Below, piece by piece: positions 1 through 48,236 of a DNA stretch of 48,236 nucleotides. Source of the DNA: Verrucomicrobiota bacterium (lineage in GTDB: Bacteria; Verrucomicrobiota; Verrucomicrobiia; Limisphaerales; VHCN01); NCBI GenBank assembly GCA_016871675.1, contig VHCN01000021.1, positions 1-48,236 on the forward strand. Reading direction: 5' to 3'. Below the pieces are notes generated by a model that searched no databases, was not told the origin of the DNA, and worked only from the letters and a program-made list of their open reading frames with translations. A program made the translations under genes and the position numbers. Within the stretch, counting starts at the first letter, position 1. Each line of letters begins with the position of its first letter.

Positions 1-1330
1 AGCAGGGATAGCGGTCGCACCAGTCCATCACCCACAGCGCGCCGTCGGGACCGGTCTGCACGCTCACCGGCCGGAACCACGGGTCGCCGCTCACGAGGAA
101 GTTGCCGGGGCCGACGTGCCGCCATTCCTCGCCCTGCTTGATGGTCGCGCCGGTCTTCGCGCGCAACGCCTCGCCCGCGGGCCCGAGCAGCGTGCTTTCC
201 TTCTCCGCGCGATAGGTCGAGCCGAGCGGCGTGAGGCGGTCGCAGTTGAGGGCGTTCTGGTGGATGTTGCCGAGCATCACGAGCCCGCGCCACTCGGGCG
301 GAAACTGGTCGCCCTGATAGATGCAGATGCCCGCGTGCGCCGCGCGGTAATGCCGCCAGTCCACGACCGCGGGCAGGCCCTTGGTGGGCAGGTCGCCGAC
401 GTAGCCGAAGGGATTGGCCCACGTGCCGCCCTGCCGGTTGTATTGGCCGCCAGGCGCCATGTGGAAGAGGTGCTGGATGACGCACGCGCTCACGAACGCG
501 TCGCCGCGTTCGTTCCAGTCCACGCCCCACGGATTGCTCGTGCCGTCGGCGAAGACTTCGAACTTCTTCGTGCGCGGATGAAAGCGCGCGAGCGCGGCGT
601 CCATCTGCACGCCGAAGCCGTCGGGGTCGTGCGCGTCGCGGACCTTCGAGCGAGTGAAGACGCCGTGCGTCATGTAGAGCCAGCCGTCCGGGCCCCACGC
701 GAAGCCGTTGAGCAGCTCGTGCCGGTCCTCGAGGCCGAAGCCCGTGAGCAGCACGGTTTGTTTGTTCGCCTTCTGCAACGCGCCCGCGCCGGAGCCTGCG
801 GGCGCGTTCGTGTCTTGAAGAAAATAGAGGTTCGGCGCTGCGCCGAGATACACGCCGCCGTTGCCGAGCGCGAGCCCGGTGGCGAGGTTGAAGCCGTCCG
901 CGAACACGGTGACCTTGTCCGCCACGCCGTCGGCGTCGGTGTCTTCGAGAATCTTGATGCGGTCGCGGGGCTTCTCGCCGGGCTTGGCGCCGCGTGGGTA
1001 TTCGTAAAGTTCGAGCACCCACAGACGGCCGCGCTCGTCCCACGTCATCGCGACGGGGTTGACGACCATCGGCTCGCTGGCAAACACGCGCACCTCGAAG
1101 CCGGGCGGCACCTGGATGAGCTTGCGCGTCTCGTCCGGATGCAGCGGCGGCGTGGTGGCCCCGCGGCGGACGGGGTCATTGGGAAGCGTGTTGCCGGGCG
1201 GGTGGTTGGTGTAGATGGGGAAGTCGAAGCCGGACTTCGCGGGCGAGTAGGGCGCGGGAGTCTGCGCGGACGATTGCGAAGCAGAGAATGCAATGGCGAG
1301 CGCGGGCAGAAGGGAAATCGCGGGGCCCAT
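1..1330 (-). CDS. PVC-type membrane-bound dehydrogenase domain protein (partial, runs off left edge)
   Basis: The minus strand reads open for 443 codons from an ATG at 1330 to the window edge, so the C-terminus is missing. A signal peptide (residues about 1-22, ending SSAQ) is followed by an N-terminal stretch with PPLHPDETRKLIQVPPGFEV and then a beta-propeller of the glucose/sorbosone dehydrogenase type (for example VNPVAMTWDERGRLWVLE, DGWLYMTHG and GPDGALWVMDWCDR). This matches the 'putative membrane-bound dehydrogenase domain' of PVC bacteria, which normally continues into HEAT repeats and a CxxCH haem domain; those parts would lie outside the window. Substrate unknown; an exported oxidoreductase is an inference. 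A sigma70-like promoter (TTGACC, 16 bases, TATTGT) sits 8 bases before the ATG, which supports this start. Confidence 0.85.
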   Translation of the reverse strand, partial: MGPAISLLPALAIAFSASQSSAQTPAPYSPAKSGFDFPIYTNHPPGNTLPNDPVRRGATTPPLHPDETRKLIQVPPGFEVRVFASEPMVVNPVAMTWDERGRLWVLELYEYPRGAKPGEKPRDRIKILEDTDADGVADKVTVFADGFNLATGLALGNGGVYLGAAPNLYFLQDTNAPAGSGAGALQKANKQTVLLTGFGLEDRHELLNGFAWGPDGWLYMTHGVFTRSKVRDAHDPDGFGVQMDAALARFHPRTKKFEVFADGTSNPWGVDWNERGDAFVSACVIQHLFHMAPGGQYNRQGGTWANPFGYVGDLPTKGLPAVVDWRHYRAAHAGICIYQGDQFPPEWRGLVMLGNIHQNALNCDRLTPLGSTYRAEKESTLLGPAGEALRAKTGATIKQGEEWRHVGPGNFLVSGDPWFRPVSVQTGPDGALWVMDWCDRYPC

Positions 1331-1338
1331 ACGAGCCG

Positions 1339-1366
1339 ACAATAGGCTCGCGGCCCGGAGGGTCAA
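1339..1366 (-). promoter_or_regulatory. Promoter of the dehydrogenase-domain gene, leaderless type
   Basis: On the minus strand, TTGACC (1366-1361) and TATTGT (1344-1339) are 16 bases apart. The ATG at 1330 follows the -10 box by 8 bases, so transcription would start at or next to the start codon. Confidence 0.6.
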
Positions 1367-1391
1367 TCCGAAGTCCGTCCGCACTTGGCGA

Positions 1392-1421
1392 TTGGCAACG
1401 GGAATTCCGCGGCGGTAGAGT
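1392..1421 (+). promoter_or_regulatory. Promoter of the DUF6580-like membrane protein gene
   Basis: TTGGCA (1392-1397) and TAGAGT (1416-1421) are 18 bases apart. A TTG codon follows 8 bases later at 1430. The arrangement is back to back with the promoter of the preceding divergent gene. Confidence 0.5.
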
Positions 1422-1429
1422 GCGACGCG

Positions 1430-2044
1430 TTGAAGGCCCGACTCAAACAACACTGGCCTGCGGCGGCGCTGCTCACGCTGTTCGCGCTCCTGCGGTGGCC
1501 GGACCTGCTCAAGCTGCCGAACTTCAGCATGGCTTACGCGCTGGTATTCTGCGCGGCGGCGTTCCCGCGCCGGCTGCCGTGGTGGCTCGTGCTCGGCGTG
1601 ATGGTCGGCACGGACCTCGCGCTGAATCGCTTCCACTATCGCACCGAGTCGCTGTTCAGTGATTATCAGGCGGTCAACTACCTCGCGTATGCGGGCATCT
1701 TTCTGCTCGGCCGCTGCTTTGACCCGCGGGCGCACCCCGGCAAACTCATCGGCGGCGGCGTGCTCGGCGCGCTGATTTTTTATCTCGTCACGAACACCGC
1801 GGCGTGGCTGCAGAATCCGGAATACGCGAAGACGCTCGGCGACTGGATTCGCGCGCTCACGACGGGCACGACAGGCTGGCCGGAGACGTGGACGTTCCTG
1901 CGCAACACGCTGCTTGGCGGCGGGCTGTTCACCGCGTTGATCGCCTCGACGCTGCAAGCCACCGAAGCCGAGGCGCCCGAACCCGAGGAAGCCGAGGAAT
2001 CCGCGCCCGAAGGCGAGCCGGCGAAGGAGGAACAGAAGGCGTGA
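1430..2044 (+). CDS. DUF6580-like integral membrane protein
   Basis: A protein of 204 residues with about five hydrophobic segments and an acidic, Glu/Pro/Ala-rich C-terminal tail (last 30 residues). The core (LPNFSMAYALVFCAAAFPRR, then MVGTDLALN, YLAYAGIFLLG and a TNTAAWL...GWPETWTFLRNTLLGGGLF segment) resembles DUF6580, a family of small multi-span proteins of unknown function; some relatives look like ECF-type S components, so a transport role is possible but unproven. The chosen start is a TTG at 1430, because a -10-like TAGAGT lies 8 bases before it and translation from further upstream would include the promoter. The same frame is open to a TTG at 1385. The phosphoesterase follows after 10 bases, probably in the same transcript. 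Confidence 0.65.
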   Translation: MKARLKQHWPAAALLTLFALLRWPDLLKLPNFSMAYALVFCAAAFPRRLPWWLVLGVMVGTDLALNRFHYRTESLFSDYQAVNYLAYAGIFLLGRCFDPRAHPGKLIGGGVLGALIFYLVTNTAAWLQNPEYAKTLGDWIRALTTGTTGWPETWTFLRNTLLGGGLFTALIASTLQATEAEAPEPEEAEESAPEGEPAKEEQKA

Positions 2045-2054
2045 GGGTTGCCTG

Positions 2055-2540
2055 ATGTTGATCGGCGTCATCTCGGACACGCACGGCTACCTCGATCCCG
2101 CGGTGGCGGGGCTCTTCGAGGGCGTCGAGCACATCCTCCACGGCGGCGACATCGGCTCCCCCGCAGTCATCGCAGAGCTGGAGCCCATCGCACCGGTCAC
2201 GGCCGTCCTCGGCAACACCGACACCGATGGCGGCTGGCGGGAGACGGAAATCCTCGCGCTCGCCGGGCGGAAATTCTTCGTGCATCACATCGTGGACCTC
2301 GCGGACGCGGGCGCCGCGGTCCATGGCCGCATCGCGAAGCTCCGGCCCGATGTCGTCGTCTTCGGCCACACGCACACGCCGCTGAACGAAGCGCGCGACG
2401 GCCGCCTCTATCTGAATCCCGGCTACGCAGGCAGGCCGCGTTTCAACATGCCGCGCTCGGTCGCGTTGCTGCGCGTGTCCGCCGACGGTGTGCGGGCCGA
2501 GTTCAAGGAACTGCCCAACCGCGGGCCTGCCCGGGATTGA
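2055..2540 (+). CDS. YfcE/MJ0936-type metallophosphoesterase
   Basis: A 161-residue protein, the usual size for small calcineurin-like phosphodiesterases of the YfcE/MJ0936 family. All metal-binding motifs are present: DTH (D8, H10), GGD (D32), GNTD (N54), HH at 77-78 and GHTH (H105, H107). These ligands coordinate two metal ions, usually Mn or Ni, for phosphodiester hydrolysis; the physiological substrate is unknown. No signal peptide, so cytoplasmic. The ATG at 2055 is preceded by a weak GAGGG 9 bases upstream, and the gene starts 10 bases after the membrane protein gene. Confidence 0.88.
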   Translation: MLIGVISDTHGYLDPAVAGLFEGVEHILHGGDIGSPAVIAELEPIAPVTAVLGNTDTDGGWRETEILALAGRKFFVHHIVDLADAGAAVHGRIAKLRPDVVVFGHTHTPLNEARDGRLYLNPGYAGRPRFNMPRSVALLRVSADGVRAEFKELPNRGPARD

Positions 2541-2601
2541 CCGGAATCGATCCATCCCATCGGATCGCATACGCCCCACAGTCCGCGCGTCGAAGGCTCC
2601 G

Positions 2602-3197
2602 ATGATGTCCCGGCTCACGATCCACGGCGCGCTCGCGCTCGCGTGCTGCGTGTTCACCGCGCGCGGGGGCGAAGTGTCGTTCCGCCATGACGTGATGGCC
2701 GTGCTCTCGAAGGCCGGCTGCAACGCCGGCACCTGCCACGGCAACGCGAACGTCAAGGGCGGCTTCAAGCTCTCGCTCCGCGGGCAGGACCCCGACCTCG
2801 ACTTTGCCGCGCTCACCCGCGACCAGTTCGCGCGCCGCCTCAATCCCTCCGCGCCCGACGTGAGCCTCATGCTGCTCAAGGCCACGCAGGGCATCGCGCA
2901 CGAAGGCGTCCGTCGCTGAACGAACTTGTCGCGCGCAAGGACAACCGCATCGGCCGGCTGCTCGCTGCAGGCCGGTCCGGCCGCGAGATTCTCGTCGAGC
3001 TGTGCTGGTCGGCACCATCGCGCGCCCCGGAGGCTGCGGAGCTCGACGGGACGCTCGCTCGCGTCGCCCGCGCAAAGGACCGCCGCGGCGCGCTGGAAGA
3101 TGTGTTGTGGGGTCTGCTGAACGCGAAGGAATTCGTGCTGCGGAGGCAGGCGCACGTCCCCGAACTCCCGGTCCATCCTGATTCAGCGCCGGCGTGA
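2602..3197 (+). pseudogene. Internally deleted DUF1549/DUF1553 (PSCyt-type) gene remnant
   Basis: The first 106 codons (2602-2919) encode a signal peptide and the N-terminus of a DUF1549/DUF1553 protein, including CNAGTCHGNA, KGGFKLSLRG and a final IAHEG, then hit a stop. From 2916 another frame encodes 93 residues that match the C-terminal end of the same family: DNRIGRLLAAGRS, AKDRRGALEDVLWGLLNAKE and FVLRR. The intact paralogue at 19442-21802 has DNRMGALLAAGRS and SKDRRAALEDIAWGLLNAKE at its C-terminus. About 1.7 kb of coding sequence is therefore missing between the two ends and the frame has changed. A 106-residue secreted protein could still be made from the first part, but the two homologous ends in order make a decayed gene, or an assembly collapse, far more likely. 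Confidence 0.85.
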
Positions 3198-3248
3198 GCG
3201 GTCGGCGCTTTACGATTCCAGCGGGCCACTTCACGATGGCGTCGATTC

Positions 3249-4088
3249 ATGGGACTGATCGACTTCCTGCTGAACCTGGCCTGCCTCTGCCTCTGGATCG
3301 GATTCCGGGCGTCGTGGTTTCCCGCCGGTCCCGAGGCGGCGTCGGTTTCGCTGCGCTCGACGCTGCGCCGGGCGGACGCGCCCGACCGGCGGCGGTGGTC
3401 GTGGCTGATCGCGCTGGCGGCGGTGCTTTTCTCTCGCGCGTATCTTTACTCGCAGCTCGGCGGCGCGGTGAACTGGACACCGCAACTCCAGCTCGGCGTG
3501 ATCGTGGTGAACCTGCGCGTGGACTCGTTGTCCGCGGCGCTCGGCTGCTCGTGGCTCGGGTTCGCCGCGTTCTGGCTCGTGTTCCATTTCTGGCTCGTGC
3601 TGTTCTCGCTCGTGAACGGCCCGGCGCCACCGCACGACCCTGTGCAGCGGCTCGTGCGGCTGCATCTCGGCTGGGTGGACCGCCTGCCGTCCGTGGCGAA
3701 GTTCGCGGCGGCGCTGGCGGCGGTGGCGGTGGCATGGTGGCTCGCGCACGGCGCGCTCGCGGGGGCGGGCGCCATCCCGGCGGCGGCGGGTTCGCGCGTG
3801 TGGCTGCAGGGGCTGGTGCTGGGCGGCGGCGCGGTGCTCTCGTGGAAGATTCCCATCGTGGCGGTGCTGTCCGCCTCGGTGGTGAGTTCCTACATTTACT
3901 TTGGCGAGGCGGCGGTGTGGAAATGGGTCGAGTCGAGCGCGAAGCATCTGCTCGGTCCGCTGCATCGCGCGCCGCTGCGGGCGGGCCGGGTGGATTTCGC
4001 GCCGGTGGCGGGGATGGCGCTGGTGTGGCTGGCGGCACACTACGCGGAGCGCTGGTTGACGGATCTATTCCAGAAGCTCGTGGCGTGA
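3249..4088 (+). CDS. YggT-like integral membrane protein
   Basis: A 279-residue hydrophobic protein with an N-terminal membrane segment (MGLIDFLLNLACLCLWIGF), several further spans and two similar halves. Each half ends in a pattern seen in YggT proteins: a Pro-rich loop and helix after a membrane span (NGPAPPHDPVQRLVRLHLG) and, near the C-terminus, LLGPLHRAPLRAGRVDFAP followed by a last span. YggT proteins are small inner-membrane proteins linked to osmotic adaptation or cell division, without known chemistry. The match is by pattern only and this protein is larger than the usual 100-200 residues. It lies 51 bases after the pseudogene and converges on the response regulator gene. Confidence 0.5.
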   Translation: MGLIDFLLNLACLCLWIGFRASWFPAGPEAASVSLRSTLRRADAPDRRRWSWLIALAAVLFSRAYLYSQLGGAVNWTPQLQLGVIVVNLRVDSLSAALGCSWLGFAAFWLVFHFWLVLFSLVNGPAPPHDPVQRLVRLHLGWVDRLPSVAKFAAALAAVAVAWWLAHGALAGAGAIPAAAGSRVWLQGLVLGGGAVLSWKIPIVAVLSASVVSSYIYFGEAAVWKWVESSAKHLLGPLHRAPLRAGRVDFAPVAGMALVWLAAHYAERWLTDLFQKLVA

Positions 4089-4130
4089 GCGAAGGAGGGG
4101 GCGGAGTTGAACCGGACCCGCCGGAAGGAC

Positions 4131-5069
4131 TCAGGTCGCCGGGGTGCGGACGCGGGCGGAGAGGAGGTCGTTGATCGTGACGAGGAGCTTCTCGGTGGTG
4201 AAGGGTTTCTGCATGAACACAATCTGGCCGGGGCGGCCGAGTCCGGCGACCTTCTCGTTCTCGATGAGGCCGCTGATGGCCACAAGCTTGGTCGCGGGGT
4301 CCACCTTGAGCAGGGCGCGGATGAGCGCGGCGCCGTCCATGATGGGCATCATCATGTCGGTGATGATGACGCTGATCTCGGCGCGGTGGCGCATGAAGGC
4401 GGAGAGGCCCTCGGTGCCGTCGTGGGCGGTGAGGATGCGGTAGCCGTGTTTCTCGAGCGTGGCCTGGATGATCTCGCGCATGGCGACCTCGTCGGCCACG
4501 ACGAGCACGCATTCGCCGTGGCCCCACGGACGTTTGGCCTTGTGCGGCAGGGCGGGTTCGCCGGGCGCCGGAGCGCCCGCGACGGGCGGCGGCGGTTCGT
4601 TGAGCACGGCCCAGAAACGGCCGAGGTCCTTCACGGTGCGGACGTATTCTGTGAAGTCCACGGGCTTGACGATGTAGGCGTTGGCGCCGAGCTCGTAACT
4701 CCGGGCGAGGTCACGTTCCTCGCGCGAGGAGGTGAGCATGACGACCGGCACGCGGCACAATTCCGGGTCGCTCTTGAGATGCCCGAGCACCTCGAGTCCA
4801 TCCATGCGCGGCATCTTCAAATCGAGCAGCACCACGGCGGGCAGCGCACTGCCGTCTCCTTCGAAGCGCCCGCGGCCGTGCAAATAATCCAGCGCGTCCA
4901 CGCCGTCGTGCGTCACCGCGACCTGCGAGTTGAGGCGCTGCTCCTCGAGCGCGGCGAGGGCGAGTTCCACGTCGTAGGGATTGTCCTCGACCAAGAGGAT
5001 GCGCTTCAACCCGGCCCGTGTGTGCGGACTGGGTGCGGTGGTGTGCCGGCGTTCCCTCAACGGAATCAT
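4131..5069 (-). CDS. Dual-receiver-domain response regulator
   Basis: A 312-residue protein made of two receiver domains joined by a Pro/Ala-rich linker (about 158-180). Receiver 1 (about 23-150) is of the Rcp1 type: LVEDNPYDVEL, phospho-acceptor D83 in LLDLKMPRMDG, and K135 in IVKP. Receiver 2 (about 186-305) has D238 in ITDMMMPIMDG and K288 in QKPF, but its acidic pocket reads VVADE: alanine 192 replaces the first of the two aspartates that hold Mg2+. There is no DNA-binding or enzymatic output domain, so it probably acts by protein contact or as a phosphorelay step. It starts 9 bases after the large histidine kinase, its likely partner. Confidence 0.88.
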   Translation of the reverse strand: MIPLRERRHTTAPSPHTRAGLKRILLVEDNPYDVELALAALEEQRLNSQVAVTHDGVDALDYLHGRGRFEGDGSALPAVVLLDLKMPRMDGLEVLGHLKSDPELCRVPVVMLTSSREERDLARSYELGANAYIVKPVDFTEYVRTVKDLGRFWAVLNEPPPPVAGAPAPGEPALPHKAKRPWGHGECVLVVADEVAMREIIQATLEKHGYRILTAHDGTEGLSAFMRHRAEISVIITDMMMPIMDGAALIRALLKVDPATKLVAISGLIENEKVAGLGRPGQIVFMQKPFTTEKLLVTINDLLSARVRTPAT

Positions 5070-5078
5070 GCTGCGCGA

Positions 5079-8000
5079 TCAAGCCGCGGACTTCACGAAC
5101 AATTCTTCCGCGACGGGCTGCTGCCTGGGCAACGTGAAGGTGATGGTCGCGCCGTGGTCCACCGCGCCCTCGGCCCACGTGCGGCCGCCGTGGCGGGCGA
5201 TGATGCGGCGCACGTTGGCCAGCCCGATGCCCGTGCCCTCGAACTGGTCGGCCCGGTGCAGCCGCTGAAACACGCCGAACAACTTGTCCGCGTAGCGCAT
5301 GTCGAATCCCACCCCGTTGTCGCGCACGAACAGCACGTGCTCGGTCGCCGTGTCCGGCATCGCGCCGACTTCGATCACGGCCCGCGCCCGGGTGCGCGTG
5401 TATTTCACGGCGTTGCCGACGAGGTTGATGAGCACCAGCCGCAGCAACGCCGGGTCGGCCTGCACGTCGGGCAGCACGCCGACGCGCCATTCGATGTCGC
5501 GCGTGCGCGTCTCCAGCTCGAACTCCCGCCGCGCCGCCTCGACGAGCTCGGCCACGCGCACACGCGTGGCGCGCATCTCCGCGCGGCCCATCCGGCTGAA
5601 GGCCAGCAGGTCGTCGATGAGCTTGCCCATCTGCTGCGTGCTCTCGGCGATGACAGTCAGGTAACGGCGGCTCCGGTCGTCCAGCGCCGGGCCGGCCCCG
5701 CGTTGCAGCAGGTCGATGAAGCCGTCGATGTGCCGCAGCGGCGCGCGCAGGTCGTGCGAGACAGAATACGAGAAGGCCTCGAGCTCCTTGTTCGCGGACT
5801 CGAGCTCGCCGGTGCGCGTGGTGACGCGGGCCTCAAGGTCCTCGTTGAGCTGCTTGAGGTCGGCCTCGGCGCGCTTGCGCTCGATGGCGATGGCCGCGAG
5901 CCGGATCGCCATGTCCATCAGGTGGAAGTCCGCCGGGTCGGGCGAGCGCGGCTCGCGGTAGTAGCACGCGAAGGTGCCGAGCACCTTGCCCGCGCCGGAG
6001 AAGATGGGCGACGACCAGCACGCGCGCAGGCCGGCCTTGAGCGCGAGGTCCTTGAAGTCCACCCACAGCGGGTCGGTGGCGATGTCGCTGACGACGACGA
6101 GCTTTTCACAATGGGCCGCGGTGCCGCACGAGCCGACGTGCTCGCCGATGGCCAGCCCGTCGAGGGCGTCCGAGTAGTCCTTCGGCAGGCTCGGCGCCGC
6201 GCCGTGATGGAGGCGGCGCGGGTCGCCCTCAAGCAACAGCACCGAGCAGAGCATCCCGTTGGAGTGTTCCTCGATGACGCGGCAGAGGCCGTCGAGGATG
6301 TAGTTGAGCGAGTAGCCGGTGGCGATCATCTCGAGCACGCGCTTCTGGCCGCTGAGCAGCGCCTCGGCGTGCTTGCGCTCGGTGATTTCCTCGACGAGCG
6401 ACTGGTTCACCCGCTGGAGCTGCGCCGTGCGGTCGCGGACGCGCTGGTCGAGTTCGTCGTGCGCGCGTTGCAACGCGTCCTCGGCGAGCTTGCGGGTGGT
6501 GATGTCCGTGGAGACGCCGCCCACGGCGTAAATGCGGCCCGCGGCGTCGTGCAGCGGGAACCTGATGGAGATATAAGTGTGGGGTCCATCCTCGTGCGGC
6601 GCGGTTTCCTCGAACTCCATGACGGACTCGGTCTCGATCACCTTGAGGTCGTTCGTGCGGAAGGCGTCCGCCACGTCCTTCGGGAACCACGCGGTGTCGG
6701 TGGTGCCGACGATCTTGCGGCGGGTGACGTTGAAGAGGCGCTCAAACCGCTGGTTGATGAGCAGGTAGCGGCCCTCGGTGTCCTTGAGGTAGATGACGGC
6801 CGACGAGTTGTCGAGCACGGCCTGCAGGCGCTCCTGGCTTTCGCGCAGCGCCTCCTGCGCGAGCTTGTGGTCGTGGATGTCGATGAGCGAGCCGGCCATG
6901 CGGACGGGTTTGCCGTCGGCGTTGCGGGTGGCCTCGGCGCGGGCGCGATACCAGCGGAACTCGCCCGACCGCGTGCGCAGCCGGTGCTCGACATCGTAGG
7001 CAGTCGAGCGGTCGAAGTGCCCGCGCAACGCGAGCAGCACCCGCTCGCGGTCGTCGGGATGCAGCCGTGTCTCGAGCGCGGCGAAGTCGTTCGCCATCTC
7101 GTTGTCGGCGAAGCCCAGCAGTTCCTTGAACCGCGGCGAGAAATAGACCGACCCGCGCGCGAGGTCCCAATCCCACAGCCCGTCGCTCGAGCCGCGCACC
7201 GCGAGCTGGAAGTGCTCCTCGCTCGCGCGCAACGCCTCCTCGATTCGCCGACGCTCGAGAATCTGCGATTCGAGCGCGCGGTTGCTTGCCTCGCTTTCCC
7301 GCGCGCGCAGCCGGGCGGTGCGGCCGAACTGCACCGCGAGGCCCATCAGCAACGCCAGCAACGCGCCGGCCACGAGCACCATCGCCGGCAGGCCGGACCG
7401 CGCGACCTCGAGCGTTTCCGGCTTGGGGCAGACGTGCAGCGTCCAGGCGAAGCCCTGCATGCCGCGCAGCGACAGGTCGATGATGTTCGTCCAGTCCTCC
7501 AGGTCGCGGTCGGATTGCGTGCGGCGGTAAACTGCCTCGGCGCCGTCCCACAACACGACGGAGTAACCGCGGAGCGCCTCGGCGAGCGTGGTGTCGAGCA
7601 GTTCGCCCCAGCGGAACGCCGCCACGATCGAGCCGCGGGGCTGGTCCTCCACGAACACCGGCACGATGGCGTAGAAGCCGCGGCCGCCGTGCATCAGGTC
7701 GAGCGTCCGCGTGAGCACGAGCGAGCGCTGGATTTGCGCGCGGTTCAGGCCCGTCTTGAGCGTGCGGTCGGCGTCGATCTGCAGGTTTTGCAGCGCCTCG
7801 TTGCCCTCGCCCGGGACGATCCATTGGACGCGGTTCCCCACGTCCAGCCACGCGATGCTCTGGCAGTCCGGATAGTGGTTTTGAAGCAGCAGCGAGTCGT
7901 ATTCCCAGTCTTGGCGGTTGGCGCCGGCTTGCGTCTCCCAACGGCGCGCGAGGCGCTCGACGGATTGCAGGCGCACCTGCGCCTGCGACTTGATTTGCGT

Positions 8001-8780
8001 CTGCGTGTTGCGGGCGACGAGCGAGACCGTGCCCTGGATGTGGCGCAGGTCTTCCGTGCTCAAGCCCTGCCACAGCAACAGCGTGGCGAGCAGCACCGCG
8101 AACGCGACGAGGAACGGCAGCCAGCCAAACACGTCCGATGTCTGCTCGCGGCTTTCCCTGTAGGCGATGGCCATCACGCCGAAGGCGAGCACCATGAAGC
8201 ACACGGACGTGTGCACGGTCATCCGTGTGAGGCTTCCCCAGCCGGCCGCCCCGGGGACTTCCATCACGAAGCCCGCGAACGCCACCGCGCCGAGCGCCAA
8301 AACGGCCGCCGCCAGAAATCCTGCGATCACCGGGCGCATCCGGAACCGCGCCACTTCGCCCAGCAGCAGGATCGCCGCGCCGCTCAACATCAGGCCCACG
8401 GCCGAGCTGAGCGACATCCGGCCGGGAGGCAGCTTGTCCTCCGGGTCTGTGTCGCGGAAGAACAACTGGTCAATCCGCAGGTCCACGTCGAACAGGTGCT
8501 CCGCGAGCGTGAGGCTGCCGAGCGCGAAGACACCGAGGGCGAGCACGAGCGCCGATTGACGGCGGCGCGAGTCCACCGGCTGCTGTTGCAGGAGCCACAG
8601 GGACAGCCCGGCGAAGATGAAGCCGACGGCGGTGTTGGCCTTCATCGTCACGAGCCCCGGAAGCAGCGTCTTGAGCGCCGTGATGTCCAGGAACCACCCT
8701 GTCAGCACGAGGACGGCGACGAGGACAAGGAAGACCAGCCCGATGCCGGCGAGCGAACCGCTTTTGACGTCCAGCTTCAT
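5079..8780 (-). CDS. Membrane sensor histidine kinase (CHASE-PAS-PAS-GAF-HisKA-HATPase)
   Basis: A 1233-residue hybrid-length sensor without its own receiver. Order: six or seven membrane spans (residues about 10-240), an extracytoplasmic CHASE-type ligand-binding domain (about 250-440, with [18 protein letters not shown] and [11 protein letters not shown]), a membrane span (about 470-490), two PAS domains with PAC motifs (about 510-640 and 645-770), a coiled coil, a GAF domain (about 825-950, with [10 protein letters not shown]), HisKA with phospho-acceptor H1009 in [14 protein letters not shown], and an HATPase with N (LVGNAVKY), G1 (DNGVGFD) and G2 (GTGIGLA) boxes. The frame is open to 8957, but the ATG at 8780 directly precedes the first membrane helix. 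The response regulator follows after 9 bases. The ligand cannot be inferred. Confidence 0.9.
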
Positions 8781-8920
8781 CGTGGTGAATGGACCGGGTT
8801 GCTGCGACGGCACCGACCCGCGCCGTCGCGTGCGGCACCTTGGTAAAGCGAGGCGCGGTTTCCCGCAATTCCAAACACCGCGCGCCGCCTCGCGAGCCTC
8901 GCATTCTGGCGCCGCGCGCC

Positions 8921-8926
8921 TACGCT
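8921..8926 (+). promoter_or_regulatory. -10 box of the Fe-S protein gene (leaderless type)
   Basis: TACGCT at 8921-8926 is followed 6 bases later by the GTG start at 8933. No good -35 hexamer is seen. The same TACGCT box occurs in two promoters with good -35 elements (11394 and 24355). Confidence 0.4.
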
Positions 8927-8932
8927 TGGGCC

Positions 8933-9544
8933 GTGAGCGCTTTCGAGAATCCCGCACTCGCCGCCTTCGTCGCCCGGCTTGGCGGTGAACGCGTCGTCGC
9001 GCAGGTGCGCGTCCGGCGCGAGGCCACCGGGTTCGAGGTGCGTCACGCCGACGACCGGGACACGCCTGCGGAAGCCCTTGAACGGGTGTCCGCGTGGAAT
9101 GCCCGCGACCTCGCGCAGGCCGCGGTCGGCGGCGATTTCCGCCCGCTCAAGTCCGCGCCCACGCTGCGTCGCGGCTGGAGGATTCTTGTGCGCGACGCGG
9201 GCGAACTCGGCGTCGCGCTCGACCGGCTCTATCCGGGGGCGGTTGCGGACTGGTTTGCGTCCACGGCGGCGGACGTGCCGGTCACGAACTGGACAGAGTT
9301 CACCGCGCGGCAGAGCGGGATGTATCGCATCACGACCCTGCTGGGAGGGCCGTCACTCGCGGCGTTGGTGGCGGAGACTTGCGCCCCGGCCCGCTGTCTC
9401 AAGCGCCGGCTTTGGTGCGCTCCATCCGCGCCGGCCGATGGTGACGCGGGCAAGAGCCTGATTCCCTGCCTCGAACCCTGCGCGCTCATGCTCGAAGCCG
9501 CGCGGGCGCGGGTCCGCGTCGAGCAGGACAGTGCGCGCGGCTAG
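8933..9544 (+). CDS. DR2241-type 4Fe-4S cluster-binding domain protein
   Basis: A 203-residue cytoplasmic protein with a clustered set of cysteines at the C-terminus: C150, C155 and C162 within [15 protein letters not shown], and C179 and C183 within IPCLEPC. This spacing and the preceding [14 protein letters not shown] and YRITTLL segments resemble the stabilising and 4Fe-4S domains of Deinococcus DR2241, a protein that in other species is joined to a CbiX-like chelatase domain; that domain is absent here. Function unknown. The same frame is open upstream to 8789, but the GTG at 8933 is preferred because a TACGCT -10 box lies 6 bases before it. An ACT-domain gene and a NifS-like gene follow on the same strand, 43 and 15 bases apart, suggesting a transcription unit. 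Confidence 0.6.
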
Positions 9545-9587
9545 ATTTCGGCGTGCAAACGGCCCGCGTTTCGCCGAAGCTTGCGCC

Positions 9588-10046
9588 ATGGCGACCGAGA
9601 CCCTCCGGCTGCGGCCGAGCGAGCCGGTGGTGCAGTTTTCGGTGTTCACCGCGAACAAACTGGGCCGGCTCCACGACCTCATCCAGCACTTCGCCGAGCA
9701 TCACGTGCACGTCCTCGCCATCACGGTGCTGGACACCACCGACAGCGCCATCCTCCGGCTCATCGTGGACGATCCCGCCAAGGCGCGGTCCGTCCTGCGC
9801 GAGGACGGCTTTGCGTTCACCGAGAGCGAGGTGCTGGTGTTCGAGATGGACGCGGTGACGCAATTGCACGAGGCGCTGCAGGTCCTGCTCGAGACCGAGA
9901 TCAACATCAACTATCTCTATGCGTTCCTCGCGCGGCCCGGCGGCAAGACCACGCTGGCGTTGAGCCTCGAGGATCGCGAGCTCGCCGAGTCCGCGCTCGC
10001 GCGCCACCAGTTCCGCGTGCTGCATCAGGGCGAAATCTCCCGCTAA
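9588..10046 (+). CDS. Tandem ACT-domain protein
   Basis: A 152-residue protein built of two ACT-like folds. The first covers about residues 12-75 (VQFSVFTANKLGRLHDLIQH, then VHVLAITVLDTTDSAILRLI) and the second about 80-150, including LVFEMDAV and INYLYAFLARPGGKTTLA. ACT domains bind amino acids or similar small ligands to regulate partner proteins; stand-alone tandem ACT proteins of this size are common in PVC bacteria and anaerobes, with no assigned ligand. The ATG at 9588 is used because it directly precedes the conserved start of the first domain. The NifS-like gene begins 15 bases downstream. Confidence 0.8.
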   Translation: MATETLRLRPSEPVVQFSVFTANKLGRLHDLIQHFAEHHVHVLAITVLDTTDSAILRLIVDDPAKARSVLREDGFAFTESEVLVFEMDAVTQLHEALQVLLETEININYLYAFLARPGGKTTLALSLEDRELAESALARHQFRVLHQGEISR

Positions 10047-10061
10047 CGCCGCCGCCGAGCG

Positions 10062-11276
10062 ATGAGCGAGCCGACCTCCCCGCCGCCGACCGTGGGGCCG
10101 CGCGTGGTGCTGGATCACCAGTCCGCGACGCCGTTGCTGCCCGAGGTGCGCGCGGCCATGGAGCCGTTCCTCGGCGCGGACTTCGGCAATCCTTCCTCAC
10201 TCCACCGGCTTGGCCTCTGGGCGCGCGACGCGCTCGACACCGCGCGCGAGCAGGTCGCCGCGTTCGTCAACGCCCGTTCGCCGGGCGACGTTCTCTTCAC
10301 GAGCGACGGCACGGAGTCGGCGAACCTCGCCGTGAAAGGCGTTGCGTGGGCGGTCCGCCGGCGCGCAGGGCATTTGGTGGTTTCCGCGACCGAGCATCCG
10401 GCCGTGATCCAGTCGGTCGCGTTCCTCGAATCCCACGGGTTCACCGCGACACGCGTCGGGACGGATGCCGAGGGGATCGTCGACCCGGCCGCGGTCGGCG
10501 CCGCGATCACGCGGGAAACTGTGCTCGTGGCGTTGCACCACGCGAACCACGACACGGGAGCGATCCAACCGTGCGCCGAGGTCGGCCGCCTCGCGGCAAA
10601 GGCGGGCGCGCCGTTCTTCGTGGATGCCGAGTCGAGCGCGGGCTGGCTGCCGCTCGACGTGCAGGCGATGGGCGCGGGCTTGATGTCGTTTTCGCCGCAC
10701 CGCTTCGGCGGGCCGCGCGGCGTCGGCGTGCTCGTGCGCGATGCGCGGGTGAAACTCGCGAGCCTCATCCACGGGGGCGCGCAGGAGGGCGGTTTGCGCG
10801 CGGGGGTTGAAAATGTCGCGGCCATCGTCGGCGCGGGCGTGGCCTGCGAAATCGCCTCGAAACAACGCTCGAACCGGGCTGCGAACGCGGCGCGGTTGCA
10901 GGAGAAGTTGTGGCGCGGCGTGCAATCCGCGGTGGCCCGCGTGCAGCTCAACGGGCCCGCGCCCGGTCCGGGGCGGCTGCCCTCGAATCTCAACGTCAGC
11001 GTCGAGGCGACGGAGGGCGAGGGGCTCATGTTGCTGCTGGATTTCCAGGGCGTCGCGGTGTCGGGCGGGACGATTTGCGCAAGCAAGGAACTGCGGACAT
11101 CGCCTGTATTGCAGGCGATGGGCATCGGGCACGCCCGGGCGCAGGCGGCGGTGATCGTATCGTTCGGCCCGCCGAGCACCGAGGCGGACGTGGACAGGTT
11201 TCTCGAGGTCTTCCCCGGCGTGGTGGCGAAGCTGCGCGCGATGTCACCGCAGTGGGACGAGGGGCGGATGGGTTGA
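10062..11276 (+). CDS. NifS/IscS-family cysteine desulfurase homologue lacking the PLP lysine
   Basis: A 404-residue class V aminotransferase-fold protein that follows IscS/NifS along its whole length: LDHQSATPLLPEV, FGNPSSLH, FTSDGTESANLAVKG, H112 in TEHPAV, ALHHANHDTGAIQP, D188 in VDAESS, GGAQEGGLRAGVENV, and the active-site cysteine loop VSGGTICAS (C339). The lysine that forms the Schiff base with PLP, normally in an SxHKxxGPKG motif, is R214 here (SPHRFGGPRG), and the second lysine of the motif is also arginine. Sulfur transfer from cysteine is therefore doubtful; binding PLP non-covalently or a different role is possible. It is the last gene of the cluster with the Fe-S and ACT proteins, so a link to Fe-S or sulfur metabolism is an inference from context. 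Confidence 0.8.
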   Translation: MSEPTSPPPTVGPRVVLDHQSATPLLPEVRAAMEPFLGADFGNPSSLHRLGLWARDALDTAREQVAAFVNARSPGDVLFTSDGTESANLAVKGVAWAVRRRAGHLVVSATEHPAVIQSVAFLESHGFTATRVGTDAEGIVDPAAVGAAITRETVLVALHHANHDTGAIQPCAEVGRLAAKAGAPFFVDAESSAGWLPLDVQAMGAGLMSFSPHRFGGPRGVGVLVRDARVKLASLIHGGAQEGGLRAGVENVAAIVGAGVACEIASKQRSNRAANAARLQEKLWRGVQSAVARVQLNGPAPGPGRLPSNLNVSVEATEGEGLMLLLDFQGVAVSGGTICASKELRTSPVLQAMGIGHARAQAAVIVSFGPPSTEADVDRFLEVFPGVVAKLRAMSPQWDEGRMG

Positions 11277-11371
11277 AGCGGGCGCGTCTGTCGCGTTCGG
11301 TTTGAACGGCCCTGACGGTCCACAGTCCAACGCCGCGGATGCCGGCGACCCGCAACCCGCCACTTCCCCGC

Positions 11372-11399
11372 TTGTCGCGCGGGCGGACTTTGCTACGCT
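11372..11399 (+). promoter_or_regulatory. Promoter of the secreted LamG-like gene (leaderless type)
   Basis: TTGTCG (11372-11377) and TACGCT (11394-11399) are 16 bases apart. The ATG at 11408 follows 8 bases after the -10 box. Confidence 0.6.
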
Positions 11400-11407
11400 G
11401 GCCGCAC

Positions 11408-12487
11408 ATGGCTCGATACTTGTCCGCCGGGTTCATTGTTTTCGCCGCGCTCGCCGCGGGTGCTGCGGAGCTGGAGTTTGATTTCTCCCGCATGGCCGTG
11501 GGCGCGCCGGTCCGGGGGTTCCGCAGCGGCGTGCCCAGCATCGGCAAGCCGGGAGACTGGCGCATCGTGTCGGACATCGTCCCGCCGGAGCAGAAGCGAT
11601 TCTCCCCCGCGGACAACGTGACCGACCGCCGCCCGGTGCTCGCGCAGACGTCGCGCGACACGACGGGCGAGGGTCCGCCGGACCGCGAGCGCTTCTGCGT
11701 GTTGCTGCGCGAAGGCGCGTCGTTTGGCGATTTCAAGTTCACCACGCGCTTCAAGCTCGTGGAGGGCGACAAGGAACGGATGGCGGGCATCGTCTTCCGC
11801 GCGCAGGACGAGAAGAACTTCTATTGCCTCCGCGCGAGCGGGCTTGGGAACACGATCCGGTTGCTCGTCTTCCAGAACGGCGACTACATCCCGGACGTGG
11901 TGACGAACATGCCGGTGGCCTCCGGCGTGTGGCACTCGTTGAGCGTGGAGTGCAAGGGCAACCAGATCCGGTGCTCCTTCAACGGCCAGCAGGTGTTTCC
12001 CGACCTCTTCAACTCGAAGTTCTCCTCGGGCGCGCTCGGCTTCTGGACCAAGTCCGACGCGGTCAGCCACTTCACGGACGCGACGGTGAGCTACACGCCG
12101 CGCGAATCCGTGGCCCAGGTCGCATTGCGGGACATTGTGAAGGACAACCCGCGGCTCGTCGGGCTCAAGCTCTTCGCGCCGCCCGTGCCCGGGTCAGACG
12201 ACGTGCGGCTCATCGCGAGCAACGACGAAACGGAACTCGGCCGCGGGGCGGACCAGCTCGAGCGCGACGTGATCGCGAAGGACGTCATCCTGTTCGGGCG
12301 CGGCCGCAAGTTCGTGCAGGTGACGCTGCCCTTGCACGACCGCAACGGCGAGGCGATGGCGGCCGTGCGCGTGATGCTTTCGGATTTTCCGGGGCAATCC
12401 GAGCAGGGCGCCATCCAGCGGGCGATGCCCTACGTGAAGCTGATGCAGACGCGCGTGCGCTCGCCGCGCGACCTCTACGCGCATTGA
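11408..12487 (+). CDS. Secreted LamG/DUF1080-like protein
   Basis: A 359-residue protein with a signal peptide (residues about 1-19, ending AAGAAE). Residues about 25-235 form a concanavalin-like jelly-roll domain of the LamG/3-keto-disaccharide hydrolase (DUF1080) type, shown by DFKFTTRFKLVEG, AGIVFRAQDEKNFYCLR, WHSLSVECKGNQIRCSFNG and GALGFWTKSDAVSHFTD. The remaining 120 residues (LKLFAPP..., then RKFVQVTLPLHDRNGEAM) look like a PAS/Cache-like sensor fold, but this is only a pattern resemblance. A role in binding polysaccharide or small molecules outside the cytoplasm is plausible; no catalytic residues can be assigned. Its own promoter lies upstream, and the gene converges on tatC. Confidence 0.65.
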   Translation: MARYLSAGFIVFAALAAGAAELEFDFSRMAVGAPVRGFRSGVPSIGKPGDWRIVSDIVPPEQKRFSPADNVTDRRPVLAQTSRDTTGEGPPDRERFCVLLREGASFGDFKFTTRFKLVEGDKERMAGIVFRAQDEKNFYCLRASGLGNTIRLLVFQNGDYIPDVVTNMPVASGVWHSLSVECKGNQIRCSFNGQQVFPDLFNSKFSSGALGFWTKSDAVSHFTDATVSYTPRESVAQVALRDIVKDNPRLVGLKLFAPPVPGSDDVRLIASNDETELGRGADQLERDVIAKDVILFGRGRKFVQVTLPLHDRNGEAMAAVRVMLSDFPGQSEQGAIQRAMPYVKLMQTRVRSPRDLYAH

Positions 12488-12509
12488 GGCTGCCGTGGCC
12501 CCGTTTGGC

Positions 12510-12527
12510 AGCGCCGCGGGTGGCGCT
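12510..12527. terminator. Hairpin between convergent genes (possible terminator)
   Basis: A perfect 6-base stem, AGCGCC (12510-12515) with GGCGCT (12522-12527), lies between the stops of the LamG-like gene and tatC. It is nested within a 10-base inverted repeat, CTGCCGTGGC (12490-12499) and GCCACGGCAG (12543-12552). No T-tract, so bidirectional termination is only suggested by position. Confidence 0.4.
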
Positions 12528-14154
12528 ACGACTGAGCCTTCAGCCACGGCAGGCCGAATTGGATGAACAGCCAGACCAGTTCAGCCAGCAGGAGGATTCC
12601 GCCGACGACCATCACGGCGCGCTTGCGGGCCTTGCCGCGGTCTTTCTGCTCCATGAACCACGCGGCCCAGATCGTCAGCTCGTAGAGGAGTTGGAGTGGG
12701 AAAAAGATGATGATTTGTGTGACCACCTCGGGCGCGAGCATCGCGGCCAGGACGAAGTTCACCACGATCATGTAGCGCCGGAACGCGGCGAGCTTGCCGT
12801 AGTCGAGGACGCCGATCTTCACCAGCGCGAGCAGCACCACCGGCATCTCGAAGCCCAGCCCCATCGCGAGCAGGAATTTCACCACGAAGCCGAAGTAATC
12901 CTCCGCGCGCCAGAACAGGAACTCCGCGCCCATCCAGTTGGCGTAGCTCTCGGCGGCCTTGAGACCGAGCGGCAGCAGCAGGAAGTAGCACAGCGTGACG
13001 CCAATGATGAACAGCGCCACGCTCACCCAGAAGGCGCGCAGGAAATACTTCTTCTCCTTCACCCGCAGCGCGGGCATCACGAAGTCGATGATCACGAACA
13101 GCACGAACGGGCACGCGAGGAGGAACCCGCCGAAGAACGCGATCTTGAGCGAGGAGAAGAACGGCTCCATCGGCGACTGGAACACGATGGGCAGCGGCTT
13201 GAGCGGCGGAAGGTCCGCGCGCGGCTTGAGCGCGAGCACCTGGTTGGTGCCGACGGTCACCGTGATCAGTTCGAAGGCGACGTGCTTGTTGGTGCCGAGG
13301 GGCAGTCCGGCGGGTTCGCCACCCTTCAAACGGAATGACCAGAGGCGCTGGTCGCCCGCCATCACGTCCACCAGCTTGCCGGAGCTGGTGGGCAGGAACG
13401 CGAGTTCGAGCTGGGCCGCGCGGTCGAGCGGCCACGACATGAGCGCGACAATCTGCGGCACCGCCAGCAGGCACACGACCATCGCGACGGCGACGGACGT
13501 GACGCACTTGATGATGACCCACCGCATGTCCTCGAGGTGTTCGAGGAAGGACTTGACCGGTCCGCCGCCCTCCTCGGTCTCGGGACCGTGCAGCGGGTCG
13601 GGTTCGTCCGCGGGCGCGGGCGCGTCACTGCCACCGCTGCCGCCACCCGAACCACCGTCGTTGGCGTGATAATCGTGGTGGTATTCGTCGTGGTGATACT
13701 GGTCGTGGTAGGGGTCGTGATGCGGGTCGTGATGCGGGTCGTGATGCGGGTCGTGATGCGGGTCGTGATGCGGGTCGAGATGATGATAATCGGTGGTTGC
13801 GGTGTCGGCGGTTTGGGCGGTCGCGAGTTCCCCACCGTCGACGACGGCGGCGGCGGGTGAAGTATCTTGCGGCGAATCCAAGGGGGCCGCTGCCGAAGTT
13901 TCGGCGGGCGGGGTCGCGGTGGCTTCTGCGGTTGGCTGCGCCGCGCCGGGTTCCGCCGGGATGGGGGACAGAGGTTCCGCCGCAGGCATCGCGTCGGCGG
14001 GGGGCGACACGTCACCTGTTCGCGGAACCGCCGTTGGGGCGGTCGTTTCCGAGGGAAGAACCGGCGCGGGCGAGGACGATGCGTTGTCTAGGCCTCGCGC
14101 AGGTTGGATCGGATCCCGTTCAGTCGACTGAGGGTTCGCCTCGTCGTGAGCCAT
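12526..14154 (-). CDS. tatC: Sec-independent translocase TatC with a long histidine-rich N-terminus
   Basis: TatC is the twin-arginine receptor of the Tat export system. Residues about 210-542 hold the family core: FLEHLEDMRW before membrane span 1, QSPMEPFFSSLK before span 2, and LAPEVVTQIIIFFPLQLLYE before the last spans. At 542 residues it is about twice the normal 250-270. Two additions explain this: about 190 N-terminal residues rich in Pro/Ala/Thr with a run of about ten HHD-type units (encoded by 12-base tandem repeats at 13712-13771), and about 70-90 extra residues in the loop after span 1. The core motifs argue that it is functional. It starts 32 bases after tatA, and the twin-arginine Gfo/Idh protein at 22936-24312 is a local client candidate. 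Confidence 0.92.
   Translation of the reverse strand: MAHDEANPQSTERDPIQPARGLDNASSSPAPVLPSETTAPTAVPRTGDVSPPADAMPAAEPLSPIPAEPGAAQPTAEATATPPAETSAAAPLDSPQDTSPAAAVVDGGELATAQTADTATTDYHHLDPHHDPHHDPHHDPHHDPHHDPYHDQYHHDEYHHDYHANDGGSGGGSGGSDAPAPADEPDPLHGPETEEGGGPVKSFLEHLEDMRWVIIKCVTSVAVAMVVCLLAVPQIVALMSWPLDRAAQLELAFLPTSSGKLVDVMAGDQRLWSFRLKGGEPAGLPLGTNKHVAFELITVTVGTNQVLALKPRADLPPLKPLPIVFQSPMEPFFSSLKIAFFGGFLLACPFVLFVIIDFVMPALRVKEKKYFLRAFWVSVALFIIGVTLCYFLLLPLGLKAAESYANWMGAEFLFWRAEDYFGFVVKFLLAMGLGFEMPVVLLALVKIGVLDYGKLAAFRRYMIVVNFVLAAMLAPEVVTQIIIFFPLQLLYELTIWAAWFMEQKDRGKARKRAVMVVGGILLLAELVWLFIQFGLPWLKAQS
13712..13771. repeat. Five perfect 12-base tandem repeats inside tatC
   Basis: The unit GGGTCGTGATGC occurs five times without error, with a degenerate sixth copy (from 13772) and imperfect units on the left. 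On the coding strand each unit encodes a His-His-Asp-Pro tetrapeptide, so copy-number change would preserve the frame. Confidence 0.95.
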
Positions 14155-14186
14155 GGCACACTACTATCCTGTTACTGACGCGTGCC

Positions 14187-14474
14187 TCAGGCTTTGGGCG
14201 CAGGAGTCGAAGGCTGGCTCGGTGCAGCACCCGGGGGCGCTGACGAGGCAGTCGGACTCGAGGGCGGGCTGCGCCGTGGAGGTTCCTCGTGCATGGAGCG
14301 CTCCAGTTCGCTTTGAACGTCGCTGGAGGCCTTCTTGAACTCCTTGATGCCCTGGCCTAGCCCCTTCATGAACGTGGGGATTTTGTTGGCGCCGAATATG
14401 ACCAGCGCCACGACGGCGATGACCAGCAACTCCGTGCCGGTCAACCCCATCAATGCCAGTGTTGGGTTCATCAT
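14187..14474 (-). CDS. tatA: Sec-independent translocase TatA
   Basis: A 95-residue TatA/B-type protein: a short N-terminus, one membrane helix (GTELLVIAVVALVIFGANK), the hinge IFGANKIP, an amphipathic helix (FMKGLGQGIKEFKKA) and a Pro/Ser/Ala-rich cytoplasmic tail of about 40 residues. TatA oligomerises to form the translocation pore with TatC. Two adjacent ATG codons at 14474 and 14471 fit as starts; an AGAG-type purine stretch lies about 8 bases upstream. The frame extends to 14501 without family resemblance. tatC follows after 32 bases, so the two are very likely co-transcribed. Length and the FG-hinge favour TatA over TatB. Confidence 0.92.
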   Translation of the reverse strand: MMNPTLALMGLTGTELLVIAVVALVIFGANKIPTFMKGLGQGIKEFKKASSDVQSELERSMHEEPPRRSPPSSPTASSAPPGAAPSQPSTPAPKA

Positions 14475-14490
14475 AGGTGTTTCTCTTTCA

Positions 14491-14507
14491 CCCGGCGACA
14501 TGCCGGG
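14491..14507. repeat. Inverted repeat in the tatA leader region
   Basis: CCCGGC (14491-14496) and GCCGGG (14502-14507) form a perfect 6-base stem with a 5-base loop, 17 bases before the tatA start. It lies in the 135-base gap between nrdJ and tatA. Confidence 0.6.
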
Positions 14508-14519
14508 CGTTCGTTTCGA

Positions 14520-14535
14520 CCGGACACTAGTCCGG
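14520..14535. repeat. CCGGAC/GTCCGG palindrome upstream of tatA
   Basis: A perfect 6-base stem with the 4-base loop ACTA. The same stem sequence recurs at 18015-18034 and 26698-26715, always between genes. It may serve as the nrdJ transcript end or belong to a REP-like family. Confidence 0.55.
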
Positions 14536-14609
14536 GCTATTCAGGCTGTCCAGCGGCAAGACGGCGTCTCCAACGCCGTCCGGGTCCCGTCCAGGGGGCC
14601 GGGCGGCGC

Positions 14610-17600
14610 TCAGGAGCAACCGAGGCTCTCGCCGCAGTTGAGGCACTTGAAGCACGCGCCGTTGCGCACGGCGAGGTGGCCGCACTTCGGACACGTCGGC
14701 GCGTCGTGCATGAAGTGTCGCACGGCGTCGCTGAGCGAGGCGATGGCGCGGCTGGCGGTGACTTCGACGGAATCATCCGTGACGGAGTTGACGAGGATGT
14801 CGGTGTCGCCGGTGGGCGGCAGCTCGGGCGAAGGGCGGTTGATGCTCTTGGCGAGCGTCTCACGCAGGCCGGGTATGGGGAGTTCCTGCTGGCCGTGGTT
14901 GGACAGGTGTTGCTCGCGGTAGCCCGGCAGGAATTGAAACGCCATCCAGCGGAAAACGTAGTCAATGATCGAGCTGGCCTGCCGGATGTCGGGGTTCTTG
15001 GTGAAGCCGCTCGGCTCGAAACGCTGGTGGCTGAACTTCTTCACGAGCGCCTCGAGCGGCACGCCGTATTGCAGCGCCATGCTCGTGAGCGTGGCGATGG
15101 AGTCCATGAGGCCGCCGATGGTCGAGCCTTCCTTGGCCATGGTGATGAAGACTTCGCCGGGCTGTCCGTTCTCGAAGAGGCCGACGGTCAGGTAGCCCTC
15201 GTGGCCTGCGATGTCGAACTTGTGGTTCAGCGCCATGCGCGTCTCCGGCAGTTTGCGGCGCAACGGCTGCGCACTCGCGGCGCGGAGTTTGTCGAGGTCG
15301 GCCTGAAGTTCCGCGGCGCGCGCCTTGAGTTGCTCGAGTTCGACGGCCGCGGCGGATCGCTCGCCACCGTCGCCGCCGGCTTTCGTGTTCAGTGGCTGCG
15401 AGCGCTTGGAGCCGTCGCGGTAGATGGCCACGCACTTGAGGCCCATCTTCCATGCCTGCACGTAAGCGTCGCGGATGTCGGCCACGGTCGCCTCGCGCGG
15501 AAGGTTCACGGTCTTGGAGATGGCGCCGGAGATGAAGGGCTGCGCGGCGGCCATCATGCGCAGGTGGGCCATGTAGTGGATGCTGCGCTTGCCGCGCGCG
15601 GCCTGGAACGCGCAGTCGAACACGGGCAGGTGCTCGGGCTTGAGCCCGCTGCGGACGGTCTGGCCGTTTTCCTCGACGTCCTCGATGGTGTCGAATTTGC
15701 CGACGTGGGCAATGATGCCCTCGATTTCGGACTGGGAATAGCCGAGCCGATTGAGCGCGGCGCCAACGGTGTTGTTGACGATCTTCAAGTTTCCGCCGCC
15801 GGCGAGGACTTTGTATTTCACGAGCGCGATGTCGGGCTCGACACCGGTCGTATCGCAATCCATGAGGAACGCAATGGTGCCCGTGGGCGCGAGGACGGTG
15901 ACCTGCGCGTTGCGGTAGCCGACCTGCCTGCCACGCGCGAGGGCGCGGTCCCAGCAGCGGCGGGCCTCGTCCTTCAGGTAACCGAATTCGGCGCTCGGAT
16001 GAATCTCCTCCACGGCGTCGCGGTGCAGCTTGATGACGCCGAGGGTGGACGCGACGTTGTCCTTCGCCGCGGGCTTGGGCACACCGGCGCATCGCGCCTC
16101 GCGATAACCGGGAAACGCGCCGAGGTGCGCCGCGATTTCCGCGCTCTGCTCGTAGGCGTGACCGGTCATGATGGCGGTGATGGCGCCGGCGAGCGCGCGC
16201 CCCTCGTCGCCGTCGTAAGGCAGCCCGTAGCTCATGCAGAGCGAGCCGAGGTTGGCGAAGCCGAGCCCGAGCGTGCGGAAGATGTGTGAGTTCTCGGCGA
16301 TCTCCTTCGTCGGGTAGCTCGCGTTGTCCACGAGGATTTCCTGCGCGGTGATGTAGATGCGGACGGCGGCCTTGAAGCGCCCGACGTCGAAGGAGCCGTC
16401 TTCGCGCTTGAACTTCATGAGGTTCAGCGAGGCGAGGTTGCAGGCGGTGTTGTTGAGGAACACGTATTCGCTGCACGGGTTGGTCGAGTGGATCGGCTCG
16501 GTGCCCTTGCAGGTGTGCCACTTCTGGATGGCGCCGTCGTATTGCAGGCCGGGATCGCCGCAGATGTGCGTGCCCTCGGCGATTTTCTCGAGGAGCGCTG
16601 ACGCGTCCTTCTTCTGGATCGGCTTGCCCGTCGTGCAGGAGCGGGTCCACCACTCCTTGCCGTTGAGCGCGGCGTTCATGAACTCGTCACTCACGCGCAC
16701 GGAGAGGTTCTCGTTCTGATACATCACCGACCCGTAGGCTTCGCCGTTGAAGTTGCCGTCATAGCCCTGCTCGATGAGCGCCCACGCCTTCTTCTCCTCC
16801 TTCTGCTTGCAGTCGATGAACTCCTCGATGTCGCCGTGCCAGTCGCGGAGCGTGTTCATCTTCGCGGCGCGCCGGGTCTTGCCGCCGGACTTCACGACGT
16901 TCGCGACCTGGTCATACACGCGGAGGAAGGAAAGGGGTCCGCTCGGCTTGCCGCCGCCGGAGAGCTTTTCGCGCGAGCTGCGAATCGGCGTCAGGTCGGT
17001 GCCGGTGCCGGAGCCGAGCTTGAAGAGCATGGCCTCGGAGTGGGCGAGGTGCATGATGGACTCCATGTTGTCCTCGACCGTCTGGATGAAGCATGCGCTG
17101 CCCTGCGGGTATTCGTATTGCGTGCGGGCGCGCTCGGCCACGCACGTCTTCCGGTTCACGAACCAGTTGCCCATGCCGGACGTCTTGCCGACACCGTATT
17201 CGTGATAGAGCCCGACGTTGAACCAGACCGGGGAGTTGAACGCGCCATATTGGTTCACGCACAGCCACGTGAGTTCGTCGTAGAACACCTCGCCGTCGGC
17301 CTTGCTGAAGTAGCCGTCCTTCACGCCCCAGTCCGCCAGTGTGCGCGTGACGCGGTGGATGAGCTGCCTGACGGAGTGCTCGCGCTCGGACTTCGAAATG
17401 TCACCGTAAAAGTATTTGGAGCAGACGACCTTCGTCGCGAGCTGCGACCAGGAGGCGGGGACTTCGACGTTCTCCTGGCGGAAAATCGTCTTGCCGGTGT
17501 CGTCGGTGATTTCGGCGGTGCGTTTGCTCCACTCGATCTGGTCGAACGGCGCCGTGCGCGCGTCGCTGAACACACGCTCGACGCGCATGAGTTTGCGGCT

Positions 17601-17708
17601 CGGACTGGCGGCGGGTTTGTTTCGAGTGGTGGACACGTCGGCGGCAGTAGTACGGCGGCGGCGGGCCGTTGGAGACGAAGACACGAGGGCGTCGCGGGTG
17701 TCAATCAT
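14610..17708 (-). CDS. nrdJ: Adenosylcobalamin-dependent (class II) ribonucleoside-diphosphate reductase
   Basis: A 1032-residue class II ribonucleotide reductase, which makes deoxyribonucleotides with a B12-generated radical and needs no oxygen. Typical signatures: FNSPVWFNVG, GMGNWFVNRKTC, QGSACFI, KLGSGTGTDLTPIR, the active-site loop STNPCSEYVFLNNTACNLAS, and APTGTIAFLMDCDTTGVEPD. A C-terminal region carries a second domain (LTVGLFENGQPGEVFITMAK) and a zinc-ribbon-like tail, CPKCGHLAV then CFKCLNCG, that holds the terminal redox cysteines. The ATG at 17708 begins a basic, Ser/Thr-rich leader of about 40 residues; the frame is open to 17867 and a later ATG (residue 42) is possible. Neighbours deoA and tatA are on the same strand but well separated. 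Confidence 0.93.
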   Translation of the reverse strand: MIDTRDALVSSSPTARRRRTTAADVSTTRNKPAASPSRKLMRVERVFSDARTAPFDQIEWSKRTAEITDDTGKTIFRQENVEVPASWSQLATKVVCSKYFYGDISKSEREHSVRQLIHRVTRTLADWGVKDGYFSKADGEVFYDELTWLCVNQYGAFNSPVWFNVGLYHEYGVGKTSGMGNWFVNRKTCVAERARTQYEYPQGSACFIQTVEDNMESIMHLAHSEAMLFKLGSGTGTDLTPIRSSREKLSGGGKPSGPLSFLRVYDQVANVVKSGGKTRRAAKMNTLRDWHGDIEEFIDCKQKEEKKAWALIEQGYDGNFNGEAYGSVMYQNENLSVRVSDEFMNAALNGKEWWTRSCTTGKPIQKKDASALLEKIAEGTHICGDPGLQYDGAIQKWHTCKGTEPIHSTNPCSEYVFLNNTACNLASLNLMKFKREDGSFDVGRFKAAVRIYITAQEILVDNASYPTKEIAENSHIFRTLGLGFANLGSLCMSYGLPYDGDEGRALAGAITAIMTGHAYEQSAEIAAHLGAFPGYREARCAGVPKPAAKDNVASTLGVIKLHRDAVEEIHPSAEFGYLKDEARRCWDRALARGRQVGYRNAQVTVLAPTGTIAFLMDCDTTGVEPDIALVKYKVLAGGGNLKIVNNTVGAALNRLGYSQSEIEGIIAHVGKFDTIEDVEENGQTVRSGLKPEHLPVFDCAFQAARGKRSIHYMAHLRMMAAAQPFISGAISKTVNLPREATVADIRDAYVQAWKMGLKCVAIYRDGSKRSQPLNTKAGGDGGERSAAAVELEQLKARAAELQADLDKLRAASAQPLRRKLPETRMALNHKFDIAGHEGYLTVGLFENGQPGEVFITMAKEGSTIGGLMDSIATLTSMALQYGVPLEALVKKFSHQRFEPSGFTKNPDIRQASSIIDYVFRWMAFQFLPGYREQHLSNHGQQELPIPGLRETLAKSINRPSPELPPTGDTDILVNSVTDDSVEVTASRAIASLSDAVRHFMHDAPTCPKCGHLAVRNGACFKCLNCGESLGCS

Positions 17709-17966
17709 GGCGGTGACGGGTTGGAAGTTTTTGGTTCTTGTCGGTCGCCCGTCGCGGCGCATTCCAGCCCGCAAATCCAACAAGGCGACAGCTTCCCCAA
17801 AGAGTGCGGCAGGGTTCGAACTCTCTCCCAACCCCATCCCGTGGGGGAGCGCCGGCGAGACTACCACTACAGGTTGAGCCTACAAGAGTTTTTTCCAAAA
17901 AAGTTACAAAGAACTTATTCTCACGGAAACCTCGATGGTTTCGAGGCTCAATCCGGATTTCGCAAC

Positions 17967-17990
17967 GGTTGTTCACATCCGTGAACAACC
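17967..17990. terminator. Perfect 10-base hairpin downstream of deoA
   Basis: GGTTGTTCAC (17967-17976) pairs with GTGAACAACC (17981-17990) over a 4-base loop. It lies 74 bases after the deoA stop and 259 bases before the nrdJ start. Without a T-tract it could be a terminator or an operator. Confidence 0.4.
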
Positions 17991-18014
17991 CCGGTGCGAA
18001 CAAGTGCGACGCCC

Positions 18015-18034
18015 GCCGGACAACTTCGTCCGGC
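18015..18034. repeat. CCGGAC/GTCCGG palindrome downstream of deoA
   Basis: GCCGGAC and GTCCGGC form a perfect 7-base stem around a 6-base loop, 30 bases after the deoA stop. It shares its stem with palindromes at 14520 and 26698. Confidence 0.6.
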
Positions 18035-18063
18035 TTCGTTCCGAGGCCAATGACGGTGCGAAT

Positions 18064-19368
18064 TCACAGAACTTCCACGACCAACGGGGTCGCGCTGGGT
18101 GGTTCGTCCGCGAGTTCGATCGCCGCACGAAGCCGTTGCAAAGCGCATGCTGCGTCGTCACGCGTCCGCGCGTGCACTCGCGCAAGGATGGAGCCCGGTT
18201 CAATGCGGTCACCTGGCTTTGCAAGCTGGTCCACTCCGACGTCCGGTTGGATCGTCGATTCCTTCGTGAGTCGGCCGCCGCCCAAGTCGCGCACCATCTC
18301 GCCGACAACCCGCGCCTCGCATCGCGTGACGAATCCCGCGGAACCGGACTTCAACTCAACCCGGACAGGCGCGGCGTGATCCAGCGCGAGCTTCCTTTCG
18401 AAGGCCCGCAGGTCGGCGCCCTGCGCTTCGATGAGTTCGTTCCACTTCGCGCGCGGCCCGCCCGAGGCGAGTCTGGTCGCGGCGGCGGCGCGCGCCGGTT
18501 CGAGTTCGCGCTCGCGCTGTGTGAGCACGAGCAGGTGCGCCGCGCACTCGACGACGAGTTCGCGCAAGTCCTGCGGACCGCGGCCTTCGAGGCAGGCGAT
18601 GGCTTCCTTCACTTCAAGCCAGTTGCCGGCCGAGCGGCCGAGCGGCGTGTCCATGTCCGTGAGCAATGCGCGGGTGCGGACGCCGCAGTCGTTCGCGAGC
18701 GAAACGATCGAGCGCGCGAGGTCGCGCGCCTCCTCGCGCGTTTTCATGAAGGCCGCGGCGCCAAACTTCACATCCATCACGAGCGCGTCGAGTCCCTCGG
18801 CGAGTTTCTTCGAGAGGATGGAGCCCGTGATGAGCGGGATGCTGGGCACTGTCGCCGTCACATCACGCAACGCGTAGAGCAGCCTGTCCGCGGGAATCAT
18901 CGTCGCCGTCTGTCCGCCCATCGCGACGCCGATGCGTTGCGTCTGCTCCACGAGGCGCGCGGGGCCGAGTTGCGTCGTCAACCCCGGGATGCTCTCGAGC
19001 TTGTCGAGCGTGCCGCCCGTGATGCCGAGCCCGCGGCCGGAGATCATCGGCACGCGGAAGCCAAGACACGCGAGCAGGGGCGCGAGCGGGAGCGAAACCT
19101 TGTCACCAATGCCGCCGGTCGAGTGCTTGTCCACGACGGGCCGCGGGTCCGAGGGCCACTTCAACACCTCGCCCGAGTCGCGCATGGCGAGCGTGAGGGA
19201 GCGCGTTTCGTCCGCGGTCATTCCACGGAAGAACACGGCCATCAGCATCGCCGACATTTGGTAGTCGGGAATCCCGCCCGCCGCGAACTCCCGCACGAAC
19301 CTGGTGATCTGCTCCGGCGTGAGCGCCTGGCCGTCGCGCTTGGCTTCGATGAGGGAGAGGAAGCTCAT
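18064..19368 (-). CDS. deoA: Thymidine/pyrimidine-nucleoside phosphorylase
   Basis: A 434-residue enzyme of the normal length that splits thymidine (or other pyrimidine nucleosides) with phosphate to base and (deoxy)ribose 1-phosphate in nucleoside salvage. The N-terminus (LIEAKRDGQALTPEQITRFV, GGIPDYQMSAMLMAVFFRGM) identifies the start at 19368; the frame is open further upstream but without homology. Phosphate- and substrate-site motifs are VVDKHSTGGIGDK and MISGRGLG followed by TGGTLDKLESIPG, and the C-terminal PYNP domain is complete. In the SGRGLG-x-TGG motif the x is isoleucine where E. coli and Bacillus enzymes have histidine. Whether it prefers thymidine or is a broader Pdp-type enzyme cannot be decided from sequence. 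Confidence 0.92.
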   Translation of the reverse strand: MSFLSLIEAKRDGQALTPEQITRFVREFAAGGIPDYQMSAMLMAVFFRGMTADETRSLTLAMRDSGEVLKWPSDPRPVVDKHSTGGIGDKVSLPLAPLLACLGFRVPMISGRGLGITGGTLDKLESIPGLTTQLGPARLVEQTQRIGVAMGGQTATMIPADRLLYALRDVTATVPSIPLITGSILSKKLAEGLDALVMDVKFGAAAFMKTREEARDLARSIVSLANDCGVRTRALLTDMDTPLGRSAGNWLEVKEAIACLEGRGPQDLRELVVECAAHLLVLTQRERELEPARAAAATRLASGGPRAKWNELIEAQGADLRAFERKLALDHAAPVRVELKSGSAGFVTRCEARVVGEMVRDLGGGRLTKESTIQPDVGVDQLAKPGDRIEPGSILARVHARTRDDAACALQRLRAAIELADEPPSATPLVVEVL

Positions 19369-19441
19369 GTCCAACTCGTGCGTGCCATCGAGTGGAACAC
19401 GGCGAAAGTCCAATGTCCAACGGCCAATCCGATCGCCGGTC

Positions 19442-21802
19442 ATGCCGGGCGCAATTGACGCTTCCGCGTTGGCAAGGCGGCGGCTACAGTCCGCCCCGCT
19501 GAACACACGCGCAAGCCGTCCAACCCCCGCCGCCGCGCCGCGCTGTCGCGCCCGATGCTCCGCGCGATGGCTCGCTTGCTGCACGGGTTCGCTGTTCGTC
19601 CTCGGCATTGCGCGCAATGCGCTTGCGGGAGATGCTTTGGCGCCTTCCTTCCGCAACGAAGTCCAGCCCGTGCTCTCGAAGGCCGGTTGCAACCAGGGCA
19701 CGTGCCACGGCAACGCAAACGGCAAGGGCGGCTTCAAGCTCTCGCTGCGCGGCGAAGACGCGGACTACGATTTCGGCGTGCTCACGCGCGAGGTGTTCGC
19801 GCGCCGCGCGAATCCGCTCGACCCGGGGCGGAGCCTGCTGCTGCTCAAGCCCACCATGCAGGTCGCGCACGAGGGCGGGCTGCGCTTTGCCACCAATTCG
19901 CCAGAGCACGCCGTCATCCTCCGATGGATCGCCGCGGGAGTGCCGGCGGACCCGCCGGATGCGCCGCGGCTCGCGCGACTCGGAGTCACGCCCGTCGAGC
20001 GCATCCTCGTGGAGCCGGAACGCGAGGCGCAGATTCACGCACGCGCCGTGTTCAGCGACGGCTCGCAGCGCGACGTGGGCGCGCTCGCGGTTTACGAATC
20101 CTCCAGCGCGACGGCCACGATCACCCGCGAGGGACTCGTGCGCCAGGACAAGCCCGGCGAAGTGACCGTGAACGTGCGGTTCCTCGACCAGCAGGCGCCC
20201 GTGCGGCTCGCGTTCGTGCCGGCGCGGCCGGGCTTCGCGTGGAGCCATCCGCCGCGCAACAACTTCATTGACGACCACGTCTTGGCCAAGCTGCGCCAGC
20301 TCCGCATCAACCCGTCCGGCCTGTGCAGCGACACGGTGTTCCTTCGCCGCGCGCACCTCGACCTGCTCGGCCTGCCGCCGACGGCGGACGAGGCGAAGGC
20401 GTTCCTCGGCGACCGCCGGCGCGACAAGCGCGCGCGGCTCGTGGATGCGCTGCTCGAACGGCCCGAGTTCGCCGACTTCTGGGCGCTCAAGTGGGCGGAC
20501 CTGCTGCGTGTGGAGGAAAAATCGCTCGACCGGAAGGGCGTGCAGAATTTCCACCACTGGATCCGGCAGGCCGTGGCGGAGAACAAACCTGTGGACCAGT
20601 TCGTGCGCGAGGTCGTGGCGGCGCGCGGCAGCACCTACTCGCAACCCGCGGGCAACTACCTGCGCGCGCTGCGCGATCCCGTCTCGCGCGCGGAAGCCAC
20701 GGCGCAGGTGTTTCTCGGCACGCGGCTCCAGTGCGCGCAATGCCACAACCACCCCTTCGACCGCTGGACGCAGGACGATTACTACGGTTGGACCGGCCTG
20801 TTCTCTCGCGTGCAATACCGCGTGCTCGAGAACAACAAACGCGACCGGCTCGACTCGCACGAGTTCATCGGCGAGCAGATGGTCGTGATGGCGCGCGAGG
20901 GCGCAACGAAGAACGCCCGCACCGGCCGGGACGCCGCGCCGAAGTTCCTCGGCGCCTCCGCGCCGCAACCCGGGACTCAAGACGCCGGACCCGGGGCCGA
21001 TTACCTCGAATCGCTCGCCGCGTGGCTGACGAGCGCGGACAACCCGCGCTTTGCGAAGGCCCAAGTCAACCGCGTGTGGTTCCACCTCATGGGCCGCGGG
21101 CTCGTGGACCCGATTGATGATTTCCGACCAACGAATCCCGCGTCCCACCCGGCGCTGCTCGACGCGCTGGCGAAGGATTTTGTCGCGGGAAGGTTCGACC
21201 TGCGCCGGCTCATCCGGCTCATCATCAACTCGCGCGCCTACCAGCTTTCAAGCGATACGAACGACACCAACGCCGAGGACGAGGTCAATTACTCGCACTC
21301 GATCCCGCGGCGGCTCGCGGCGGAGCCGTTGCTCGACGCGCAACATCTCGCGCTTGGCGTGGCGTCGAAGTTCAGCGGTTACCCGGACGGCCTGCGCGCG
21401 TCGCAACTGCCCGGCGTGACCACGGCGCAGCGGCGGCTCCGGCGCGACACGATGGATGACCAGTTCCTGCGCGTGTTCGGCAAGCCGATGCGCCTGCTCA
21501 CCTGCGAATGCGAGCGCTCGGGCGGGACGACGCTGGCGCAGGCGTTTCACTTCATCTCCGGTCCGGGCATCAACGCGCTGCTCACCGCGCCGGACAACCG
21601 GATGGGCGCGCTCCTCGCAGCGGGCCGTTCTCCGGGCGAACTGCTCGACGAACTTTACTGGAACGCGTTGAGCCGGCCGCCGACCGACCGCGAGGTGGCC
21701 GCGGGCGTCGCGCACCTCGAGCGCTCGAAGGACCGCCGCGCCGCGCTCGAGGACATCGCGTGGGGCCTGCTCAATGCGAAGGAATTCGTGATGCGCCCGT
21801 GA
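19442..21802 (+). CDS. DUF1549/DUF1553 (PSCyt-type) secreted protein
   Basis: A protein of about 786 residues. A hydrophobic export signal (around LACCTGSLFVLGIARNALAG) precedes a haem-like segment CNQGTCHGNANGKGG, a Big-like beta domain (SDGSQRDVGALAVYESSS), DUF1549 (NNFIDDHVLAKLRQLRI, LQCAQCHNHPFDRWTQDDYY with a CxxCH) and DUF1553 (NPRFAKAQVNRVWFHLMGRG, IINSRAYQLS, ALEDIAWGLLNAKEF). The N-terminal cysteine motif is Cx4CH rather than CxxCH. Such proteins are abundant in PVC bacteria and probably act in periplasmic electron transfer or polymer degradation; their chemistry is unproven. The start is uncertain: no ATG, GTG or TTG lies just before the signal peptide, so the in-frame ATG at 19442 is used; a CTG at 19499, 8 bases after TACAGT, is an alternative. 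Confidence 0.82.
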   Translation: MPGAIDASALARRRLQSAPLNTRASRPTPAAAPRCRARCSARWLACCTGSLFVLGIARNALAGDALAPSFRNEVQPVLSKAGCNQGTCHGNANGKGGFKLSLRGEDADYDFGVLTREVFARRANPLDPGRSLLLLKPTMQVAHEGGLRFATNSPEHAVILRWIAAGVPADPPDAPRLARLGVTPVERILVEPEREAQIHARAVFSDGSQRDVGALAVYESSSATATITREGLVRQDKPGEVTVNVRFLDQQAPVRLAFVPARPGFAWSHPPRNNFIDDHVLAKLRQLRINPSGLCSDTVFLRRAHLDLLGLPPTADEAKAFLGDRRRDKRARLVDALLERPEFADFWALKWADLLRVEEKSLDRKGVQNFHHWIRQAVAENKPVDQFVREVVAARGSTYSQPAGNYLRALRDPVSRAEATAQVFLGTRLQCAQCHNHPFDRWTQDDYYGWTGLFSRVQYRVLENNKRDRLDSHEFIGEQMVVMAREGATKNARTGRDAAPKFLGASAPQPGTQDAGPGADYLESLAAWLTSADNPRFAKAQVNRVWFHLMGRGLVDPIDDFRPTNPASHPALLDALAKDFVAGRFDLRRLIRLIINSRAYQLSSDTNDTNAEDEVNYSHSIPRRLAAEPLLDAQHLALGVASKFSGYPDGLRASQLPGVTTAQRRLRRDTMDDQFLRVFGKPMRLLTCECERSGGTTLAQAFHFISGPGINALLTAPDNRMGALLAAGRSPGELLDELYWNALSRPPTDREVAAGVAHLERSKDRRAALEDIAWGLLNAKEFVMRP

Positions 21803-21815
21803 GTCCGCGGCGGGT

Positions 21816-22781
21816 TTATCCGGGGCTGGTCTCGATTCCCTTCGAGGCGACGGCCAGTCCACCCCCGCTGCGGCATTCGGTGAGGAGCAACGTTTTCATT
21901 CCCGGCCGGAGCGCGGCGAGGGCATCGTGACCCTGCGGGCCGGCCGTAAGCAGTGCGGTGGAGAACGCATCTGTTTCCGCCGCGGAAGGCAGTGCGACGG
22001 CAGCCAGCAACGCGCCCTGCGCCGGCTCGCCCGTGCGCGGGTCGATCACGTGGCCAAAGACGCGCGCGTCCACGGTGAAGGATTTGCCCCACACGGCTGA
22101 GACCGAGAGGGACTCGTCGCGCAGCGGAACGGTGGCGAGCAGGCCCGCGGGCCCGGCGGGCGGCGGTGTGCCGGGCGGACGCGGCCGTTCGATCGCGACT
22201 TTCCAGGGTTCGCCATCAGGAGTCGAACCAATCGCGCACGCGGTGCTGGTGCCGCCGTGGATCAGTGCGCTCGTGACGCCATCCTCGCGGAGAATCTCGG
22301 CGGCGCGCCCGAGGGCATGTCCCTTGCCGAGGGCGCCGAGGTCGAGCATCACGCCAGGGCGCGCGAAGCGAACCGTGGACTCGCGTTCGTCGAGTTCGAC
22401 ATTCCGCCAGCCGGTGCAGGCTTTCGCCTCGGCGAGCGTGCGCGGGTCGGGGCATTGCCCGGTGCTGCGCGTGAACCCCCACGCGCGCATGAGCGGGGCG
22501 ACGGTGAGGTCGAAGGCGCCGCCGGTTTCGCGCGCGAGTTGCAAGGCGTGGCGCAGCAATCGGAAGAGTTCCGGGTCCACGCGGACGGGGGCATCCGCGG
22601 CATGCGCATTGAGCCGTGAAACCTCGCTTGTCGGCCGGTAAAAGCTGAGCTGCGCCTCGATGCGCTCGATTTCGGCGAGCGCCTCCTCGCCCGCGGCGCG
22701 CAGGCGGGACTCGTCCGCGCCGTGGAGGATCATCTCAAAGCGCGTCGCCATCGCGTTACGGGCGAGGGCGACGTGGGGCAT
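21816..22781 (-). CDS. apbE: FAD:protein FMN transferase (ApbE family)
   Basis: A 321-residue ApbE-type flavin transferase, which attaches FMN covalently to threonine of target proteins such as NqrB/C or RnfG, using FAD and Mg2+. Family motifs: AMATRFEM near the N-terminus, LSFYRPTSEVSRLN, GGAFDLTVAPLMRAWGF, MLDLGALGKGHALG, IHGGTSTACAIG, HVIDPRTGEP and the metal-site ETDAFSTALL. No signal peptide or lipobox is present, unlike many ApbE proteins, so it would act in the cytoplasm unless exported by other means. No target protein is encoded in the window. The ATG at 22781 is preceded 6 bases upstream by CATACT. Confidence 0.9.
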   Translation of the reverse strand: MPHVALARNAMATRFEMILHGADESRLRAAGEEALAEIERIEAQLSFYRPTSEVSRLNAHAADAPVRVDPELFRLLRHALQLARETGGAFDLTVAPLMRAWGFTRSTGQCPDPRTLAEAKACTGWRNVELDERESTVRFARPGVMLDLGALGKGHALGRAAEILREDGVTSALIHGGTSTACAIGSTPDGEPWKVAIERPRPPGTPPPAGPAGLLATVPLRDESLSVSAVWGKSFTVDARVFGHVIDPRTGEPAQGALLAAVALPSAAETDAFSTALLTAGPQGHDALAALRPGMKTLLLTECRSGGGLAVASKGIETSPG

Positions 22782-22787
22782 GCGGGC

Positions 22788-22816
22788 AGTATGCGGGTAG
22801 AGGGATGAGGGGTGAA
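22788..22816 (-). promoter_or_regulatory. Promoter of apbE (leaderless type)
   Basis: On the minus strand TTCACC (22816-22811) and CATACT (22793-22788) are 17 bases apart, and the ATG at 22781 follows the -10 box by 6 bases. Confidence 0.45.
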
Positions 22817-22884
22817 GGAGAATGACCGGCCGCGCATCGCCGGTTGCACGGCTGACGGCGGCAACCGGGGGGTCGGGAAAAGGG

Positions 22885-22919
22885 AAAACGGGCTTCGCGG
22901 CGGAACCGCGAAGCCCGTT
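22885..22919 (-). terminator. Intrinsic terminator of the Gfo/Idh gene
   Basis: A perfect 14-base stem (AACGGGCTTCGCGG at 22887-22900 with its complement at 22906-22919) and a 5-base loop begin 17 bases after the stop codon at 22936. On the minus strand it is followed by TTTTCCCTTTTCCC, as expected for Rho-independent termination. Confidence 0.9.
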
Positions 22920-22935
22920 GTGAGAGGGGATGTGC

Positions 22936-24312
22936 TTACGACTCCTTGGTCGAGCCGTAGGTGAGCGCCTTGATTTCCTTGCCGGCGGCGTCGGTGACCT
23001 TGCGGGTCTTGGCGTCGAAGTAGCACATCACGCCGAGGCGGTCGGACATCTCGGCGAGCGAGATGACGGTCTGCACCTTCACGGCGAGGTCGATGTTGCC
23101 GTTGGGCGTGCCGCCGTTGCGGATGCAGTCGAGCCAGTTCTTGGCGTGGACGACCTGGTTCTCGGGCTGGAGGCCCTTGAGCGAGATGGCGTCGAGTTCG
23201 TCGGCCTTGTGGCGCTCGGGGATCATTTCGACGGCGTTGCCGGGGTCGGCCAGGTCGAGCGTGGCGTTGTGGCCGAAGATGGAGAAACCCGGCACCTTGC
23301 CGCTGACGGAGCTGGAGTTGACGACGAGCATGTAGCCGCTCGGGAACTCCGCGGTGAGCTGCACGTATTCGGGCACGCTGCGCATCTCGGCACCGGGCGT
23401 GTTCTTGTCCGACTCGACGTGGCGCGTGCCGAGGCACACGACGCGGCGGGGGAACTCGGGATTGCCCGAGGCCAGCATGAGCGGGTGCAACCGGTGCGGG
23501 ACGAGGTCGCTGAGCAACCCGCCGCAATACGGGTAATGTTTGCGCCACCGGAAGAAGTGGTCGGCGTTGAACTTGGCGGGCTTGTGCTTCACCGGGCCGA
23601 GCCAGGCGTTCCAGTCAATGCTCTGCGCGCCGTCGGGTGTGGAGTAGTTCCATTCGCCCTTCGGGTTGTTGCGCAGGTAGGCGCCGCGGCCCCAGATGAG
23701 TTTGCCGAGCTTGCCGCTCTTGATAATCTTCGCGGCTTCGTGCCAGCCGCCGGCGGAGGTGCCTTGCGCGCCGACCTGGAAGACTTTGCCCGTGCGTCGC
23801 ACCGCATCGTAAACCTCGAACGCCTCGCCGAGGTAGCGGGTCATGGGCTTCTCGCAATAGACGTGCTTGCCGGCTTCCATCGCCTCGATGGAACAACGCG
23901 CGTGCCACACGTCGTGCGTGGCGATGAGCACGGCGTCGATGTCCTTCCGCTCGAGAATGCGGCGGTAGTCGGTGCACGTCTGCACGGCACCGTTGCCGAT
24001 GACTTCCTTGGCCTTGTCGTTTCGGACCGTCCACAGGTCGCACACAGCGGCCATGCCGATGTTGAGCTCCGCGGCCTTCGGAACGTGCTGGCGGATGTGG
24101 CCAAGCCCCATGCCGGGGCAGTTGGAAGGATAGCCGCCGATGCCGATGTAGCCGATGGCGACCTTGTCGTTGGCGCCCTTCACGTTTGCGGACGGGGCTT
24201 GGTTCTGGCCGTAAACCGGCGTCTTGAGCACGCCGACGGACGCGGCGGCGACGGCGGCGGTCTTAAAAAACTCGCGGCGGGTGCCGGAGCTGGGGGTTGG
24301 ATTCGAGTTCAT
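22936..24312 (-). CDS. Tat-exported Gfo/Idh/MocA-family oxidoreductase
   Basis: A 458-residue NAD(P)-dependent oxidoreductase of the kind common in PVC bacteria. The N-terminus carries a twin-arginine signal (TRREFFKTAAVAAASVGVL) and a cleavage-like VYGQ, so export by the local TatABC-type system is expected, with cofactor already bound. The Rossmann part has VAIGYIGIGG, AAVCDLW, DAVLIATHDVWHA and the family's CEKPMTR motif; the C-terminal alpha/beta domain follows (LVPHRLHPLMLASG, GYMLVVNSSS). Substrate unknown; members act on sugars and related polyols. The ATG at 24312 is chosen because it precedes the signal peptide directly; the promoter has a 37-base leader. A strong terminator follows. 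Confidence 0.9.
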   Translation of the reverse strand: MNSNPTPSSGTRREFFKTAAVAAASVGVLKTPVYGQNQAPSANVKGANDKVAIGYIGIGGYPSNCPGMGLGHIRQHVPKAAELNIGMAAVCDLWTVRNDKAKEVIGNGAVQTCTDYRRILERKDIDAVLIATHDVWHARCSIEAMEAGKHVYCEKPMTRYLGEAFEVYDAVRRTGKVFQVGAQGTSAGGWHEAAKIIKSGKLGKLIWGRGAYLRNNPKGEWNYSTPDGAQSIDWNAWLGPVKHKPAKFNADHFFRWRKHYPYCGGLLSDLVPHRLHPLMLASGNPEFPRRVVCLGTRHVESDKNTPGAEMRSVPEYVQLTAEFPSGYMLVVNSSSVSGKVPGFSIFGHNATLDLADPGNAVEMIPERHKADELDAISLKGLQPENQVVHAKNWLDCIRNGGTPNGNIDLAVKVQTVISLAEMSDRLGVMCYFDAKTRKVTDAAGKEIKALTYGSTKES

Positions 24313-24349
24313 GATGGCAGTGGTGCTGGGATGTCTGCGATTTCGAGCG

Positions 24350-24377
24350 AGCGTAGCCCAATGCCGGGGTCGGTCAA
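24350..24377 (-). promoter_or_regulatory. Promoter of the Gfo/Idh gene
   Basis: On the minus strand TTGACC (24377-24372) and TACGCT (24355-24350) are 16 bases apart. This gene has a normal leader of about 30 bases, unlike the leaderless cases, and shows that TACGCT works as the -10 box here (inference). Confidence 0.65.
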
Positions 24378-24438
24378 CTCCGCAATTTGTGTTCCGGCGC
24401 GTCGGCAAGCTGCACCTTGCCCTGACGCGCGGGGCGGC

Positions 24439-25785
24439 TCACTTCCGCAAGTCCACGGAGAGGATCTCCTTGTCGTTCCGCGCGAGGATGTGCCCGTTGG
24501 CGAACGCCGGGTGCGCCCACGCCACGTCGCGGCCCTGATACGAAAAGGTCGGCGCGATGAGTTTGGTGCGGCTGAGTTCCTTCGCGCCCGCGGGGCTGAG
24601 CGTGGCGAGGATGAGGTCGCCGTTCTCCGCGAAGAGGAAGAAGCGGTCGCCGTTCTTGACGATGTGCGCGTTGCCGCACTCGAGTTCCTCGCCCTTGGCC
24701 ACGAGATCGAGGTTTTCCCATACGCGCCCCCCGGTCGTGGCGTCGAGCGCGCGGAACTGCCCGTGGTTGCACACGCCGTAGATGTGGCCGCCCTCGACAA
24801 ACGGCGTGGTCATGAGCGCGTTCAAGTGCGTGGTGTCCTTCTCGCTCACCTTCTTCGTCTCCCACAGCACCGTGCCGGCGGGCTGGCGCGCGTCGAGCTT
24901 CACCATGAGCGAACCGTTGTAGAACGAGGACACGTAAAGCAGGTCGCCCGCGTGGCGCGGCATGGTGATGGAGACGTTCTGCCGGATGTTCTGCGGCACG
25001 CTCCAAAACACCTGCCCCGTCGCCGGGTCCAGCGCGCTGAGCGCGCCGGGATGCCAGATGATGAGTTGCCGGCGCCCGCCGGACTCGATGATCACGGGCG
25101 GCGCATAACCGGGATCCTTCGCCGTGAGCGCGCGCCAGAGTTCCTTGCCGGTGTCCTTGTGGAACGCGACGACCACGCTGCCAGCGCCGCCCACAAGGCA
25201 GATGAGCTTGTCGCCGTCGAGCAACGGATGCGCGGCGAAGCCCCACAGCGGCGTCTTCACGCCGAAGTCCTTCTTGAACTGCCGCGACCAGACGACCCTG
25301 CCGTCCTTCGCGTCGAGGCACAACAGGTCGCCCTCGGTGCCGAGCGTAAACACGCGGCTCCCGCCGGCCACCGGCGTGGCGCGCGGGCCGGAATTGTAAC
25401 TTACGCCGTAGGCCGCCGAGTATTCGTGCTGCCAGAGCGGCTTGCCCGTGCCCTCGTCCAGACACAGCACGCGCTCGGAGCCCGCCACCACGCTCAAGTC
25501 GAACGGATCCTCCTCGTTCACCTTCGCGCCCTTGGCCAGCTTGCGGTCGGTCACGAAGACGCGGCCTCCCGCGACGGCCGGGCCGGAGAAACCCGGATTG
25601 ACCGGCGCGCGCCAGCGGACCTTCGGCCCTCCCGCTGGGAAGCGCTCGAGGATGCCCCGCTCGCGCCACACGGCGTCGCGCCCCGGACCGAGCCACTGCG
25701 GCCAGTCGTCGGCCGCGAGGCGCGCGGTGGTCGAAACCAAAACCAGCAAGGCGATCCATCGCGAGGCGCGAAACAAGGAGTGCAT
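24439..25785 (-). CDS. PQQ-binding-like beta-propeller protein
   Basis: A 448-residue secreted protein with a signal peptide (MHSLFRASRWIALLVLVSTTARLAA). The mature part starts with DWPQWLGPGRDAVW and repeats blade motifs of the PQQ_2 type such as CLDEGTGKPLWQHEY, CLDAKDGRVVWSRQFKK, ALDPATGQVFWSVP and ALDATTGGRVWENL. The DWPQWxGPxRD opening marks the outer-membrane or periplasmic propeller family abundant in Planctomycetes and Verrucomicrobia. Whether it binds PQQ is not shown; no dehydrogenase active-site aspartate or cysteine pair is evident, so it may be a structural or sugar-binding propeller. The Gfo/Idh gene is next downstream but has its own promoter. Confidence 0.85.
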   Translation of the reverse strand: MHSLFRASRWIALLVLVSTTARLAADDWPQWLGPGRDAVWRERGILERFPAGGPKVRWRAPVNPGFSGPAVAGGRVFVTDRKLAKGAKVNEEDPFDLSVVAGSERVLCLDEGTGKPLWQHEYSAAYGVSYNSGPRATPVAGGSRVFTLGTEGDLLCLDAKDGRVVWSRQFKKDFGVKTPLWGFAAHPLLDGDKLICLVGGAGSVVVAFHKDTGKELWRALTAKDPGYAPPVIIESGGRRQLIIWHPGALSALDPATGQVFWSVPQNIRQNVSITMPRHAGDLLYVSSFYNGSLMVKLDARQPAGTVLWETKKVSEKDTTHLNALMTTPFVEGGHIYGVCNHGQFRALDATTGGRVWENLDLVAKGEELECGNAHIVKNGDRFFLFAENGDLILATLSPAGAKELSRTKLIAPTFSYQGRDVAWAHPAFANGHILARNDKEILSVDLRK

Positions 25786-25791
25786 GGCAGA

Positions 25792-25820
25792 CTTGTAGGC
25801 GGGCGCCGCCGCGCTGGCAA
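25792..25820 (-). promoter_or_regulatory. Promoter of the PQQ-propeller gene (leaderless type)
   Basis: On the minus strand TTGCCA (25820-25815) and TACAAG (25797-25792) are 17 bases apart; the ATG at 25785 follows 6 bases after the -10 box. Confidence 0.65.
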
Positions 25821-25838
25821 CTATTCAGGGGAGAACAG

Positions 25839-25867
25839 TTGAATTCACGACATCGCTCGGCTTTCAT
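25839..25867 (+). promoter_or_regulatory. Promoter of the SDR reductase gene
   Basis: TTGAAT (25839-25844) and TTTCAT (25862-25867) are 17 bases apart; the ATG at 25880 follows after 12 bases, giving a leader of only a few bases. Confidence 0.5.
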
Positions 25868-25879
25868 CAGGCGTCCCGC

Positions 25880-26641
25880 ATGAGCATCGCCATCGACCTC
25901 ACCGGCACGGTCGCGCTCGTCACCGGCGCATCCCAGGGCATCGGCGCGCAGATCGCGCGCACGCTGCACGCCGCGGGCGCGACGATTGTGCTCAATCATC
26001 CCGGCCTCGCCGCCACGGGCGCGGACGCCGGTCGCATCGCCGCTGGATTGAACGCGGCCCGGCCCGGCAGCGCGGATGTATTCGCGGCCGATGTCGCCGT
26101 GGCCGACGCGGTACGCGCCATGATGCAGTCGGTCAAGCAACGGCGCGGCGGGCTCGACTTCCTCGTCAACAACGCCGCGATCCTCCGCGACCGCACCCTT
26201 TCCAAGATGTCGCTCGACGAATGGCACGCGGTGGTGGGGGTGAACCTCACGGGCGTCTTTCATTGCTGCAAATTCGGCCTCGAAGTGATGCGCGACGGCG
26301 GCGCCATCGTGAGCCTGGGCAGCATCGCGGCGCTCCAGGGCTTCTTCGGACAGGCCAACTACGCCTCCGCGAAAGCCGGCGTGCAGGCGATGATGCGCGT
26401 GCTCAGCCGCGAGACCGCGCGCCGCGGCATCCGCGTCAACGCCATCGCGCCCGGCGTGGTGGACACCGCGATGGCCGCGACCATTCCGGAGTCCGTGCGC
26501 GCCGAGATGCTGAAAAACATCCCGCTCGGCAGGCTTGGTTCCACTTCGGAAGTCGCCAACGTCGCGCTCTTCCTCTGCTCGCCGCTGTCGAGCTACATGA
26601 CGGGGCAGACGCTCGAAGTCAACGGAGGCTGGCGCGGGTGA
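25880..26641 (+). CDS. Short-chain dehydrogenase/reductase (FabG/PhaB-like)
   Basis: A 253-residue classical SDR with all catalytic elements: TGASQGIG for NAD(P) (15-22), LVNNAAI (about 96-101), N122, S148 and the YxxxK pair Y161/K165. The C-terminal TGQTLEVNGGW is typical of FabG-like 3-oxoacyl-ACP or acetoacetyl-CoA reductases. FabG, PhaB and sugar- or alcohol-specific SDRs cannot be separated on sequence alone. The CoA-transferase gene follows after 100 bases on the same strand, which points to CoA-bound short-chain acids as substrates (inference). Confidence 0.85.
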   Translation: MSIAIDLTGTVALVTGASQGIGAQIARTLHAAGATIVLNHPGLAATGADAGRIAAGLNAARPGSADVFAADVAVADAVRAMMQSVKQRRGGLDFLVNNAAILRDRTLSKMSLDEWHAVVGVNLTGVFHCCKFGLEVMRDGGAIVSLGSIAALQGFFGQANYASAKAGVQAMMRVLSRETARRGIRVNAIAPGVVDTAMAATIPESVRAEMLKNIPLGRLGSTSEVANVALFLCSPLSSYMTGQTLEVNGGWRG

Positions 26642-26697
26642 GAGCCTTGCGGATTTCGGATGGCGGATTGCGAAGCGGGAAACCGCGCCCGCCCTTT

Positions 26698-26715
26698 CGT
26701 CCGGCCAACCGGACG
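26698..26715. repeat. CCGGAC/GTCCGG palindrome between the SDR and CoA-transferase genes
   Basis: CGTCCGG (26698-26704) and CCGGACG (26709-26715) form a perfect 7-base stem with the loop CCAA. It is the third intergenic copy of this stem in the window. Confidence 0.6.
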
Positions 26716-26741
26716 TCGGCCATTGGCAACCGCCAATTCCC

Positions 26742-28271
26742 ATGAGGGCTCCCGCGCGCATCGTCACCGCGGATGAAGCCGTGGCCGCGATTCCGTCCGG
26801 CGCGACCGTGGCCGTCGGCGGTTTCGTCGGCGCGGGACATCCGGAAGCGCTGACGGCCGCGCTCGAGGCGCACTTTCTCCGCACCGGCGCGCCGCGCGAC
26901 CTCACGCTCGTGTATTGCGCCGGCCAGGGCGACCGCGGGGAGCGCGGACTGAACCACCTCGCGCATCGCGGGTTGTTGAAGCGCGTCGTCGGCGGCCATT
27001 GGGATCTCGCGCCGAAGCTCGGCCGGATGGTTCTCGCGAACGACATCGAGGGCTACAACCTCCCGCAGGGCGTGCTCTGCGCGCTGCTTCGCGAGATCGC
27101 CGCCAGGCGCCCCGGCATCTTCACGAAGGCCGGCATGAACACGTTCATCGACCCCGCCCACGGCGGCGGCCGGTTGAATGCTCGAACCACCGAGCCCCTC
27201 GTCGAGCGCGTCCGCCTCGATGACGGCGACTGGCTCCGCTACCGGTCATTCCCGGTGCATGTCGGCCTGATTCGTGCGACGACTGCGGACGCGCGCGGCA
27301 ACCTCACGCTCGAACGCGAGGCGCTCATCGGCGAAGTCCTGCCCATCGCGCAGGCCGCGAAAAATCACGGCGGCATTGTCCTGGCCCAAGTCGAGCACCT
27401 CATCGATCGCATCGCGGACCCGAAGTCCGTGCGCGTGCCGGGCATCCTCGTGGACTTCGTCGTCGAATCCCCCGGACACGGGCACGAGCAGACATTTGGG
27501 GAGAGCTTCAACGAAAGCTATGTGACGAGCACGCCGGGCGCGGCCATGGCGGCGGCCAGACTTCCCGCCGAGCGGAGAATCATCGGCCTGCGCGCCCTCA
27601 TGGAAATCCGGCGCGGCGACATCGTAAACCTCGGCATCGGCGCGCCCGAGGCCGTCGCGGCCGTCGCGGCGCAGGCCGGCCGGCTAGGCGAATTCACGCT
27701 CACGCTCGAAAGCGGGCCCATCGGCGGCGTGCCCGCGGGCGGGCTCAGCTTCGGTTGCAGCGCGCATCCCGAGGCGGTGGTGGACCAGCCGGCGCAGTTT
27801 GATTTCTACGACGGCGGCGGACTGGACGTGGCCGTGCTCGGCGCGCTCGAGGTGGACGCGGAAGGCAGCGTGAACGTGAGCACGATGGGCGGCGGCAGGT
27901 TCGCGGGCGTCGGCGGGTTTGTGAACATCACCCACAGCGCGAAGCGCGTGGTCTTTGCGTGTCCGTTCCGCGCGGCCGGCCTCGAGGTCGAGGCGCGCGA
28001 CGGCTTGCTGCGCATCGTGCGCGAAGGCGCGAAGGCGAAGTTCGTCCGGCGCGTGGCGCAAGTGTGCTTCCACGGACCCTCCGCGCTCGCGCGCGGGCAG
28101 CGTGTGCTCTACGTCACGGAGCGCGCCGTGTTCGAATTGCGCGAAGATGGCCTGCACCTGGTCGAAGCCGCGCCCGGCATCGACCTCGCCGGGGACGTGT
28201 CGGGGCGGATGGAGTTTCCCGCCCGGATTTCGTCGCCGGGCCGGATGCCCGGGGCGTGCTTCGCGCCGTGA
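26742..28271 (+). CDS. Acetate/propionate-type CoA-transferase (fused subunits)
   Basis: A 509-residue protein in which the alpha and beta parts of a class I CoA-transferase are joined, as in YdiF and propionate CoA-transferase. The alpha part has VAVGGFVGAGHPEAL and NLPQG; the beta part has LGIGAPEAV, the catalytic glutamate E323 in TLESGPIGGVPAGG and MGGGRFAGVGGFVNITHSA. The enzyme moves CoA between short-chain acyl-CoAs and free acids through a glutamyl-CoA intermediate. It would act in the cytoplasm in acetate, propionate, acetoacetate or similar metabolism. The preceding SDR may reduce a 3-oxoacyl-CoA in the same pathway. The start ATG lies 26 bases after a strong palindrome in the gap. 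Confidence 0.9.
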   Translation: MRAPARIVTADEAVAAIPSGATVAVGGFVGAGHPEALTAALEAHFLRTGAPRDLTLVYCAGQGDRGERGLNHLAHRGLLKRVVGGHWDLAPKLGRMVLANDIEGYNLPQGVLCALLREIAARRPGIFTKAGMNTFIDPAHGGGRLNARTTEPLVERVRLDDGDWLRYRSFPVHVGLIRATTADARGNLTLEREALIGEVLPIAQAAKNHGGIVLAQVEHLIDRIADPKSVRVPGILVDFVVESPGHGHEQTFGESFNESYVTSTPGAAMAAARLPAERRIIGLRALMEIRRGDIVNLGIGAPEAVAAVAAQAGRLGEFTLTLESGPIGGVPAGGLSFGCSAHPEAVVDQPAQFDFYDGGGLDVAVLGALEVDAEGSVNVSTMGGGRFAGVGGFVNITHSAKRVVFACPFRAAGLEVEARDGLLRIVREGAKAKFVRRVAQVCFHGPSALARGQRVLYVTERAVFELREDGLHLVEAAPGIDLAGDVSGRMEFPARISSPGRMPGACFAP

Positions 28272-28324
28272 ACCGGCGGGAACGATCGGCCCGCCGCCCC
28301 TACCGTCCCCGCGTCAGCGACGGC

Positions 28325-28364
28325 GGCGCCCAGCAAGGCGGGCGGCTGCCTCAAGCTGGGCGCC
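28325..28364. repeat. Long hairpin between convergent genes
   Basis: GGCGCCCAGC (28325-28334) pairs perfectly with GCTGGGCGCC (28355-28364); the 20-base loop contains a further AGGC/GCCT pair. It lies in the 282-base gap between the CoA-transferase and DUF1501 stops and may end both transcripts. The rest of the gap shows no recognisable gene. Confidence 0.6.
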
Positions 28365-28553
28365 TACGCCGGCGTTGGCGGCAATTACACCTCGGCCCAC
28401 GTGCGCCTTGGATCGGCGTGGAAGTTCTGGCACGGCACGCCCGTCCTCGTCATTGGACGTCTGGCTCCGGCCGCGCCGCAACCGGTGTTGAGCGATAACT
28501 CCTCACGCCCGTCCCGCGGCCTGGAATCCGACCACGCGGACAAGGACGAACCG

Positions 28554-29945
28554 CTATGCGATCACGCCCTTCACCACTTCGCCCTTCACGTCTGTGAGCC
28601 GGAAGTCCCGGCCGGCGTAGCGGTAGGTGAGCTTCTCATGGTCGAGCCCGAGCAGGTGCAGCATCGTCGCGTGCCAGTCATGGATGTGCACCTTGCCCTG
28701 CACCGCCTCGGCGCCGTGGTCGTCGGTCGAGCCGTGGCTCGTGCCGCCCTTCACGCCGCCACCCGCCATCCAGAGCGTGAAGCCCTTGTTGTTGTGGTCG
28801 CGGCCGTCGCTGCCCTGCGCATACGGCGTGCGGCCAAACTCGCCTCCCCACACGATCAGCGTGTCCTTGAGCAGGCCGCGCTGCTTGAGGTCAGCGAACA
28901 GCCCGGCGATGGGTTTGTCAATCGCGGTGCAGTTGTTCTCGAGCGCGCGCGTGAGGCCGAAGTGCTGGTCCCAGTTGCCATGGCAAATCTCCACGAAGCG
29001 CACGCCCGCCTCGAGATAGCGCCGCGCGAGCAGGCACTTGCGCCCGAAGTCGTCCGTCGCGTTCGTGCCGAGGCCGTAGAGTTTCTTGGTCGCGTCGCTC
29101 TCCTTCGTCAGGTCCATCAGGCCGGGGATCTGCGTCTGCATGCGGAACGCGAGTTCGTAGCTCTCGATCACGCCCTCGATCTCCGTGTTGTTCGGATCGC
29201 GACGAAGCGCCTCGCGGTTCAGCGTCTGCACGAGGTCGAGTTCGAGCCGCTGCGCCGCGGTGGTGACGGGCGGCTTGATGTTCTTCACCTCGGCCTGCGC
29301 GATGGGCCGGTTGTCCGCGCCGATGCGCGTGCCCTGGTAGATCGCGGGCAGGAAGGAACTGCCGTAATTCTGCGCGCCGCCAAATCCCGACGGAGGCGTG
29401 ATCGTGATGAAGCCGGGCAGGTTTTCGTTCTCCGTGCCGAGCCCGTAGAGCGTCCACGCGCCAAGCGACGGCCGCACGAACTGCGAGCTGCCCGTGTGCA
29501 GCCGCAGGAACGCCTGCGGATGCGCGGGCAGATCCGTGTGCATCGAGCGCACAAGGCACATCTCGTCCGCGTGCGCGGCGAGGCTCGGAAACAGCTCGGA
29601 AATCCACAGGCCGGACTTGCCGTGCTGCGCGAACTTCCACCTCGGCGCCATCCACGTGCTGCCGGGGCGCGAGCCGGGCTTGCCGTCATCGGCGACGAGC
29701 TTGGGCTTGTAGTCGAACGTGTCCACATGCGACGGCCCGCCGCGCATGCAGAGGAAGATGACTCGCTTCGCTTTCGCGGCGAAGTGCGGCTGCTTGGGCG
29801 CGAGCGGCTTGTCGGCCGCCGCCGCGCGCGTGGCGATGCCGGCGAAGGCGAGATAGCCGAAGCCGCAGGAGACGCCCTTGAGCGCGTCGCGCCGCGTGAA
29901 CAAGGGCGCGAGGCGCTGGCAGGGGAATGCCGGATGTGTGTTCAT
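28554..29945 (-). CDS. DUF1501 family protein
   Basis: A 463-residue DUF1501 protein, an alkaline-phosphatase/sulfatase-superfamily relative of unknown activity. The N-terminus (LFTRRDALKGVSCGFGYLAFAG) is a twin-arginine signal. Conserved segments: RVIFLCMRGGPSHVDTFDYKP, SMHTDLPAHPQAFLRLHTG, RFVEICHGNWDQH, VWGGEFGRTPYAQGSDGRDHN and DHGAEAVQGKVHIHDWHATML. Histidines and aspartates in the last two segments would be the metal ligands expected for the superfamily. In PVC genomes a DUF1501 gene normally follows a DUF1549/DUF1553 gene; here the gap to that gene is 42 bases, so an operon is very likely. Confidence 0.9.
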   Translation of the reverse strand: MNTHPAFPCQRLAPLFTRRDALKGVSCGFGYLAFAGIATRAAAADKPLAPKQPHFAAKAKRVIFLCMRGGPSHVDTFDYKPKLVADDGKPGSRPGSTWMAPRWKFAQHGKSGLWISELFPSLAAHADEMCLVRSMHTDLPAHPQAFLRLHTGSSQFVRPSLGAWTLYGLGTENENLPGFITITPPSGFGGAQNYGSSFLPAIYQGTRIGADNRPIAQAEVKNIKPPVTTAAQRLELDLVQTLNREALRRDPNNTEIEGVIESYELAFRMQTQIPGLMDLTKESDATKKLYGLGTNATDDFGRKCLLARRYLEAGVRFVEICHGNWDQHFGLTRALENNCTAIDKPIAGLFADLKQRGLLKDTLIVWGGEFGRTPYAQGSDGRDHNNKGFTLWMAGGGVKGGTSHGSTDDHGAEAVQGKVHIHDWHATMLHLLGLDHEKLTYRYAGRDFRLTDVKGEVVKGVIA

Positions 29946-29987
29946 GTTGAGATAGGTCGTATCAGTCCTGCGCGTCTGTGCCGGCTG

Positions 29988-32939
29988 CTAGTTCAAGTAG
30001 CGAAACTCCGCGCTCGCCATCAGCGCGCGGCAGAACCCCGTCCACGCGGCCACCTGAAGCGCGGGGCTGTTCGCGCTGCCCCGGCCGGGGCCGCTGTTGA
30101 ACTTCGTGAAGAAATCCGCCGCGGCCTGCTGCTCGTTCGCATTCGGCGGACGCGTGAACACCAGCCAGTAGGCCACGTTCACGCGCTCGCGAAACTGCGC
30201 GGCGGCATCGGCCGGAGTTGTCGCCGACTTCCAGCCCGTCACGCGCTGCGCAAGCTGCTCGGCGCGGTGGCGCACGAAGTCGCTGTTCATCATGTAGAGC
30301 GCCTGCACGGGCACACTGGTCGTCTCGCGTGCGCCGCTCACGAGGCTCGGCTCGGGGAAGTCGAACAGCGCGAGCGTGTCCGGCACCATGTCGCGCACAA
30401 TCGGCAGATAGACCGAGCGGTGAAGATCCTCCGCGTTGATTTGCGACTCACCGAGCCCAAGCAGGCGCGGCCCGCCGATGGGCATGTCGCCGGCACGCGC
30501 CACGACCGAGCCGACCGGCGGCTTGAGATCGAGGGCGCCGCTCACCGCGAGCATCGCATCGCGGATGCACTCGGCGTCGAGCCGCCGCGTGCTCGCGCGC
30601 CAGGTCAGCGCGTTGTCGGGGTCGGCCTCATGGTTCGTTTCGTTGAACGCGCCCGAGAGCTGGTAGGCGCGGCTGAGGACAATCTCGCGGATGAGCTTCT
30701 TGGTGGACCAGCCGTTCTCGATGAAGCGCACCGCGAGCGTGTCGAGCAACGGCGGGTTCGCGGGCTTGGCCCCTGTCGTGCCGAAGTTGTCCGGTGAATC
30801 CACGAGACCGCGGCCGAAGAGCCAGCCCCACACGCGGTTCACATACACGCGGGCGGTGAGCGGGTTGTTCGAGTCCGTGAGCCACTGCGCGAGTTCCCGC
30901 CGCCCGCTCGCGCCCGCGGGGATGCGCGGCGGGGTCGAGTGCGTGAGCGCGACGGGAAAGGCGCGCGCGACCTTCTCGGCGGGCTTGTCCACATCGCCGC
31001 GCGTGTAGAGCGATGCGTCGCCGATGGCGCCGAACTCCGGGGGCCGGATGCCGCCGAAGCGTCCCTGCCCGAGGCGCTGCAATCCGCCGACCATCGCCGT
31101 GGCGCGGCTCGCGGTGAGGTCGCGCACGCCCATCGCGAGCGCCTTCTCCTGGCCGGATTCGTCATACATCTTGAGCTTCGCGTCGAGCGCGCCGGACTCG
31201 GCGATGAGGCGGAGCCGTTCGAGCTGGCGCTGCGGGTCGTTGTCCTGCTTCGTTGGCGGGCCTTTGCCTTTCTGCTTCGCCATGTCGCCCAACATGCCGC
31301 GCTGCTGCTCGCGATAGTCGGCGAGCTTCTTCTGCGACTTCTGCAATTCGTCCGCCGACATCGCCCGGCCCAGCGTCGGCGCGGCGGCGCCCTTCGGAAG
31401 CTCGACGAGCTCGGTCGCGTGGCGGTTCTGGATGCCCTGCGCCGTGCCGTAGCGTGTCTCGGTGGACGTGAAAATCCCGGCGAGCGCGTAGTAGTCCTTC
31501 TGCGCGATGGGGTCGAACTTGTGGTCGTGGCACCGCGCGCACGCGATGGTCGTGCCGAGGATCGCCTGCGACATCGTGTCAATCTGCTCGTCCGCGACGT
31601 CGAGGTAGAACTGCCGCGGGTTCTGCTCGTTCATGGACTTGGTGCCGATGGCGAGGAATCCGGTGGCCACAATCTGCTCGGCGCTCTTGCGCGGGTCCGT
31701 CGCGGGCAGCAAGTCGCCCGCGATCTGCTCCTGCACGAAGCGGTCGTAGGGCTTGTCGGCGTTGAACGCGGCGATGACGTAGTCGCGATAGCGCCACGCG
31801 TGCGGGAAGGCCACGTTCACATCCTTGCCGGAGGACTCGGCGTAGCGCGCGACGTCGAGCCAGTGGCGGCCCCAGCGCTCGCCGAATTGCGGAGACGCGA
31901 GCAGCTTGTCCACGACTTTGGCGAAAGCCTCGGGCGACTTGTCCTCCACGAACGCCGTGATCTCGGCGAACGACGGCGGCAACCCGATCAAATCGAAGTA
32001 AACCCGTCGCACGAGCGTGAGCTTGTCGGCGTCGGACACGGGGGCGAGGCCCTTTGACTCAAGCGCAGCGAGCACGAAGCGGTCAACGTCTCCCCGCGGC
32101 CATGAAGTGTTCTTCACGGCGGGCACGGGAGATTTCTTCGGCGGCTGGTAAGCCCAGTGATCTTTCGCCTTCGAGGCGTCGTAGTCCTTCTTCGCCACGA
32201 CGCCACCCGCCCGCGGATCGGGCGCGCCCATCGCGATCCACGCTTCGAAATCCTTGATGACGGTGTCCGGGAGTTTGCCGCCTTCCTTTTCGGGAGGCAT
32301 CTGGAGGTCCTTGTTCGCGTAGCGAATCGCGTCGAGCAGCAGGCTGCGGCGGGGGTTGCCGGGAACGACCGCGGGCCCGGAATCGCCGCCCTTGCGCGTG
32401 CCTTCGCGCGAGTCGAGCGCGAGGCCGCCCTTGACCTTGCTGCCCTCGGCGGCGGAGTGGCACTTGTAGCACTTGTCGGCGAGCACGGGCCGGATCTTCG
32501 ACTCGAAGAACCTCGATTCTTCCGCCGTCGGCGCGCGCTCGTTGGACGCCGTCGTCGTCGGAGCCGTGGCTGTCGAGGCCTTCTTCGTCGGGTCGTCGAG
32601 CATGCGCTTGCCGGCAAGCTGGAGCGCGGTGACGCCGCGGTATTCGTCGAGCGTGAGTTGCTTGTCGCCGTTCTTGTCGAGCGACTGGAAGATCGCATCA
32701 AGCCCGTCACGCTGGCCGCTGAAGCGCGGTGAAATCTCCGCGATGCGGCCGAACTCGGCCTTGTCCACCCGGCCGTCGCGATTTGAGTCGAGCAGGCGGA
32801 ACGCGCCGTCGGGGTCGCCGGGCGCGCCCTTCTGGATTCCCTTCGGGCCAAAGGTCGGGCCCTTCTGCTGCTGCGCGAGGACGAGGAGCGGTGCCGCCAA
32901 GCCGAGGGCGAGGCAGAGGGAGAGAGACTTCAGGTTCAT
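29988..32939 (-). CDS. DUF1549/DUF1553 protein with EF-hands and a c-type haem motif
   Basis: A 983-residue secreted protein. A signal peptide (MNLKSLSLCLALGLAAPLLVLAQ) is followed by two EF-hand-like loops (LDSNRDGRVDKAEF and LDKNGDKQLTLDEY, about residues 49-105), a PSCyt1 domain with the haem-binding CYKCH and MPPEKEGG, then DUF1549 (DRFVLAALESKGLAP, YFDLIGLPPS, CARCHDHKFDPIAQKDYY) and DUF1553 (NPLTARVYVNRVWGWLFGRGLV, IVLSRAYQLS, RRLDAECIRDAMLAVSG). The start at 32939 is the ATG preceding the signal peptide; the frame is open further upstream without homology. The protein is thought to move electrons in the periplasm with its DUF1501 partner; substrate unknown. EF-hands suggest calcium dependence. 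Confidence 0.9.
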   Translation of the reverse strand: MNLKSLSLCLALGLAAPLLVLAQQQKGPTFGPKGIQKGAPGDPDGAFRLLDSNRDGRVDKAEFGRIAEISPRFSGQRDGLDAIFQSLDKNGDKQLTLDEYRGVTALQLAGKRMLDDPTKKASTATAPTTTASNERAPTAEESRFFESKIRPVLADKCYKCHSAAEGSKVKGGLALDSREGTRKGGDSGPAVVPGNPRRSLLLDAIRYANKDLQMPPEKEGGKLPDTVIKDFEAWIAMGAPDPRAGGVVAKKDYDASKAKDHWAYQPPKKSPVPAVKNTSWPRGDVDRFVLAALESKGLAPVSDADKLTLVRRVYFDLIGLPPSFAEITAFVEDKSPEAFAKVVDKLLASPQFGERWGRHWLDVARYAESSGKDVNVAFPHAWRYRDYVIAAFNADKPYDRFVQEQIAGDLLPATDPRKSAEQIVATGFLAIGTKSMNEQNPRQFYLDVADEQIDTMSQAILGTTIACARCHDHKFDPIAQKDYYALAGIFTSTETRYGTAQGIQNRHATELVELPKGAAAPTLGRAMSADELQKSQKKLADYREQQRGMLGDMAKQKGKGPPTKQDNDPQRQLERLRLIAESGALDAKLKMYDESGQEKALAMGVRDLTASRATAMVGGLQRLGQGRFGGIRPPEFGAIGDASLYTRGDVDKPAEKVARAFPVALTHSTPPRIPAGASGRRELAQWLTDSNNPLTARVYVNRVWGWLFGRGLVDSPDNFGTTGAKPANPPLLDTLAVRFIENGWSTKKLIREIVLSRAYQLSGAFNETNHEADPDNALTWRASTRRLDAECIRDAMLAVSGALDLKPPVGSVVARAGDMPIGGPRLLGLGESQINAEDLHRSVYLPIVRDMVPDTLALFDFPEPSLVSGARETTSVPVQALYMMNSDFVRHRAEQLAQRVTGWKSATTPADAAAQFRERVNVAYWLVFTRPPNANEQQAAADFFTKFNSGPGRGSANSPALQVAAWTGFCRALMASAEFRYLN

Positions 32940-33159
32940 GTTCTGGGGATCAGGGATTGCGCAGGTGCAGTGAGCAGGCGGCCTGCCAAGGTCTTGCGCG
33001 AACTCATGTTTGCCCGAAATCGATGCAAGCAACGCTGCATATGCATGACGACGCGGTGGAACGGCTTCGGTTACGCGGATGATCCCGCGCGCAAACCTTG
33101 CGCAGGTTCCACCCGGGTGCGCAACCACCGGTTCGCCCCATTTGCGCACGGGCGCGGGT

Positions 33160-36100
33160 TCACCGACCGCCCGGAATCCCGTTTGTGCGCACGACGGTGA
33201 CTTTCAGGTCGCGCAAGGTCCGGCCCCATTGGTTGGCGCCGATGATCGTGAAGGTGTTCTCGCCCGGACTGAGCGCGACTCGAGGCAGGATCCACGCCGT
33301 GTCTCCCGGCCACTCCGCGCGCTGCGTCGGGCGCGAGGCCACAAATACGTGCACCACGCCGTAAGGCGCGACGCCGCGAAGCGTGACCGACTCCTCGTGC
33401 GTCGAGACCGGCGCGGGAGGGTTGGGAATCGGAACGCCGTTCGTCGTCGCAAGTGAGAAAGCCAGCCTGGCATTCGGCCCCAGCGCGCCGAGCGCCTTGC
33501 CTTCGCGGACGGCGGCGAAGTTCCGATACTGGTTCGCATCCACGGTGAAGGACGCGCTCGCGTCCTCCTCGGCTTGCAGCCACGCATTGAAGCGCGCGGA
33601 GTTCTTCGTGTAGTTGTCGAGCATCTCGACCATGTAGCCAGCCCAGAGGCGGCGGTTCCACGGCTTGTTGACCCACCATTCGACACGCCCGCCCCAGAAG
33701 CTGCCGTTCGCATCGAAGCCCAGGTCGCTGTCCCAGTGCAGGAACATGAAGCGCCCGTCCGTGGGCCGCCGGTAGAAGTAGCCGTTCTTGCCGCGGTGCA
33801 TGACGAACGTGTCCCAGTCGCCGATGTAGCCACGCACCGCGATGGTTTTGGCGAGCGACTCCGGGTCGAGCACGCGTTCGATCTGCTCGCGCGTGGACTT
33901 CGGGTCGCTGATCAGTTTGAAGAGCCCCACAAGCGCCGTGAAATCGTCCTCCGCCTCGTTCGTGCGCTTCATCCACTCCGTGCGATAGCGGATGGCATGG
34001 TCGGTGCCCTTGTAAACCCAGTTCGCGTCCTGCGGCGCCTGGCCCCATCCATCGGTGAACCACCACTCGTCATCGATGCGATAGAGATCCCCGTTGCGGC
34101 CGCGCGGAAAGATGCGGTCAAGAAACTCGTTGCCCACGGGCTCGGTTTCCTCGCGGAAAAGCGTGGCCCAGCCGTTGAGCACCACGCGGATGAACTCGTT
34201 CTCACTCGCCGGTTCACCGAGCAGGTAGAGCCAGTAGCGGGTGATGCGATTGTGGAAACGGTTCCCGCCGTCCGCGTCGTTGTCGTAGGTGAACTTGGTG
34301 TGGCCCCGGAACGGCCGGTCGCGCGGCAGCTTGAGTTTCCCGCGGCTCAAGTCGCCGCCCCGCGTCCACGGGCTGCCCGCCGTCCGCACTTCGCCGCCGT
34401 AAAAGATGTCGCGCTCGTCGTGGATGAACGTGCAGTTGAAGTAGTGATTCGAGAGCCGCGGGAACCTGCCCGCATACTTCGCCGACGCGCCGTTGTTGAT
34501 CGCGCCGTAGTCGTAGGCCGAAACGACGTAGCGCGCCACGCGCAGGTCGCGCGGCACCGCGCGGTCGTCCACCACGAACATCGCCGGCCACGCCGCGCCG
34601 CGCCTCGGGAGCCGCGTGCCCGCCGCGGGCTCGCCCGCCTCCACGAAGAACTGCACCACGCGCCCGTTCGCGCGATGCTCGGTCAACTCCGCGGTGAACA
34701 CGCCGTCGTCCGCGAGCTCGTCGCCGTTCGTGCCGTCATCGAACATCGGCTTTGATTCCCACGGCAGGTTGCCCGCGTCGCTGTCCGCGCGGTGGAACAA
34801 CCTGACCGCGCCGGGCGCGAGCGGCACCGCGCCCGCGACTCTCGCGGTGATCTTCACGGCGTCCCTGCTCTTCGGCACCGCGGGGCTGTGGCGAAGGTCG
34901 TCCACCTGCGGCGGCGGCGCCGCGAGCTGGCGGGAATTCGGCCGGCCCGGCGTGCCGAGCGCCATCGGCGGCGCGATGAGAAACGAATCGCCGAGGCTGT
35001 GGTCCCACGACTGCGCGATGAGCCGCGGCGTGCCCGAAACCCACCGCGCCTCGAACCGAAGTTCGTAGCGCTGGCCCCTTTCGATCGCGGGACAGTCAAG
35101 CTCCGCGCGGTTCGGCCGGTTGTCGCCGTGGCCGTCCGCGACGAGGTGCAGCTCGCCGTTCGTCGCGAAGCTCGCCCAGTGATTGCCCTGCGCGAGCCAT
35201 CCGTTCGCGCCCGTGCCATTCGTCGAGAGACGGCCCGCGTTCGCGAGCAGGTTCGTGCCCTCGCCGTTTTTCAGGAGCTGGATGTGTCGCAGCGCGATGT
35301 GAGCGTCGCCGACGAGGTGGAAGTGCAGTTCCTTGAAATCGGCCGGCGCGCCGTCCGCGCGAAGCTGCTGGTAGATTCCCGAGCACTTGAATTCTCGCCA
35401 CTCGCTCTTGGCGGATTCGTCGCTGTCGCGCCACGCCGAGGCGCGCGCGTTGTCGAGCGCGGGATGGAGCAGTTCCATGCTGCTGCCGCCGCCGCGCGTG
35501 AGTTCGGGCCAGTCGCCGCCGACGCGGAAGTCCACCTCGTCCGCGAGGTTGCCGCGGTCATCCACGAGCCGCACGAGGTCGCCGTCGTGGTCGAGCCTGC
35601 CGCTGAAGTTCCCGGTGGCCTCGATGTTCCCGTGCACGCCGCGCAGCCGCGACGCGTCCTGCGCCACCACAAGGAACGCACCGGGCGCGAGCTTCGCGCC
35701 GCGCGGGAATGTGAACGAGACGCCCTCCGTAAACGCCCAGCCGCCGAGGTTCACCGGCGCGCGGCCGCGGTTGTAGAGCTCGATGAACCCGAGTTTCTTG
35801 TGCGGATACGGCGGGTCAAAGAACAGCTCGTTGATGACGATGTCGGTCTGCCGCGAGGGATGATTCGTCGCGTCGCGCGTCGGCTTGTCGCCCGCGAACC
35901 ACTCCTTCGCGCCGTCGGGAAACGCCTGCACGTTCCGGCCCGCGCGCGGCTGCACGAAGGTCTCGGCATCGCGCACGCATCCCCCGGCGTCGACGATGAA
36001 CAGCGTGATCTCGTTGTCGCGCGTGTAAAACGGCGCGGCCCAACTCCGGCACGCCCCCGCGGCCAGCGTGCCGCCGAGCGGGACCTTGTCCGCGAAATCC

Positions 36101-37401
36101 GCGCGCGAGGCGAGGAAGAGGCCGTCGAGCGGGACGGCCTGCTTGGACGGGTTGCACAGCTCGACCCACTCGACCCCGCCGCGCGGCGCGAATTGCAGCT
36201 CGTTCAATCGCACGGGTCCGAGAAGTCCGGCTGGACTGGGCATCGCAATGGGCGCGTTCGTCGCGCGCGTGGCCGCGTCGAGCGTCGCCCGCAGCCCGAA
36301 CACGATGTCCGAACTCTGCGGTCCGATCTGGTGCACCTCGACCGCGAGCACGTTTGCGCCGCGCACGAACGCGCTCGCCGGCACCGTGAACACGCCGCGT
36401 TCTTCCTCCGCCGTGCCCACGCCGGCTTCCGCGGGCGTGTCGCGCGCGACCGCACCGGCGGGCATCCGCACGCGCGCGACTTCGCGGCCGTTCAAGTGGA
36501 TCACCGCGCCGTCGTCGAGGAACGCATCGAATGTGACCTGCCCTTTCGACGTGTCCCCATTGAACACAAAGGCGCGCCGGAAATAATACGCGAGCGGCCC
36601 GGGCTGCAGCCGTGTGCGCAGTCCCGGCGCGGGAATCTCGACCCCTGCGAACCCGAGCAGGCCCGCGCCCTGCGGCCACGCCGCGTCGTTGAAGTTCGCT
36701 TCGCGCCATCGCGAATCCACCGGCGCGGCCGCGCCCCAGTAACGCCACGAGTCCGTGAATTCGAGCAGGCGCGTGCCCGCGGCGTTTGTCCCAGGTGCGG
36801 AGCTTCGCGCCGTCTCGGCCGTGCCCGGCGGAGGTTCGAAGCCCGGCGTGCCGAGCGGCCGCGCGCTCACGCTCCAGTTGCGCCAGTCGTCCACGCGCTT
36901 GTTGCTGTCGCGCAGCACGAGCGTGTGGCCCGTGCCCTTCGCCGCGGGCGACCACCGGCCGCGGTCGGACCACTGCACGGTGCAGACCGTGACGCCATTC
37001 CGGTCCTTGAGCGAGAGCCGGTCTCCCGCGGGCAGGAGCCGCCCCGTCCACGGCCCGAAGACGCGCGCGTTGGGCGGCAGATTCGTGTAGGCCGCGCGCA
37101 TGGCCTCGGGCGTCGCGCTGGAAACCACGATGCGTTCGAAGGCGCGGAGGAAGGACGCGCCCGCGTTGGTCGCGTTAAAATCCGGGAACGCGAAATCAAT
37201 CGAGCCGGTGAGCCGCCAGTTCGCGATGTCGAACGGCGTCGCCGTCTGGTTCCACACCTCGACCCACGCCGGCTGCCCGCGCGGCGGGTCGTGCATGACT
37301 TCGGTAAGGACGACCTGGTCGGCGCCCGCGGTGAAGCGAAGCGCGCACACCGCCGCGAGGGCCGCGGCGCGGCGAAGCCGGCGCTGGAACAGCGGATTCA
37401 A
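33160..37401 (-). CDS. Giant secreted lamin-tail-domain/CotH-like protein
   Basis: A 1413-residue exported protein. From a TTG start at 37401, FQRRLRRAAALAAVCALRFTAGA is a good signal peptide. Three lamin-tail domains can be seen: about 25-165 (VVLTEVMHDPPRGQPAWVEV), about 400-500 (VRLNELQFAPRGGVEWVEL) and about 540-650 (IVINELFFDPP, FIELYNRGRAPVNLGGWAF). A galactose-binding-like domain lies between the first two (YYFRRAFVF, VIHLNGREVARVRMP). The C-terminal 500 residues have the CotH-kinase-like region (RGHTKFTYDNDADGG, NEFIRVVLNGWATLFREE, MFLHWDSDLGFDANGSFWGG). Such proteins occur in Verrucomicrobia surface or exoenzyme systems; their targets are unknown. The frame is open to 37656, but that part overlaps the divergent methyltransferase. 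A -10-like TACGGT precedes the TTG by 15 bases. Confidence 0.8.
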   Translation of the reverse strand: MNPLFQRRLRRAAALAAVCALRFTAGADQVVLTEVMHDPPRGQPAWVEVWNQTATPFDIANWRLTGSIDFAFPDFNATNAGASFLRAFERIVVSSATPEAMRAAYTNLPPNARVFGPWTGRLLPAGDRLSLKDRNGVTVCTVQWSDRGRWSPAAKGTGHTLVLRDSNKRVDDWRNWSVSARPLGTPGFEPPPGTAETARSSAPGTNAAGTRLLEFTDSWRYWGAAAPVDSRWREANFNDAAWPQGAGLLGFAGVEIPAPGLRTRLQPGPLAYYFRRAFVFNGDTSKGQVTFDAFLDDGAVIHLNGREVARVRMPAGAVARDTPAEAGVGTAEEERGVFTVPASAFVRGANVLAVEVHQIGPQSSDIVFGLRATLDAATRATNAPIAMPSPAGLLGPVRLNELQFAPRGGVEWVELCNPSKQAVPLDGLFLASRADFADKVPLGGTLAAGACRSWAAPFYTRDNEITLFIVDAGGCVRDAETFVQPRAGRNVQAFPDGAKEWFAGDKPTRDATNHPSRQTDIVINELFFDPPYPHKKLGFIELYNRGRAPVNLGGWAFTEGVSFTFPRGAKLAPGAFLVVAQDASRLRGVHGNIEATGNFSGRLDHDGDLVRLVDDRGNLADEVDFRVGGDWPELTRGGGSSMELLHPALDNARASAWRDSDESAKSEWREFKCSGIYQQLRADGAPADFKELHFHLVGDAHIALRHIQLLKNGEGTNLLANAGRLSTNGTGANGWLAQGNHWASFATNGELHLVADGHGDNRPNRAELDCPAIERGQRYELRFEARWVSGTPRLIAQSWDHSLGDSFLIAPPMALGTPGRPNSRQLAAPPPQVDDLRHSPAVPKSRDAVKITARVAGAVPLAPGAVRLFHRADSDAGNLPWESKPMFDDGTNGDELADDGVFTAELTEHRANGRVVQFFVEAGEPAAGTRLPRRGAAWPAMFVVDDRAVPRDLRVARYVVSAYDYGAINNGASAKYAGRFPRLSNHYFNCTFIHDERDIFYGGEVRTAGSPWTRGGDLSRGKLKLPRDRPFRGHTKFTYDNDADGGNRFHNRITRYWLYLLGEPASENEFIRVVLNGWATLFREETEPVGNEFLDRIFPRGRNGDLYRIDDEWWFTDGWGQAPQDANWVYKGTDHAIRYRTEWMKRTNEAEDDFTALVGLFKLISDPKSTREQIERVLDPESLAKTIAVRGYIGDWDTFVMHRGKNGYFYRRPTDGRFMFLHWDSDLGFDANGSFWGGRVEWWVNKPWNRRLWAGYMVEMLDNYTKNSARFNAWLQAEEDASASFTVDANQYRNFAAVREGKALGALGPNARLAFSLATTNGVPIPNPPAPVSTHEESVTLRGVAPYGVVHVFVASRPTQRAEWPGDTAWILPRVALSPGENTFTIIGANQWGRTLRDLKVTVVRTNGIPGGR

Positions 37402-37499
37402 GGGCGAACGGCTCACACCGTAGGCGCGAGACTCCGTGCCGTCGAGCCAACTCGATCCGTGCTGGACGAATCCTACGTCCACGAAGCATCGTGACCGGC

Positions 37500-38279
37500 A
37501 TGGAACTGGACCCCATCCAACAAGCCGCGCAGGAGCAGTTTGGCAGGCGCAGCCATCGCTGCGGCGCGGGGCACGTGTTGGAAAACGTGTCCGACGTGCA
37601 GGCGGCGGTTCCCTGGCTCGAACTCGCGCCCGGCTCGCGTGTGCTCGATGTCGCATGCGGCGCGGGCCACACGGGACTTTACTTCGCGTCGCTCGGCCAC
37701 CGCGTCACGCTCGCGGACAGCGCGGCGCCGAGGCTCGAGCGGGCAAAAGCCGAGGCCTTCGAACGCGGGTTGGACGTCGAAACGCGCCGGCACGCGGCGG
37801 AGGAACTGCCGTATGCCGGCGCGAGCTTCGACCTCGTCAGTTGCCGTGTCGCCGCGCACCACTTCCGTTCGCCGGAGAAGTTCGTGCGCGAGTCCGCGCG
37901 TGTGCTGCGCGTGGGCGGGCGCTTCCTGCTCATTGACGGCAGCGTGGAGGACGGCGAGCCCGAGGCGGAGGCGTGGATGCACCGCGTCGAAAAGCTCCGC
38001 GACCCGAGCCACAACCGCCTGCTCACACCGGGCGCGTGGGCCCGACTGTGCGAAGCGGCCGGGTTGCGCGTGGCTTTCGCCGGATTGCACGGCTTCAAGA
38101 TGCCTGACCTTGAATCGTATTTCGAATCCGCCGCCACGCCGCCGGAAAACCGCGCGCGCGTGCGCGACCTCGTCGCCAACGCCCCGGAGGCCGCGCTGCG
38201 TGTCTTTCGGGTGTCGGACGAAGACAGCTCGATCGTCTGGTGGGGGCAGCGGCTCACCCTGGTGGCGCGGAAGCCGTAG
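37500..38279 (+). CDS. Class I SAM-dependent methyltransferase
   Basis: A 259-residue methyltransferase of the UbiE/Methyltransf_11 type. Motif I is VLDVACGAGHTGLYFASLG, motif II is VTLADSA, and motif IV-V are FDLVSCRVAAHHF and FVRESARVLRVGGRFLLIDG. The N-terminal helices (QQAAQEQFGRRSHRCGAGHV) form a cap region. A GTG at 37491 could add three residues. The acceptor substrate is unknown; the MenG/UbiE group methylates quinone precursors, but many relatives do not, and no quinone genes lie nearby. It is divergent from the LTD/CotH gene and its stop lies 10 bases from that of the ceramidase-like gene. Confidence 0.85.
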   Translation: MELDPIQQAAQEQFGRRSHRCGAGHVLENVSDVQAAVPWLELAPGSRVLDVACGAGHTGLYFASLGHRVTLADSAAPRLERAKAEAFERGLDVETRRHAAEELPYAGASFDLVSCRVAAHHFRSPEKFVRESARVLRVGGRFLLIDGSVEDGEPEAEAWMHRVEKLRDPSHNRLLTPGAWARLCEAAGLRVAFAGLHGFKMPDLESYFESAATPPENRARVRDLVANAPEAALRVFRVSDEDSSIVWWGQRLTLVARKP

Positions 38280-38289
38280 CCACCGACGA

Positions 38290-39660
38290 TCACTTCGCGA
38301 GCAGGCGCTTGTTCAGTTCGTGGACCGTGTCCACGATTCTCTCCTCGAGCGTCAGCGCCCACGGCCCGGGGTGCGTGGCACTGAACCGCATCGCGCCCCC
38401 GGCCTCGTAGCCGCCTTCCTCACGGACGCGGCGGCTCGGGATGTAAGCCATCACGTCGTTGGAGTAGCCGGCGACCCACACGCTCGCCGCGCCCGCGCCG
38501 AGCTCCTTTTTGAGCCGCGTCGCGTAGTCCACCACCACCTCGCCGCCCAGCGCCACAAGCGCGAGGTCGTTGCCGAAACGCACCACTTGCACGGGATACG
38601 GATACGTCGCCGGCAGCGTCCCGCCCTCGTCGAGCTTCGCGAGCATCCGCTCGGCGTGCTGCTTCTCGTAGCGGTCCTTCGAGTCGAGGCGCTTCGTGAA
38701 CTCGTCGCGAGTCGGCAGCGGCGCGTAGGCGATGTCAATCGTCGCGAACGCCGCGCGCAGGTTGCCCGCGAGCGGCTTCGGCTTCGGCAACAGCGCGGCG
38801 CCGACCGCCGTGGCCAGCGTGCGGCCGTGTTGTTTCGCGAGGTCCACGGTGCCGCGCGGATACGGGTTCTGGTCGCCGCCGCAGCCCGTCATGAAGAGCG
38901 CGGTGACGCCCGGGTTGTCCGCCTCGATGAACTCCTGCGCGAATCCCGCGTAGTCGCCACTGAACTTGTAGAGCGCGAGCGTCGTGTTGTGGCACGCATA
39001 GCCGAAGAGCACCGCGCGCAGCGTGCCGTCCGCGGCGTCCACGCGCAGCACCGGCACGTCGTGGTCCACGGGACCGTCGGGATTCGGGCTGTTCGCGTAG
39101 CCGGTCGGCGTCGGCAGGCGGCGGTTCATCGCGAAGCCGCAGCGGGCGCGCGTGAAGCCGACCCTCGCGGGCGCGCCCGCCGCCAGCGCGTCGCCGATGA
39201 GCTTGAACAACTTGGTCTCCAGCTCCACGCCGTAGCGTTCGCCGAGCGTGCTCGGTTTGAACTCGCCGTCGTCCGCGGGCGCGCGCCCGACGCGGAACTC
39301 CGGCCCGCTGTGCGTGTGCGAGGCGTTGAGAAGCAGTCCCTCCGGCGGGAGATTGAATGTGTCTTTCAACCGCTTCTCCAAGCCGAGCCGCAGCGAGCGC
39401 GGCACGCCGATGAGATCAAGCGTGACGAAAACGATTCGCGCCCCGCCGGCGTCCTCGATCGCGAGCGCCTTGGCGCGGAGTTCGTTGAAGGAGCCGCTCG
39501 AAGTGTTGGTGCGGCTTGCGTAGCCGGCCATCCACATGTTCGTGCCGGGGGTGATGACGACCGTGGCGACGCCGGCCTTCCACGGCGCCGGTGCGGGCCC
39601 GGCAGCGGACGCAGCAAACGTGGCGAACAGGCAAAGCACGAAGCGCAAATGGGGTTTCAT
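38290..39660 (-). CDS. Neutral/alkaline ceramidase-like secreted hydrolase
   Basis: A 456-residue protein with a signal peptide (MKPHLRFVLCLFATFAASAAG) and the N-terminal domain of neutral/alkaline non-lysosomal ceramidase: AGVATVVITP, MAGYASRT, NASHTHSGPE (zinc-ligand histidines), FGYACHNTTL (zinc-ligand region) and FMTGCGGDQNPYPRG near the catalytic loop. True ceramidases have a GDVSPN catalytic serine; here the equivalent stretch reads GDQNPYP, without the serine, so ceramide hydrolysis is not assured. The C-terminal Ig-like domain of full-length ceramidases is absent, as in most PVC relatives, which are annotated only by homology. A promoter-like TGGACA, 17 bases, CAAACT lies 8 bases before the ATG. 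Confidence 0.85.
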   Translation of the reverse strand: MKPHLRFVLCLFATFAASAAGPAPAPWKAGVATVVITPGTNMWMAGYASRTNTSSGSFNELRAKALAIEDAGGARIVFVTLDLIGVPRSLRLGLEKRLKDTFNLPPEGLLLNASHTHSGPEFRVGRAPADDGEFKPSTLGERYGVELETKLFKLIGDALAAGAPARVGFTRARCGFAMNRRLPTPTGYANSPNPDGPVDHDVPVLRVDAADGTLRAVLFGYACHNTTLALYKFSGDYAGFAQEFIEADNPGVTALFMTGCGGDQNPYPRGTVDLAKQHGRTLATAVGAALLPKPKPLAGNLRAAFATIDIAYAPLPTRDEFTKRLDSKDRYEKQHAERMLAKLDEGGTLPATYPYPVQVVRFGNDLALVALGGEVVVDYATRLKKELGAGAASVWVAGYSNDVMAYIPSRRVREEGGYEAGGAMRFSATHPGPWALTLEERIVDTVHELNKRLLAK

Positions 39661-39668
39661 GATGACCG

Positions 39669-39697
39669 AGTTTGAAACGGACGCGCCGGGATGTCCA
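39669..39697 (-). promoter_or_regulatory. Promoter of the ceramidase-like gene (leaderless type)
   Basis: On the minus strand TGGACA (39697-39692) and CAAACT (39674-39669) are 17 bases apart, with the ATG at 39660 after 8 bases. Confidence 0.4.
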
Positions 39698-39754
39698 CTC
39701 CGCCAGTCGTGAGTGTGAACCTCATCCAGCTGATTCGAGTTTCCCGTCACTCCT

Positions 39755-39815
39755 CACCCGCCCTTCGGGCACCCTCTCCCCTCGTCCGACAAGGGGAGAG
39801 AGATGGGGCGAGAGG
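39755..39815. repeat. Dispersed-type intergenic palindromic repeat
   Basis: CTCTCCCCTCGTC (39774-39786) and GACAAGGGGAGAG (39788-39800) form a 13-base stem with one mismatch, preceded by GCCCTTCGGGC and followed by a GAGATGGGGCGAGAGG tail. The arrangement resembles the 'CCCTCTCCCC...GGGGAGAG' repeats scattered between genes in many GC-rich bacteria. It sits in the 290-base gap between comEC and the ceramidase-like gene. Confidence 0.6.
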
Positions 39816-39930
39816 TGTCGAGCGACTGAACACAGGGACTCGCGGCCTGAAGCGCTTCCGTGAGCGTGCGGCTGACCGCGAAGCACCTTCGCACCGCGTG
39901 GGAGGAGCCCGGCAACCGCGGGCCATCGGA

Positions 39931-39945
39931 GGCAGGCATCCTGCC
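39931..39945. repeat. GGCAGG-CAT-CCTGCC palindrome just after comEC
   Basis: GGCAGG and CCTGCC form a perfect 6-base stem with a 3-base loop, 5 bases past the comEC stop. The flanking CTGTCGCTACC on the right is the type of sequence carried with this motif elsewhere in PVC genomes (recalled, not searched). It may stabilise or end the comEC transcript. Confidence 0.5.
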
Positions 39946-39950
39946 TGTCG

Positions 39951-42365
39951 CTACCAATTCACCGCCGGCCGGCCGGGGGCGCGGACGGTGACTCCACCAG
40001 GCTTCACTTCAATCACCGTCGTCCCGTCCGCCGTTGCGATGAACAGCGGGACACCGTCGCTGGCGAGACGGTCGCGCAGCTGCTTCGGGGCGCGGCGCTG
40101 AGCCGGATACTCGCTGTCCTGAAGCACAATCGCCCGCGGCTTCACGGCGTCGAGCAGCGCAACCGCCAGCGGCTCGCCCTGCGTCGGCATGCCGGCGACG
40201 ACGATGGCCGCGCGCAAGTCCTGCCCGCTGTCGAGCAGCGCGAGCTGGCCAGGCTTGCCGAGGTCGGAGAGCAACAGCACGCGGGTGCCGTGGAATTCGC
40301 CGCGCAGCACGAGCGCGCTGTCGTCGCCCTGCGTGAATCTCTCCGTTCCTTCCGGGTGGAGCACGGTCCAGCCGGACACGGTGTCGCCGCGCTTCACTTG
40401 TCGCCAGCGGCCGGGCGAACTTTCAAGCGAGGCCGCAATGCCCCGATACGCCGGCGACCTGAACCGCACGCCGCTTGTGACCACGCCGACGGGTTGGAAC
40501 ACGGCGGCGATGTTCGTGAACCCGCCGACATTCCGGAGATCACCGTGCGTGAGGGCGAGCGTCGTCACACGGTTCGCGCCCTGCCCGCGGAGGAACGGCT
40601 TCACGATGAAATTCGCCGCGCCCTCCGCGCCGGTATCCACCAGCAAATCGTCCGCGCTCCCCGGCGCATCGGCAAAGATCGCGTTGGCACCCGCCAGCAC
40701 GGTGATCTTCGCCGTCGCCCGTTCGCGGAGGAGCCCCGCGCCCCAGCACACCACGAGCAGCGCGACCGCCACGGCGACGCGCCGCCGCCGCCCGGGCGCG
40801 AACAGCCAGCCGCTCACCGTAAGCATCACGAGCGCATAAAACGCGATGAACTCAAACGCCGTCGGCGGGCGCGTGTAAGTCCACGCGCCGGGCAGCGTCG
40901 CGGTCCACTCGCTGACGCGCACCATGAGCGACATCCAGAGCCACGCGCTGTGGTTGAAGAGCTCCGTGAGCCACGGCAGCCAGCCGCCGCACACGAGCGC
41001 GCCGAGGTTCGCCATGAGCGCCAACGCGCTGAGCGGCACGACGAGCACGTTCGCGACGAGGCTCCCGGGGGTGAACAGGTGGAAGTAATACGCCGTGAGC
41101 GGCAGCGACCCGAGCCACGCCGCGAGCGATGTCGCGATACTTGACGCCAGCCAGTGCAGCGGACGGTCCAGCATGCGCCGCCAGCGCGGACGCAGTTCAT
41201 CCGGCAGCATCGGGTCGTGCTTGAGCCATTTCCAAGACCGCTCCTCGAACGGCGGCACCAGCAGCGCGATGCTCAGCACGACGAAGAACGAGAGCTGGAA
41301 GCTCGCCTGGAAGAGCTGCTCCGGCTGCCACACGAGGATGATGACGCCCGCCGCTGCGAGCGAGTTGAGCAAGTCGCCCGGCCGGCGCAGCGACCAGCCG
41401 GCGATGATGACGGTCATCATGATGGTCGAGCGGATCGCGCTCGCCTGCCAGCCCGTCGCCCCGGTGTAAAACCAGATGAGCGGCACCACCACCAGCCCGC
41501 ACCACGCGCGCGGCACCTGCGCCACGCGCAGCAGCGCCACGAGGATTCCCGCGATGAGCGCGATGTGCAGCCCGCTGATGGCGAAGATGTGCATCGTGCC
41601 CGAACGCATGAACGGCTCGCTGACTTCGTCCGTGAGCGCGGTCTTCCACCCGAGCGTCATCGCCCAGAGGAGCCGCAACGATTCGTCCTCGGCGGCCAGC
41701 CCGCGCGCCAGCGTGCGTTGCGCCCAGTTGAAGAACCGGTCCGTCATCGGCGGCGCAGGCGCGGCGGCGGCGGGCGCGAGCCGCCAGTCGTTCGTGCCCT
41801 TCGTGTCGAGCTGGAAGTGAATGCCCAGCCAGCGCAGGTGCTCGCGATAGTCGAACAGCCCTTGAGCCGCCGCCGCCTTCGGGCGATGCAGCACGCCGAA
41901 CGCCTCGACGCCGCGCCCGCCGAAGAACGCCCCGTCCATCGCGCCGGGAGTCGTCACCGCCACGCGGCCGGTGGCGGGAAGCCACGCCCCGTCGCGGCGA
42001 AGTTCCGTGACCTCGATGACGGCATGCGTGCGGACGGCCTCTTCCTCGTGCTGGATGAACACGCGGTGCTTCGGCGTTTCGGCAAGCGAGCCGCGAAGCG
42101 CGACGAGTTCGGCCGCGGACCCGGCCGCCGCGCGCAGGTCGTGCCGCGAGAGAATGGCCGTGCGCGAGGTGAGATTCGCGCAACCGGCGGCGACGAGCAG
42201 CGGCCAGAGCAGCCGGGCGCGCCATGAGGCCCGCGCCAGCGCGAGCGACGCGATGAGCGCGCCGGCCGTGATCAGCCACCACAGCGGGAGTTCCACCGGA
42301 CACGCCCGCGCCGCGAGCACGCCGCCCGCGTAAGCGAGCGCGATGGGAACGAGCGGGCGTTTCAT
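39951..42365 (-). CDS. comEC: ComEC/Rec2-family DNA-uptake channel protein
   Basis: An 804-residue protein with the three ComEC parts: an N-terminal membrane region and OB-like domain (about 1-230), the competence channel (about 240-540, with SGTMHIFAISGLHIALIAG and WFYTGATGWQASAIRSTIMM), and a C-terminal metallo-beta-lactamase-like domain (about 590-800). The start is the ATG at 42365, overlapping the vanZ stop as ATGA. In the last domain the metal motif HxHxDH is not kept: the equivalent is LTHGDLRNVGGF, and the usual VGQGD opening is LAGANAIFADAP. The channel would move single-stranded DNA into the cytoplasm. The nuclease part is probably inactive or altered (inference). Confidence 0.88.
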   Translation of the reverse strand: MKRPLVPIALAYAGGVLAARACPVELPLWWLITAGALIASLALARASWRARLLWPLLVAAGCANLTSRTAILSRHDLRAAAGSAAELVALRGSLAETPKHRVFIQHEEEAVRTHAVIEVTELRRDGAWLPATGRVAVTTPGAMDGAFFGGRGVEAFGVLHRPKAAAAQGLFDYREHLRWLGIHFQLDTKGTNDWRLAPAAAAPAPPMTDRFFNWAQRTLARGLAAEDESLRLLWAMTLGWKTALTDEVSEPFMRSGTMHIFAISGLHIALIAGILVALLRVAQVPRAWCGLVVVPLIWFYTGATGWQASAIRSTIMMTVIIAGWSLRRPGDLLNSLAAAGVIILVWQPEQLFQASFQLSFFVVLSIALLVPPFEERSWKWLKHDPMLPDELRPRWRRMLDRPLHWLASSIATSLAAWLGSLPLTAYYFHLFTPGSLVANVLVVPLSALALMANLGALVCGGWLPWLTELFNHSAWLWMSLMVRVSEWTATLPGAWTYTRPPTAFEFIAFYALVMLTVSGWLFAPGRRRRVAVAVALLVVCWGAGLLRERATAKITVLAGANAIFADAPGSADDLLVDTGAEGAANFIVKPFLRGQGANRVTTLALTHGDLRNVGGFTNIAAVFQPVGVVTSGVRFRSPAYRGIAASLESSPGRWRQVKRGDTVSGWTVLHPEGTERFTQGDDSALVLRGEFHGTRVLLLSDLGKPGQLALLDSGQDLRAAIVVAGMPTQGEPLAVALLDAVKPRAIVLQDSEYPAQRRAPKQLRDRLASDGVPLFIATADGTTVIEVKPGGVTVRAPGRPAVNW

Positions 42366-42847
42366 TCGCTCCGGCGGTTGACCGTCCCCGGCCACCAGCC
42401 CCGACGCAGGCCGGCGCGCCACAACACCACGAGCCCGAGCGACGCGCCCGCGGCATCGAGCAGCACGTCCCACGCGGAGCCTTCGCGCGACGGGATGAAC
42501 GATTGGTGCCACTCGTCCGTCGCGGCATAGAGCACGGCCACGAGCGCGGATTCACCGGCGGCGCGCCAGTCCCACGGGCGCGTGTCGCCGGGCTGCGGTT
42601 TGCGGCGCGCGCGCCACCAGAGGCACGCGAGCACGGCATACACGGTCACGTGCCCGGTCTTGCGGATGCAGAATTGCACGGCGCGGATGGTGTCGTCGGT
42701 GACTTCCGGCTTGAACCACCGGAGCAGCGGCCCGATGACGCGCGACGTGCGTTGCGCGGACAACGCGCCGGTGGACCCGCCGAAGATGACGGCCATCCAA
42801 AGCACGACCGGGAGCCAATACTTCACGAGGGGATGGAGCCGGGCCAC
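42362..42847 (-). CDS. VanZ-like membrane protein
   Basis: A 161-residue protein with four membrane helices and VanZ-type motifs: WLPVVLWMAVIFGGST, FCIRKTGHVTVYAVLACLWW (KxxHxxxY pattern) and AVLYAATDEWHQSFIPSREGSAWDVLLDAAGASLG (the DExxQ-x-F-x-x-x-R-x-G-x-x-x-D-x-x-x-D pattern of the family). VanZ members are linked to teicoplanin resistance in enterococci, but most bacterial copies have unknown function. The GTG at 42847 is selected since TTGCCC, 17 bases, TCTCAT ends 6 bases before it; a GTG at 42826 is the alternative. Its stop overlaps the comEC ATG in an ATGA. Confidence 0.85.
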   Translation of the reverse strand: MARLHPLVKYWLPVVLWMAVIFGGSTGALSAQRTSRVIGPLLRWFKPEVTDDTIRAVQFCIRKTGHVTVYAVLACLWWRARRKPQPGDTRPWDWRAAGESALVAVLYAATDEWHQSFIPSREGSAWDVLLDAAGASLGLVVLWRAGLRRGWWPGTVNRRSE

Positions 42848-42853
42848 GCCGCG

Positions 42854-42882
42854 ATGAGAGCCACGCCCGTGACATGGGGCAA
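42854..42882 (-). promoter_or_regulatory. Promoter of vanZ-comEC (leaderless type)
   Basis: On the minus strand TTGCCC (42882-42877) and TCTCAT (42859-42854) are 17 bases apart; the GTG at 42847 follows after 6 bases. Confidence 0.55.
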
Positions 42883-42947
42883 TGCAATTCAGGGCTCGCC
42901 TGCCCATTGCGCTTCCCGGCGATGGGACCTTGGGCTTCAATCCCCGC

Positions 42948-43658
42948 GTGGCGACCGCGGATTCCATTCCAGCGTTGCTCGACCGGGGGCTGTGGTTTCC
43001 CGATCCGCGTGAAGCGCGGGAGACGCACGGCCTCGGCGGCATGGTGGCGATCGGCGGCGACTTGCAGCCGGAGCGCCTGCTGCTCGCGTATCGCTCGGGG
43101 ATTTTCCCGTGGACGGTGGATCCGGTGACGTGGTGGTCGCCGGACCCGCGCGCGGTGTTCGAGCTCGACCGGATGCATGTGCCGCGCAGCCTCGCGAGGG
43201 TGATGCGGCGCGGCGCGTTCGAGGTGACGGAGAACCGCGCCTTTCGCGGGGTGATGGAGGGGTGCGCGCGGGCGCGGCGGTCGGGGAATTGGATCAGCCG
43301 CGATTTCATCGAGGCTTACACGCGGCTGCACGAACTCGGCCACGCGCACAGTGTCGAGTGCTGGCAGGACGGCAAACTCGCGGGCGGAATCTACGGCGTG
43401 GCCGTCGGCGGGCTGTTTGCCGGGGAGTCGATGTTCCATCGCGTGAGCGACGCGTCGAAAGTCGCGCTCGTGTCGCTCGCGGCGCGGCTCCGCGAGCGTG
43501 GCTTCACGTTGTTCGACATCCAGATGATGACGGACACGACGGCCCGGTTTGGGGCGGTGGAGATTTCGCGCGACGCGTATCTCGACCGGCTGGCGGCGGC
43601 CGTGCGGGTGCCGTGCGAGTTTGCGACGGGAGGGTCGCCGCGGGCCGGAACCGCATGA
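42948..43658 (+). CDS. aat: Leucyl/phenylalanyl-tRNA-protein transferase
   Basis: A 236-residue Aat, which adds Leu or Phe from aminoacyl-tRNA to N-terminal Lys or Arg of proteins and so marks them for ClpAP in the N-end rule pathway. Motifs: GLWFPDP, MVAIGGDLQPERLLLAYRSGIFPW, TWWSPDPRAVF, WISRDFIEAYTRLHELGHAHSVE, AGGIYGVAVGGLFAGESMF and FDIQMMTDTTARFGAVEI. The GTG at 42948 gives nearly the same length as E. coli Aat (234) and lies 6 bases after a -10-like TTCAAT. The frame is open to an ATG at 42882, which overlaps the divergent vanZ promoter. It converges on ald (stops 10 bases apart). Confidence 0.93.
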   Translation: MATADSIPALLDRGLWFPDPREARETHGLGGMVAIGGDLQPERLLLAYRSGIFPWTVDPVTWWSPDPRAVFELDRMHVPRSLARVMRRGAFEVTENRAFRGVMEGCARARRSGNWISRDFIEAYTRLHELGHAHSVECWQDGKLAGGIYGVAVGGLFAGESMFHRVSDASKVALVSLAARLRERGFTLFDIQMMTDTTARFGAVEISRDAYLDRLAAAVRVPCEFATGGSPRAGTA

Positions 43659-43667
43659 ACGCGGCGC

Positions 43668-44771
43668 CTACGAAAGAACCGCCGGCCCGGATGGAAGTCC
43701 GTGCGCCTCGGCGACGGCCTTGCAGGTGATGCGTCCGGACATGACGTTGATGCCGCCGGTGAGCGCGGGCATCCGGTGGCAGGCCTCGGCGAGGCCGAAG
43801 TCCGCCAGCAGCTCGATGTAGCGGTGGGTGACGTTGGTGAGCGCCTGCGTCGCGGTGCGGCCAAACGCGGCGGGCATGTTCGCGACGCAATAGTGGGTGA
43901 CGTCTTCCTCGACGAAGACCGGGTCGTGGTGCGTCGTCGGGCGGGACGTCTCGCAGCATCCACCTTGGTCGATGGCGATGTCCACGACGACGCTGCCGGG
44001 ACGCATCCGGCGGAGCATGTCGCGTCGGATGAGCTTCGGCGCCTTCGCCCCGGGGACGAGCACGGCGCCGATGAGAAGGTCCACGTTGGGGAGAAGTTCC
44101 ATCAGGTGCGCCTCGTTGGAGTAGAGCGTGTGCGCGGTGTGGAGCGTGATGTCAAGGAAGCGCATGCGCTCGACGTCGACCTCGAGGATGGTGACGTCCG
44201 CGCCGAGTCCCGTGGCCATGCGGGCGGCGTTCACGCCCGAGACGCCGCCGCCGATGACGATGACTTTGCCGGGCAGGACGCCGGGCACGCCGCCCAGCAG
44301 GACGCCGCTGCCGCCGCAGTGTTTGGCGAGGAAGTAGCCGCCGACGAGGACGCTCATGCGGCCGGCGATTTCGCTCATGGGCTCGAGCAGCGGGAGGCGG
44401 CGGTTGACCTCGATGGTTTCGTAGGCGAGGCATGTCGCGCCGGAACGGACGAGTCCGTCGGTAAGCGCGCGGCTGGCCGCGAGGTGGAGATACGTGAAGA
44501 GCAGTTGTCCCGGGCGCAGCAGCGGAATCTCGGAGGGTTGCGGCTCCTTGACCTTCACGACGAGGTCGCCCGCGGCGAAAACCTCGGCGGGCGTGTCGAG
44601 CAGTTTCGCGCCGGCCTGCTCGTAGTCAGAGTCGGGATAACCCGAGCCCACGCCCGCGCCGCGCTGCACAACGACGGCGTGCCCGCGCTTGATGAGCTGG
44701 TAGGCGGCGGAGGGCAGGAGTGCGACACGGTATTCCTGATCCTTGATCTCCTTGGGGACGGCGATGGTCAT
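43668..44771 (-). CDS. ald: Alanine dehydrogenase
   Basis: A 367-residue NAD-dependent L-alanine dehydrogenase, close to the usual 370. It interconverts alanine and pyruvate plus ammonia in the cytoplasm. Signatures: [18 protein letters not shown] at the N-terminus, [36 protein letters not shown] (with the substrate-site lysine), FTYLHLAA (catalytic His), [22 protein letters not shown] for [15 protein letters not shown] and [20 protein letters not shown]. The ATG at 44771 is fixed by this conserved start; the open frame continues to 45110 without similarity. It lies between the convergent aat and the upstream TPR gene on the same strand (50-base gap). Confidence 0.95.
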
Positions 44772-44821
44772 GAGGACGGCGCGTGGTGACTTGGGCGAGT
44801 GGACGTGGCAAGACGCGCGGC

Positions 44822-45511
44822 TCAAACGATCTGGCGCCAGCGCGAGGGCGGGAGCGGGCGGGCGGGTTCGCGCCGCAGTTCGAGGCAATGGCGGAGCATC
44901 TGCCGCGCGTTCGGATCGAACGGCATCAGCCGGAGCGAGGTGCGCCACGAGCGGATCGCGGCGTCGTATCTGCCGAACTTCATGTAGCAGATGGCCATCT
45001 CCTGCCACGCGGCGAAGTTGGCGGGGTTGAGGATCGCGGCGCGCTGGGCATCCTCGAGGGCGAGGTCGAACTGGCCAAGATTGATGCGCAACGCGGCGCG
45101 GCGGCTCCACGCCTCGGCAAACTGCGGGTGCATTTGGATGACCTGCGTGAGGATCGCGAGGGCGTGGTGGTGGTGCTTCTTCTGGATGGACTGGAATGCG
45201 TCGAACAGGTCGGCGCGCGCGGCGGCGCCGGCGGAGCCGAGCCAGAGTTCGAAGAGCGCGCCGGCCGCGAGCTGCCGCAAATCCTGATTCGGCGCTTGCA
45301 GGGCGCGGAGCAACTGCTCCTCGCCGCCGACGTGCGCGAGCGCGATCGCGGCGTGCTTGCGGGCGGCGGGTTCGCCGGTTTCGAGCACGCGATACAGCCG
45401 CTCACAGTTCCACCGGCTCGCGAGCAGGCGCGGCATCGAGTGATGGCCGATGAGCACGATGGCCAGCAACCCGTAAAGAACCCGGAGCAGTGGCGTGAAG
45501 AAACGGTGCAT
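44822..45511 (-). CDS. Membrane-anchored HEAT/TPR repeat protein
   Basis: A 229-residue protein: one N-terminal membrane anchor (LLRVLYGLLAIVLIGHHSM), a HEAT-like stretch (GEPAARKHAAIALAHVGG, LRQLAAGALFELWLGSA) and at least two TPR units (FAEAWSRRAALRINLGQFDLALEDAQRAAILNPAN, WQEMAICYMKFGRYDAAIRSW). A four-histidine run (KKHHHHALAIL) joins the halves. It would act as a scaffold at the inner membrane; partner unknown. The ATG at 45511 precedes the anchor. The gene follows prc on the same strand after 75 bases, so a role near that protease is possible. Confidence 0.75.
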   Translation of the reverse strand: MHRFFTPLLRVLYGLLAIVLIGHHSMPRLLASRWNCERLYRVLETGEPAARKHAAIALAHVGGEEQLLRALQAPNQDLRQLAAGALFELWLGSAGAAARADLFDAFQSIQKKHHHHALAILTQVIQMHPQFAEAWSRRAALRINLGQFDLALEDAQRAAILNPANFAAWQEMAICYMKFGRYDAAIRSWRTSLRLMPFDPNARQMLRHCLELRREPARPLPPSRWRQIV

Positions 45512-45586
45512 GGTCGCGGCCTGCGTCTGAAATGCTTCAGTGGTCAACACCCGGGTGGATGGTTCGTTGCGCCGCCCGGCCCGGCG

Positions 45587-47767
45587 TCACTTCGCGGCCG
45601 GCGTGAGGACGAGTTTCTCGCCCTTCAAGCGGCCCGCCTTGGCGAGCAGTTCGCAGTAGTCGCCGAGGATGTTCAACGTCTCGAGCAGGTGCGGGTCAAC
45701 CGTGGCCACAGCCTCGCTCTCGGGGTCGGCATCGGGGTCGGCGGCGGGGATGGCGGCGGCGGCGATGGGTTGGTTGTCTTTCGCGGCGCCCGAGGCGCCG
45801 CCGGGCGGCGTTTTGCGGGCGAGCACGAGGGGCTTGTTCTCCTTCACCGTGTCGAGGGTGATTTCGAAGACCTTGTCGTCGGCGGTGGCGCGGGCGGCGC
45901 GCTCTTTCTTGCGGGCTTCGGCGCGGGTCTCGATTTCCTTCCTTTCCGCGACGCGCTGCTGCTCGTTCAACGAAATGGTCTTGTCGGCCTGCTGTTTCTT
46001 CACGCGTTCGATGTCCTCGCGGAGGTAGTCGAAGTCGCGCGCGGAGGCGACGCGCCCGGCGGAGCGCTTCTTGAGTTCGGCGGTGAAGGGTCGGGCGAGT
46101 TCGAGGTCGTCGTGGCGGACGGCGTTGATGCTGTCGGCGGGGAGGCAGTTGGGGAGGCTGGCCTCGCCGATTTCCATGACGTCGTAGATGGATGGAAGGG
46201 TGATGGCGGGCGAGACGCCGATTTTCTGGGTGGTGGTGCCCTCGACGCGGTAGAATTTTTGCACGGTGAACTTGAGCTTGCCGGGGTCCTGGGCGACGGC
46301 GCCGCGGAGATACTGGTTGAGCGGGAGGAGGGTCTGGACGGTGCCCTTGCCGTGGGTGGTGGAATCGCCGACGACGAGGGCGCGACCGTGATCCTGCAAG
46401 GCCGCGGCCACGATCTCGGAAGCGGACGCGCTCAGGTGGCTCACGAGGACGATCAGCGGGCCGTCGTAGGCGACTTTCGAGTCGTCGTCCGCGAGGACTT
46501 GGGTCTCGCCGCGGTGGTTGCGGACTTGCACCACGGGCCCCTTCTTGATGAAGAGGCCGGTGAGTTCAACGGCCTCGGGGAGCAGACCGCCGCCGTTGCG
46601 CCGCAGGTCGAGGACGAGCCCGGTGATGTTTTCCTTTTGGAGCCGGCCGATGAGCTGGCCGACGTCGCGGGCGCAGTTGTCGTAGAACTGCGGGAGGTTG
46701 ATGACGCCGAGGCGCTGCGACTTGCCCGCGGGATCGGGGTGCTCGATGAGCCGCGCCTTGGCCTTCTGGTCGGCCAGGGGGATTTCCTTGCGGATGAGCT
46801 TGATGATGCGGTTCTCCCCGCCCGTGCTGCCGGCGGGAATGATGGTGAGGCGCACCTCGGAGTCGAGCTTGCCTCGGATGAGGTTGACGACCTTGGTGAG
46901 CGGCATCTCGACGACATCCACCGCGTCCGCGGCGCCTTGCGCGACGGCGATGATGCGGTCGCCGGGCTTGAGCAGCTTGCTCTTCTCGGCGGGTCCGCCG
47001 GGCGTGAGCGCCTTGATCTTGGTGTAGCCGTCCTCGTATTCGAGCAGCGCGCCGATGCCGGTGAGCGAGAGCTTGATGTTCTTGACCTCGAATTCCTTCG
47101 CATCCTCGGGCGCCATATACTCCGAGTGCGGGTCGAAGGCATGCCCGAGCGACGAAAGGTAAGTCTGGAGGATTTCCGAGGTCTCGAAGTCGCGGAAGTT
47201 TTTCTGCACGCGCAGGTAGCGCTTGCGGAGGTTTTCAACGGTTTTCTCCTGCGGGTCCTTGTTCAAGCGGCCCTGCAGGAGGTCATACTTGATGCGCGCG
47301 CGCCAGAGTTGCTCGGCGTCGGTCTCGTCCCGGGGCCACGGGGATTTGTTGCGCTGGATGGCGATGGTCTCGTTGCGGGTGAAGTCGTGCGTTTCCTTCA
47401 ACAGCCGCAGCGCGAGGTCGGTTCGCTCGTCGGAGCGCTTGAGGAAGCGACCGAAAATCTCGAACGCCGGCGACGCGTCGGCCTTGTTGGTGAGGTCGTC
47501 GAGGTTTCGGCCGAAGCGCTTGTAGAATTCGTCCACGTCGCTCTGCAGAAAGTAGAGGTGGTTGTAATCGAGCGAGTCCAGGTAGTTCTTGAGGAAGGAT
47601 TCCGAGATGGTGTCGTCGAAGCGGGCCTTGCGGTTGTAGTGGGCGGTGTCAAGCAGCGTGCCAACGGCTTGGGCGATCTTGCCGGCCTGCTCCTGCGTAA
47701 ACTGGACGGCGGATGCCGCCAGCGCGAGAATGCAGAGCGCGAACACTGGAACGGGGGTTCGTTTCAT
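45587..47767 (-). CDS. prc: Carboxy-terminal processing protease (Prc/Tsp type)
   Basis: A 726-residue S41 peptidase that degrades or trims periplasmic proteins from their C-termini. A signal peptide (MKRTPVPVFALCILALAASAVQF) is followed by the N-terminal Tsp domain (YLDSLDYNHLYFLQSDVDEF), a PDZ domain (about 240-325, with GALLEYEDGYTKIKALTPGG and KPGDRIIAVAQG), and the S41 core with NITGLVLDLRRNGGG, the Ser region SHLSASASEIVAAAL and the lysine of THGKGTVQ. The C-terminus has the DUF3340-like extension (VKKQQADKTISLNEQQR). The frame is open to 47833, but the ATG at 47767 begins the signal peptide. Divergent from the DUF4139 gene. Confidence 0.93.
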   Translation of the reverse strand: MKRTPVPVFALCILALAASAVQFTQEQAGKIAQAVGTLLDTAHYNRKARFDDTISESFLKNYLDSLDYNHLYFLQSDVDEFYKRFGRNLDDLTNKADASPAFEIFGRFLKRSDERTDLALRLLKETHDFTRNETIAIQRNKSPWPRDETDAEQLWRARIKYDLLQGRLNKDPQEKTVENLRKRYLRVQKNFRDFETSEILQTYLSSLGHAFDPHSEYMAPEDAKEFEVKNIKLSLTGIGALLEYEDGYTKIKALTPGGPAEKSKLLKPGDRIIAVAQGAADAVDVVEMPLTKVVNLIRGKLDSEVRLTIIPAGSTGGENRIIKLIRKEIPLADQKAKARLIEHPDPAGKSQRLGVINLPQFYDNCARDVGQLIGRLQKENITGLVLDLRRNGGGLLPEAVELTGLFIKKGPVVQVRNHRGETQVLADDDSKVAYDGPLIVLVSHLSASASEIVAAALQDHGRALVVGDSTTHGKGTVQTLLPLNQYLRGAVAQDPGKLKFTVQKFYRVEGTTTQKIGVSPAITLPSIYDVMEIGEASLPNCLPADSINAVRHDDLELARPFTAELKKRSAGRVASARDFDYLREDIERVKKQQADKTISLNEQQRVAERKEIETRAEARKKERAARATADDKVFEITLDTVKENKPLVLARKTPPGGASGAAKDNQPIAAAAIPAADPDADPESEAVATVDPHLLETLNILGDYCELLAKAGRLKGEKLVLTPAAK

Positions 47768-47944
47768 GGTTGCGGCGAAAGATGGCCGTTTCCGCGCCGG
47801 AAGCAACTCAGAATGCGAACGGTTCATGGCCATCAGACCCGGCGCCGCCGGGCGTTGTTCAATCCCCGCACAGGGGCCGCGGCCGCCGGCGCGTCCGGAT
47901 CAGAATCCGCTTGCCGGGAGGGATTTCCTCCGTCATTCCGTCTG

Positions 47945-48236
47945 ATGCGCCGGATGCAATACCGCCCTGGCCCCAACGACGACCCGATGACTTGTTCAAT
48001 GCGCGGTGGCTGGAGTCCCGGTGGCACCGGGCTTTCGCTCGCCTTGGCCGTGGCGCTCCTGTTCGCGCCCGGCGCCTCCGCCCGCATCAACGTGGTCACT
48101 TTGCCCGGGCGCGACACGGTCCAGCTGACCATCTACAACTCCGCCGATCTCACGCTGGTGAAGGAGACGCGGGTGCTCACGTTCCGCAAGGGCATCAACA
48201 AGCTCGAGTTCTCGTGGGCCAACACGCTGATTGATC
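47945..48236 (+). CDS. DUF4139-type secreted protein (partial, runs off right edge)
   Basis: Only the first 97 codons are in the window. A signal peptide (GLSLALAVALLFAPGASA) is followed by RINVVTLPGRDTVQLTIYNSADLTLVKETR and FRKGINKLEFSWANTLID, which match the opening of DUF4139/mucoidy-inhibitor-like proteins, where a YNS..LVKE strand and a KGxNxLxFxxxxxxIDP strand start the domain. Function unknown. The ATG at 47945 is the longest start; in-frame ATGs at 47987 and 47999 give a more typical signal peptide. TTGCCG at 47911 lies 17 bases before a poor -10 box. Confidence 0.6.
   Translation, partial: MRRMQYRPGPNDDPMTCSMRGGWSPGGTGLSLALAVALLFAPGASARINVVTLPGRDTVQLTIYNSADLTLVKETRVLTFRKGINKLEFSWANTLID

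Follow-up and report, generated by a model that had tools for sequence, protein, structure and literature searches.

A lysine-less IscS-like protein of Verrucomicrobiota with arginine at the PLP site: a putative scaffold-type partner in Fe-S cluster assembly

What is the function of an IscS/NifS-like protein in which the lysine that should form the Schiff base with PLP is replaced by arginine? This question is raised by a gene on contig VHCN01000021.1 of a Verrucomicrobiota bacterium (assembly GCA_016871675.1). The stretch of DNA that was analysed, positions 1 to 48,236 of this contig, is called the window below.

An IscS fold with an altered cofactor site

The gene encodes a full-length protein of 404 amino acids, which has the class V aminotransferase fold (Table 1). 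The match to the NCBIfam NifS model has an E-value of 4e-105, yet its score of 352 bits lies below the cut-off of 531 bits; the NCBIfam IscS model gives 298 bits and does not reach the equivalog cut-off of 643 bits. The AF2 model of the protein has a pLDDT of 91 and aligns with the structures of NFS1, Archaeoglobus fulgidus IscS and Mycobacterium tuberculosis IscS at VIA-align Z scores of 53-54. The sole segment with a pLDDT below 50 sits in the loop that carries Cys339.

Table 1. Positions of the IscS-like protein, its diagnostic residues and the neighbouring genes in the window (residue equivalents refer to E. coli IscS).
Feature	Positions	Strand	Basis
Lysine-less IscS/NifS-like protein, 404 aa	10062..11276	+	Pfam Aminotran_5, E 2e-57
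Arg214 (CGC), replacing the lysine that forms the Schiff base with PLP (K206)	10701..10703	+	alignments
Ser191, replacing the PLP-hydrogen-bonding Gln183	10632..10634	+	alignment
His163, replacing Asn155	10548..10550	+	alignment
Ile365, replacing Arg354 (presumed substrate-carboxylate arginine)	11154..11156	+	alignment
Cys339, mobile loop, equivalent of persulfide cysteine C328	11076..11078	+	alignment
C-terminal tail SPQWDEGRMG, part of the IscU-contacting helix (SPLWEMYKQG)	11241..11273	+	tail alignment
ACT_8 domain-pair protein, 15 bp upstream of the lysine-less IscS	9588..10046	+	Pfam ACT_8, E 2e-20
DR2241-like protein with 4Fe-4S-binding domain (context only)	8789..9544	+	Pfam DR2241 and Fer4_23

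The arginine at codon 214 had been pointed out in a preliminary description of this DNA, and the sequence bears it out: codon 214 reads CGC in SFSPHRFGGPRGVG, and in an ungapped alignment the residue facing Arg214 is the Schiff-base lysine in every canonical IscS/NifS compared. A shift in register, with the lysine of the GPKG motif as the PLP lysine, was rejected. The GPKG lysine has its own conserved column in canonical IscS and is itself replaced by Arg in the window protein (GPRG).

The same description held that nearly every desulfurase motif is kept, which is true only in part. Cys339 and His112 are present, and in E. coli IscS numbering the protein retains T76, H104, D180, S203, H205 and C328, but N155 is changed to His, Q183 to Ser, K206 to Arg, T243 to Val and R354 to Ile. 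The protein therefore shares with canonical IscS (E. coli) and NifS the fold, the loop cysteine, the catalytic histidine and the IscU-docking C-terminal tail, but lacks K206, Q183, N155 and R354 and falls under the NCBIfam equivalog cut-offs. In the E. coli complex, IscU touches IscS at residues 379-391 (PMC2854127).

The exchanges K206A, Q183E and H104Q each abolish the desulfurase activity of E. coli IscS (PMC9978102). Judged by its residues, a protein from which K206, Q183, N155 and R354 are all missing is very unlikely to act as a cysteine desulfurase. Some PLP stays in the K206A variant, which shows a 430 nm band (PMC9978102). Because this variant is inactive while holding PLP and absorbing at about 430 nm, the 420 nm band named in the preliminary description would not discriminate an active from an inactive protein.

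Conservation in the Verrucomicrobiota clade

A search of 58 genomes of the window's order found the gene in 31 and not in 27, so that about half of them have an orthologue, at 42-60% identity. The clade examined has 33 members, and its named members, L057 and L058, put it in Verrucomicrobiota, Limisphaerales/Pedosphaeraceae. At the PLP-lysine site, 30 members have Arg and three (L006, L008 and L022) have Lys, whereas all 71 canonical proteins compared have K206. All six Arg codons (CGG, CGC, CGT, CGA, AGA and AGG) are used at this site, from which it follows that the arginine is most likely maintained by selection. Divergence is third-position-biased: it amounts to 0.51 at the third codon position, against 0.34 and 0.25 at the other two.

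Three further catalytic residues are lost across the clade, which thus does not fit the earlier picture of one protein with one odd residue. Gln183 is found in none of the 33 members and in 71/71 canonical proteins. The Asn155 column, with Asn in 70/71 canonical proteins, contains His in 28 and Pro in three of the 33, while Arg354, also present in 70/71 canonical proteins, is replaced by Ile or Leu in 31 members and kept in one. Other positions are conserved: C328 and D180 in all 33 members, H104 in 32, and the phosphate-cup residues T76, S203, H205 and T243 in most. The co-loss of residues is descriptive and carries no p-value, with few independent events behind the correlation; an independent-pairs sign test had only four pairs, which puts significance out of reach.

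The three members in which the PLP site has Lys, whether regained or never lost, are natural cases for the effect of the lysine alone. In these as well, N155, Q183 and R354 are replaced. A lysine without the other residues is therefore no marker of an active enzyme in this clade, and from their sequences the three look like conservative swaps in a pocket that was already non-catalytic.

Outside the order the Arg form is rare. The DNA pattern for PHRFxGP was matched only in the window genome and in one genome of the same class among 388 genomes of the phylum, a sample in which the window's order is hardly represented and which informs on rarity outside it only. In the same class but outside the order, locus L151 (genome G379) has iscR, a lysine-less IscS with Arg and mrp in this order, with no iscU match in that stretch.

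Operon context and the wider lysine-less family

The neighbours of the 33 orthologues include an iscR-type Rrf2 gene in 8, iscU in 11 and mrp/apbC in 14 cases, and iscU and/or mrp lies beside the orthologue in 18. A frequent gene order is iscR-iscU-(lysine-less IscS)-mrp. In these relatives, the lysine-less protein takes the place of IscS within an isc operon. The C-terminal motif of the clade, SPxWxxFxxG, corresponds to SPLWEMYKQG of E. coli IscS. Of the 31 order genomes that have the gene, 12 also encode a close type of IscU (68-100% identical to the query IscU), against none of the 27 that do not have it (Fisher p 1.8e-4, genomes taken as independent). About half of the genomes with the gene have no match to this dedicated IscU, and one of them, G017, has no IscU-like match at all.

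In all 31 genomes with the gene, there is also a complete desulfurase in which K, Q, N, R, H, D and C are intact. Sulfur from cysteine can thus be mobilised elsewhere in the cell. A further gene arrangement was seen at L137:5461-6726 (G000 C1), where a rhodanese-domain protein with FYDHDG at the expected catalytic Cys loop is followed directly by an IscU-like protein; this type of IscU is common throughout the order, and its gene frequently lies a few kb away from sufU.

IscS proteins without the lysine are also encoded in Nitrospirota (Gln or Ser at the site), Chloroflexota (Gln or Leu), Myxococcota (Gln), Bacillota (Gln), an unplaced bacterium (Arg) and Bathyarchaeota (Asp). The majority of these genes from other phyla also adjoin iscU, and the loop cysteine is kept in all of the proteins. 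Q183 and R354 are gone in nearly every lysine-less sequence; the exceptions are L063, which keeps the Gln, and L148, a member of the window's own Verrucomicrobiota clade, which keeps the Arg.

The preliminary description gave no precedent, and a published one is provided by IscS-2 of A. fulgidus. According to PMC7585200, A. fulgidus IscS has no desulfurase activity owing to a Lys to Asp change, and one of its cysteines serves as a ligand of the [2Fe-2S] cluster on IscU. Its motifs SSND, DATASVG and LLLTLG correspond to changes of K to D, Q to A and R to L, and structures are available (PDB 4eb5, 4eb7 and 4hvk; 4r5f is the D199K mutant). Similar to the window clade, it lacks the PLP lysine and the equivalents of Gln183 and Arg354, and it retains the loop Cys, His104 and Asp180. 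The two differ in that the archaeal protein carries Asp at the site, where the window protein has Arg, and keeps Asn155; its identity to the window protein is about 40% over the model. A. fulgidus IscS-2 works with IscU, and iscU adjoins 11 of the 33 clade genes but not the window gene; the operon with Mrp and IscR is seen in relatives from the window clade.

Two other systems may be likened to the clade by their published descriptions. In Methanosarcina acetivorans, IscS1 lacks the catalytic lysine and its gene lies in an iscSU cluster (PMC7585200). The minimal MisS-MisU system (MIS) of Garcia et al. resembles the clade operons in having an IscS-IscU pair and few accessory genes, with MisS treated as a type I cysteine desulfurase in PMC12442378, which cites that work. 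No bacterial lysine-less IscS was found in the literature covered, which did not extend to the primary papers on A. fulgidus or to Garcia et al.

In a quick tree without constraints, the Verrucomicrobiota clade (SH-aLRT 100) falls within a larger group (97) whose members mostly lack the lysine, and the A. fulgidus/Bathyarchaeota pair is close to this group but separate. A tree that holds all lysine-less sequences together has a better likelihood than the free tree and is not rejected, with a p-AU of 0.93, or 0.96 when the trait columns are removed, both values coming from a short tree search. This makes a single old origin of all lysine-less IscS proteins possible.

Proposed role and alternative explanations

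The retention of the loop cysteine, the docking tail and the fold, together with the isc operon of the relatives, suggests that the protein assists IscU structurally and provides a Cys ligand or relays persulfide. On balance, it seems likely that the window protein is a lysine-less, catalytically dead IscS of a scaffold type, whose loop cysteine is supplied to cluster assembly, in relatives together with IscU. Such a protein would form no PLP internal aldimine and would not bind cysteine normally, and so would not desulfurate it. It would still have the fold of IscS, the cysteine-bearing mobile loop and the C-terminal helix that docks IscU. In relatives it would work with IscU, and probably also with the Mrp/ApbC carrier, from within the isc operon. 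The loop cysteine might act as a cluster ligand, as an acceptor for sulfur produced elsewhere, or as both, the source being either sulfide or persulfide from the canonical desulfurases of the same genome. The sulfide route is chemically reasonable, since H2S can feed IscU cluster assembly without a desulfurase in an anaerobic E. coli iscS deletion strain (PMC13015791). Arg214 would hold a positive charge in an emptied or weakly occupied cofactor pocket, perhaps paired with Asp188. Given that the phosphate cup is mostly retained in the clade, lysine-less IscS may still bind some PLP non-covalently.

The chances are about even that the lysine-less proteins represent an old and widespread family of dead IscS, found in Archaea and at least five bacterial phyla, that serves as the 'S' of isc operons, with a cysteine-ligand or persulfide-relay partner in place of the desulfurase and with a selected Arg in Verrucomicrobiota. 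If non-enzymatic IscS does operate in several phyla, the A. fulgidus case would be a general mode of Fe-S assembly rather than an archaeal oddity, and sulfur delivery would be uncoupled from the scaffold partner. Lysine-less IscS proteins are likely annotated as cysteine desulfurases, since it is the NifS/IscS models that they match best in databases, and the capacity for sulfur mobilisation may be over-counted in many genomes.

The situation in the window genome is different from that in the relatives. Neither iscU nor mrp was found next to the gene at the window locus; mrp is located elsewhere in the genome, and the IscU-like proteins are limited to a SufU and one of the rhodanese-linked type. 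Here the gene no longer belongs to an isc operon, and any partner that it may have in this genome is putative. This counts against the proposed role, as does the lack of the dedicated IscU in about half of the genomes with the gene. The ACT_8 gene and the lysine-less IscS gene are likely co-transcribed. One might therefore suppose that in this genome alone the protein has taken on a lineage-specific role with the ACT_8 protein or the DR2241-like Fe-S protein, as the short intergenic distance, the displaced iscU and mrp and the extra changes of the window copy (T243 to V and GPKG to GPRG) would allow. This is doubtful, given that the residue pattern is that of the operon-borne orthologues and that the linkage is found in one genome only. 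A conserved linkage was in fact rejected: no ACT_8 or DR2241 neighbour was seen at the other orthologue loci examined, in genomes that did not include the window's family. In the DR2241-like protein, only the stabilising and 4Fe-4S domains match, whereas the N-terminal portion of the DR2241-type profile has no match.

Less probable is that PLP, held non-covalently in the conserved phosphate cup, still supports catalysis, either slow or of another kind, with an amine or a persulfide as substrate and Arg214 serving in acid/base chemistry or anion binding. T76, S203, H205, H104 and D180 are mostly retained in the clade, E. coli K206A still keeps some PLP, and the site stays cationic (30 R, 3 K) without drift. 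However, the substrate-carboxylate Arg and the Gln and Asn that contact PLP are lost as well, T243 is missing in the window protein, and the Gln, Asp, Leu or Ser of the sister groups speaks against a common catalytic role of the site. The preliminary description had left a choice between an inactive paralogue with a regulatory or scaffold role and an altered reaction; the scaffold role fits the evidence better, and the altered reaction less well.

A regulatory pseudoenzyme that tunes sulfur flux, as a heterodimer with the canonical IscS paralogue or as a competitor for IscU, is a little more improbable still. Such a role would be compatible with the kept fold and docking tail and with the canonical paralogue in 31/31 genomes, but these paralogues are only about 36-38% identical to the window protein and not adjacent to its gene, and the operon slot is that of the primary IscS. 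Finally, a sequencing error or a decaying gene has a negligible chance, as the preliminary description had also argued, and was rejected on the clade-wide Arg encoded by six codons, the intact ORF, the identity to orthologues across the order and the pattern of divergence.

Apart from this locus, the window encodes a TatC protein (12526-14154, minus strand) with a long N-terminal extension that contains a His/Asp-rich tandem repeat (DPHHDPHHDPHH...YHHDYHAND). The TatC profile covers only about residues 322-498 of this protein, and the extension looks like a metal-binding or low-complexity region.
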